Assembly: GCA_002747145.1 (NCBI GenBank)
Contig: PDTI01000010.1
Coordinates: forward strand, 1-51,186
Direction: 5' to 3'
DNA length: 51,186 nt
Source: Desulfobacter postgatei
GTDB taxonomy: Bacteria; Desulfobacterota; Desulfobacteria; Desulfobacterales; Desulfobacteraceae
This document shows, in pieces, positions 1-51,186 of the stretch (the first letter of the stretch is position 1; each line of letters begins with the position of its first letter). The notes beneath the pieces were generated by a model. It was not told where the DNA came from and made no database searches. It worked only from the letters and a program-made list of their open reading frames with translations. The position numbers and the translations under genes are program-made.

Positions 1-1
1 G

Positions 2-244
2 GATATACTGTCAGCCCGGCCCACCGACGGGCTTTGGGAAGACAACCGTACGGATGAAAGCCAGATTGGTGCATCCTATGAGGAGCTGGAATGGGCCATG
101 GGGTATGAAGCCGGGGACAAAACCCGGAATATAACAGATCGCCAGAAAGATGTTCTGGAGATTTACCGGAAATTCAACCGTGCCAACCGGCATAAAATGG
201 AACCGATACCGGTGTGTACCATCCCCTCAGAACTGAAATTATAA
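2..244 (+). CDS. nadE: NAD+ synthase C-terminal part (5' truncated by window edge)
   Basis: Frame from nt 2 reads DILSARPTDGLWEDNRTDESQIGASYEELEWAM...ELKL*, resembling the NadE C-terminus (PTDGLWxxxTDExxxGASYxELE). Confidence 0.75.
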   Translation, partial: DILSARPTDGLWEDNRTDESQIGASYEELEWAMGYEAGDKTRNITDRQKDVLEIYRKFNRANRHKMEPIPVCTIPSELKL

Positions 245-329
245 ATTCCCGATCCACCACACATTGCCGACGATCCAAATATTTCCACCTAACCAATTGG
301 CATAGCATGGCAATCCGGCGTTAACCGCC

Positions 330-2897
330 TTATTTCCCCCCGGATTCAAGATGTTGCAAGTGAGCCACAACAGCCCGGATTTCACCGTAGGAATAATCGT
401 CACCCAGCTCCTCTTTCATCTGGCCCAGCGTTTTATCAGGCGAGACAACGGCTGTGATGGCGTCCTGTTTTTTTTTGTCTTGTACCAGCTGGCCTACACC
501 CAGCTCACCCTTGGCAATGAAGGAACATAAGTGGCCCTGGATGGTGGTCACAGCCAGTCCCCGCTCTTGGGCAATCTTTTCAACGGACATGCCCGCTTTA
601 AATCGCATCATACTGATGTCCCGGGTGTTGGGCTGGGGCGCCTGTTGATCTGAATTTTTGTCCGGCACGGATTCTGCGGGGCGCCGTTTCGGGATCTCGT
701 CCCCCGGGATGCCCTTTTTATTGCAATATTCATCCACCATGGCCAGCAGTTCCTCACCATAACTTTCCACGGTGGCCGGCCCCACACCTCTGAGGGCTTT
801 CAGGCTTTTGGCAGACCGGGGCAGGCAGACTGCGATCTGGACCAGCACCTTCTGGTGGGCCACCTGGAACGCTTTAACATTTTGAGCGGCCGCGACCCGG
901 GTCCGCCATGCCTTCAACGTTTCAAACATTTCAGGATGGGCAATATCAAGTTCAGTGTAATAATCCCTAGTGGATGACCCAACACTCTTTTTGGATTGAG
1001 TTCCCGGGGCATCTGCCATGGCTTGGGATGACACGGCCCTGATGTAAGTGGTTGTGGAAAATCCATCTTTACAGGATAAAATCCCGGCCCGTTTGACACG
1101 GACTTCCCGCTTTAAATTGTCCAGGGCATTTTTCACCTGCTTGGCCAAGGCGGCATTATCGGTGTCCACAGCACCTGTTTCAAGCAGACGGCCAAACACC
1201 TGATCCAGGGTCTTGCCAAACCAGGCACTGGCTTTCCGCACCCGCTCCTGGATAACTGGACTTGTTTCCGGCAAAGGTTCCTGTGACAACAACCCTTTGA
1301 GTTGAATCTGAAATTTATCGCTCACCTGGAACACCTGTTGCCGGACATTGGCTTCCAGCTGTGCCGGCTCTCCAAGCCCTGGGATACGCAGCACATTGCG
1401 GTTATCCCTTACCAGGCGCATAAAATAAAAAAACAACCGTCTGAAACATGAGCAGTCAAAACATTTAAGAACCAGGGTCTGCTGGCAGGCAGCCCGGGCA
1501 GATCTGAAAATCCCGGCAAGATCCTGCTCCGGGGGAGCTGTCCGGTTCATAAAATCCACCACCACCGGATCAGTGCCCAGGGCATGGGGCGGTACAGGGG
1601 CCGTGAGCACCAGCCCGCCAAGGCCGGTACATCGGCTCAAAGCCACATAAACCTGTCCATGGGCAAAGGCGTCTTTGGTATCTACAATGGCCCGCTCAAA
1701 GGTTAAGCCCTGGCTTTTGTGAATGGTGACAGCCCAGGCAAGTTTTAACGGAAACTGTTTGAATGTCCCCACCACCTCCTGCTGGATGGTTTTATCTTCC
1801 TCGTTCACCTTGTATGTAACATTTTCCCAGTCCACGGGCTTGACTTCTACAACAGGGCCGTCCTTCCGATCGGATGCACTTTCCCCGGCCGCCCTTCCGG
1901 CACTGCCCCGGCAGGCCACAGTGACGGTTCCGGTTCCCACATGGGTAACTTCCCCAATCGTGCCGTTAAAATACGCTTTATCAGGGGACGCGTCATTACG
2001 CAGAAACATCACCTGGGCCCCGGGTTTAAGGATAAGCTGTTCGCCTGTGGGAAAAGCATAGGAGGGGAAATCTCCGGACACTTCGGCTGTCAATGTATGC
2101 GCGGTCTGCCTAAGCCGGGCAAGTTTCAGGGCATTAATGGATTCAGCCTTGCGGTTGTGCGTGGTCAAGGTGATGTAGCCCTGGTCCGGGGGATCGGGTC
2201 TTACCTGCCGGTTGAGGATCTCCCTGCTCTGACGGTCCATGCGGTTTTCCCGTACGGCATTAAGCAGACGGATAAAATCCGGATCGCTTTGGCGGTAAAC
2301 CGTCTCAAGTTCTATCGTCACCAGATCGGAGCGGCTCAGGGCCTGGCTTGAAAAAAAATAAGGAGATGTATAATAATTGGACAAAAGATCCCATTCATCG
2401 GGTTTGGTCACCGGCGGCAGCTGGAACAGATCGCCGATGAGCAGCAATTGTACTCCGCCAAAGGGCCGGTCATCCCGGCGCAGCCGCCGTAATACGGCAT
2501 CCAGGGCATCAAGCAGATCAGCCCGGACCATGGAGATTTCATCAATCACCAGCAGATCCAGGCCGTTGATAATCTGTTTTTTTACCTTTGAGAACCTGAA
2601 AAACCGCCGGTTGTCCTGGGGCCGGTCACTTTGCCCGGGCAGAAAAGGTCCCAACGGAATCTGAAAAAAGGAGTGCAGGGTTACCCCCCCGGCATTGACG
2701 GCGGCAACGCCCGTGGGTGCTGCTACAATGAACTGCTTGGGGCAAAACGTCTGTAACGATTTAAGGAACGTGGTTTTACCGGTGCCGGCCCTGCCGGTCA
2801 GATAGATATGGCACAGGGTTTCCCCGACAAAGGCCCGGGCGGCCTGGATCTTTCTGTTTCCTTCAAAGGAAGGTAATGTGGGTTGCGTATTATCCAT
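330..2897 (-). CDS. PIF1-like AAA helicase with C-terminal HRDC and helix-turn-helix (RQC/HTH_40-like) region
   Basis: GRAGTGKTTFL Walker A, LLVIDEISMV Walker B, WAVTIHKSQGLTF motif, LSRC near the C-terminal helicase core; HRDC-like LRGVGPATVESYGEELL. Confidence 0.85.
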   Translation of the reverse strand: MDNTQPTLPSFEGNRKIQAARAFVGETLCHIYLTGRAGTGKTTFLKSLQTFCPKQFIVAAPTGVAAVNAGGVTLHSFFQIPLGPFLPGQSDRPQDNRRFFRFSKVKKQIINGLDLLVIDEISMVRADLLDALDAVLRRLRRDDRPFGGVQLLLIGDLFQLPPVTKPDEWDLLSNYYTSPYFFSSQALSRSDLVTIELETVYRQSDPDFIRLLNAVRENRMDRQSREILNRQVRPDPPDQGYITLTTHNRKAESINALKLARLRQTAHTLTAEVSGDFPSYAFPTGEQLILKPGAQVMFLRNDASPDKAYFNGTIGEVTHVGTGTVTVACRGSAGRAAGESASDRKDGPVVEVKPVDWENVTYKVNEEDKTIQQEVVGTFKQFPLKLAWAVTIHKSQGLTFERAIVDTKDAFAHGQVYVALSRCTGLGGLVLTAPVPPHALGTDPVVVDFMNRTAPPEQDLAGIFRSARAACQQTLVLKCFDCSCFRRLFFYFMRLVRDNRNVLRIPGLGEPAQLEANVRQQVFQVSDKFQIQLKGLLSQEPLPETSPVIQERVRKASAWFGKTLDQVFGRLLETGAVDTDNAALAKQVKNALDNLKREVRVKRAGILSCKDGFSTTTYIRAVSSQAMADAPGTQSKKSVGSSTRDYYTELDIAHPEMFETLKAWRTRVAAAQNVKAFQVAHQKVLVQIAVCLPRSAKSLKALRGVGPATVESYGEELLAMVDEYCNKKGIPGDEIPKRRPAESVPDKNSDQQAPQPNTRDISMMRFKAGMSVEKIAQERGLAVTTIQGHLCSFIAKGELGVGQLVQDKKKQDAITAVVSPDKTLGQMKEELGDDYSYGEIRAVVAHLQHLESGGK

Positions 2898-2967
2898 AAC
2901 ACCGCCTTTATAACAGAAAAATTTATATCCTGTCTATTCTGCCCAAACCTGGTTACCTGTTGTTAAC

Positions 2968-3345
2968 TTAAAAGGCTTTTGATAATCCAAATCCGGCCCA
3001 CACAGAAATCAGCCCGGCGCTTAACTGGATAAGTCCGTTTAGGACCGCCAGGCCGATCTGTCCGTTACGCATATATAAAAACAGTTCAAATCCAAAGGTG
3101 GAAAATGTGGTGAATCCGCCTAAAAAACCGGTAAAAATAAGCAGCCTGACCTCCGGGGTAAAGATTTGCCGTGTATCGGCAATACCGCCTAAAAGTCCTA
3201 TGATAAAGCACCCTATGACATTGACGGTGATGGTCCCTAAAGGAAGTGAGCTCTCTTTTAGGGTATTGATATATCCTTCGTACACTAGAAAGCGGCACAT
3301 GGCTCCCATGGCACCGCCTAATCCTACCATTGCAAGTTTACTCAT
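2968..3345 (-). CDS. crcB: CrcB/FluC fluoride channel
   Basis: 125 aa, GGAMGAMCRFLVY, GTITVNVIGCFIIGLL, GFLGGFTTFSTFGFE motifs typical of CrcB. Confidence 0.95.
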   Translation of the reverse strand: MSKLAMVGLGGAMGAMCRFLVYEGYINTLKESSLPLGTITVNVIGCFIIGLLGGIADTRQIFTPEVRLLIFTGFLGGFTTFSTFGFELFLYMRNGQIGLAVLNGLIQLSAGLISVWAGFGLSKAF

Positions 3346-3400
3346 TATTATTCACACTTCGGGAGCGCCTTTTGGCCGGATCTGCTTAGTTGCCGGTCAG

Positions 3401-3626
3401 TTGCGGTAGACAACTGAAGCAGCGTGACCGGGGTCTTGCATATCCAGCCAAAAGTCGCTTGTATTTTTTAGGTTGCACATTAATGTGATAAATTACGCAT
3501 AGTTCATCCTCTGATTTTAACAGCTTTAATTTCGATTGAAAACCATGAAGCGTATTGCGGCAGGCAACTGAAGCGGCATGACCGGCGCCTTGCATATCCG
3601 GCCAAAAGTCGCTTGTATTTTTTAGG
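3401..3626. repeat. Two direct ~72 bp repeats (3401-3472 and ~3554-3626) with a partial inverted copy at ~3365-3399
   Basis: Both contain caactgaagc(a/g)gc(g/a)tgaccgg-cttgcatatcc(a/g)gccaaaagtcgcttgtattttttagg; upstream gcgccttttggccggatctgc...gccggtca is the inverse of tgaccggc...gatatgc...ccggccaaaag. Confidence 0.8.
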
Positions 3627-3781
3627 GCACACTGAGTCCGAATCTCTTTTTTACTTCACCCCTTTTTTGCTGCTTTCCATTTTAATAAATCCTTGATTTA
3701 TGTGGCCAATCTTGAAATTATAAGAAGCAAGTTATGTACCATTATTTTTAAAGTCATTCTTTCCATGCTTGAAAATTTTTA

Positions 3782-5197
3782 ATGGATGGCAAGAAGGAGG
3801 GTTTAGCAGTTTTGAATTCCCCAAATCCGGATAATCCCATATTTCTGGTGGACAACAATCCAAAGCTCCTTACTGGCATAGAAACTGCTCTGCGGATGGC
3901 CGGCTTTGACAATATCATTGCAATTCAGGATTCAAGGGATGTGCTCAGGACCATGGAACGAAGGATTCCCGGGCTGGTCATTCTGGATTTGAATTTGCCC
4001 CATATCAGCGGCAGCCACCTGTTGAAAAGTATCCGTAAAACCTGGCCAAGAATACCTGTGATTGTGCTTACAGGGAATAGTGAGGTGGATACGGCTGTTA
4101 AATGCATGAAGATGGGAGCCATGGATTATATCCTTAAGCCTGCCGATCCGGATCGTCTGGTCAAGTCGGTGAAACAGGCCCTTGATGGCGGGCCTGCCCC
4201 GGGGCTGCTTTCAACGCCGTTGCCCCAGGAGTTATTTGCCCAGATAAAAAAACCTTCAGCTTTCAATGCCATCATTACCCAGGACAGTCAGATGCATGCC
4301 ATTTTTCATTATGTGGAAGCTGTGGCGCCCTCCCCCCAGCCGGTGCTGATTTTTGGGGAAACAGGGGTGGGCAAGGAATTGATCAGCCAGTGCATTCACA
4401 ACTTAAGCGGGCGCAAAGGAAAATTGGTTAAGGTCAATGTGGCGGGACTGGATGATAATATGTTTTCAGATACCTTGTTCGGTCATGTGCCTGGGGCATT
4501 TACCAGCGCCCGGAACGTCCGGCTTGGGTTGATTCTTAAAGCGTCCGGGGGAACGTTGATGCTGGATGAGATCGGTGATCTGGCATTGTCCTCCCAGGTC
4601 AAGCTGCTCAGGTTGCTTCAGGAAGGTGATTATCTGGCACTGGGCTCGGATATTACCCGGCATTCAGATACCCGGATCATTGCGTCCACCAACCAGGATC
4701 TGTGGGCGCTTGAAAAGCAGGGCAAATTCAGAAAGGATCTGATTTACCGCCTTTCCACGCATACGCTGACCATACCGCCGCTGCGGGAACGTCCTTTGGA
4801 TATTCCACTGCTCCTGGACCGGTTTATCTGCCAGGCTGCCGATGAACTGGACAAACCCGTGCCTGATATTCCGAAAAGTCTTATTGAAACCATGGAAACA
4901 TATCCGTTCAAGGGAAATGTCAGGGAGTTGAAATCCATGGTTTACGACGCCATGTCCAAATATCAGGCAGGGCCCATCTCTTCTGATCTGTTCAATATTT
5001 CCACCCATGCCGATCATGGGCCAGGGGCATTTATCTCCTCAAATTCGGAACTTCCGACTTTGAAGCAAGCCGCCAATGCGCTGGTGGAAAAAGCCATGGC
5101 CCACGCAGGAGGAAACCAGTCTGCTGCAGCCAGAATTCTGGGGATTTCCCAGCAGGCGCTGAGCAAGCGCCTGAAAAAATTACGTGAACAGAGATAG
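3782..5197 (+). CDS. Sigma-54-dependent response regulator (receiver, AAA+, Fis-type HTH)
   Basis: Receiver with ILDLNLP and LKP; GETGVGKE Walker A; GAFTSA in place of GAFTGA; GGTLMLDEIGDL Walker B; NQSAAARILGISQQALSKRLKKL HTH. Confidence 0.93.
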   Translation: MDGKKEGLAVLNSPNPDNPIFLVDNNPKLLTGIETALRMAGFDNIIAIQDSRDVLRTMERRIPGLVILDLNLPHISGSHLLKSIRKTWPRIPVIVLTGNSEVDTAVKCMKMGAMDYILKPADPDRLVKSVKQALDGGPAPGLLSTPLPQELFAQIKKPSAFNAIITQDSQMHAIFHYVEAVAPSPQPVLIFGETGVGKELISQCIHNLSGRKGKLVKVNVAGLDDNMFSDTLFGHVPGAFTSARNVRLGLILKASGGTLMLDEIGDLALSSQVKLLRLLQEGDYLALGSDITRHSDTRIIASTNQDLWALEKQGKFRKDLIYRLSTHTLTIPPLRERPLDIPLLLDRFICQAADELDKPVPDIPKSLIETMETYPFKGNVRELKSMVYDAMSKYQAGPISSDLFNISTHADHGPGAFISSNSELPTLKQAANALVEKAMAHAGGNQSAAARILGISQQALSKRLKKLREQR

Positions 5198-5462
5198 GCG
5201 GGCCTGCCTACAATTTAATTGTATTTACAATATTTGTTGTAGGTTAGCCTATCTTCCTGTTTTGAATAATCTTTTTAATTTTACGTAAAAAAACTTAACA
5301 ACTTTTGTTGTAGTTAATCTTTGGTTGAACAAATCTAATGTTTTTAATATTGTATTTATTATCAATCTGTTATGACCATTGCTCGTCTTCGGTATAAAAT
5401 TTGCTTATGTTTCCGGTGATAAATGATTTAAAAGAACTTATTAAAAAAAGGAGATCCTTGAT

Positions 5463-7427
5463 ATGAGCGAGAACATCTTTCATGCGCCGGATACATTTCG
5501 TGAAAATGCCTGGATTAAATCCATGGACGAGTATAAGGCCATGTACAAAAAATCCGTGGAAGATCCTGAAGGGTTCTGGGGTGACATTGCAGACACCTTT
5601 TACTGGGAAAAAAAATGGGACAAGGTCCGGGATTTTAACTACAGCATCTCCAAGGGGCCGGTGTGCATTGAATGGTTTAAAAATGCCAGGACCAATATTA
5701 CCTATAATTGTCTGGATCGTCATCTGGATAGCCGGGGTGACCAGGTTGCTTTAATCTGGGAGGGAAACAGTCCGGGTGAGGATATGGTCATCACCTATCG
5801 TGAACTCCATGAAAAAGTGTGCCGCTTTGCCAATGCCCTGAAAGCAAGCGGGGTGGGCAAGGGCGATCGTGTGGCCATATACCTGCCGATGATCCCGGAA
5901 CTGGCCATCACCATGATGGCCTGCGCCAGAATCGGGGCCATTCATTCCATTGTATTCGGAGGCTTTTCTTCCGAGGCCCTGGCCAACCGGATCATGGACA
6001 GTCTTTGTAAGGTTCTGGTGACATCGGATGGTGTCATGCGCGGGGCCAAGTCCGTTCCCCTCAAAGGCAATGCAGACCAGGCCCTTGGGATGTGCGAAGA
6101 GCAGGACCATACCGTTGATACCTGTTTTGTGGTCAAACGGACCGGTTCTGATATCAATATGGTAGAGAAGCGGGATGTCTGGTGGCACGACGCTGTCCAG
6201 GCCCAGAGTGCGCAGTGTCCTGTGGAATGGATGGATGCCGAAGATCCGCTGTTCATCCTTTATACATCAGGCTCCACAGGGACGCCCAAGGGGGTTCAGC
6301 ACAATGTCGGTGGCTATATGGTGTATACCGGAACCACTTTTAAATACATATTTGATTACCATGAAGGCGATGTCTACTGGTGTACGGCAGATATTGGCTG
6401 GATTACGGGGCATTCCTATATTGTTTACGGTCCGCTTTCCCAGGGGGCTACATCCATTATATTTGAAGGCATACCCTCCTATCCGGATCCCGGCAGATTC
6501 TGGGCCGTTGTGGATAAATGGAAGGTCAACCAGTTTTACACCGCCCCCACTGCCATCCGGGCGCTCATGGCCCAGGGGGAGAAATGGGTGGCGCAGTATG
6601 ATCTTTCCTCTCTGCGGGTTTTGGGATCCGTGGGCGAGCCCATCAACCCCGAGGCGTGGCAGTGGTACCATAAACATGTGGGAAAGGGCCAGTGCCCCAT
6701 TGTAGATACCTGGTGGCAGACAGAGACCGGCGGTATCATGATTTCTCCTTTACCCTATGCCATTGGCCAGAAGCCGGGCTCTGCCACACTGCCGTTTTTC
6801 TCTGTGCAACCGGTGGTACTCAGTGAAGATGGCAAAGAGTTGGAAGGGCCCTGTGACGGAATCCTTGCGGTCAAGGAGCCCTGGCCCGGTCAGATGCGCA
6901 CGGTTTATAACAACCATGACCGGTTTGAAATGACCTATTTTCAGATGTTTGACGGATATTATTTTGCAGGAGACGGCTGCCGCAGGGATGAGGATGGCTA
7001 TATCTGGATCACAGGCCGTGTGGATGACGTGATCAATGTGTCCGGACACCGCATGAGCACAGCAGAAGTGGAAGCGGCCCTGGCCAGCCATACTGATGTG
7101 GCTGAAGCCGCAGTCATTGGGTTCCCCCATGATATCAAAGGACAGGGGATTTATGCGTTTGTTACCCTGAATATCGGCGCATCCCCGTCCGATGAACTGA
7201 TTGCTGACCTGAAAAAACATGTGAGAACTGAAATCGGGCCCATTGCCACACCGGATATCATCAATTTGGCTTCGGATCTGCCCAAGACCCGGTCCGGCAA
7301 GATCATGAGGCGTATCTTAAGGAAGATCGCAACGGATGAGTATGATCAGCTTGGGGATATATCCACCCTGTCAGATCCTGACGTAGTGGACACCCTGATT
7401 AACAGTCATAAAGTGTTGATGAAATAA
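5463..7427 (+). CDS. acs: Acetyl-CoA synthetase
   Basis: [59 protein letters not shown] motifs; 654 aa. Confidence 0.97.
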
Positions 7428-7453
7428 TCATACCTATTGACCAAATGTTGTAC

Positions 7454-7487
7454 AGGCCGGTAACCTTGACAGGTTTTCCGGCCTTTT
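7454..7487 (+). terminator. Intrinsic terminator downstream of acs
   Basis: AGGCCGG-t-AACCT-tgac-AGGTT-tt-CCGGCCT followed by T-rich tract. Confidence 0.75.
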
Positions 7488-7743
7488 CCGTTACCCGGCA
7501 GGCTGTCGATCATAGAATGTTATAATTCTCGATAGGGGCTGGATAGACACCTATAGTCGTTCAAACATAACGTAATCTTGACAGTCTGACTTCATTTGCT
7601 CTATAGATACACGAAATATTCTGCTGGGTGACTCGGTTTTCCCCAAAAAATAAAGACGGTTATCAGTATAAAGGATAGTTGCATGTCCCAAGACATATCT
7701 CTTGTCAATCTCCTGGTGGACCAGGAACACCATATCGCACTTA

Positions 7744-7904
7744 AGGCCCATGATCAAAATAAAATCGCCCATCTACTTGTCTTTTAAGTCACCCTCGGCG
7801 TTACGCTAAAGGACACATATAACCAATATGCATCCATTGGCGTGCCTTGATGGCGACTTAAAATCCGGCGCAGCTTTGGGAGCTTTAATTCTGATCATGG
7901 GCCT
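7744..7904. repeat. Imperfect palindromic intergenic repeat, copy A of a two-copy family
   Basis: aggcccatgatca...cttttaagtcaccctcgg...(loop)...ggcgacttaaaatccgg...tgatcatgggcct; arms are inverse of each other; second copy at ~34171-34302. Confidence 0.75.
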
Positions 7905-8017
7905 GACCCCGGATGAGGCGGTTCAACAGATTTTATTGCTGATCAGTGAAAAGGGGTTTGTCTGACTGAAATCTAACGTTTCCTGATTTTTATTTTATTG
8001 TTATTTTGAGTTAAATT

Positions 8018-9238
8018 GTGTATCATTCTAAAATTATTAGCTATTTGTCTATCAGTGAGATTTGTATGGGCACCTATTTTTTTTTTGAGTTTATCCCGCC
8101 GTTTGCCATAAGCACCTTTTTCTTAACCTCAGTGTTTTTGATGACCCGGATTCCGGATATCACCAATATGGTGATGAACTACAATTCCAGTCTTACGGAT
8201 ATCCTGCTTCTGATATCTTATACCCTTCCGCGATTCATGGAGTTTACCATTCCCATGTCTGCCATGATAGCAGTACTTTTGACCATCATGCGTATGTCAG
8301 GGGAAAATGAGATCATTGCCCTGAAAGGGGCGGGAATGTCTTTGTATAAACTTTTGCCGCCGGTTATCATATTCAGCATGATTACCCTTCTAATCACCAT
8401 GTGGGTGACGGTTTATGGGATTCCCAAGGGCAAACTGGCCTTGAAGATGAAAACCATAGCGCTTGCCAGATCAAGTATTGACGCAGCACTGCAGGAGCGC
8501 CAGTTCAACAGTCAGCTTGACGGGATCATGATTTATGTGGCCCATGTGGATATGGGCACCCGGGATTTGACGGACGTGTTCATCGAAGACCGCAGGACTG
8601 CTGATATGGTCTCTATCTCAACGGCACCCCGGGGACGCCTGGTGCGCCAGGAAAACCAGGATGTATACACCATCCGTCTGTATGATGGGATGATTAACCA
8701 GGTCAATGTCCAGGATCATTCCGTGACCCATATCAATTTTGGGCACTATGATATCAATATTGACCTTAGTGCCATGCAGCAAAACAACCCCACAGCAGTG
8801 AACAAGGATTTTGATGAAATGAGTCTGCATGAACTGGTCCAGCGTATCCGGATCGGTTTTCAAAACCCTGAACTGGACAGAAAGGCACGCCTGGTATTGC
8901 ATGAAAAATTTTCCATTCCCTTTGCGTGTCTTGCCTTAGGGGTGTTGGCGTTCCCTTTGGGGATTCAGTCCTCCTCGTTAAGAAAATCAAATGGGTTTGG
9001 GATGGGTATCGGTTTTTTTCTGCTGTACTATCTGCTGCTGGCCTTTGGGTGGTCCGGGGGCGAGGCTGGCCGTTATCCACCGGGTATTGCCATGTGGCTT
9101 CCCAATGCGGTCATGGCAGGAGCAGGTATTTTTCTTTTGATCCGTAATGCCAGGGAGCGGCCCGTACATCTGCCCCTTTGGATTCAAGATTTTCCGGCAG
9201 CTGTTGCAAGCCGTTTCAGGAAAAGGACAAAATCGTGA
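8018..9238 (+). CDS. lptF: LPS export permease LptF (YjgP/YjgQ family)
   Basis: YjgP/YjgQ-like membrane protein: MRMSGENEIIALKGAGMSLYKLLPP, LHEKFSIPFACLALGVLAFPLG; followed directly by a paralog. Confidence 0.88.
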   Translation: MYHSKIISYLSISEICMGTYFFFEFIPPFAISTFFLTSVFLMTRIPDITNMVMNYNSSLTDILLLISYTLPRFMEFTIPMSAMIAVLLTIMRMSGENEIIALKGAGMSLYKLLPPVIIFSMITLLITMWVTVYGIPKGKLALKMKTIALARSSIDAALQERQFNSQLDGIMIYVAHVDMGTRDLTDVFIEDRRTADMVSISTAPRGRLVRQENQDVYTIRLYDGMINQVNVQDHSVTHINFGHYDINIDLSAMQQNNPTAVNKDFDEMSLHELVQRIRIGFQNPELDRKARLVLHEKFSIPFACLALGVLAFPLGIQSSSLRKSNGFGMGIGFFLLYYLLLAFGWSGGEAGRYPPGIAMWLPNAVMAGAGIFLLIRNARERPVHLPLWIQDFPAAVASRFRKRTKS

Positions 9239-10314
9239 TCAGGTGCCTGCACAAATACTGGCTTAAAGAGTTTATCAGGATCTTCATTATTATCCAGGCC
9301 TTGGTTATGGTATTGTTTGTGTTTATTGATTACCTGTCTCATATGGATAGAATTCTTGAATACGAAGTCAGTTTAACCCGGGGGCTTTGGTATGTAGTGC
9401 TTAAACTGCCGTATATGTTTGTTCAGCTCACGCCGGCAGGGCTGCTTCTTGCCGTGATTTGCGTGTTTGGTCTCATGAACCGGAACGAAGAACTCACAGC
9501 CTTAAAATCTTCGGGCATCTCTGTTTATTTTCTGGTCAAGCCGGCCATTTGGGCGGGTTGTTTTCTGGCGCTGTTGATGCTGTTTCTGGGTGAAACCCTG
9601 ATTCCCTTGTCCATGGCACGTTCCAACCACATCCGTTACCATGAGATGGTTGGGGACAAAGGGGTTGTTCACAGTCGAAAAGACATCTGGATTCGTTCGG
9701 ATAACACCCTGGTGCATATTAATTTTTTTGATCCGGCTCAAAAGACGGTGGCCGGCGTCACATGCACCACCATGGGGGCAGGCTTCAAGATCGTCTCGCG
9801 TATTGATGCGGCAAAAGGTTTCTATGACAACGGCCAATGGATTCTGGAAAATGTCACCGAACAGGTGTATGACCCTGAACTTGATGACTATCGTGTGACC
9901 ACCAGGCCCACAAAGCCCCTCACCCTTGACCTGAACCCCGGCGACCTTGGCCGTATGGCCCAGAAGACCAACGAAATGAGTTTTACCGAGCTTCGAAGGT
10001 ATGTAAAAAAAGTCACGGCTGAAGGATATGACGTCACCACGTATAAGGTGGATATGCATGGCAAACTTGCCTTTCCCTTTATTTGCGTGATTATGGCGCT
10101 GACAGGTTCTGCCACGGGCATGCGGGGATTTGTGAAGACAAACCTGCCCGTGGGCATTGCCGTGGGGGTCGGATTTTGCTTCCTGTACTGGTTTGTATTC
10201 GGGTTTACGGCCTCGCTGGGCTATGCAAAGATTCTGCCGCCGGTGGTGGCCGCCTGGTTGGGCAACCTGGTGTTTCTATGCCTGGGGGCTATTTATCTGA
10301 TCCAGACGGAATGA
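9235..10314 (+). CDS. lptG: LPS export permease LptG (YjgP/YjgQ family), likely GTG start at 9235
   Basis: FGLMNRNEELTALKSSGISVYFLVKP, MHGKLAFPFICVIMALTGSATGMR; ORF track starts upstream at 9178. Confidence 0.87.
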   Translation: MIRCLHKYWLKEFIRIFIIIQALVMVLFVFIDYLSHMDRILEYEVSLTRGLWYVVLKLPYMFVQLTPAGLLLAVICVFGLMNRNEELTALKSSGISVYFLVKPAIWAGCFLALLMLFLGETLIPLSMARSNHIRYHEMVGDKGVVHSRKDIWIRSDNTLVHINFFDPAQKTVAGVTCTTMGAGFKIVSRIDAAKGFYDNGQWILENVTEQVYDPELDDYRVTTRPTKPLTLDLNPGDLGRMAQKTNEMSFTELRRYVKKVTAEGYDVTTYKVDMHGKLAFPFICVIMALTGSATGMRGFVKTNLPVGIAVGVGFCFLYWFVFGFTASLGYAKILPPVVAAWLGNLVFLCLGAIYLIQTE

Positions 10315-10324
10315 TGACGGTGTC

Positions 10325-11623
10325 ATGATTTTTTTTTACCATATCATCACCCTGGTGGTATTTGGGGTCTGTCTGCCTTTTTTACCTGTTATCTGGATCT
10401 GTTCAGCCAAACGGCGGGCCAATCTATTACAACGCCTGGGGCTGTTTACCGGGATTTCTGAAAAAGAGGCCAATACCCATAGAATCTGGGTCCATGCACT
10501 GTCTGTGGGGGAAGTGAACTCAAGCCTGCCCCTGGTCACGGCCTTAAAAAAAAAATACCCGGCCCACCACATTATTTTTACCGCATCCACCAAAACCGGC
10601 TTTGAGCGGGCCCTTGATCTGATGCCCCCGGGCCGGGCCGGTTCCCCGGTCACGCAGATGGGATATTTCCCCTTTGATCTCTGGTTTTCAGTCAGGTGGG
10701 TTGTCGGGCGCATTTCACCGGATCTCATCTGCCTGGTGGAAACGGATCTGTGGCCCGGATTTTTGTCTGTCATGGCGAAACGGGCAATTCCGGTGGTCCT
10801 TGTGAATGCCCGGTTGTCACCAAAATCCTTAAAAGGTTACCGCTACATGGGGCCCTTTGCCAATCTGTTTTTTTCAAAACTTTCATCTGTTATGGCCCAG
10901 ACCCGGCAGGATGCTTTGGGGTTTGAACAGCTTGGCGTGGCCGTGAACCGTATCCAGGTTACCGGAAATATCAAATTTGATCAGCCCTGTCCTGAATTGT
11001 CCCGGGAAGAGATCTCAGATCTTGTCCGGGATCTGGGGTTTTACACAGATGACCGGATAATGATTGCCGGTTCCACCCATGCCGGTGAAGAGCCCATGGT
11101 GGTCCGGGCATTTATCCAGGCAAGACAAACAGATCCTGCACTCAAACTTGTCATTGCGCCCCGGAATCCCGCCAGGTGTGCGGCCTTACCCAGGGAATTA
11201 CCCCTGGCGGGATTCAGGGTTGCATCTTACCTGGACCCCCTTGAAAACAAGCTAGGTGCAGATATCATGTTTCTCAACACCATTGGCATTCTGGCCAAGG
11301 CCTATGCGGTCTGTGTGTTTGCCTTTGTGGGAGGATCCCTTGTGCCCAAAGGTGGGCATAACCTTCTGGAACCGGCCATGTTTGGCAAACCAGTGGTTTT
11401 CGGACCCCATATGACCGACTTTCGTGAAATGGCCCAGTTGTTTGTCCAGGGCAACGGCGGTATCCAGGTTGAAAACGAAAAAGCGCTGGCCAATGCACTG
11501 GAACAGATGCTGCGCAATCCGGATCAGCGGACCCGCACCGGGTACAATGCCCGGCAGATCTTTAAAAAGAACGCAGGGGCCTTAAATGCCTGTTTAAGCG
11601 GTATGGAGATTTTTCTTGATTAA
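10325..11623 (+). CDS. waaA: 3-deoxy-D-manno-octulosonic acid transferase
   Basis: WVHALSVGEVNSSLPLV, VVLVNARLSPKSLKGYR, IMIAGSTHAGEE, FVGGSLVPKGGHNLLEPA: KdtA/WaaA motifs. Confidence 0.95.
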   Translation: MIFFYHIITLVVFGVCLPFLPVIWICSAKRRANLLQRLGLFTGISEKEANTHRIWVHALSVGEVNSSLPLVTALKKKYPAHHIIFTASTKTGFERALDLMPPGRAGSPVTQMGYFPFDLWFSVRWVVGRISPDLICLVETDLWPGFLSVMAKRAIPVVLVNARLSPKSLKGYRYMGPFANLFFSKLSSVMAQTRQDALGFEQLGVAVNRIQVTGNIKFDQPCPELSREEISDLVRDLGFYTDDRIMIAGSTHAGEEPMVVRAFIQARQTDPALKLVIAPRNPARCAALPRELPLAGFRVASYLDPLENKLGADIMFLNTIGILAKAYAVCVFAFVGGSLVPKGGHNLLEPAMFGKPVVFGPHMTDFREMAQLFVQGNGGIQVENEKALANALEQMLRNPDQRTRTGYNARQIFKKNAGALNACLSGMEIFLD

Positions 11624-12584
11624 ATCCTGGCTGAACCGGATAGAAAAACGGGTATTAAAAACCATGGAAACCCCAGGCCCCTTTGCGCCGTTTTCCTTTG
11701 ATCAGATCCTGGCCGGCTGTGCAGACATCTACAAAACCGGAGTGAAACTGCGTTATGCGATGTATGCGAACAACATTCTGAAATCCAGACGGCTTGACTG
11801 CCCTGTGATTTCCATCGGTAACCTGGCTGTGGGTGGGTCCGGTAAAACACCCATGGCGATTTGGCTGGCCAAGATGCTGGTGGAAAACGGATGGCGTCCC
11901 GTGGTGATCAGCCGGGGCTACAGAGGAACACTTAAAAACGAAGTTGCTGTGGTATCCAACGGCCGGGATGTTTTTCTGAATGCAAAGACCTGCGGTGATG
12001 AGCCTTATATGATGGCCATGGAAAAAGCCTTTCCCGTCGTAGCGGGCAAGGATCGGTATAAGGCGGGTCTTATGGCCATCGAAAACTTTGCACCTGATGT
12101 GGTGATTCTTGATGACGGATTCCAGCACCTGAAATTGAGACGAAACGTGAATCTGGTTCTTCTGGACCACAGACAACCTTTGGGAAATGGGTATATGCTT
12201 CCGGCAGGGCGGTTGCGTGAAACCCTTTGTATGGCAAAGGATAGAATTGATGCCATTGTGTTTACCCGGTGTCCTTCGGAAAACGCCTCCTTTGCACAAT
12301 CGGTGCAGGATCTGGGGGTAAACATTGCCGGTCACCTTGAATTTTGCGACCATTACCGGTATAACGAGCCTGATTTTAAACGGATTCTGGCCCAGGCCAA
12401 GGCGTTGAACCTTGATTTTATCCTGACAACCCAGAAAGATTGGGTAAAGTTAAATCCGGCATGGTTCAGGGATGTGACGGTGGTTGTTATGGGTGTCCGG
12501 TTGCGCTTTACCCATCCCCAGGACTTTGAAAAATTTATTTTGGACAACATCGTGGTGCAGGGCGCAGGGTCAGGGCTTCCATGA
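11616..12584 (+). CDS. lpxK: Tetraacyldisaccharide 4'-kinase
   Basis: VISIGNLAVGGSGKTPMAIWLA, VISRGYRG, GDEPYMMA, VILDDGFQHLKLRRNVNLVLLD. Confidence 0.95.
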   Translation: MIKSWLNRIEKRVLKTMETPGPFAPFSFDQILAGCADIYKTGVKLRYAMYANNILKSRRLDCPVISIGNLAVGGSGKTPMAIWLAKMLVENGWRPVVISRGYRGTLKNEVAVVSNGRDVFLNAKTCGDEPYMMAMEKAFPVVAGKDRYKAGLMAIENFAPDVVILDDGFQHLKLRRNVNLVLLDHRQPLGNGYMLPAGRLRETLCMAKDRIDAIVFTRCPSENASFAQSVQDLGVNIAGHLEFCDHYRYNEPDFKRILAQAKALNLDFILTTQKDWVKLNPAWFRDVTVVVMGVRLRFTHPQDFEKFILDNIVVQGAGSGLP

Positions 12585-12606
12585 CAATCTATGTTGGTAT
12601 TGATGT

Positions 12607-13337
12607 ATGAATGATGATCAGATTTATCAGTTATTGCGTCTTTTGATAATGCTCCTGGGCAGGCTGCCCATATGGCTGGCCGATTTTTGTGCCCGCCTTT
12701 TAGGCCTGCTTTTTTACGCCACTTCAGGATTGAAGGGCTGGAAAATATACAGCAGGCGCATGCCAAAGGCAAAGGGGTGATCTGCCTTTTATGCCATCTG
12801 GGTAATTTTGAAATGCTCATCGCAGGCATTGAGCCGTTGGGGGTCAAGGGGTACGCCATCTACCGCAGACTGGATTTTGCGCCCCTGGATCGGTTGATCA
12901 GAGAAGGACGCAGCCGGTTTAACCTGGAAGTGATCCCTAAAGGAAAGAGCTCTAAAAGGGCTGAGGCCATATTGAAACGTGGAGAAATTTTAGGCTCTTT
13001 TCTGGATCAAAGTGTGGACTGGTATATGGGGCCCTTTGTGGATTTTTTTGGGGCACCTGCCTGTACCCACAGAGGCTTTGCCAAGCTGGCACTGAAAACC
13101 AGTTCACCTGTAGTGCCCGTGTATACGGTGCGTAAAAACCGGCATTTCACCGTGGCGTTCCTGCCTGAAATCCCGCTGGTGGAAACCGGGGATCCCATCA
13201 AAGATATTGAAATCAATACCCAGAATTATACCGCGGTTATTGAGTCCCTGGTCAGAAAACATCCAGACCAGTATTTCTGGGTTCACAACCGCTGGAAAAC
13301 CCCCAATTACTGCCTCTGGCCAAAATCCAATGACTAA
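12607..13337 (+). pseudogene. lpxL: LpxL/HtrB-family lipid A acyltransferase with an apparent internal deletion and frameshift
   Basis: Frame from 12607 reads MNDDQIYQLLRLLIMLLGRLPIWLADFCARLLGLLFYATSG... then stops at 12780; conserved core RIEGLENIQQAHAKGKGVICLLCHLGNFEML (HX4E) continues in the 12672..13337 frame. Confidence 0.65.
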
Positions 13338-14397
13338 AATTCGATTAAAAAAGAACGACCGGGGGCGCATTCTGATCCGGGCCGCCAACTGGGTGGGGGA
13401 TGCCGTCATGACCACCCCGGTGGTCCGGGCCGTGCGCAAAAATTTCCCCAGGGCCGGTATCACAGTACTGGCAAAGCCCTGGGTGGTGCCGGTGTATCAG
13501 AACAACCCCCATGTTGACCGGATCATGGTGTATGAAAATGAGGGACGCCACAAAATGGGTTTGGGAACCCTCAGGCTGGCCAAAGACCTGCAGGCGCAAC
13601 AGTTTGATTTGGCCATCCTGATGCAGAATGCTTTTGAGGCTGCATTGTTGGCGTTCCTGGCCCGAATTCCCGAGCGTCTAGGGTACAACACCGACGGCCG
13701 CAGGCTGCTGCTCAACCGGTGCATCAGGATGGACCCTGTTTTGAAAAAAGGCCATCTCATTGATTATTATCTGGCCCTTTTAAGCTTGGCCGGCCTTGAC
13801 ACTGCCGGCAGGGACCTGGAGCTTTACCCCGGTCGCCGGGACAGGGAATGGAGCCGGTATTTTCTTAATGAACAGGCGTTATCGGGTTCCGGCCGACCGG
13901 TGATCGGCATTAACCCTGGGTCCACCGGGGGAACGGCCAAACGCTGGTTCCCTGAACGGTATGCGCAACTTGCCAGAAACTTGGCAGCGCAGCACCAGAC
14001 CCGGATCATTATTTTTGGCGGGCCCGCAGAACGCGAACTTGGGGATGAGATCTGTGCCATGGCCAACGGGGCCTGCATCAACATGGCCGGACGCACCAAC
14101 CTGTCCAAAGCTTTTGCCCTGATCGGGGCGTTGGACCTTTTTGTCACCAATGATTCCGGCCTGATGCATGTCGCAGCAGCCCAACATGTAAACCAGGTGG
14201 CTGTGATCGGTTCCACCGACCCTATTGCCACAGCCCCTGCAAATAAAAACAGTGTGATGGTCAGAGATCCGGTTCCCTGTGCGCCCTGTCTGAAAAAAGA
14301 TTGCCCAACTGACCATAAATGCATGGATAAAATCACCGTGGAGATGGTGATGTCAGCCTGCAACGCTTTTCTGGGAAAGGAGGGGTTCAATGGCTGA
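13330..14397 (+). CDS. waaF: Heptosyltransferase II-like (GT9)
   Basis: RILIRAANWVGDAVMTTPVVRAVR, INPGSTGGTAKRWFPERYAQLA, NDSGLMHVAAA; ATG at 13330 overlaps the upstream stop. Track extends to 13207. Confidence 0.88.
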   Translation: MTKIRLKKNDRGRILIRAANWVGDAVMTTPVVRAVRKNFPRAGITVLAKPWVVPVYQNNPHVDRIMVYENEGRHKMGLGTLRLAKDLQAQQFDLAILMQNAFEAALLAFLARIPERLGYNTDGRRLLLNRCIRMDPVLKKGHLIDYYLALLSLAGLDTAGRDLELYPGRRDREWSRYFLNEQALSGSGRPVIGINPGSTGGTAKRWFPERYAQLARNLAAQHQTRIIIFGGPAERELGDEICAMANGACINMAGRTNLSKAFALIGALDLFVTNDSGLMHVAAAQHVNQVAVIGSTDPIATAPANKNSVMVRDPVPCAPCLKKDCPTDHKCMDKITVEMVMSACNAFLGKEGFNG

Positions 14398-15433
14398 TGC
14401 CCAAAGGGGGGTATTTGACCGGGTTAACCGGATTCTGATTGTCAAGCCCAGTGCCCTGGGGGATATTGTTCATTCCATGCCGTTTCTTCATGTATTGAAA
14501 AAAAGGTTTCCATGGGCCCGGATCGACTGGGTGGTGGCCCATGGACTGCATACCTTTTTGGAAGGCCACCCCATGATCAACCGCCTGTGGGTGATCAAAA
14601 AAGACCAGTGGAAAAAGCTCAGCCAGCTCAGGCTGACACTAAAGGAGATCAACGCTTTGCGGCAGGGACTGGCAGAACAGCACTATGATGTATGCATTGA
14701 TCTGTCCGGGCTGTTTCGTTCCGGTGTGATCTCAGCGTTTTCCAAGGCCCCTGTCCGCCTGGGGTTTGACTCCTCGGATGAGGGCAGCCCTTTATTTTAT
14801 ACCCATAAGATTCATGGGTCCATGAAGATCCATGCCATTGACCGGTATCTTGAAATTGCCCGCTTCATGGGTTGCGCCGTTGATAAGGTTGAGTATCCTT
14901 TTGCGCCCCATAATCCTGCTCCTGATGTGATGAAAGAACTGCCGGAAGACTACGTTATTATCTGTCCCTCTGCCGGAAAACCAGCCAACCGGTGGCCTGC
15001 TTCTAAATATGGGGCCCTTGCATCCATGCTGGACCTGCCGGTGGTGGTCATTGCCTCTGCACCGGAAGCGGATATTGCACAGGAAGTGGTGGAATCATCC
15101 CAGGGAAACGCCGTGTCCCTTGCCGGAAAAACGAATCTTAAAGATCTTTTGCCTGTCATCGGAAATGCGAAATACTTTATCTGTAATGATACCGGCCCCA
15201 TGCATATTGCCGCAGCCCTGGGTATCCCGGTCTTTGCCATATTCGGACCGGCCAATCCGGTCCGGACCGGCCCCTATGGCACTATCCACACCGTGATTCA
15301 AAAAAAACTTGACTGTTCCCCTTGTTACGCCCATACCCCATGCCGCCGCTACAGGTGCATGGAAGAACTGACCGTGACCCAGGTGTTTGATCAAATACAG
15401 TATGGATTGAAAATAAAGGAAAGCACAGTATGA
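14390..15433 (+). CDS. waaC: Heptosyltransferase I-like (GT9)
   Basis: RILIVKPSALGDIVHSMPFLHVLKKRFP, NDTGPMHIAAALGIPVFAIFGPANPVRTGPYG. Confidence 0.85.
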   Translation: MADAQRGVFDRVNRILIVKPSALGDIVHSMPFLHVLKKRFPWARIDWVVAHGLHTFLEGHPMINRLWVIKKDQWKKLSQLRLTLKEINALRQGLAEQHYDVCIDLSGLFRSGVISAFSKAPVRLGFDSSDEGSPLFYTHKIHGSMKIHAIDRYLEIARFMGCAVDKVEYPFAPHNPAPDVMKELPEDYVIICPSAGKPANRWPASKYGALASMLDLPVVVIASAPEADIAQEVVESSQGNAVSLAGKTNLKDLLPVIGNAKYFICNDTGPMHIAAALGIPVFAIFGPANPVRTGPYGTIHTVIQKKLDCSPCYAHTPCRRYRCMEELTVTQVFDQIQYGLKIKESTV

Positions 15434-16197
15434 GTCCCTTTTCAGCCGGAAAGTTGTCTGTTTATATCATCGCGTATAATGAAGCCGATAAAATTGAAGA
15501 TGCATTAAAAAGCGTGGTCTGGGCAGATGAGGTGGTGGTGGCGGATTCGTTCAGCACCGATGACACGGCAAAAATTGCCCAGGATTACGGGGCCAGGGTG
15601 GTTCAAATCCCCTTTGAGGGGTTTGGTCAGCTCAGGAACGATGCCATCAATGCGTGCAGCCACAACTGGGTGTTTAGCCTGGATGCGGATGAACGGTGCA
15701 CCCAGGACGCAAAACAAGAGATTCTTCAAATCATCAATGATCCGGACAGTCTGGATGCTTACTATGTTCCCCGCCGGAATTATTTTATGGGAAAGTGGAT
15801 CCGGCATGCAGGATTTTATCCGGATTTCCGCCAGCCCCAACTGTTCAGAAAAGGCGCATTAAAGTTTATGCCCGACGCGGTGCATGAAAGGTATGAAGTG
15901 CTCAGTGACAGGAAATGCGGTTATTTAAGCTCATCTATTTTTCAGATTCCGTTTAAGGATCTTGAAGAGATGTTTAGAAAAATGAACCGGTATTCCACCC
16001 TGGGTGCCCAAAAGCTTGATGCAGCAAATCAAAGATCAGGGATCTTCAATGCTCTTGCCCATGGGGTCTGGGCCTGGTTCAGCATGTATATTCTGAAACT
16101 GGGCTGCCTGGACGGTTGGCCAGGATTTATTATTTCTCTTAGCAGTTTTGAAAGTACCTTTTATAAATACGCCAAGCTTCACTTAAAGCAGAAATAA
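15430..16197 (+). CDS. Glycosyltransferase family 2 (WaaE/KdtX-like)
   Basis: SVYIIAYNEADKIEDALKSVVWADEVVVADSFSTDDTAKIA, VFSLDADER, RHAGFYPDFRQPQLFRK. Confidence 0.88.
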   Translation: MSPFSAGKLSVYIIAYNEADKIEDALKSVVWADEVVVADSFSTDDTAKIAQDYGARVVQIPFEGFGQLRNDAINACSHNWVFSLDADERCTQDAKQEILQIINDPDSLDAYYVPRRNYFMGKWIRHAGFYPDFRQPQLFRKGALKFMPDAVHERYEVLSDRKCGYLSSSIFQIPFKDLEEMFRKMNRYSTLGAQKLDAANQRSGIFNALAHGVWAWFSMYILKLGCLDGWPGFIISLSSFESTFYKYAKLHLKQK

Positions 16198-16210
16198 AAC
16201 GATATCCGTT

Positions 16211-17422
16211 ATGAATAAAGAAGATAAAGCCCTTTTCGGGGATGCTCCCCCGTCACCTTCCCAATCTGTTTTGATTGTAGACCCCCAAGTTGAAGGCCAT
16301 CACTTAACATGGATTCGTTATATTACAGATGCGTTTTTAAGTCAGAATTTTAAAGTGACGCTGATGGCCGATTTCAGGCCCCAGCATGCGTCAAAAATTC
16401 ATAATGTTCTCCAAGATCGGTTAAAGGATATTCAACGGATTTGTGCATTTAATGAAAACGGCAGGTATCATGGAAATTCCTGTCTGAAAAGTGTGTCCCT
16501 GGCTCAAAAAGAGTATGGGTTTTCTCATATTTTTTTTAATGAACTGGATCTGTTCGCATCAAATTGTCTGAGACAGGCTGCCATGGGAAGGTATCCCCCT
16601 CGAAATATTAAGGGGCTTTTGTCAGGAATTTATTTTCGGCCCAGGTTTTTGTTTGAAAAAAAGACCCTGTCCAATTCCATTAAATCAGCTGGTTTTAAAA
16701 GATTGTACCAAAACCGTTGGTTTAAGAATATTTTTTTAATGGATGAACAGCGAATAGAGGATGTCTCAAAAAAGTTTCCTGATATTAATTTTAACTTTCT
16801 ACCCGATCCCTGGGATGGAAATTTTGCAATTGATCAAAAAGATGCAAGATCCTGTCTTAATCTGCCGCCCAATAAATTTATTGTCCTTCAATTTGGTATC
16901 GGAACAAAAAGAAAAGGATTGCATCATGTGGCAAACGCAATGAAAAATTTGCCGGATTCATCTGATGTTTTCTTGCTTTGCGCAGGAAAGTTGTCCATTC
17001 CATCAAAATTTGAAAGACTGTTATACAAATTGGAAGCGCAGGGCAAAGCAAAAATATTGAATCGGTATGTCAGTGATACGGAAGAAAAATTCTGCTTTTG
17101 CGCATCTGATGCGGTGTTGTTGCCCTATGTGCATCACATGGGTTCAAGCGGTGTTTTGCCCAGGGCCTGTGCAGCAGGAAAACCGGTAATCGCAAGTGAT
17201 TTCGATCTGGTGGGGTTTCGTGTAAAGCAGTATGAACTTGGGCTTGTATTTGAACATGGGAGTGTGGCGCAACTAAAAACAGCGATTCATAAATTGGCCC
17301 AGATGGACATCATTCAAAAAGAAAAATTTAAAAAAAATAATTGGGGTTATGCAAAAAGGTGTCATTATAAAAAATTTAAGCAGGCCGTTACTAAGCCGTT
17401 TGTCATCAGACCGATCTATTGA
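16211..17422 (+). CDS. Glycosyltransferase (GT4/GT1-like)
   Basis: Late GT-B features: FIVLQFGIGTKRKGLHHVANAM, DAVLLPYVHHMGSSGVLPRACAAGKPVIAS. Confidence 0.75.
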   Translation: MNKEDKALFGDAPPSPSQSVLIVDPQVEGHHLTWIRYITDAFLSQNFKVTLMADFRPQHASKIHNVLQDRLKDIQRICAFNENGRYHGNSCLKSVSLAQKEYGFSHIFFNELDLFASNCLRQAAMGRYPPRNIKGLLSGIYFRPRFLFEKKTLSNSIKSAGFKRLYQNRWFKNIFLMDEQRIEDVSKKFPDINFNFLPDPWDGNFAIDQKDARSCLNLPPNKFIVLQFGIGTKRKGLHHVANAMKNLPDSSDVFLLCAGKLSIPSKFERLLYKLEAQGKAKILNRYVSDTEEKFCFCASDAVLLPYVHHMGSSGVLPRACAAGKPVIASDFDLVGFRVKQYELGLVFEHGSVAQLKTAIHKLAQMDIIQKEKFKKNNWGYAKRCHYKKFKQAVTKPFVIRPIY

Positions 17423-17570
17423 TTCTCGTTTATACGGCCCCTGGCGACGGCTTTTGATTGAGGGTGTTCTCCAAGGGTGAGGCTGTTTTGAATTTTTGGT
17501 AAGCACACTATTGATGCGTGATCATAATATTTAAACGCTTTCCCCTGATTATCAAACAGTTCTAAAAATT

Positions 17571-18503
17571 ATGGTACAGACACTTATGATCAAGATCCAT
17601 AGGTTATTCGCCCATAAAAAAAAATGGGCTCCACAAACACCCCCCACTGAATGCCAATGGTCCATCGGCATTTATGAGGGTGTTTCCCCCTTTACTTTAC
17701 AACCGCCTGATAAAATAACCAATCCCATCATCTCTCCCTGTGATGTATCCGATGCTAAGGCAAGACTTGTCGCAGATCCTTTTGGGGTCCGATGTGAGGG
17801 GCGCTATTACCTTTTTTTTGAAGCTGAGGTAAAAACCAACAATGGGTTCAAAGGGAAAATAGCCATGGCAAGCAGTGAGAATGGGCAAACCTGGCAGTAT
17901 GAAAAAGTGGTTCTTAGCGAGCCGTTTCATCTTTCTTATCCTTATGTTTTCACCCATGAAAACCAATTTTATCTTATTCCTGAATCAAGACAGTACAGGC
18001 AGGTTCGTCTGTATCGGGCCGTCTCATTCCCTTTCCACTGGGAACTGGACACCATATTATTGAAAGGCAAACGTTTTGCCGACAACACTCTTTTTTTTTA
18101 TAATAACATGTGGTGGTTGTTTACAGACTCAGGCAATTCAACCCTTCGGCTGTATTTTTCCCCGCATCTAAAAGGACCCTATAAACAACATCGGAAAAGT
18201 CCCATACGTAAAAAAGACCCCCATTATGCACGACCTGCAGGACGGGTCATTTTGTACAAAACGAATCCGGTTCGTTTTGCCCAGGATACCTTGCCGATAT
18301 ATGGCAGCAAAGTCTGGGGCTTCAGGGTGATCACATTAACGACCGAAGACTACCAGGAAGAACCCATTACAGACCCTATTCTTGATGCGTCGGGGGCGGG
18401 TTGGAACAGTCATGGTATGCATACTGTTGATGCAACCCAATTACCCGATGGTTCATGGCGGGCCTATGTTGATGGATATGGCTCTATTAAGGCAGGTGTA
18501 TAG
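17571..18503 (+). CDS. Beta-propeller-like protein resembling the GINT1 N-terminal / GH43-like domain of polysaccharide loci
   Basis: LVADPFGVRCEGRYYLFFEAE, IAMASSENGQTWQYEKVVL, SYPYVFTHENQFYLIPES, FADNTLFFYNNMWWLFTD. Confidence 0.6.
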   Translation: MVQTLMIKIHRLFAHKKKWAPQTPPTECQWSIGIYEGVSPFTLQPPDKITNPIISPCDVSDAKARLVADPFGVRCEGRYYLFFEAEVKTNNGFKGKIAMASSENGQTWQYEKVVLSEPFHLSYPYVFTHENQFYLIPESRQYRQVRLYRAVSFPFHWELDTILLKGKRFADNTLFFYNNMWWLFTDSGNSTLRLYFSPHLKGPYKQHRKSPIRKKDPHYARPAGRVILYKTNPVRFAQDTLPIYGSKVWGFRVITLTTEDYQEEPITDPILDASGAGWNSHGMHTVDATQLPDGSWRAYVDGYGSIKAGV

Positions 18504-18525
18504 TACTGTCAGGCCATGGGTCTTA

Positions 18526-18593
18526 GAGATTGTTTGGTAATTAGGGGCATTTTCATGAGATTGCAGCCGATTCATCAATTACCAAACAAGCTC
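18526..18593. mobile_element. MITE copy 1 (68 bp, internally deleted), TSD TTA
   Basis: TTA|GAGATTGTTTGGTAATTAGGGG-CATTTTCATGAGATTGCAGCCGATTCATCAATTACCAAACAAGCTC|TTA. Confidence 0.85.
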
Positions 18594-19835
18594 TTAGTCA
18601 AAAGGACGTATTGGCGATACAAACAAGGCGGCACTCATTAAGGCAAAAAACCAACCTTCAGCGCTGTCCTGGAGCGGAGACGCTACCATACAGGACGTCA
18701 TGATGGTTAAGACAAGGCCCCGGCCAAGCAGTGTGCTTTCATTTTTTTGAAAAAAACCAGCACGCCACCATTGGGTGATGAAAAACCAGAGAAGAATCAA
18801 TATGCCCACCAGGCCAAACTGCACGCCAACCATTAAATAATCGTTATGGGGGTTGTCTGATTGATTGAACCGGGTGCCTTTTACCAAATCAGAATAGGCG
18901 GTTTGAAAGCTTCCTGTGCCTGTGCCGATGAAAGGACTTTTTTTTATGAGTTTAAGTGAGTTTGTGTAGAATTCAAGGCGCAGGCCGATAGAGGAGGGTC
19001 GACTCACCGGCTCTCCATAATTCCATGCCTTTATTTCATTGACTGTGATACGGGCTCTTTTCAGCAATGGATTTGATGGATAGCACCATAAAAAAAGCCC
19101 TATGCAGATACAGAGGATAAAGAAGACTACAAGGCTGTTCCGGCTGCTCCATGAAAAAAAATAGTACACAAGAAGGACAAGGATAATCAGGTGGCCGGTA
19201 CGTCCGCCTACCATAAATAATACATTGACTAAGGAAAGAAAGCTGAATCCTGCCCATAGAATTCGTGCTCTAAATGTTTTAGCTGATCTGGCCAGGACTG
19301 CCGCAACAAATACGGTAAATGCCATGAATGTATTGTGTTTGATGTGGTCGTGGAAAACATAACAGTCAAGCGGGTTACCTTTGACAGGTATAAATCCCGG
19401 TACCATCTCCATGCGTATCAGGTACGAGAGAACAAGAACGAATCCCATGGCACTGATAAATGATATCAAAACAGCCCGGGCATTTTTTTCTTTTTTTAGA
19501 TATATCATAGACATGGCTATGAATAGGAACTTACCGCCGTTTTGGATGCTCTCAAGTACTTTTTCCTGGTTTGTATGGGTATATAAAAGTCCTGCCAGAT
19601 GAATCAGGAAAAATATACAACCAGCCATGGCTACAGGATTGTATTTTATGATAATTGTCAATTCTTTTAATGGGTTTTTAAAGTTGTCCAGAATCCAGAA
19701 CAACAGGAAAAGCCCTAAAACTACATAGGTTGCGGCCGTGGATACAGGAATGGTAAATGCGAGCAGAATCAGCATGAAACGGCATATTTTATTTAAATTT
19801 AGTGAGATCAATTTAGTCTGCATTCGTTTTCTCAT
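18594..19835 (-). CDS. waaL: O-antigen ligase-like (WaaL/Wzy) membrane protein
   Basis: Multi-TM; PFIGTGTGSFQTAYSDLV and NPHNDYLMVGVQFGLVGILILLWF motifs. Confidence 0.78.
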   Translation of the reverse strand: MRKRMQTKLISLNLNKICRFMLILLAFTIPVSTAATYVVLGLFLLFWILDNFKNPLKELTIIIKYNPVAMAGCIFFLIHLAGLLYTHTNQEKVLESIQNGGKFLFIAMSMIYLKKEKNARAVLISFISAMGFVLVLSYLIRMEMVPGFIPVKGNPLDCYVFHDHIKHNTFMAFTVFVAAVLARSAKTFRARILWAGFSFLSLVNVLFMVGGRTGHLIILVLLVYYFFSWSSRNSLVVFFILCICIGLFLWCYPSNPLLKRARITVNEIKAWNYGEPVSRPSSIGLRLEFYTNSLKLIKKSPFIGTGTGSFQTAYSDLVKGTRFNQSDNPHNDYLMVGVQFGLVGILILLWFFITQWWRAGFFQKNESTLLGRGLVLTIMTSCMVASPLQDSAEGWFFALMSAALFVSPIRPFD

Positions 19836-20004
19836 ATGAAAGTCACAATGAGTTGTTTAATTGGCATCTGCTGATTTTCTCTCATATGGATAATGTGTCC
19901 TTTCTGCTATTGTTACAATCGTTTAAAATAACGCTTTAAAAAGTGCTTCCAGGGACTCTGACTGATTCCCAATGACAGTTTCACCATATTCTAGCCGCAT
20001 TAAT

Positions 20005-20256
20005 TCATCTCTGGTAACCTGCCAGCGCCCAAATTAAGTTAAAAAAGGTAGATTGCCCCAGAAAACCAAGCACCATCAAACTTTCTTCACTTATTTCTTC
20101 ATCTTTGTAGAGCTGAAGAACTTTGTCAATTCCGCTGTAGAGACTGAGGCCAAAACCACGAAGATTATTTGCAACCGAGATAAATCCTTTCGTTGCAGAC
20201 CGAGCTTTTCGGCAATAGTCCTGTTTTATCGACCATCGCCGTCCTGACCCTTCCAT
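20005..20256 (-). CDS. Small hypothetical protein
   Basis: 83 aa ORF in otherwise empty interval; no recognised domain. Confidence 0.25.
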   Translation of the reverse strand: MEGSGRRWSIKQDYCRKARSATKGFISVANNLRGFGLSLYSGIDKVLQLYKDEEISEESLMVLGFLGQSTFFNLIWALAGYQR

Positions 20257-20379
20257 CCTATCTTTCCAGGTATAAAAGGCGTCCCACCCAGGGATATTTC
20301 ACGCATAGCTGCCATGGAAAAAGAAAAACGTGATCAGGCTTTCAACCGTTAGCGCCTGTTTAAATTTTCAGCGTTTTTA

Positions 20380-21186
20380 TTATTTTTCATACATGCCTTC
20401 AAACTGGCGGGCAATATTGTCACGCTCATAAACAATTTCCACCCGGCGGTTCCGGGCCCGGCCCTGGGCCGTATCATTGGTAGCCACGGGATGATACTGA
20501 GCATAGCCTTCGGCGGAAATATAAAAAGGCGACACCCCGTTTGCGACCAGCAGGCGCGCAACCGTAGACGCCCTGGCCGAAGACAGTTCCCAGTTCGATG
20601 GATAAATGGGTGACGTAATGGGCTCTGAATCGGTATGCCCACGGATCTTTACATGGTAGGCAAGCCGTGACAGGACCGTGGCCACTTTGTCAAGAATCTC
20701 CAGCCCCTTGGGGGATAGCCGGGTGCCGCCTGCCGGAAAAAGCAGCAGATCGGACATGGTGATGACCACACCGACCTCGGTTTTTGTAACACTGACCTCT
20801 CCGCCCAGTTTATTGAAAAGGACCAGCTCCCTGATCTCAGAAACAATATCATCCATCTCCTTTTCAATCATGCCGCCAAGTTCATCAACGGAGGGGGGCT
20901 GCTCGGTTTTGTCCGAAGGTACCGGACGCATGATCAATCCCTCCCGGGTACCGGATTCAGGTACGGCCTGAGCCCCCAAAGCACTTCTCAGGGATTTGAC
21001 CAGTTCTTTGTAGGTCTCCTGCTGGGTGGTACTCATGGCGAATAAAAGAACAAAAAAGCACATCAGAAGCGTTACCAGATCCGCAAAGGTTGCCATCCAT
21101 GCGGGCGCACCTTCGGTGACATTGATAATCTCTTCCTTAACAACCTTTTGTTTTCCGCTACCGGAATCTTCGTCGTTTTCAGCCAT
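20380..21186 (-). CDS. motB: Flagellar motor protein MotB (OmpA-like C-terminus)
   Basis: GAPAWMATFADLVTLLMCFFVLLFAMS plug/TM; IRGHTDSEPI...NWELSSARASTVARLL; GRARNRRVEIV. Confidence 0.93.
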   Translation of the reverse strand: MAENDEDSGSGKQKVVKEEIINVTEGAPAWMATFADLVTLLMCFFVLLFAMSTTQQETYKELVKSLRSALGAQAVPESGTREGLIMRPVPSDKTEQPPSVDELGGMIEKEMDDIVSEIRELVLFNKLGGEVSVTKTEVGVVITMSDLLLFPAGGTRLSPKGLEILDKVATVLSRLAYHVKIRGHTDSEPITSPIYPSNWELSSARASTVARLLVANGVSPFYISAEGYAQYHPVATNDTAQGRARNRRVEIVYERDNIARQFEGMYEK

Positions 21187-21214
21187 GCCTATATCCTTTT
21201 ACCCAAACCATGGA

Positions 21215-21976
21215 TTACTTCTTTTCTTCCTTGGCTGCATCCCCCAGATAGACCTTGAGCTTGTCTTCCATAAGCTTGGGATGTTCCCCTTCCCGGATGG
21301 ATAAAATGCCCTCGTAAACAATACTCATGTTGGTAATTTCCTCTTCGGTGCGACCTTTGAGCTTATCGCTCATGGGAATAAAAAACAGGTTAGCCATGAT
21401 AGCCCCGTAAAATGTCGTGATCATGGCAACAGCCATTTTGGGACCAATGGTTGACGGGTCATCCAGATTGGCCAGCATCTGCACAAGGCCGATCAGTGTG
21501 CCGATCATGCCGAATGCCGGTGCATAGGCTGCCATGGCGGCAAAAATATTTGACCCGGTCTCCAGACTCTTTTTGGTCAATTCCATCTTCTTTTCCATGA
21601 TCTGCCCGATATCTTCGGTCTTCACCCCGTCCACGGTCATCTGCAGGGCCTGGGCCAGATAGGGATCCGAAGCACTCTGGATGTCACTTTCAATGGACAG
21701 CAACCCCCCTTTTCTGGCCTTATTGGATATTTCCGTGAGATTGGCAATGATATCCTCGGCTTTTTCAATTTTGAACATGAACACCTTGATAGCGGTTTTA
21801 ACGATGCCGATCACATCACCCAAAGGAAAACCAATCATGGTTGCAGCAATGGTACCGCCCACGACAATAAGGATAGAGGGGATATTGATGAACATACCGA
21901 TGGGACCGCCCAAAAGAATGGTACCCAGAATGAACCCAATCCCGGAAACAACACCGATGACTGAAGAAATATCCAT
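21215..21976 (-). CDS. motA: Flagellar motor protein MotA
   Basis: FINIPSILIVVGGTIAATMIGFP, AFGMIGTLIGLVQMLANLDDPSTIGPKMAVAMITTFYGAIMANLFFIPMSDKL. Confidence 0.95.
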   Translation of the reverse strand: MDISSVIGVVSGIGFILGTILLGGPIGMFINIPSILIVVGGTIAATMIGFPLGDVIGIVKTAIKVFMFKIEKAEDIIANLTEISNKARKGGLLSIESDIQSASDPYLAQALQMTVDGVKTEDIGQIMEKKMELTKKSLETGSNIFAAMAAYAPAFGMIGTLIGLVQMLANLDDPSTIGPKMAVAMITTFYGAIMANLFFIPMSDKLKGRTEEEITNMSIVYEGILSIREGEHPKLMEDKLKVYLGDAAKEEKK

Positions 21977-21981
21977 TTGGT

Positions 21982-23349
21982 TCAGACCTTTATATAAACA
22001 GTTTCTTCTACAGGATATGCCCTGTGATATTGTATTATTTTATCAATGGCTTGCCGGGTCAGAGTTTCTCCTGCAGGCAGCAGTTTGGTACCGGTCTGGG
22101 TGAACAGTGTTGCACTGAGAATCATTCCCGGTTTCAGTTGTTCCACACCGACACCACGCACCTGAAGTGTGTCTGCGCCCCAATGGAGCACCGCATACTT
22201 TTCAAGCCATCCGGCGATCTTTGGATCAAGCCGGCTGCCTATTTTAGGCTCAAGTTCTGAAAGCAGCGCCTGAACGCCAAAGGAAACATTGCTCTCCCGA
22301 AGGGTTTCAAGCTCATCCGCAGCCGCTAGAATTCTTGAGGCCAAAGGAATATGGTGCCATGTCAACCCATCAGGATATCCTGTGCCGTCCACATTTTCAT
22401 TCAAAAAACGGATAACCGCCGCTACCCGCTCAAATCCACGGCAATGACTGAGCAGTTCAGCACCTTTAACCGGAAACTGCACCATCATCGCCTGATCATA
22501 TACTGTGGGGCTGCTGTCTGGATATTCTCCCGCCTCTTGCCCTTCAGGTTCTTTTGGGTAAATATAATCCTTTGAAAGGAAGAGAAGCCCAATTTCGTGA
22601 AGCATACCAGCTTTTGACAGATCCTCCAACTGTTTTTGGGATAATCCCATCTTCTTTGCGATAAAACAGGCGATCTCTCCCACACGCTCTCCATGGCCGC
22701 GATTACGCTCCACCCGCTGACGAATCAGCGCATAAAGCATCCGGCCGAACCCTTCCATATCCCCAGCCATCTGTGTCTTGATATCCAGAAGGTTTTGTTT
22801 TAAGCGATTGCGCCCTTCGGACATCTGATGAATCTGTTTCAACGCGGTGTTCAGGTTACTCTTATCCTCAAGCAATTCATCTTTGACTTTTTTTAATTCG
22901 CGTTTAAACCGGTCCAGATATCCAAAGGATTTTTCAAGGGAGGCGGTTTTGGAATACAGCGCCTGTTGGAGATGCAGCTTATCCATGCTGCCTTTGGATT
23001 TGACTTCAATCTCCCGTATATCCAAAGGCCAGTCCACCACATGATCAGCACCCAATGCCATGAGACTTAATCGGACACGTTTCTTAGTCTCTTCAGGAAC
23101 GATAACAAAAACAGCCGGAGAAAATTTAAAATGACAGGCGCCAAGCCCATCAAACCACGTCCGCACATTTTCCGGATCAATATTGTCCTCAGGTGCAAAG
23201 GGATCCATCAGCACAATATCCGGCCGCTGTTTCAGGGATTGTATCGCATCAGGCCGATCAACACAGGCAAGAAAAAGATGGGAATGTGCAGACCCAAAAT
23301 CCTGGGGACACCGGGAACCGATGTATAAAATGGAAAGGCGTAAAGCCAT
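21982..23349 (-). CDS. HD-GYP-like domain protein with N-terminal receiver-like region
   Basis: Receiver-like N-terminus; RNRGHGERVGEIACFIAKKMGLSQKQLEDLSKAGMLHEIG, LNENVDGTGYPDGL, ASRILAAADELETL. Confidence 0.75.
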   Translation of the reverse strand: MALRLSILYIGSRCPQDFGSAHSHLFLACVDRPDAIQSLKQRPDIVLMDPFAPEDNIDPENVRTWFDGLGACHFKFSPAVFVIVPEETKKRVRLSLMALGADHVVDWPLDIREIEVKSKGSMDKLHLQQALYSKTASLEKSFGYLDRFKRELKKVKDELLEDKSNLNTALKQIHQMSEGRNRLKQNLLDIKTQMAGDMEGFGRMLYALIRQRVERNRGHGERVGEIACFIAKKMGLSQKQLEDLSKAGMLHEIGLLFLSKDYIYPKEPEGQEAGEYPDSSPTVYDQAMMVQFPVKGAELLSHCRGFERVAAVIRFLNENVDGTGYPDGLTWHHIPLASRILAAADELETLRESNVSFGVQALLSELEPKIGSRLDPKIAGWLEKYAVLHWGADTLQVRGVGVEQLKPGMILSATLFTQTGTKLLPAGETLTRQAIDKIIQYHRAYPVEETVYIKV

Positions 23350-23374
23350 AAATTAAACGACACCTGTCTCTTGT

Positions 23375-23926
23375 CTATTCCGAATATCCACGGGTCCACC
23401 ATTCATCCCAGCGTGTGCAAAGGATCTCCCGGGCAAGCTGTTTCCCCGTATCTGTCTTAAGGCGGCCCACCACAAAGGAGAGCCAGGATTCAGGTGAAGT
23501 GGCGCCAAGATCTTTTAATTTTTTTAGTTCAAGGATAAAGGAAAGCTGGTCCGCATCATTGGCCAGCCGGGCTTCCATGGTTTCTGCCTGGTTGAACTCA
23601 TCAATCAGTTCGGCAATATCCTTTGCCCAGTCAAGGCCTTGAATCAGATGTAATACCGCCTTGGATTCATCCACAGTATTATAATGCTTATGGACGTAAT
23701 TCAAATCCCCTGTCCGGGCCTCGGCCGTATCATGCACCAGGGCCATGGAAATAAGCTTTTCAGCATTGACATCCGGTTCAAGACGGGCCATGACAAAGCA
23801 CAAAAAAGCTGTGGTAAAACTATGTTCCGCAATACTTTCCTTTCCCGTGCCCAAAAAAGAGTATCCGCTCCGATTCAGGTCTTTGAGCATTCGTACTTCA
23901 AACAAAAGATCAGCAATCCGTGTCAT
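23375..23926 (-). CDS. HD-domain phosphohydrolase (YfbR/HDDC2-like)
   Basis: ESIAEHSFTTAFLC, ALVHDTAEARTGD, LANDADQLSFILE. Confidence 0.85.
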   Translation of the reverse strand: MTRIADLLFEVRMLKDLNRSGYSFLGTGKESIAEHSFTTAFLCFVMARLEPDVNAEKLISMALVHDTAEARTGDLNYVHKHYNTVDESKAVLHLIQGLDWAKDIAELIDEFNQAETMEARLANDADQLSFILELKKLKDLGATSPESWLSFVVGRLKTDTGKQLAREILCTRWDEWWTRGYSE

Positions 23927-23950
23927 TTCGCATCCATTTTCTGTGATTTA

Positions 23951-24111
23951 GAGCTGTTTTGATAATTAGGGGATCAAGACGAAATTTCATGAAAATGAGA
24001 ACCAATTGTTACAAATTTTGTGTTAATAGCCGGACTATTCGCATAAAATTTGGTAGAATTGGGGCCATTTTCATGAGATTGCAGCCGATTCATCAATTAC
24101 CAAACAAGCTC
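23951..24111. mobile_element. MITE copy 2 (161 bp, longest form), TSD TTA
   Basis: TTA|GAGCTGTTTTGATAATTAGGGGATC...CATCAATTACCAAACAAGCTC|TTA; the two halves are inverse of each other over the whole length. Confidence 0.88.
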
Positions 24112-24195
24112 TTAGGCAACACATATTGACATTTATAGAACATTCGTTTAAATAAAGTCAAGATTTACAAGATTCAACACATCATTGGAGGTTCC

Positions 24196-25200
24196 ATGCC
24201 GATTCATGAAAGAGAGTTTTCACCCTTGGTGTTCCTAATTGCGGTTTTCATCTTTACTTGCCTTTCCCCGGTTGGTGCCCGGGAAAAAGTAGAAACCTTT
24301 GACACAAATCAGGATACAGGCTTTTACTACACCATCAAAAAAGGCGACACCCTCTGGGATTTGTCCAAAAAATTTTATGATTCCCAATGGGACTGGCCAG
24401 GTCTGTGGTCACTCAACAAGGAGATTAAAAATCCCCACTGGATTTATCCGGGCAACACCATCAGGGTGTATCTCAAACCTGAATTTAAAAAACAAAGCCC
24501 GGAAAAACCAGCCCGGATGGTGGTTGACACCCGGTTCAATTATCCTGCCATTCACAGAACCGGATTTATCAGGGACAAACAGGTGCCGCCCCTTGGCACG
24601 GTATTGCGGGAAAAAGACGGCAATGTCATGATGGCCACAGATGATATTGTTTACATCCAACCCACCGGTCGCGCCCCTTTTATTCCCGGACACAGGTACC
24701 AGATTTACGCCACCTCCCAGGTGGATCAAAAGATCGGCACAAGCCGTTACAAAGGCATTAGACACTTGGTCAAGGCCGACCTTGAGATTATTGAAGTCAA
24801 TACCCAATATGCGGTGGGCAAGATTAAGAATTCTTACAGAGATGTGGGTTCAGGAGATATGATCATGGATTTTTATCCAAGACAGCCGACATTTGAGGTG
24901 GATGAACACCCTGAGCCTATAGATGCGGTGTTGCTCTGTTCCGAGGATGACAACATTCTGGTTAACGATTACCGTATCGGCTTTATCAACAAGGGCTCCC
25001 AGGATAATATCCAGCCGGGCAATATTTACACCATCAAGCGCGGCAAAGCCACCGAATCAGTTCATGATCTCAAAACAGGGTTAAATATCGCACCGGTAAC
25101 AAGCGGCAGGCTCATTGTTCTTCATACGGAATCGGCAAGTGCCACGGTCATGCTGCTGTCGTCAACCCAGGATATTCACCCCGGCGATATCGTCAATTAA
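24196..25200 (+). CDS. LysM-domain secreted/periplasmic protein
   Basis: Signal peptide-like N-terminus; YTIKKGDTLWDLSKKFYDSQWDWPGLWSLNKEIKNPHWIYPGNTIRVY. Confidence 0.87.
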   Translation: MPIHEREFSPLVFLIAVFIFTCLSPVGAREKVETFDTNQDTGFYYTIKKGDTLWDLSKKFYDSQWDWPGLWSLNKEIKNPHWIYPGNTIRVYLKPEFKKQSPEKPARMVVDTRFNYPAIHRTGFIRDKQVPPLGTVLREKDGNVMMATDDIVYIQPTGRAPFIPGHRYQIYATSQVDQKIGTSRYKGIRHLVKADLEIIEVNTQYAVGKIKNSYRDVGSGDMIMDFYPRQPTFEVDEHPEPIDAVLLCSEDDNILVNDYRIGFINKGSQDNIQPGNIYTIKRGKATESVHDLKTGLNIAPVTSGRLIVLHTESASATVMLLSSTQDIHPGDIVN

Positions 25201-25240
25201 TAAAATAGAATTGGGCCGAAGACAGATCCCCTCCCCGGCA

Positions 25241-27058
25241 TCACGCCTGCTGCCAGGTCACCCTTAAAATCTCCTGGTAGGTTGTATGCCCCTTAAGCAT
25301 CTTTTTTATGCCGTTTTCCTGTAAAGGGATCAGGCCCTGTTCACGGGCTGTCCGGTGCATATCACCAAGGTTTGCGTTACGGGTTGTCAACTGCTTTAAC
25401 CCCCGGGTATAGGCAAGAATTTCATAAATCCCGGTCCGGCCGCTGTAACCGGTATTTCTGCATTTCATACACCCCTTTCCGTGTTTCAACTTTAAGGGAC
25501 CATCGCCCGGTACAAAAAGACCTAAATCTTTAAGCTCCCCGCGGTCCATTTCAAAGGACTGGGCGCAATGGGGGCAGATTTTACGCACAAGACGCTGGGC
25601 AACGACCCCGGTCAGGGCGGAATGAATCAGATAGGGGGGGATACCCAGGTCTAAAAGCCTGAAAACCGTGGATACGGCATCATTCGTGTGCAGGGTGGAC
25701 AGAACTAAATGCCCTGTCAGGGCAGCCTGCACCGCTGCCTGGGCCGTTTCAAGATCCCGGATCTCCCCCACCATGATGATATCCGGATCCTGGCGCATAA
25801 TATTGCGTAAAACCGATCCGAATGTCACATCAATGGCCGGCTGAACACCCACCTGATTGAACTCCTCATGGATCATTTCAATGGGATCTTCAATGGTGGT
25901 GATATTCACTTCAGGCGAAGAGAGCATGCGCAATGAAGAATACAAGGTGGTGGACTTTCCTGACCCGGTGGGACCAGTCACCAATACAATACCAAAGGGC
26001 ATGGTGATCAATTTTTTATATTTTTTCAGGTCTGCCGGTGTGAATCCTAAGCTTTCCAGATCCTGGAAAAGAATTTCAGGATCCATGATCCGCATCACCA
26101 CCTTTTCGCCAAATGCCACAGGGATCGTGGATACCCGGATTTCCACTTCCTGATCCTTTTTGAGCATTTTAATCCGCCCGTCCTGGGGCCGGCGCTTTTC
26201 AGCCATATCCAGTGCAGACAGATTTTTAATACGGCTGACCACGGCATTGTGCAATTTTTTTGGTAATTTGTATACGGTGTGCAATGCCCCGTCAATGCGC
26301 ATGCGTACCAGACAAATATCCCGTTTGGGTTCAATGTGGACATCACTGGTTTTCTGGTCAAAGGCGTATGAGAACAGATGGTTCACAGCATTGACGATAT
26401 GCTGATCCGTGGATGGCGGCTCAGCGGTGTTGTCAAGTTTGACAAATCGTTCAAGATTGCCTATATCCACACCGGTCCGGGAGAAAAGGTTCTCAGCCGC
26501 ACTAATGGAGTGATGAAACCCGAAAAACTCCTTGATCAGCCGTTCCACATCTGTTTTCGAACTGACAATGGGAAATACTTTCAAATTGGTCACCCGTTGC
26601 ACATCGGCAATGGCCTCCTGGTTAAACGGATTCGGGGTGGCCACCACCAGTTTGCCGTCTTTCATCTGCAAAGGCAACAGCAGATGCTTCAGGGCAAAGG
26701 AGCGGGAAATAGTGCCGGTAACCAGATTAATTTCAAGCTTTAACGGATCAATTTTTTTATACGGCAGGTGCCAGGAATCGGCCAGGGTTTTAAAAATCAG
26801 ATCTTCATCAATCACTTTGTCGGGTTTGTCCAGCCGATTCAAATTCAAATAGACCAGCACATCAATAAAAGAGATGTCAGAAAGTGTCCTTTGCCTGTCT
26901 CCGGGTGAATTGCTATGGGTTTTCGCGGCAAGTTTTTCTTTTATCTTACGCTCCCGGCCAAGTAAATCCCTTGCCTGATCCGCAGAGATCAGTCGACCTG
27001 AAATCAGGGACTGACAAATGGCTTTGGCGCTGAAATACCGGTCAGAATTTGAATGCAT
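25241..27058 (-). CDS. GspE/PilB-family type II secretion / type IV pilus ATPase
   Basis: GIVLVTGPTGSGKSTTLYSSL, RQDPDIIMVGEIRDLETAQAAVQAALTGHLVLSTLHTND, CPHC/CMKC zinc motif. Confidence 0.93.
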   Translation of the reverse strand: MHSNSDRYFSAKAICQSLISGRLISADQARDLLGRERKIKEKLAAKTHSNSPGDRQRTLSDISFIDVLVYLNLNRLDKPDKVIDEDLIFKTLADSWHLPYKKIDPLKLEINLVTGTISRSFALKHLLLPLQMKDGKLVVATPNPFNQEAIADVQRVTNLKVFPIVSSKTDVERLIKEFFGFHHSISAAENLFSRTGVDIGNLERFVKLDNTAEPPSTDQHIVNAVNHLFSYAFDQKTSDVHIEPKRDICLVRMRIDGALHTVYKLPKKLHNAVVSRIKNLSALDMAEKRRPQDGRIKMLKKDQEVEIRVSTIPVAFGEKVVMRIMDPEILFQDLESLGFTPADLKKYKKLITMPFGIVLVTGPTGSGKSTTLYSSLRMLSSPEVNITTIEDPIEMIHEEFNQVGVQPAIDVTFGSVLRNIMRQDPDIIMVGEIRDLETAQAAVQAALTGHLVLSTLHTNDAVSTVFRLLDLGIPPYLIHSALTGVVAQRLVRKICPHCAQSFEMDRGELKDLGLFVPGDGPLKLKHGKGCMKCRNTGYSGRTGIYEILAYTRGLKQLTTRNANLGDMHRTAREQGLIPLQENGIKKMLKGHTTYQEILRVTWQQA

Positions 27059-27084
27059 GAATCTCCTGTGTATACTCTGTCATC

Positions 27085-27130
27085 ACAAAACAAAAATGCC
27101 GGGTTAACTTAATTAAGTCAACCCGGCATT
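27085..27130 (-). terminator. Intrinsic terminator downstream of the ferredoxin gene
   Basis: AATGCCGGGTT...AACCCGGCATT stem followed by TTTTTGTTTTG on the minus strand. Confidence 0.8.
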
Positions 27131-27155
27131 AATCAGATATAAGATAACGCCTGGT

Positions 27156-27344
27156 TTAGTCTTCTTCTATGGTGATGGCGTCCTCTTCACAAACTTCCAG
27201 GCAGCTTTCGCAGCCCATGCATTCATCGGCATTGACGGGAACGGATTTGTCATCCTCCATTTCAAACACCTCTGCAGGACATACATCAACACACTCTTCA
27301 CAGCCCACACATTTTTCCTGATCAACCGTTGCGGTAAAAGCCAT
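27156..27344 (-). CDS. 2x[4Fe-4S] ferredoxin
   Basis: CVGCEECVDVCP and CMGCESCLEVCEE cysteine clusters; 62 aa; AGGAGG-like site upstream. Confidence 0.95.
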   Translation of the reverse strand: MAFTATVDQEKCVGCEECVDVCPAEVFEMEDDKSVPVNADECMGCESCLEVCEEDAITIEED

Positions 27345-27456
27345 TTTAAAACCTCCTTAAAAATTAATAATACAACCGTATAAGCTCATCTTTATAAAAT
27401 CATCGCCTGATTCAGCACCCGCTTTTACAACAATGTTTTTGCTAAAACAAGCTTTT

Positions 27457-28416
27457 TTATAAAGGGAACTCCACCAGGCATACGCCAATTTGTCCACCTG
27501 GATTTATTTGAGTTAAATTCACATCACCAAGTTCTTTAAAAAAACGGATTTGAAGCCGCCCGGTCACAGAATCTTGGTCAGCAGCACCTTCAAAATATTC
27601 TTTTCCAGTATCAGGCGTCAGGCCCTGGGCCATCTGCTCGAAAATTGCCTCTATGTTAAGATGCTGTTGTGTTATACCTTCACTGTCATTTTCATGCACT
27701 TTTATAGAATCAATGTCAAGGGTATTTATCGCCTTGCCTGCACCGGTCAAAAATTGATCCATCACAGCCCTGCTGGTGGTGACCAGAATTGGCATACCTT
27801 CGTGACCAAAGCATTCTGCATCAAAAGCAGCCGTCAGCCAGGCGTTTATTCTTTTTTCAGTCATCTCCTGGCCCGGTTCACAGGGTTGGGTAGCGCCCAT
27901 GGACAGGGGCATTTCCCCCTCTCCTTTAAGTTCGGCAAAAAGTGCCGCACTTTCCTGGTCCAGCGCATCCAGTGCCGCCTGGATATCCTGGGATTCCCGG
28001 TCATGAATATCTGCAAGCTTAAGAAAAACAAGAGAATCATTATTTTCCCGTATCGTTGTTGGCTTCGGGTCATGGGAAGCTATCCCGTTACGGATGCCGG
28101 CTTTGATGGCCGCCACACCTGAATCATCTTTCAAAAACACGTTCTCACGAATCAACGCACGAAGATTTGTTTCATTGCCTTTATGGATGGCGGCCCAGTC
28201 CAGATAGGCGCGGATCTCTTGTTCAGCCAGGGCAAGTTTTTCCCTGTCAAGACAGACCCGCGTCAGCGCGCCTTTGGCCTCCAGACCAGACATCGGTTCG
28301 GGCAGCGTATCACCACCGTGAATATCTATCATATTTAAATTGTTAAAAAAGCAGAACAGGGTATTTGCCTGACGTTTATCCATAAAAGTAAACGGGAAAA
28401 AATAAAGTTTTATCAT
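27457..28416 (-). CDS. Conserved-looking hypothetical protein (nucleoid-associated YejK-like resemblance not established)
   Basis: Open 319 aa frame with a soluble, acidic composition; no motif I can assign. Confidence 0.55.
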   Translation of the reverse strand: MIKLYFFPFTFMDKRQANTLFCFFNNLNMIDIHGGDTLPEPMSGLEAKGALTRVCLDREKLALAEQEIRAYLDWAAIHKGNETNLRALIRENVFLKDDSGVAAIKAGIRNGIASHDPKPTTIRENNDSLVFLKLADIHDRESQDIQAALDALDQESAALFAELKGEGEMPLSMGATQPCEPGQEMTEKRINAWLTAAFDAECFGHEGMPILVTTSRAVMDQFLTGAGKAINTLDIDSIKVHENDSEGITQQHLNIEAIFEQMAQGLTPDTGKEYFEGAADQDSVTGRLQIRFFKELGDVNLTQINPGGQIGVCLVEFPL

Positions 28417-28422
28417 ACCATC

Positions 28423-30699
28423 TTATACCTTTTGGTCATGAATCAGGATCCCCATGTCATCCAACTGTTTCCGGATCCGGTCTGCTGTCTTAAAATCTTT
28501 TTGTTGCCGGGCCGCATCCCGTTCAGCCATGAGCGACGTCACCTCTGACGAATACAATACCTTTGTGCTGAAATCAAACATATTGAGCACCGCATCCATA
28601 TCTTTGAAACAGTTAAGCAGACGCTGTGCCCCCCTGGGTCCCACCTGACCCGCAGCGACCATGCGGTTGATGCGCTTCACACCGGACAAAATACCGGACA
28701 CCAGAACAGGGACCTTGAGATCGTTTGCCATGGCATCCATCATGCCCTGGCGTAAATCATAAGTAATATGCTGGATCTTTTCTTCATTGGACTGCCCGGA
28801 CACATGCCCAAGGGATTCAATGCACCGGTTGATCCGGGAAAGAACGGTTTGGGCATCATCCAGACTTTTTCTGGATAAGCGCAGGGATTTTCTGTAATGG
28901 GCGGACAGCAGCCAAAAGCGAATGGTCTTCTCATCCCACCCCATCTCAACCAACCTGTCCAGGGTCAATGAACCGGCATCATCGGTATCCAGGGACCCGT
29001 CATACTGTATGGGATGGCAATGCATCCACACCCTGGCAAAAGAACCGCCGGCAGCCCTTGCAATGGCAATTTCGTTTTCATGGTGGGGAAACATAAGTTC
29101 CCTTGAGCCCGTATGGATGTCAAAATCTGCACCAAGGAAGGTTGACGCAAAGGCAGCACACTGCAGATGAAGTGAGGGGCGAACATTGCCCCATTCCGTT
29201 TTAACCCCAAGCCCCTGTTTAAGTTCCGAAAGTTTTACCCGCTTGAACAGGGTAAAATCCCTGGGATTGTTCTTTTCATATTCATCCAGGTCTACCGTCG
29301 CTCCCACCCGGATTTTGTTAAGATCCACCCGGGAAAGCTGTCCGTAATCCCCAAAGCTTGACAGGTCAAAGTATACGGAATGCAGTTTTTCATAGGCATG
29401 CTTGCTAACAAGCAGTTTCCTTGCCATATCCGTCATTTCGGTAAAATGTTCGGACACCTTGGGATAGGCCTGGGCCGGCCGCATGCCAAGCCGGGACAAA
29501 TCAGCCAGAAAGACATCAATAAAAGGCTGGGTGAATGCCTCCAGGGAGGTTTTTGCCTGCCTTGCCCCTTCAATGGTTTTATCGTCATAATCGGTGATAT
29601 TAACGATATGTTTAACTTTCACATCCTGATACTCAAGGTAGCGGATAAGCAGATCCGTAAACGCGTACCGTCTGAAGTGGGTAATATCCAGACGCCGGTG
29701 CACCGTAGGCCCGCAGGTGTAAATCCCAACCTCCTTGTCTCCCTGGGGATTAAAAGACTCTTTCTGGCCACCCAGGGAATTGTAAACGGTCAGGTGAATA
29801 TTCTTTTTTACGCTGAACAGCTCAGTGGACAGATAGCGTTCACCTGAATCGGGAAAAATCACAACAATCACCCCGTTTTCAAGACGTTTGGCATGTTCAA
29901 GGGCCACGGCCATGGCTGCGCCTGAACTCATGCCCACAAAAAGGCCCTCCTTTGCAGCCAGTTGCCGGGCCGTCTCAAAAGCTGTGTCATCCTCAATATA
30001 GACGCTTTCATCCAGCAGGGTTTTGTTAAAAATCTCTGGCCGATAAGACTCTTTCATATTTTTAAGCCCCTGGATCCCGTGTCCCAGATAGGGCTCTGCA
30101 CAGATCACCCGGGCATGATGGTCCTGATCCCTGAAATACCGGGACAGTCCCATGAGTGTGCCCGAAGTGCCCACAGTCGCCACCACAGCATCCACCTGAC
30201 CGTTGGTCTGGGCCACAATTTCAGGCCCCGTGGTGTGATAATGGGCTTTCCAGTTGGCCTCATTATTATATTGATCTGTAAGGAAATATTTATCCGGATA
30301 TTCCCTGGCCAGACGGTAGGCTTCCTCAATGGCTCCGTCCGATCCCAGGTGCCGGGGGGTAAGAATAATCCGGGCACCCCGGGCGTTAAGTATTTTTTTA
30401 CGCTCTTCACTGGCGCTTTCGGACATGGTCAGGGCCAGTCTGTAGCCTTTGACCGCACAGATCATGGCAAGGCCGATGCCTGTATTTCCCGAGGTGGCTT
30501 CAATAACTGTTTTTCCAGGCGCAAGTTCGCCGTCTGCCTCGGCCTGGTTGATCATATACAGTGCGGCTCTGTCCTTGATGGACCCGCCAGGGTTCATATA
30601 TTCAAGCTTTGCCAGGATGGTGACGCCCGGCACAGGATTAAGTGTTTGAATTTTTACAAGGGGGGTGTTACCGATGGACTCAATAATGCTTGCATACAT
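28423..30699 (-). CDS. Fusion: N-terminal cysteine synthase + C-terminal cysteinyl-tRNA synthetase-like domain
   Basis: CysK: NTPLVKI, NPGGSIKDRAALYM, IEATSGNTGIGLAMI, VGTSGTLMG, FPDSGERYLS. CysRS-like: IYTCGPTV, NITDYDDKTI, HLQCAAFASTFLGADFDIHTGSRELMFPHHENEIA. Likely ATG at 30699 preceded by AGAGAGGA; track extends to 30777. Confidence 0.93.
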   Translation of the reverse strand: MYASIIESIGNTPLVKIQTLNPVPGVTILAKLEYMNPGGSIKDRAALYMINQAEADGELAPGKTVIEATSGNTGIGLAMICAVKGYRLALTMSESASEERKKILNARGARIILTPRHLGSDGAIEEAYRLAREYPDKYFLTDQYNNEANWKAHYHTTGPEIVAQTNGQVDAVVATVGTSGTLMGLSRYFRDQDHHARVICAEPYLGHGIQGLKNMKESYRPEIFNKTLLDESVYIEDDTAFETARQLAAKEGLFVGMSSGAAMAVALEHAKRLENGVIVVIFPDSGERYLSTELFSVKKNIHLTVYNSLGGQKESFNPQGDKEVGIYTCGPTVHRRLDITHFRRYAFTDLLIRYLEYQDVKVKHIVNITDYDDKTIEGARQAKTSLEAFTQPFIDVFLADLSRLGMRPAQAYPKVSEHFTEMTDMARKLLVSKHAYEKLHSVYFDLSSFGDYGQLSRVDLNKIRVGATVDLDEYEKNNPRDFTLFKRVKLSELKQGLGVKTEWGNVRPSLHLQCAAFASTFLGADFDIHTGSRELMFPHHENEIAIARAAGGSFARVWMHCHPIQYDGSLDTDDAGSLTLDRLVEMGWDEKTIRFWLLSAHYRKSLRLSRKSLDDAQTVLSRINRCIESLGHVSGQSNEEKIQHITYDLRQGMMDAMANDLKVPVLVSGILSGVKRINRMVAAGQVGPRGAQRLLNCFKDMDAVLNMFDFSTKVLYSSEVTSLMAERDAARQQKDFKTADRIRKQLDDMGILIHDQKV

Positions 30700-30861
30700 G
30701 CGTATCCTCTCTTTGCCGGGGCAAGCCGGGAACGGTTCTTCTTCACAAAAGTCATGGGCCTGAGCCGATTTCCTCAACGGCCTTGACTTTTCAAGTATAA
30801 AATGGCTTTATACAGTAATTTTATTTGATGCGCAATTTATTAAACAGGCCCATTTTCACGT

Positions 30862-33090
30862 ATGATTTCATATACAAAAGTGCTGTGCCGGCTAGGTATT
30901 GTCCTGGTTGTCATTATATTCCCTTCCGGTCGGGCCCATTGTTTTTCCACTTCCCTGCCCACCCAGAAAGTGTCCTGGCACATCCAGGCCCGGCAGGTGA
31001 GTTACGAAGATAAACGCAAACTTTACATTGCGGAAAATGATGTCCTGATTACCGGGGGCAAAACGCGCCTGGAAGCCGATTATGTGGAGTTCTCGGATAT
31101 AACCAAAGACGCCTTTGCCAGGGGAAATGTTCTGTTTATCTCAGGAAAAGACACCATTACCTGCAAATCCATGAATGTCAATCTGAGCTCGGAAACAGGC
31201 ACCATTAAACAGGGAACCATATTCATTCAGGACGGCAACTATTATATTTCAGGGGAAAAACTTCGAAAAACCGGAGCGTTTACCTATGATGCGCAAAAAG
31301 GGTCCATCACCACCTGTGAAGGCAATACCCCGGACTGGAAAATCACAGGAAAAGAGATTGAGGTTACCGTTGACGGATACGGCCATGCCAGGCATGCCAC
31401 ACTCTGGGTAAAAAAAATGCCCACCCTGTATGCCCCCTATTTTATATTTCCGGCCAAAACAACACGCCAGACCGGACTGTTGATGCCCATGGCAGGGTAT
31501 TCAGACCAGATGGGATTTGAATACCGGCAACCCCTTTTTTTGGCGCTTTCCGATAATACTGACGCCACCTTGTATCCCTATTATATGTCGGACAGAGGGG
31601 TGATGCTCTCCGGCGAATACAGATATGTACTGTCCCCGGAGTCCAAAGGCATGATCATGATGAGCCATCTCAAGGATGAAACCATTGGCAACGAGGCAGA
31701 TGAAAACCAAGATTACAATATTTCCGGGACACCTGATCGCACCAACCATGACAGGTACTGGTTTCGGATGAAGCATGACCAAACGCTGTGGTATGGTTTT
31801 AACGCCAAACTGGATATGGATTATGTTTCTGATATGGATTATCTGCGGACTTTTACCGACGGCTTCACAGGTTTTCACAGCACAGACGAGGCATTTGAAA
31901 CGATGTTTGGCCGTGATCTGGATGAAGAGACTGATTACACCCGGAAAAACAGCCTGCTTGTCACAAAAAACTGGTTCTCATACAGCCTGAACATAGAGGC
32001 GTTGTGGTATGACAATATTAAAGCACGTCAGACAGACACAGATGACACCACCTTGCAGACTCTTCCCTCAATTGAATTTTTTGCAGTCCGCCAGAAAATT
32101 GTACAGGATTTTGAATTGTATTACACAATGGATTCGGAATTTACGTCATTTTACCGGCAGGATACCACCCATACAGCAGTTACCGGCAGACGGGTAGACA
32201 TCCATCCAATAGTTTATTACCCTAGGATGCTCGGCAAATCATTTTTCCTGGAGCCCTATGCCGGTGTCAGGGGGACCTTATGGGATACAGATGATTTCAC
32301 AGACAGCGACGGGGATGATTCCAACACCAGGATCCGGGGGCTTTATGAGGTGGGCATGGCCCTGTCAACAACCCTTTCCCGGGTGTTCACATTAGACATG
32401 GATTTTGCCGAAAAAATCCAACACAAGATTGTGCTCAGACTGGAGTACGACTATATTCCTTACGTGGATCAACAGAATCTGCCTTACTTTGATGCCCTAG
32501 ACAATATTTCAGAAAAAAATATCATTACCTGGTCCTTGACCAACACATTCACCGCCAGAAATACAATAACGGATGAAAACGGCGAAGAATCCAGGGCAGT
32601 CTACAGAGAACTCTTCTGGTTCAAGCTCTCCCAGGGCTATAACATCCGGTATGAACGGGATGGCGATCATGCCGAGGACGACCCCTGGCAGGATCTGACA
32701 TTGGAATACGAATTTAATCCCGTCAAATACCTGCAGGCAGACGGCACCATAGCCTTTGATCCCAATAACAACCATTTCACAACAATAGAGGTGGGGAGCA
32801 CGGTATCAGATAATAGAGGGGACAGTCTGTACATATCGTATCGATATTCGAAAAATGATTCACATACCTGGAAAACAATACTTACCACAAATCTGGTTCC
32901 AGATATCCTGGGCGCCTATTATTCCGTTGAAAGGGACCTTGAAGACCGGAAAACCATTGAAACAGGTGCAGGTATTTCCATCAACCGTCCCTGCTGGGGC
33001 TTGGACCTGATGTTCAAAGATGAATCAGCAGATAAATCTTTTGCCTTCATGGTGACCCTGAAGGGTATTGGAGAATTTGGCACAAAATGA
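30862..33090 (+). CDS. lptD: LPS assembly outer membrane protein LptD
   Basis: N-terminal OstA-like VSYEDKRKLYIAENDVLITGGKTRLEADYVEFSD; MPTLYAPYFIFPAKTTRQTGLLMP; beta-rich C-terminus. Confidence 0.92.
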   Translation: MISYTKVLCRLGIVLVVIIFPSGRAHCFSTSLPTQKVSWHIQARQVSYEDKRKLYIAENDVLITGGKTRLEADYVEFSDITKDAFARGNVLFISGKDTITCKSMNVNLSSETGTIKQGTIFIQDGNYYISGEKLRKTGAFTYDAQKGSITTCEGNTPDWKITGKEIEVTVDGYGHARHATLWVKKMPTLYAPYFIFPAKTTRQTGLLMPMAGYSDQMGFEYRQPLFLALSDNTDATLYPYYMSDRGVMLSGEYRYVLSPESKGMIMMSHLKDETIGNEADENQDYNISGTPDRTNHDRYWFRMKHDQTLWYGFNAKLDMDYVSDMDYLRTFTDGFTGFHSTDEAFETMFGRDLDEETDYTRKNSLLVTKNWFSYSLNIEALWYDNIKARQTDTDDTTLQTLPSIEFFAVRQKIVQDFELYYTMDSEFTSFYRQDTTHTAVTGRRVDIHPIVYYPRMLGKSFFLEPYAGVRGTLWDTDDFTDSDGDDSNTRIRGLYEVGMALSTTLSRVFTLDMDFAEKIQHKIVLRLEYDYIPYVDQQNLPYFDALDNISEKNIITWSLTNTFTARNTITDENGEESRAVYRELFWFKLSQGYNIRYERDGDHAEDDPWQDLTLEYEFNPVKYLQADGTIAFDPNNNHFTTIEVGSTVSDNRGDSLYISYRYSKNDSHTWKTILTTNLVPDILGAYYSVERDLEDRKTIETGAGISINRPCWGLDLMFKDESADKSFAFMVTLKGIGEFGTK

Positions 33091-33611
33091 AAGACAAAAC
33101 TCTTTGGTTTGCCCTGCTGACCCGAAGCAATTTTGAGCAGACCGTATACGCAAGTATAAGCAAAAAAAAAATAGATGCGTTCCTTCCCAGGACAAGAAAA
33201 CCCAGCAAAAGAAGAGACCGCAAGCTCATGATAGAAACTCCGTTGTTTCCCGGGTACGTGTTTGTTAAATCCACCATGGCACCGGTGGACCAGTTACCGA
33301 TTTTAAAAACCCTGGGTGCCGTCAGGCTTTTAGGAAACACTGCCGGTCCTGTACCCGTGCCAAAACAACAGATTGAGTCGCTCAAGCTTCTGACCTCCGT
33401 AACCCAGGATCTGGTCACAGGCAGCCTTATTGATCTGGAAAAAGGAGATCCGGTAATCATCCTTGAAGGCCCCATGGCAGGGCTGAAAGGAGAATTTTTT
33501 GAACATAAGGGCAAGGGCAGAGTGATTATCAAAGTAGACTTGTTAGGCAGATATGCAGGTGTCGAAGTGGATTCTGACAAGGTTGAAAAAATCCCGGACC
33601 TGCTGTCTTAG
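33087..33611 (+). CDS. NusG-family antitermination paralog (NGN + KOW; RfaH-like)
   Basis: LWFALLTRSNFEQTVYASI, TPLFPGYVFVK, KGDPVIILEGPMAGLKGEF KOW; overlaps lptD by 4 nt. Confidence 0.87.
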   Translation: MKDKTLWFALLTRSNFEQTVYASISKKKIDAFLPRTRKPSKRRDRKLMIETPLFPGYVFVKSTMAPVDQLPILKTLGAVRLLGNTAGPVPVPKQQIESLKLLTSVTQDLVTGSLIDLEKGDPVIILEGPMAGLKGEFFEHKGKGRVIIKVDLLGRYAGVEVDSDKVEKIPDLLS

Positions 33612-33618
33612 TGCCTGA

Positions 33619-33653
33619 GAGCTTGTTTGGTAATTAGGGGATCAAACAAGCTC
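33619..33653. mobile_element. MITE copy 3 (35 bp minimal form), TSD TGA
   Basis: TGA|GAGCTTGTTTGGTAATTAGGGGATCAAACAAGCTC|TGA; 11-12 bp perfect terminal stem. Confidence 0.8.
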
Positions 33654-33879
33654 TGAACAAAAACCTGGAAATTTTGTCAACAGGTTGTTACGGAATAGAT
33701 CATTTTAACCACAGGCATAGATAACATATTCCGAGGATTAAAATTTTCCGTCCACCAAGGTAATCGGCAAAATTTACGGTTTTTGGTCGGGCACTATCAT
33801 AACTTCTTGACTTTTTGATGTATATTCATTAAGAGTCTATAGAAAACTTTTTAGCTGTTTAATATATTTTTGAGGTTCT

Positions 33880-34155
33880 ATGAATAAACTTGAATTGATT
33901 TCCACGTTGAAAGAGCGGGCCCACCTGACCAAATCAGAAGCAGCCGACGTAATAAAAATATTTTTTGACTCCCTGTCAGACGCCTTTGTCAAGGGCGATC
34001 GGGTTGAGATAAGAGGACTTTTCAGTTTTCATATCAAAGAGTATAAAAGCTATGTGGGCAGAAATCCCAAAACCGGACAAAAAGTAAATATCCCGCCCAA
34101 ACGTCTGCCATTTTTTAAATGCGGTAAAGAACTCAAAGAGCGGGTTGATTATTAG
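33880..34155 (+). CDS. HU/IHF-family DNA-binding protein
   Basis: MNKLELISTLKERAHLTKSEAADVIKIFFDSLSDAFVKGDRVEIRGLFSF..YVGRNPKTGQKVNIPPKRLPFFKCGKELKERV. Confidence 0.93.
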   Translation: MNKLELISTLKERAHLTKSEAADVIKIFFDSLSDAFVKGDRVEIRGLFSFHIKEYKSYVGRNPKTGQKVNIPPKRLPFFKCGKELKERVDY

Positions 34156-34170
34156 CTTATACCTTAAAAA

Positions 34171-34302
34171 ATGCTTGTCTTTTAAGCCGCCCTCGGGGTT
34201 ACGCCAACGGACACACATACCTAATATGTTTTCTTTGACGTGCCTTGAGGGCGACTTGAAATCCGGCATCTATGGGAGATTTAATTCTGCCCATGGGCCT
34301 AA
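34171..34302. repeat. Imperfect palindromic intergenic repeat, copy B
   Basis: gcttgtcttttaagccgccctcggggttacgcca...cgtgccttgagggcgacttgaaatccggc...gggagatttaattctgcccatgggcct, nearly colinear with copy A. Confidence 0.75.
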
Positions 34303-34317
34303 TCCAATGTTTCTGAT

Positions 34318-35343
34318 ATGCCGCCAGCACCTTACGAGAGGAACCGGGAAGCCCTTCCCTCATCTGTACCATTATCTGAATTAACCTATATGGTTCAGAC
34401 TGACCGGATCCCCAATGCCCTTCTTTTTCACGGCCCCCGGGGAACCGGTAAAAACAAGGCTGCGCTTTTTTTTGCCCAGGCCGCCAACTGCCATTCAGAC
34501 AACGGCCGACCGTGCAATATCTGCACTTCATGCAGAAAAATATCTGCAGAGATGCACCCGGACATGATCTTTTTGGCGCCGGCTGACAACAAAAAGATGA
34601 TCACCATTTCCCAAATCCGGGACATGGGCAGCATCATCGCATCCCGGGCCAATGAAGCAGCGTTCAGGATGGTGTGCATCCGCCATGCAGATCTGATGAA
34701 CCCCCAGGCCCAGAATGCACTGCTCAAAATGCTTGAAGAACCGCCGGAGCGGACATTTTTTATCCTTACAGCAGAGCAGGCGGCCCCCCTTTTACCGACC
34801 ATTTTATCCAGGTGCCGGCGCATTGACTTCCAGGCATTGTCAGACCACGACATCAAAAAAATCCTATGCACACAATACGGGCTTGATCCCGAAACCGCTT
34901 ATATTGTCAGCAAAACCGCCGGAAGCGACATCGACCTGGCTCTGCGTCTTTCAGGACTGGATAACGGTCAATCTGACTGGAAAATGCTGCGGCCATGGTT
35001 GATCAAACAGATATGCGGATTTCTGACAGCCCCGCAGCATCAAAGTGGTTTTAAGTGCCTTGATTTATCCAGGCTGATGGCGTCCCGCCCGGAATATCTT
35101 CATGATGCCATGGCAGTGATCCGAACCATATTCAGAGATTTCTGCATACTAGAATATGCACCGGATAAAATAGTTAACCTTGATTTTTTAAGTGTATTTA
35201 AAGATATTAGGAAGATGCATTCTTATTGTCGACTTTTAACATGGATGACACTGTTTCATGAAACGGAAAAAAGACTGGAATCCAACAGCGGCACAAGACT
35301 GACCCTTGACCGTTTTTTTCTTTCCTTGTATTTATCCAGATAA
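34318..35343 (+). CDS. holB: DNA polymerase III delta' subunit
   Basis: NALLFHGPRGTGKNKAALFFAQAANC, CNICTSCRKI, HADLMNPQAQNALLKMLEEPPERTFFIL, SRCRRI. Confidence 0.9.
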   Translation: MPPAPYERNREALPSSVPLSELTYMVQTDRIPNALLFHGPRGTGKNKAALFFAQAANCHSDNGRPCNICTSCRKISAEMHPDMIFLAPADNKKMITISQIRDMGSIIASRANEAAFRMVCIRHADLMNPQAQNALLKMLEEPPERTFFILTAEQAAPLLPTILSRCRRIDFQALSDHDIKKILCTQYGLDPETAYIVSKTAGSDIDLALRLSGLDNGQSDWKMLRPWLIKQICGFLTAPQHQSGFKCLDLSRLMASRPEYLHDAMAVIRTIFRDFCILEYAPDKIVNLDFLSVFKDIRKMHSYCRLLTWMTLFHETEKRLESNSGTRLTLDRFFLSLYLSR

Positions 35344-35355
35344 GAGGTTGATTTT

Positions 35356-36153
35356 ATGGTAAATGTTACCGGAGTTAGATTTAAAACCGCAGGTAAAATA
35401 TACGATTTCAACAGCAACGCCTTAACCGTGAATATAGGAGACCGGGTGATCGTCGAAACAGAACAGGGGTTAGGGTTTGGAACCATTGCCATCCCTTCCC
35501 GGGAAAAGGACAAAGACGAAAAATCCTTGAAAAATATTATTAGAGTCGCCACCCAGGAGGATTTCAGGCGGCGCACGGAACTTGAATTACTGGAACAGCG
35601 GGCCCATGAATACTGCGTTCAGTGCATAAAAGACCTGGATCTTCTAATGAACCTGTTCAGTGTGGAGAGCACCTTTGACAGAAACAAGCTGACATTTTTT
35701 TATACGGCGGACGGCAGGATTGATTTCAGGGAACTGATCAAACTTCTGGTCAAAAAATTTTCCATCCGCATTGAAATGCGCCAGGTGGGTATCCGCAACC
35801 TGTCCAAACATGTGGGTGGGTTGGGAAAGTGCGGCAGGGAACTGTGCTGCTCATCTTTTATGCATACCTTTGATCCAGTGTCCATCAAAATGGCAAAGGA
35901 GCAGGGGCTAAGCTTGAATCCCACTAAAATTTCAGGGGTGTGCGGCCGGTTGATGTGCTGTCTGACCTTTGAAGATCAGACCTACCGCCACTATAAGAAA
36001 AAAATGCCTAAATTAGGCAAAATTATTACCGTTGAAGATCTCAAAGGCAAGGTGGTCCGCCAGAATGTTCTCAGACAAAGTGTCACCGTCAGGCTTGATG
36101 ACCGCAAGGAAAAGGAAATATTTCTGTCACAACTGAAAAAAGAAAACGCTTAG
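35356..36153 (+). CDS. PSP1/RicT (YaaT)-like protein
   Basis: GDRVIVETEQGLGFGTI, KLTFFYTADGRIDFRELIKLLVKKF..RIEMRQVGIR, GGLGKCGRELCCSSF, KISGVCGRLMCCLTFE. Confidence 0.93.
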   Translation: MVNVTGVRFKTAGKIYDFNSNALTVNIGDRVIVETEQGLGFGTIAIPSREKDKDEKSLKNIIRVATQEDFRRRTELELLEQRAHEYCVQCIKDLDLLMNLFSVESTFDRNKLTFFYTADGRIDFRELIKLLVKKFSIRIEMRQVGIRNLSKHVGGLGKCGRELCCSSFMHTFDPVSIKMAKEQGLSLNPTKISGVCGRLMCCLTFEDQTYRHYKKKMPKLGKIITVEDLKGKVVRQNVLRQSVTVRLDDRKEKEIFLSQLKKENA

Positions 36154-36165
36154 GAACCCATCCCA

Positions 36166-38076
36166 ATGACTTGTCAGTACTATACCACGCCCATTTACTA
36201 TGTGAATGCCAAACCCCATCTCGGCCATGCCTATACCTCCATTACGGCAGATGTGGCCACTCGTTTTAAAAAAATGGAAGGTGCAGACACCTTTTTTCTA
36301 ACAGGAACGGATGAACACGGGGATAAAATCGTCCAGGCTGCTGAAAAGGAAAGCACCACACCCAAGGCTTACGCAGATAAAATCAGCAAACTTTTCCGGG
36401 ATGTTCTGCCCCTGCTCAATATAGAAAACAACCACTTTATCCGGACAACCGATTCAGACCATATTGAGGTGGTAAAATCTGTTCTGACAACAATTTACGA
36501 TAAAGGAGACATCTATTTCTCAAGTTATGAGGGCATTTATTGCTTCGGATGTGAAAGATTCTACCAGGAACGCGAACTTGTGGACGGCAAGTGCCCGGAC
36601 CACGGCACCGTGCCGGAAACTATCAGGGAATCAAACTATTTCTTTAAAATGAGCAAGTACCAGGACTGGCTCATTGAGCACATCGAAACCCACCCGGACT
36701 TTATCCGGCCCGAACAGTACAAGAAAGAAATTCTCTCATTTCTTAAGGAACCTTTGGAAGACCTGTGCATCTCCCGCCCCAAAAGCCGGCTCACCTGGGG
36801 TATCACCCTGCCCTTTGATGAAGATTATGTCACCTATGTATGGTTTGACGCCCTGGTGAACTACATTACAGCCCTTGGATACCCTGACGGGGACAAGTTT
36901 AAAACGTTCTGGCCCACCGTCCGGCATTTTGTGGCCAAGGACATTATCAAACCCCACGGTATTTACTGGCCCATCATGCTTAAGGCCGCCGGCATTGAAC
37001 CATACAATGGACTGAACGTCCATGGATTCTGGAATGTTCAGGGCTCTAAGATGTCCAAAAGCATCGGCAATGTCACCGATCCCGTGGAGGTAACAGACCG
37101 GTTCGGCGTGGATGCGTTCAGATATTTTCTTATGCGGGAAATGGTGTTTGGCCTGGACGCCAATTTCACCGAAGATGCGATTGTGGCAAGGATCAACTCA
37201 GATCTTGCCAATGACCTTGGCAATCTGTTCTCCCGGGTGCTCTCCATGAATCACAAATACTTCAAGGGCAATATCCAGGGCCCGGCCCCGGAATCAGACA
37301 AAGGCTTAAGTCTTGAGCCCCAGGCCCATGCCACTTTGGACGCGTATACAAACGCCATGGCAACATGCCAGTTCCACAAGGCCCTTGCAAGTGTATGGGA
37401 ACTGGTGTCAGCCATGAATAAATACATTGTTGCCAATGAACCCTGGAACCTGGCCAAAGATCCGGCACGCGCTAGTGATCTTGGTACGGTGTTATACGAA
37501 CTGCTGGAGGGAATCCGCTTTGTGGCAGGTCTGATCTGGCCGGTTATGCCGGAAACCAGCGGTAAAATCATTGCCGCCCTTGGTTTTGAGCTGCCTGAAA
37601 AAGGATTTTTCACCCTTGATGCCATCCGACCCTGGGGTCAGATACCATGCGGTATCACCCTGGAAAAGCCCACAATTCTTTTTCCCCGGGTAGACATTGA
37701 TAAAAAAGTAGCTGGACCCCCTGCACCCAAACCGCTCAAACCGGCATTAAGAGAAGAGATCACCATTGATGATTTTTCCAAAATAGATCTAAGAGCCGGC
37801 AGGATTCTGTCTGCCGAACGGATTGAAAAATCGGACAAATTGCTCAAACTTCAGGTGGATATAGGCACCCAGACCCGGCAGATCGTGGCAGGCATAGGTA
37901 AGTCCTACACCCCCGAAGAGGTGGTGGGCAAAGAAGTCATTGTTGTGGCCAACCTGAAACCTGTAAAACTTATGGGAGAGTTGTCCGAAGGCATGGTGCT
38001 TGCGGCAAGTGTGAAAAAAAGCTTTGTTCTTTCCGGCTTTAACGGCAGTCCTAAGTCAGGCTGTCAAGTTAAATAG
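36166..38076 (+). CDS. metG: Methionyl-tRNA synthetase
   Basis: YYTTPIYYVNAKPHLGHAYTS, GTDEHGDK, SKMSKSIGNV, C-terminal tRNA-binding (OB) domain. Confidence 0.97.
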   Translation: MTCQYYTTPIYYVNAKPHLGHAYTSITADVATRFKKMEGADTFFLTGTDEHGDKIVQAAEKESTTPKAYADKISKLFRDVLPLLNIENNHFIRTTDSDHIEVVKSVLTTIYDKGDIYFSSYEGIYCFGCERFYQERELVDGKCPDHGTVPETIRESNYFFKMSKYQDWLIEHIETHPDFIRPEQYKKEILSFLKEPLEDLCISRPKSRLTWGITLPFDEDYVTYVWFDALVNYITALGYPDGDKFKTFWPTVRHFVAKDIIKPHGIYWPIMLKAAGIEPYNGLNVHGFWNVQGSKMSKSIGNVTDPVEVTDRFGVDAFRYFLMREMVFGLDANFTEDAIVARINSDLANDLGNLFSRVLSMNHKYFKGNIQGPAPESDKGLSLEPQAHATLDAYTNAMATCQFHKALASVWELVSAMNKYIVANEPWNLAKDPARASDLGTVLYELLEGIRFVAGLIWPVMPETSGKIIAALGFELPEKGFFTLDAIRPWGQIPCGITLEKPTILFPRVDIDKKVAGPPAPKPLKPALREEITIDDFSKIDLRAGRILSAERIEKSDKLLKLQVDIGTQTRQIVAGIGKSYTPEEVVGKEVIVVANLKPVKLMGELSEGMVLAASVKKSFVLSGFNGSPKSGCQVK

Positions 38077-39514
38077 TTTTTTTATTTGGGGTACGCTTTT
38101 GCATTCTATTAGAACAGAACGTTCCTGGCGCGAACTTCAGACAGGTTATATCCAGCAGAAAAAGAAACAGGCCATGGCGGGGCGTATACGCCACATGGCA
38201 GTGTTTCTCTGCCTTGGTATTGCAGCCGTGGCACTGCTCTGGTTTGGGGCCCGCACGGCGTCTGAAATCGGTGAACGGCTGTTTTCCCCAAAACAGAATA
38301 AGGTCCAAAGTGATCCAACCCCGTCCAATCACCTTAAAAAATCCGAAGTCAAAACCCTGATCCAAAACATTGATATCCTCAATTCAAAAACAAACATTTT
38401 CTTTGCGGATGGGCCGTCCTGGACATATACCATCCATACCCAACTGGACACACGCCTTCAGGCGAAGCTGATCAGGACACTGAACTATCTTAAAACCCTG
38501 GACCGGGGAAAGCCGGAACTCATCGGTATGGTGGCCATGGACGGCCGCACTGGATTTATAAAAGCCATGGCCGGATTTGATCCGGGCAATCCAGCCGCTA
38601 ATCCCTGTACATCGGCCGGCTATCCTGCTGCCAGTATTTTTAAAATCGTTACCGCATCTGCTGCCGTGGAAGAATTAAATTACACCGCCACCACTCCCCT
38701 TTATTTCAACGGCAGGAAATACACCCTGTACAAACGGCAGTTAACGAATCAAAAAACAAAATATACCAATCGGGTTACTCTGGAGACCGCCTTTTCCGAA
38801 TCCATCAACCCCGTATTCGGCAAACTCGGGAAACTTGCCCTGGGAAAAACAGTACTTAGCAATTTTGCCGAAAAATTTGGTTTCAACCAAAATCCGGATA
38901 CCGATTTTGATTTTCCAGTACCCCGTTTTGCAGTGATCGGCAATGACTACCATTTGGCGGAACTTGGATGCGGATTTAACAGGGATACCTTGATTTCGCC
39001 TGTATTTGCCATGACGATGGTTTCCGCAATGATGAACAAAGGACAAAGCCTTGTCCCCCGTCTTGTGGACCGGATATCTGACGCAGACCAAAACGAGATT
39101 TACAAAAGCACTAAAGAAGTGTATAAAACACCGATCAGCCCTAAAACAGCAGCCACCATGCAAAGACTTATGAAAAAAACCATATCCGGCGGTACAGCCA
39201 GGAAATCATTCAGGGGCTATTCACGGGATAACGTATTATCCAACCTAGTAATCGGCGGAAAAACCGGCTCTTTATCCAACCGGGCGCATACAATCAAATA
39301 CGACTGGTTCACGGGATTTGGGCAGCAGAAAAAAACAAAAGAGACATTGATCGTGGCAGTCGTCGTAGGCCACGGCAAATATATCGGAACCCGGGCATGC
39401 GCCCACGCCAAAAACATGCTGAAAACCTATTTCAACACGCCTATTCCCCAAAAAAGTTCGCTTGCAGAAAATTATAGACAAAATTCAGGAAATAAGGCGA
39501 CTAAACGCCTGTAG
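38024..39514 (+). CDS. Membrane-anchored penicillin-binding transpeptidase (start uncertain; TTG at 38099 or ATG at 38174 possible)
   Basis: TM segment MAVFLCLGIAAVALLWFGA; YPAASIFKIV (SxxK), SESINPVFGKLG (SxN), IGGKTGSLSN (KTG). Confidence 0.85.
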   Translation: MFFPALTAVLSQAVKLNSFFIWGTLLHSIRTERSWRELQTGYIQQKKKQAMAGRIRHMAVFLCLGIAAVALLWFGARTASEIGERLFSPKQNKVQSDPTPSNHLKKSEVKTLIQNIDILNSKTNIFFADGPSWTYTIHTQLDTRLQAKLIRTLNYLKTLDRGKPELIGMVAMDGRTGFIKAMAGFDPGNPAANPCTSAGYPAASIFKIVTASAAVEELNYTATTPLYFNGRKYTLYKRQLTNQKTKYTNRVTLETAFSESINPVFGKLGKLALGKTVLSNFAEKFGFNQNPDTDFDFPVPRFAVIGNDYHLAELGCGFNRDTLISPVFAMTMVSAMMNKGQSLVPRLVDRISDADQNEIYKSTKEVYKTPISPKTAATMQRLMKKTISGGTARKSFRGYSRDNVLSNLVIGGKTGSLSNRAHTIKYDWFTGFGQQKKTKETLIVAVVVGHGKYIGTRACAHAKNMLKTYFNTPIPQKSSLAENYRQNSGNKATKRL

Positions 39515-39589
39515 TTCTCGCTTTAGACTCTTATAGTTTCATTCTTTGTTATGTTCGCTAGGACATAAGCTTTTATATGGAGGATACAT

Positions 39590-42500
39590 ATGAAACGGCA
39601 AGGCAAATTTTCAACACGATTTTTTGATTATCTTAAACATATTGCAAAAATAGATGTGAGCATGGGCAAACCCTTGTCATCGGTGCATGAAAACACCTTA
39701 CTCTTTTTCCCTGACACCTGCTGCATTCTGGGCTGTGGAATCTGTGCCCTTGTGGCATTCAAAGGCCCTGCCTGTGAAGATGAGCTGCAGTCCCTGTCCA
39801 AGGGGCTTGACACCCTTTCACAAAATCGTCTTGGCCCGTTCTCCGAAGAGACAAATCCAATGGTTTCAAAAGATTACCTGGGGGGCGCAGAATTTTTGTC
39901 CGCCCTGTTTGAGCATGCCCAAACCCTTAAGCAGGAAACAATTTTTGCATCCCTGTTTTATAATCAGAAAAAAATCCAAACATTGTCCGGCATCATCAAG
40001 GAGATTGAAAAAATTCTTACGGATGAAACCCGGCACTTTAAATCTGTCACTGCCAGCTTATCCACACCCGAGGTGGAGATTGCCGCAGATCATATTGAGC
40101 AGCTCAAGGATATCCTTTGGTGTTTGAAAAAAGAGATTATTAGTAATATTGAAGCCATCGAACATCTGGCGCCGGGCATAGGGAAACAAAATAATCCTTC
40201 AGGGATAGCGCTTTTTAAACGAATCAATGCCGTACTCAACAGCCTTGACCGCCTGGAGGTCAGGGGACGGGATTCGGCAGGCATTTCAGTGCTGTGCACC
40301 CTGGATGAAAAACAATTCTCAAAATACAAAAACCTGCTGGCACAAAAAGGGATTGCCAACATGTTGGAAAAAAGAAGCAACCGGCAAATCCTGTCAAACA
40401 ACACCATTTCCATCAATGAAGTCAGCACTCCAGGATCCTTAAACCGTATTACCGTCTGTTTTGTATACAAATTTGCTGCAGAAATAGGTGCCCTTGGCGA
40501 CAACATCGCCTTTATCAGGAATCAGATTAGAAAAGACCTCTTACTCCAGACCCTTGCCGAATTTTCCCCGCTGACGTCATCGGTTTCCGCCCATACAAGG
40601 TGGGCATCAGTGGGTGATATCACCGAAGCCAACTGCCATCCCTTGGACAATGCGCCCACAGATACCCAAATATCCCAAAGCGGCATTATCCATGTCTGCC
40701 TGAATGGGGATATTGACAATTACCTGGAACTGAAAACCGAATACGAAGCCCAATACGACAAAATTGACCCCCAGATCACCACGGACACCAAATTGATTCC
40801 CTTGCAGATTGAACACCACCTGAAAAAGGGTGCGCCCATTGAAGAGGCATTCCGTCTGGCTGTCAACGAATTTGAGGGATCCCACGCCATTTCCATGCAC
40901 ACCGACCTTGCCCCGGGCAAATTGTTCCTGGCTCAGAAAGGCAGCGGGCAGGCCATTTTTGTGGGGCTTGCCCCGGACCATTACATTACGGCATCGGAAC
41001 TATACGGCGTGGTGGAGCAGACCCGCCATTACATCAAACTCAACGGCGAAGATAAAGGACAGATTGTGATTCTGGACCAGGAGAGCACCGGCGGTATTGA
41101 AGGGGTGCGCTCCTATTATTACGACAAACAGCCCATCACCCTGACCCCCAAGGATGTGCTCACCAGCCAGATCACCTCCAGGGACATTGACCGCCAGGGA
41201 TACAGCCACTATTTTCTCAAGGAGATCTCCGAGTCCCCTGTGTCTGTTGAAAAAACACTGGAAAACAAATTCAAACAGAATCCGGGTTCAGGACTTTTCA
41301 ATGTGAATCTGAACAGGACTATCATTCCGCCGGACCTGGAAGAAGATTTACGGTCTGGAAAAATTAAAAAAATATATTTCATCGGCCAGGGGACCGCCGG
41401 TATTGCAGCCCAGGGATGTGCGGATCTTCTCACCCATTACCTGGGGGATAAATCCATGAACATCCGTGCCCAGAAAGCGTCTGAGCTTTCAGGGTTCAAC
41501 ATTGGCAGCGATGGGGAAAATACCACAGCCATGGAAGATACCTTGGTTGTGGCCATCAGCCAGTCCGGCACCACCACGGACACCAACCGGACCGTGGACA
41601 TGATCCGGGCCCAGGGCGCCAGAAGCCTTGCCATTGTCAACCGCAGGGATTCGGATCTGACGTTCAAAGTGGACGGGGTATTGTATACCAGTTCCGGCAG
41701 GGACATTGAGATGTCCGTGGCCTCCACCAAGGCCTTTTATTCCCAGATCACGGCCGGGGCCGTACTCGGGCTGCACCTGGCTGCCCTGCTCAATGCCAGA
41801 ACTGAAGAATATATCAGTGATCAGATCCATGCGCTGATGGAATTGCCGGCAAAAATGAAAGCAGTTCTTGACATGCGTGATGAAATCAAGGAATGCGCCG
41901 ATACGCTTGCAATCTCTAAAACGTATTGGGCCACAGTGGGTTCGGGCGCCAACAAAACATCTGCAGACGAAATCAGGATCAAACTGTCGGAACTGTGCTA
42001 CAAAACCATCTCCTCGGATTTTGTTGAGGATAAAAAACATATTGATCTGTCAAGCGAGCCATTAATCATTGTCTGTGCCGCCGGCACCAGGGAAAGCGTA
42101 CTTGGGGACATCATCAAGGATACATCCATTTTCCATGCCCACAAAGCCTGTCCCATTGTGATCACCACCCAGGGCGAAGACCGGTTTGATCTATATGCCA
42201 AGGCCGTTTTCAAGATCCCCGAAATCCAGGAACATTTTGCCCCGGTTCTCAATACCCTGGTCGGACATATCTGGGGGTACTATGCAGCCCTTGCCATCAA
42301 TGCCAAATCAAAATTTCTGTATGACGCAAGGCAGAAAATAGAAAACATCATTGAAGCGTTCAAGACAGAGGGCCATGATGATTATGAGGTGCTTTTAGAA
42401 AACAAATTCACGGAAACCGTGGCAGAGTTCTACAATCAGTTTTCCCAGAAAAGGCGTCAGGGGGAATTTCCCGGGGCCATGGGGATGAGTACGATATCCG

Positions 42501-43303
42501 ACATGACCTTGCTGCTCAAATACCTGTCCGGCAGGCTGCCGGTATCGGATTTTGAAGTGGACTTCGGTGTCAAAGGCACGCCGTCCAATATGCTGTCCAC
42601 CTTTTTTAGCACCATGAACCAGGCCATCAATATTATGGCCCGGCCTGTGGATGCCATCAAGCACCAGGCCAAGACAGTTACCGTAGGCACCAGCCGGATC
42701 AGTGAACGGTTTGAAGGCATTGTTTTTGATGCCCTGGCTGAACATAACATCCAGATTCCTTTGATTACCAATACCAATGTACTGGTCCTTAAAAATCTGC
42801 AGGAAATCATATCCGAAGTGAAAGGTGCTGTGCTCTACCGTATCACCGGCTTAAACCTTTTAGGTAAAGTCACGGAAGACACCCGAATTGAAGTGGTATC
42901 CAAAACAGGCGTTCTTGCCAATGAATCCTCCAGGGTGGAAACAGATCACCGGCTCAAGGGCACCAAAAACATCATTGTCAGGGAGGGCAACGTATATATT
43001 GGCCAGGGTCGCAAAGACAACAGAAGCATTCTTGTGATTCCGGTGCTTTCATCTTCACCGGCATCGCCCAACATCATTGAATTCCTTTTGTCTTTAAACA
43101 TCGCTTTTAAATCCACAAGCGAGGTTACCCTGTTGAAAAAAATCAAGGCCCTGGGCGGAAAATATAGCCGGCTTAAGGACTGGGTTCTTGAAAGTAAAAA
43201 TGTGCCATGGGATGATAAATACCTCAACCTTGTTGACATTGAGACCCTGTTCGGTGCTACAGCCGAACGGGCTGTGGAAGCCATTGTTGAAAAACTCGGC
43301 TGA
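39590..43303 (+). CDS. Giant GlmS-like protein (glutamine amidotransferase + SIS domains + C-terminal extension)
   Basis: GCGICALVAFKG, LEVRGRDSAGISV, HTRWASVGDITEANCHPLDN, LNGDIDNYLEL; SIS: AISQSGTTTDTNRT, EMSVASTKAFYSQ; AGGAGG upstream; 1237 aa. Confidence 0.88.
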   Translation: MKRQGKFSTRFFDYLKHIAKIDVSMGKPLSSVHENTLLFFPDTCCILGCGICALVAFKGPACEDELQSLSKGLDTLSQNRLGPFSEETNPMVSKDYLGGAEFLSALFEHAQTLKQETIFASLFYNQKKIQTLSGIIKEIEKILTDETRHFKSVTASLSTPEVEIAADHIEQLKDILWCLKKEIISNIEAIEHLAPGIGKQNNPSGIALFKRINAVLNSLDRLEVRGRDSAGISVLCTLDEKQFSKYKNLLAQKGIANMLEKRSNRQILSNNTISINEVSTPGSLNRITVCFVYKFAAEIGALGDNIAFIRNQIRKDLLLQTLAEFSPLTSSVSAHTRWASVGDITEANCHPLDNAPTDTQISQSGIIHVCLNGDIDNYLELKTEYEAQYDKIDPQITTDTKLIPLQIEHHLKKGAPIEEAFRLAVNEFEGSHAISMHTDLAPGKLFLAQKGSGQAIFVGLAPDHYITASELYGVVEQTRHYIKLNGEDKGQIVILDQESTGGIEGVRSYYYDKQPITLTPKDVLTSQITSRDIDRQGYSHYFLKEISESPVSVEKTLENKFKQNPGSGLFNVNLNRTIIPPDLEEDLRSGKIKKIYFIGQGTAGIAAQGCADLLTHYLGDKSMNIRAQKASELSGFNIGSDGENTTAMEDTLVVAISQSGTTTDTNRTVDMIRAQGARSLAIVNRRDSDLTFKVDGVLYTSSGRDIEMSVASTKAFYSQITAGAVLGLHLAALLNARTEEYISDQIHALMELPAKMKAVLDMRDEIKECADTLAISKTYWATVGSGANKTSADEIRIKLSELCYKTISSDFVEDKKHIDLSSEPLIIVCAAGTRESVLGDIIKDTSIFHAHKACPIVITTQGEDRFDLYAKAVFKIPEIQEHFAPVLNTLVGHIWGYYAALAINAKSKFLYDARQKIENIIEAFKTEGHDDYEVLLENKFTETVAEFYNQFSQKRRQGEFPGAMGMSTISDMTLLLKYLSGRLPVSDFEVDFGVKGTPSNMLSTFFSTMNQAINIMARPVDAIKHQAKTVTVGTSRISERFEGIVFDALAEHNIQIPLITNTNVLVLKNLQEIISEVKGAVLYRITGLNLLGKVTEDTRIEVVSKTGVLANESSRVETDHRLKGTKNIIVREGNVYIGQGRKDNRSILVIPVLSSSPASPNIIEFLLSLNIAFKSTSEVTLLKKIKALGGKYSRLKDWVLESKNVPWDDKYLNLVDIETLFGATAERAVEAIVEKLG

Positions 43304-43425
43304 TTAGCATCCCTTAATTGTAGCGGCTTGATTTCATAATGGCCTTGGGTTTATTTTATCAGAAAAATTCGGCCAGAATTAAACTCGTGAGTCGTAACTT
43401 TGGGAAGCCATATACAGGCCACTCC

Positions 43426-43564
43426 ATCGAAGCGAAATCTCATGAAAATGAGAACCAATTTTCACAAATTTTCTGTTAATAGCGGGACTATTGGCATAAA
43501 ATTTGGTGGAATTGGAGCCATTTTCATGGGATTGCACCCGATTCATCAATTATCAAACACGCTC
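43426..43564. mobile_element. MITE copy 4 (139 bp, left terminus missing), right flank TTA
   Basis: ATCGAAGCGAAATCTCATGAAAATGAGAACCAATTTTCACAAATTTT...GATTCATCAATTATCAAACACGCTC|TTA; matches copies 2 and 5. Confidence 0.85.
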
Positions 43565-44451
43565 TTAAAGCTGGTAACGCGTGTCATAACAGAATCAGAA
43601 GCGCTTGCATAAGGTTTTCCGGATTTAGTCAAAGGCCGATCCAGATACCGTAGAACCCGACTGCTTGTCCCGGTTATATGTGCATGATGTACCAGTGATT
43701 CCATGATTGCGCCAAGTGAACCAGGGGTATCAAAAGTTAAATCTGTGGCCCATTGGCTTTGCCATAACGTCCAGTAATAGGAAAGATGCGGCCCCAGGAT
43801 CTTTTCCATATCAGGAAATATTCTTTGGGAAAAGCCGTTTAGCAGTTTGGTAAATTGTGTATTGAGCTGCTCATCAAGCAGTTGTTGAGCCTTTCGGTAA
43901 TCAGCGATATAGAGAAACTTGTTGCCGTGGACAAGAAAATCTATTCCAGCATGCTCAAGTCCGCGACACAGCCATTCACGGCCGTTGAGACAAATTTGAA
44001 TATGATAAGGGAACCATGTTTGCAGCCTGATGTTCATAAATCCGTAATCAATGTCATCAAAATAAAAGTACAGATCTTTGCACTGTGTCTGATAATTTTT
44101 AAGTTGTGGAAACCCATTTTCTGAACAATACACTGCCCGATACGATGAGCCTCGCTCCAGGCAGGACCAAACTCCGATCAATCCACTTGATATCTGATCC
44201 TTTCGCTGTCTTTGATGGGCAAGTTCCTCTTTTCGGATGCGCCATGTTGGGATATGAGTAACAGATCGACCGCAATTGTTGATAGTATACTGCTCTGTTG
44301 TGCGAATTATGCTTTTCGTCTGAGACAACATCCACTCTTTGTAATTTTTGTTGAGAATCCCTCTGTTTCGGCAGAAGTTCATTACCTCAGCCGCGGACAT
44401 CAGTGGAAGAATGAACCCTTTAAAAACAATACGGTCAAACCCCGTCGTCAC
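43546..44451 (-). CDS. Probable truncated ORF of a recurrent, possibly mobile, uncharacterised family
   Basis: TTGFDRIVFKGFILPLMS...FGFMN-type region YGFMNIRLQTWFPYHIQICLNGREWLCRGLEHAGIDF...YYWTLWQSQWATDLTF; GTG start; C-terminal residues VTSFKSVFDN* come partly from the MITE terminus. Confidence 0.5.
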   Translation of the reverse strand: MTTGFDRIVFKGFILPLMSAAEVMNFCRNRGILNKNYKEWMLSQTKSIIRTTEQYTINNCGRSVTHIPTWRIRKEELAHQRQRKDQISSGLIGVWSCLERGSSYRAVYCSENGFPQLKNYQTQCKDLYFYFDDIDYGFMNIRLQTWFPYHIQICLNGREWLCRGLEHAGIDFLVHGNKFLYIADYRKAQQLLDEQLNTQFTKLLNGFSQRIFPDMEKILGPHLSYYWTLWQSQWATDLTFDTPGSLGAIMESLVHHAHITGTSSRVLRYLDRPLTKSGKPYASASDSVMTRVTSFKSVFDN

Positions 44452-44988
44452 ATTCTTTCTGGCTGTTGAGTACGTTGATCGCAGTTATGACCGCATTAAA
44501 ATTGTCAAAAGACTCTCTCATGCCCATAAACACAATGTTTTTTATATCATGGCCAAGGGTATGCCAGGCATTAAACACTTGACCCACAATTTCAGATGCT
44601 GCAGGCTGCGCTTAAATCCCATGCGAGTGGTCTGGCAGAACTTCCAACCCACCTGGCTGGACACGCGAAGGGTTTTGTACCGGGTCATGGGGATCACCAC
44701 GGATTCAATTTTCAGACCGTGGGTAAGCGGGGTGATGAACTTGACCCGTTCACCCTCTTTGAATGTCTCTTCTACCTTGCCGGGTTGTAATACAAGCGCT
44801 TTTTCCAGTTCAGTCCAACGTTTTAAAAAATTTCAGAATTCCGGGGCATTGCCAATATTTTTTCCGCCGTTCTTCAACACTTCCCGGTAGAGCGCTTCGG
44901 CATGAAACACCTCCTTACCGTAATCATTTCGCAGGGTTTGGGTCAACTGATCCAACGGCAGGCCAAAGATATCAATCATAGGTTTCAT
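44450..44988 (-). pseudogene. RlmN-like radical SAM rRNA methyltransferase, 5' portion only, with stop, frameshift and loss of Fe-S cysteines
   Basis: Minus strand reads MKPMIDIFGLPLDQLTQTLRNDYGKEVFHAEALYREVLKNGGKNIGNAPEF*NFLKRWTELEKALVLQPGKVEETFKEGERVKFITPLTHGLKIESVVIPMTRYKTLRVSSQVGWKFCQTTRMGFKRSL.. then, after a frame change, GQVFNAWHTLGHDIKNIVFMGMRESFDNFNAVITAINVLNSQK. Confidence 0.8.
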
Positions 44989-45060
44989 GGCAGATGTATA
45001 TCACAGGCCTGGGAATTTGCCTATTCCAGTCTCCGGCTTCCTGCCTCCAAAAGATGAATT

Positions 45061-47888
45061 TCAAGAGTCGTGGGGGATGCCGCTAAAGGATGATGTCAGC
45101 TCATAGGCGATGCTGCCGCTTTGAAGCCGCATAATACTTTCTTCGGAATATCCGAAACTAAGCAGATTGATACTGCCGTACCAGGTGATATGATCATCAA
45201 TCACTGCAAATTTTTGATGGATGCTGGGTTTCAGGATCAGATGAATTCCCGCTGCCCGGATCATGGAAAAAAGAGGGGTCAGCAACGCCTTCTTCTCTGT
45301 TTCAAAAGGATCGATGGGCCGGGTTATGATGGTGATTCTGACCTCCTTTTGAATAAGCGGTTCAAAATATGCCATCATCTGGGCAACCCGCTTTTGGGTC
45401 ATAAAGGGGCTGACAATCATCACACTGGAACGGGCATTTTCAAGATCATTCAGGTATACTGGTAAAAAATTGTTTTTGGTAAAAATGATATTGGTGGGTG
45501 CATCTGGAAAATTTTCAACCTTGCTTTTATACCCGATGGCGGCATATCCCCTCAGTCGCTTGCCATACATGCTTTCCAGCATCTTGACATGAAGATCCAC
45601 ATAGTCGTAAACCTGCACTTCCTTTTTGTTGTCATGGGGGCGGTGAAGTCTTCCCGCGTACTGCTGCAACGTGCCTTTCCAGGAAATGGGCATGGCCAGA
45701 AACAGGGTGTCCAGCCGGGGTTCGTCAAAGCCTTCTCCAATATACGAACCTGTTGATACCAGGATAAAGGGATTGCCGGAAGGGACAGCACGAATCTCTG
45801 CCATGATCCGGGCCGTGTCTTTGTCTCCCATACCACCGAAGAGACAGAAGACGTTTTGCGTTTTTTTCTCCAGCCGTTTTGTTAACTGCGCCACATGGCG
45901 TCTACGGCCGGAAAGAACCAGGCAGGTCCGTCCCTTTTCAAAACACCGGATCACATCGTCTGCAATGAGCTGGTTTCTGACTTCGTCCGAGGCGAGCCGG
46001 TCATACACTTCCTGCAGGGACAATGCTTGATCCCCTTTATCCGGACCGGTCCTGAAGGATGTGAACCGCGGGATCAGACAATGGTCGAAGGACCTTTTTT
46101 CCGCCTGGGCTTTGGGGTCAACATTAAACCTTACCGGCCCACAGTAAAAAAAGATGATGGGATGGTGGCCGTCGGGACGGTCAGGGGTGGCGGTCAGACC
46201 GTAAATGATCTTTGCATCTGCTTCTTTTAAGATCTGTTCAAAGGTGATTGCCGGTACATGATGGCATTCGTCCACAATAATCATGCCGTAATTTTTTACA
46301 CATTCCCGGATAGTTCCGCTTCTGTTTAACGATTGCATGAGCGCCACATCTACAATTGATGAAAGCCGGTCCTTGCCGGCAGCCAGGTGGCCGATGATGT
46401 TGCGTTCCAGGTTGCGTTTCCTTTTGGAGGTCTGTTCCGGAAGGGTTTCGTTGATGACAAGAAACTGACCAAGTCTTTCCTGCCATTGGGAAACCAGTTG
46501 CTGACGATGCACCAGAACCAGGGTGTTGACCTTTCTTGCTGCAATGAGGCCTGCGCCGACCACGGTTTTTCCAAAGGCCGTCGCTGCAGCCAAAACCCCG
46601 TTGTCATGGGAGAGCAGCGCATCCACGGCCTGCTGCTGCTCTGGCTTCAAGGTGCCGTTGAACTCAACATTGATGTCGTGTCCCTGCTGGGTATGGTCTG
46701 TCCATTTGATCCTGGCCCCGTGCTGTTCCAAAAGCTGGCAAAGATCTTTTTCAGCCCCCCGGGGCAGGGCCATGTGGGTTTCATGATCATCGACACATGA
46801 AATGACCCGTGGGATGCCGAAAGTGGATTGCCGCATGGCCTGGGCTTTGTAGAATTTTGGATTTTTAAATGCCGCACACCGTTTAATGGCGTCCAGTGCC
46901 CGCTGGCTCACCCCTTTTTTTGACATATACAACATGGCAGACCTGACTATTTCAACGGTTTGGGGGAAATCTTTTGCCGTTAATGTCTGTTGTGTTTTTT
47001 TCCATGGGGTGGCATGTTCTTCAGGCTCACCCTTTAATTCTCCCAGATCCTGGCCCCGGATCAGTTTTGAAACCCAGCCGTTCAGTTCTGTTTCATCCAG
47101 CGGTGTGATGCGGGATAAAAAGGCCCATTGATCCGGCCAGGGGGTAAAATTTTCATCGATAAAAACAGAGTTGTCCCTGCTGCGGGCCGATTTTTGAAAG
47201 GGCAGAGCAATGAGGTTGCCATACCCGCCCCGGGGCATGGTGTCCTGGTTGGGAAACAGCCGGTCATAGGATGAAAATGAGATCTCATGGCGTTGGGCCA
47301 TGGCATGGGTGAGCAGGGCGGTACCAAATTTTCTGGCCACCGTTGCCCGAATCCGGTGCTTGAAAAAGAACCAGGCATGGCAGCCATTTCCGGATTGGGA
47401 CCGTTCCACGGCGATGGGGATGTCAAACCGGGCGCAGGTATTCCGGATCACTGAGATATCCTGCTGCCATACTTGTTTGTCAAAATCAATGGCCAGGAAA
47501 TGACAGGTTTCATCGGTGTTTAAAGGATAAATTCCAACGATCAATCCCCCCCTGAGATGGGCGTCAACAACCGCTTGTGTTAAAGGCGCGTGGGATTTAT
47601 GGCTGCACTTAAAACATTTACCCCTGGGTTTGTTGCAGATCCCGGGCCGCCATTCATTGACGCAAACCGGACTGAACCCATTCGGATTTGACCAGGAATA
47701 ATCCGGGCATTGGGGCTGATATCTGTTCCACGCCCTGGATCGGGGTTAATGGGTTCCCGGATCAGATGCTCACGACTGATGGAACCTTTACCGGATTCCA
47801 GTTCCCGAATTCTGGCCCTGAGGGATCTGTTTTCATCAACAAGGGACAGATATTTTTGTTTCAATTCCTGGTATGAAATATTTTTCAT
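45061..47888 (-). pseudogene. TOTE-type archaeo-eukaryotic primase + SF2 helicase + phospholipase D nuclease protein, frame-disrupted near its N-terminus
   Basis: N-terminal coiled coil MKNISYQELKQKYLSLVDENRSLRARIRELES in frame 47580..47888; AEP core YSWSNPNGFSPVCVNEWRPGICNKPRGKCFKC...FLAIDFDKQVW...VERSQSGNGCHAWFFF in a second frame; helicase AAATAFGKTVVGAGL, IIVDECHHV, LTATPDRPDG; PLD IHQKFAVIDDHITWYGSINLLSFG. Confidence 0.8.
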
Positions 47889-47990
47889 CTATAATTCGTT
47901 ACCTATTTGAGACATGATAAAAATCTGCACAACTCATCCTGATGCTGCTGCGGTTGATACATTGAATCTTTATATCATACCTGATAAATA

Positions 47991-48269
47991 GTGTCTGAAC
48001 GAAAACCCGTGTTTGGACGAAAAATTACCCAAAAGGAACTCAATTATCAGCACGGCGGCTCGGTATCCCCCGAGCAGCGAATTGAGCGGGGCCGGCAGGC
48101 CGGTGCGCTGTTCATGATCATCGGCACACTCCGCTCCATCGAGAAAAAACAACCCAAACAGATTCGGTTGAAAAAGAAGATCCTGATGTACTACAGCCTC
48201 AACCTTGAGCTGACAGATCTCAAAACAGGTCTCATTGAGTGGGCCGACAATTTCAGGACCCTCCGGTAA
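47991..48269 (+). pseudogene. LpoB-like C-terminal fragment
   Basis: GRQAGALFMIIGTLRSIEKK...ILMYYSLNLELTDLKTGLIEWADNFRTLR resembles the LpoB C-terminus but lacks signal peptide/N-terminal region. Confidence 0.5.
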
Positions 48270-48307
48270 TCCCTGGCAGCGTGCACAAAATAAAGGAGAT
48301 TTAGAAG

Positions 48308-49645
48308 ATGCAGACTGAACCTGAAGCCAACGGACGCGCATTGCTTCCCCTTGTGATTTTTCTTGTCATTTTTGTCGGTACCGGCGCTGCACTGACGGTT
48401 CAGGGAACCGCCATGGCATTTTATCAGCTGTCTGCCGCCGTTGCCATCCTGCCGGCCATTGGGCTTGCCCTGTGCATGGGAGAAGGCTCTGTGGACCATA
48501 AGATCACTCGATTTCTGGTCGGTGTCGGTGACATCAACATTATCACCATGTGCATGATCTATCTTCTGGCCGGCGCGTTTGCGTCTGTGGCAAAATCCAT
48601 CGGCGGGGTGGATGCCACGGTCAATGCGGGGTTGTCGGTCATTCCCATTCTGCTGGTCCTGCCGGGTCTGTTTGCCATTGCCGCCTTTGTCGCCACTGCC
48701 ATGGGCACCTCCATGGGCACCATTGCTGCCATAGCCCCTATTGCTGCCGGCCTAGGCCAGCAGACCGAGATTTCGACGGCGTTGCTCATGGGCACGGTTG
48801 TGGGAGGTGCGATGTTCGGGGACAATCTGTCCATGATATCCGACACCACCATTGCCGCAACCCGCACCCAGGGATGTGACATGAGTGACAAATTTAAAAT
48901 GAACGTCCGCATTGTCGCCCCGGCAGCGCTGATGACCCTCGTTCTTCTGGGGATCTTCGGGGCATCCGGTGATGCCATCCATACGGCGGACTGGCAGTTT
49001 GCCCGCATGATGCCGTATCTGGTGATTCTGGGGATGGCGGTTGCCGGGTTCAATGTGTTTCTGGTGCTGGCAACCGGAAGCGTGCTTGCCGGTGCCGTGG
49101 GGCTTGTCGTGATCCCTGAGTACTCGCTGCTGACCCTGTCAACAGATATCTATGCCGGATTTACGAGTATGCATGAAATACTGGTTTTATCCATGCTGGT
49201 GGGCGGGCTTGGCGAACTGATCCGGGTGAACGGCGGGCTGAAGTGGCTCCTTGAAAAGGTCAACCGCCTGGCCCTCAAGGTCAGCGGCGGCAATGCACGA
49301 CGATCCGGTGAGTTCGGCATCGCCGCGCTTATTTCACTTGCCGATATCTGCACAGCCAACAACACGATTGCCATCATCCTGACCGGGAACATGGCAAAGG
49401 AGATTGCCGCAGATACGAAGGTGGATCCGCGCCGCAGCGCTAGTCTTCTGGATATTTTTTCCTGTATTGTCCAGGGCGTGACCCCGTATGCAGCCCAGGT
49501 GCTGCTGGCAGGGTCCATTGCAAAAATTTCACCGGTGAATGTGATCGCCTGCAACTGGTACTGTGGTGTACTGGCCGTGATATCGGTAATCGCTATTGTG
49601 ACAGGCTGGCCAAAAGTGAAACGTCCCGGCACGGCATCCGTGTAA
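48308..49645 (+). CDS. NhaC-family Na+/H+ antiporter
   Basis: Multi-TM; AMGTSMGTIAAIAPIAAGL, VVGGAMFGDNLSMISDTTIAATRTQGC, LADICTANNTIAIILTG. Confidence 0.87.
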   Translation: MQTEPEANGRALLPLVIFLVIFVGTGAALTVQGTAMAFYQLSAAVAILPAIGLALCMGEGSVDHKITRFLVGVGDINIITMCMIYLLAGAFASVAKSIGGVDATVNAGLSVIPILLVLPGLFAIAAFVATAMGTSMGTIAAIAPIAAGLGQQTEISTALLMGTVVGGAMFGDNLSMISDTTIAATRTQGCDMSDKFKMNVRIVAPAALMTLVLLGIFGASGDAIHTADWQFARMMPYLVILGMAVAGFNVFLVLATGSVLAGAVGLVVIPEYSLLTLSTDIYAGFTSMHEILVLSMLVGGLGELIRVNGGLKWLLEKVNRLALKVSGGNARRSGEFGIAALISLADICTANNTIAIILTGNMAKEIAADTKVDPRRSASLLDIFSCIVQGVTPYAAQVLLAGSIAKISPVNVIACNWYCGVLAVISVIAIVTGWPKVKRPGTASV

Positions 49646-49849
49646 AGACAGGCATTCCCCCTTTGCCATCCTGCATTTGGACGAACGGCCATGGGCCGCC
49701 TTGAACGTCCGTCGGCGTGCCCACAACAAACCATGAAAGAATCCAATTGGTTAGTGGAGACGTTATTGAATGAAAAACAGCCAACGAATACGGACGTAAG
49801 TTCGACGCATCCCGCCATGTCCGGCGCAACAGATCAAAACCACATCCGA

Positions 49850-50702
49850 TCAACGTGGCAACTCAGTACCTTTGTTCATAATTCGAATGTATTCCACATA
49901 GGAATAGAGACGGTTTCGCTTCTGCCCGATCACCTCTTTGACGATTCCAAGCTGTTCCAACTCTCGCAGGCACGCATTGACAGTTGCCGGTGAAAGCTGA
50001 GTCTTCTTCTGTATCCATTTCGGCGAGGTCATTGGCCGCGCCAGCATCACTTTGTGAATCCGATGTGCAGAGCCGGAAATGCGCTTGAGGCCGTTGATAG
50101 TATCCACCGCCTGGGGTGCAGTATGAATGACCGCATCAGCAAAAAAGTGCAGCCATGCCTCCCAATCGCCGCTCAGAGCGTGTTTGATAATTAGGGGATC
50201 GAAGTGAAATCTCATGAAAATGAGCACCAATTTTCATGGGATTGCAGCCGATTCATCAATTATCAAACACGCTCTCAGACGCACTTCATTCAGAAGCTCA
50301 TAATACTGCTGCCGATGGGTTTTAAAATATAAACTCAAGTAGAGCATCGGTGCTTTGAGTACCTGCTCGGAACAAAGCAGCAAGGTGATCATCAAACGCC
50401 CCAGACGGCCGTTACCGTCAAAAAATGGGTGAATGGTTTCAAACTGAACCTGTGCCAATGCCGCTTTAATGAGGACTGAGGTCTTTTCCGGCTGGTCATG
50501 TAAAAACAGCTCCAGCCTGCCCATGCACTCCTGAACATACTCTGGAGGCGGCGGTACAAAAGCAGCTGTACCCGGTCGGCTCCCGCCAATCCAATTCTGA
50601 CTTCTGCGAAATTCGCCCGGATTAGACCCTTTGCCGCGCCCATTTGAGAGTAGAACACTGTGAATCTCTTTCAGCAGTCGGAGTGAGAGTCGAAATGGTT
50701 AT
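49850..50702 (-). pseudogene. Fic-family protein, 5'-truncated and split by MITE copy 5
   Basis: LSLRLLKEIHSVLLSNGRGKGSNPGEFRRSQNWIGGSRPGTAAFVPPPPEYV...QFETIHPFFDGNGRLGRLMITLLL...HRQQYYELLNEVRL | SGDWEAWLHFFADAV...winged-helix C-terminus; TAA stop directly before the first conserved residues. Confidence 0.85.
50176..50274. mobile_element. MITE copy 5 (99 bp, internally deleted), TSD TCA (TGA on the fic strand)
   Basis: TCA|GAGCGTGTTTGATAATTAGGGGATCGAAGTGAAATCTCATGAAAATGAGCACCAATTTTCATGGGATTGCAGCCGATTCATCAATTATCAAACACGCTC|TCA. Confidence 0.9.
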
Positions 50703-50884
50703 GTAATGGCCTTGCAGATTCCGGTTCATGCGCTTATTTCACTTTTTGAATTAACTCGTTTTTTATTTTAATTTAAATCGAAATCTAAAATAAACCCATA
50801 CTAACCTATTATCAAATGACCGTTCCGGAATCTCGCTCAGACTTGAGTTGAGGAACGTGGAAAACCCTCGTTCTCCATCTGCAT

Positions 50885-51186
50885 TGACGCGGGCCAGGCA
50901 GATCTTTTGCTGTGCTCCCGGCTGGGCTCAAAGGAAAACGCAAAGACCGTCTGCTCGGGGAAATAACGGTAAAAGCCGATCTTGTCACCCAAAACTATTT
51001 TAACGATGCAGATGACGATCTTCTGGCCAAAATCCCGGATACGGACGGTAAAGTATAGCACAGATGGGGGATCTGGGCTGGAAGGACGCCAGGGGCAGAA
51101 TCTGGTTCTGCGGCAGAAAAGCCCACCGGGTTGAAACCGGAAAACAGACCTTATTCACCATCCCCGTGGAAGCCATATTCAACAAC
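50885..51186 (+). pseudogene. OleC/fatty-acid-CoA-ligase-like fragment with frameshift (runs off window)
   Basis: LKGKRKDRLLGEITVKADLVTQNYFNDADDDLLAKIPDTDGKV* then, in another frame, MGDLGWKDARGRIWFCGRKAHRVETGKQTLFTIPVEAIFNN. Confidence 0.6.

Follow-up and report, generated by a model that had tools for sequence, protein, structure and literature searches.

The 51,186-nucleotide stretch of Desulfobacter postgatei DNA analyzed here (GenBank assembly GCA_002747145.1, contig PDTI01000010.1; hereafter the window) encodes a single-chain protein in which a CysM-like, PLP-dependent cysteine synthase is joined to a CysRS-like module that has lost the motifs for ATP but retains the residues that read the anticodon. 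We infer, with a probability of about 0.5 for the reading as a whole, that this protein is a cysteine synthase independent of CysE, and that its silenced CysRS acts as a regulatory module sensing tRNA-Cys and cysteine. Synthetase paralogues recruited to amino-acid biosynthesis are an already known kind of protein, while the fusion itself appears to be undescribed: our full-text search, mostly of papers available without subscription, returned no description of a cysteine synthase-CysRS fusion, and no biochemistry of any member was found in the literature searched. If the reading is correct, a synthetase gave up charging and became the built-in controller of the enzyme that makes its own amino acid, with its recognition of tRNA kept.

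The fusion gene occupies positions 28423–30699 on the reverse strand of the window and encodes 758 amino acids plus a stop, with the ATG at 30699 and the stop codon at 28425–28423. Residues 1–296 (29812–30699, reverse strand, as are all features below) constitute a CysM-like fold-type II PLP cysteine synthase domain that is matched by PF00291, by TIGR01136 (364.7 bits, NCBIfam cut-off 344) and by CysM and CysK entries in phmmer and Foldseek searches. It is followed by a CysRS-like Rossmann catalytic domain with the stem-contact part (residues 303–620; 28840–29793; PF01406) and, at the C-terminus, by a CysRS anticodon-binding domain (residues 717–757; 28429–28551; PF23493). The Pfam matches to the window protein (PALP, residues 7–284; CysRS catalytic, 316–617; CysS_C, 717–757) each exceed their cut-offs. 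The AlphaFold model has a mean pLDDT of 87.7 and is confident within each domain, with a pTM of 0.66 that makes domain packing uncertain; its top Foldseek match is 1u0b_B (E. coli CysRS in complex with tRNA), ahead of further CysRS structures and of CysK/CysM. The first-pass annotation, made from the sequence alone, had described one 758-aa open reading frame joining CysK to a CysRS-like domain. The fusion and its coordinates hold, but the PLP part is nearer to CysM than to CysK (359 bits for TIGR01138 versus 325 bits for TIGR01139, both NCBIfam) and its best PDB matches by phmmer are CysM enzymes.

Many genomes have relatives that run over the full length without interruption, which rules out a frameshift, an assembly fault or the chance joining of two genes. 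Orthologues across the genus are 87–91% identical, full-length relatives occur across the order, and 126 of 298 near-complete Desulfobacterota genomes, about 40% of those sampled, gave a match to the fusion or to part of it; some further matches bear Myxococcales titles. Motif counts given below refer to 146 collected fusions, those for the anticodon domain and the synthase loop to 145, and those for genome content to 80 fusion genomes. The CysRS-like halves fall on one side of a branch that separates them from the housekeeping CysRSs (SH-aLRT 99), and the phylogeny suggested in the first-pass annotation thus places them in a clade of their own. In a comparison of 13 Desulfobacter sequences, the synthase domain and the CysRS-like catalytic part gave similar dN/dS values (0.063 and 0.072, respectively), and the C-terminal part a higher one (0.172). 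Values this low rule out a pseudodomain in decay: the CysRS-like module is under strong purifying selection and functional. Because it is constrained and yet lacks its chemistry, it must have another job. One genome (G033) carries, besides the usual copy, a second, diverged fusion (L151; G033:C1:2258300-2265500) that shares 52% identity with the window protein over residues 58–755.

The loss of the ATP-site motifs, which the first-pass annotation had noticed, is borne out by alignment to E. coli CysRS. The HIGH motif (H37-I38-G39-H40) corresponds to D338-I339-T340-H341 in the window protein (DITH; 29677–29688), and KMSKS to L570-D571-gap-T572-D573 within GSLDTDDAG (residues 568–576; 28972–28998), the expected place of KMSKSLGN, showing that the missing KMSKS had not simply been misplaced. 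HxGH and KMSKS are absent from the whole set (0 of 146 each): every fusion has lost at least one HIGH histidine, and the second lysine of KMSKS is replaced throughout. The least decayed fusions (L146, L150, L142 and L127) have HLGx with KMSRS, and other fusions are without the region. Among 20 ATP-site positions that do not vary in housekeeping CysRSs, 3 reach a retention of 90% or more across the fusions. Because these positions vary and no new conserved set has taken their place, the alignment suggests that adenylation was lost rather than altered in this family, and adenylation of cysteine by the fusion appears unlikely. The earlier suggestion of a non-canonical cysteine activation or transfer is consequently not supported, and its variant, persulfide chemistry, fares no better: persulfide synthesis by CysRS reportedly requires the KIIK and KMSKS lysines, whereas the fusions lack KMSKS and the second KIIK lysine and do not retain KIIK as a motif.

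A cysteine ligase of the MshC type, which would activate cysteine in some unusual way and join it to a small molecule, deserves mention here, since CysRS paralogues are capable of such ligation (MshC; PMC2922099, PMC9437257) and the NCBIfam MshC model does match the window protein weakly. This match amounts to 149 bits against a cut-off of 485. Like the fusion, MshC, the cysteine ligase of mycothiol synthesis, is a CysRS paralogue working outside translation, but MshC keeps the activation chemistry that the fusion has lost, and the fusion keeps the C-terminal domain. With a variable ATP site that is lost family-wide, a retained anticodon domain and no conserved pathway neighbours, a ligase of this kind is very improbable.

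Ordinary tRNA charging is very unlikely to be the fusion's job, because a separate CysRS is present in all 80 fusion genomes checked as well as in the window's own genome, and because HIGH and KMSKS are lost. The first-pass annotation had doubted ordinary charging and advised looking for a second canonical cysS; despite a completeness of 57%, the window's genome contains a canonical CysRS with HIGH and KMSKS intact on another contig (C48). The possibility that the fusion is the ordinary or sole CysRS is rejected on these grounds. Compared with canonical CysS, the fusion shares the full-length fold, the zinc ligands and the anticodon domain; unlike it, the fusion has neither HIGH nor KMSKS, is joined to a synthase, belongs to a separate clade and reaches 304 bits with the CysRS equivalog TIGR00435 (NCBIfam), below the curated cut-off of 340. 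Some room for a still-active second CysRS, or for a cysteine persulfide synthase, is left by L150, which keeps HLGN and KMSRS, and by the two genomes whose main CysRS is of HIGN type, indicating that variation is tolerated at the fourth residue of HIGH. Against such activity stand DITH and the missing KMSKS in the window protein, the universal replacement of the second KMSKS lysine, the loss of KIIK and the constant presence of a separate CysRS, and we consider it scarcely credible. The two HIGN-type housekeeping enzymes (L170 in G045 and L171 in G152) are about 36% identical to the CysRS of the window's genome.

The residues that read the tRNA show the reverse pattern, a point absent from the first-pass annotation. 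R727, R731, F736, D740, R743 and D755 of the window protein align with R423, R427, W432, D436, R439 and D451 of E. coli CysRS, which we take to contact the GCA anticodon in structure 1u0b. Four of these six E. coli residues, R423, D436, R439 and D451, recur unchanged in all 145 fusions; R427 is kept in 142 and replaced by Lys in 3, and position 432 is aromatic in all 145. Mean identity among fusions in the other columns of this domain is 33%. The anticodon domain has 8 positions that do not vary in housekeeping CysRSs, and 6 of these reach the same 90% retention, in contrast to the 3 of 20 in the ATP site (Fisher p 0.005). Judged from this conservation, the retained C-terminal residues point to tRNA binding, although they could partly be kept for folding. 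The same residues bear on the idea that the CysRS-like part is an inert passenger that merely stabilizes or oligomerizes the synthase. Lost catalysis and the drift of the zinc sites in several lineages would suit such a part, but a dN/dS of 0.072 in its catalytic portion and invariant tRNA-reading residues amid 33% identity would not, and we regard it as improbable. Slightly easier to entertain, but still doubtful, is a scaffold that binds tRNA-Cys or partners CysRS and, with no allostery involved, passes new cysteine on to translation in cells rich in sulfide. Kept tRNA-reading residues, lost catalysis and the covalent link to the synthase are all compatible with channelling; there is, however, no sign of a complex with CysRS, and the benefit is doubtful without chemistry on the tRNA.

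The cysteine-binding elements, which the first-pass annotation had considered retained, are indeed in place in the window protein: the zinc ligands C28, C209, H234 and E238 of E. coli CysRS correspond to Cys329 (29713–29715), Cys514 (29158–29160), and His539 and Glu543 in HHENE (residues 539–543; 29071–29085). The complete CCHE set is found in 114 of 146 fusions and both zinc cysteines in 126; zinc-based cysteine sensing could therefore not be universal, as C28 and/or C209 are missing in 20 of 146. At the position of cysteine-pocket residue W205 of the E. coli enzyme, the window protein has L510, and Leu is found there in 69 of 146 fusions. Feedback by free cysteine only, with a HisZ-like sensor working through the zinc site and no part for tRNA, would fit the four ligands of the window protein, the frequency of CCHE and the fact that CysE, the usual point of feedback, was not found in 43 of 80 fusion genomes. 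It is harder to square with the Leu at the pocket position and with the members in which one zinc cysteine or both have disappeared while the fusion itself and the anticodon-domain residues persist (20 of 20), and we hold it to be unlikely. Fusions with lost zinc ligands (TVHV, MMHL, DCHV and similar in place of CCHE) include L145, L147, L112–L119, L123–L126 and L130, L120–L122 being the exceptions within L112–L126; the tRNA-reading residues are kept in these as well.

The synthase half has both hallmarks of CysK/CysM enzymes, the PLP lysine (Lys42 of NPGGSIKDR; 30574–30576), present in all 143 fusions for which this alignment column exists, and SGNTG, in which S70-T73 is invariant. Its substrate loop, GLKNM (residues 211–215; 30055–30069), occurs in 145 of 145 fusions, as do K213, N214 and E217. 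K213 aligns with Arg220 in the corresponding ALRNM of M. tuberculosis CysM, presumably the basic phosphate-binding residue of that loop, and the separate CysKs have HKIQGIGAGF at this place. As GLKNM resembles ALRNM, the substrate of the fusion is probably O-phosphoserine, the one used by M. tuberculosis CysM (PMC12910592); the loop is suggestive rather than diagnostic of this use, for Salmonella CysM, an O-acetylserine-type enzyme, also has Arg at the K213 position (GIRRW). With the M. tuberculosis O-phosphoserine sulfhydrylase CysM and with O-acetylserine sulfhydrylase B (CysM), the fusion shares the CysM-like PLP domain, the PLP lysine, SGNTG and the GLKNM/ALRNM loop, but it differs in having Lys for Arg220, a 460-residue CysRS-like extension and no link to CysE.

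Genome content suggests a synthase that is independent of CysE. CysE was found in 37 of the 80 fusion genomes and not in the other 43, and a separate CysK/CysM accompanies it in 37 of 37 cases, versus 3 of 43 where CysE was not found. Thus 40 of the 80, near-complete genomes that carry about two dozen family labels between them, yielded neither CysE nor any cysteine synthase besides the fusion. Over all 298 genomes, CysE occurs in 61 of 126 with the fusion versus 140 of 172 without it (odds ratio 0.21, p 2.5e-9, uncorrected for relatedness). Within the genus, the complete genome G004 has the fusion and SerC, and CysE was not found, whereas CysE is present in other congeners such as G017 and G018. 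SerC (serC_1, TIGR01364) was detected in only 16 of the 43 fusion genomes lacking CysE; in the others a supply of O-phosphoserine is no more than presumed. MetX was rejected as another source of O-acyl serine, being strong in just 1 of these 43 genomes, and an RNA-dependent cysteine route via SepCysS was rejected as well, SepCysS being found in 0 of 43. A bacterial, tRNA-linked mechanism unrelated to SepRS/SepCysS, with the silenced CysRS offering tRNA-Cys to the PLP domain and activated serine being converted to cysteine either on that tRNA or in a reaction gated by it, would be a long shot.

In the reading that we prefer, a CysE-independent synthase with a silenced CysRS as its regulator, the N-terminal domain would use sulfide and an activated form of serine (probably O-phosphoserine) to make cysteine. 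The C-terminal module, devoid of adenylation and aminoacylation, would dock tRNA-Cys via the anticodon domain; in the majority of members, the window protein among them, it could also hold cysteine on zinc. The module could then report cysteine or the charging status of tRNA-Cys to the synthase in cis: uncharged tRNA-Cys might activate the synthase, for example, or zinc-bound cysteine might inhibit it, the direction being a guess. Such a module would be for cysteine what HisZ is for histidine and would stand in for feedback via CysE; it would explain CysE-free cysteine making and its regulation in many sulfate reducers and their relatives, a gap likely to be concealed where automatic annotation names the fusion just cysteine synthase or CysRS. 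Against this reading speaks that about half of the fusion genomes also have CysE with CysK.

One precedent is HisZ, a HisRS paralogue that lost adenylation, regulates HisG and thereby controls its own pathway (PMC9437257). The fusion has the same combination of lost adenylation motifs and a tie to the synthesis of its own amino acid; HisZ, however, is a class II protein and a separate subunit, while the fusion is class I, a single chain, and keeps the tRNA-reading residues. A second parallel is offered by Gcn2, a eukaryotic kinase with a class II, HisRS-like domain, in which the sensing of deacylated tRNA is likewise coupled to amino-acid synthesis; in the fusion, by contrast, control would act directly on the enzyme that makes the amino acid. 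The sensing of deacylated tRNA by Gcn2 is described in PMC7373986.

The neighbourhood of the gene proved to be no guide to function. The only recurrent partner, a conserved 319-aa gene directly downstream of the fusion on the same strand (27457–28416, reverse), is limited to Desulfobacterales; it lies beside the fusion in 51 of 80 loci and in 2 of 40 deeper-sampled loci, has no Pfam or NCBIfam match and yields an AlphaFold model (pLDDT 80) with no PDB fold match. The window neighbours of the fusion are LptD, a GspE-like ATPase and a NusG-type gene. Across the 80 loci and the 40 deeper-sampled ones, no neighbour is conserved phylum-wide, as expected for a general housekeeping enzyme.

For CysRS, a review of synthetase paralogues names only MshC and CysRS* (PMC9437257). 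The latter, described from the same order (Mukai et al. 2017), is also a second CysRS paralogue; it lacks the anticodon domain and charges SelC*, a tRNA with a UCA, non-GCA anticodon (PMC7609411). The fusion is the reverse, having the anticodon domain and, instead of selC*/selB*, the LptD, GspE-like and NusG-type neighbours, whereas putative examples of CysRS* (L174, G319:C32; L175, G177:C61) keep KMSKS. These two proteins are CysRSs of about 420 aa with no anticodon domain and with Asp for zinc Cys209, and they probably represent the CysRS* of the SelC* system. A different CysRS fusion was observed in two further genomes (L172, G077:C1:593000-596600, 742 aa; L173, G114:C27:35000-39500, 729 aa), in which a CysRS-like part with HLGNLR or HIGNLR, KMAKS and the zinc cysteines kept is joined to an apparent C-terminal family 2 glycosyltransferase.
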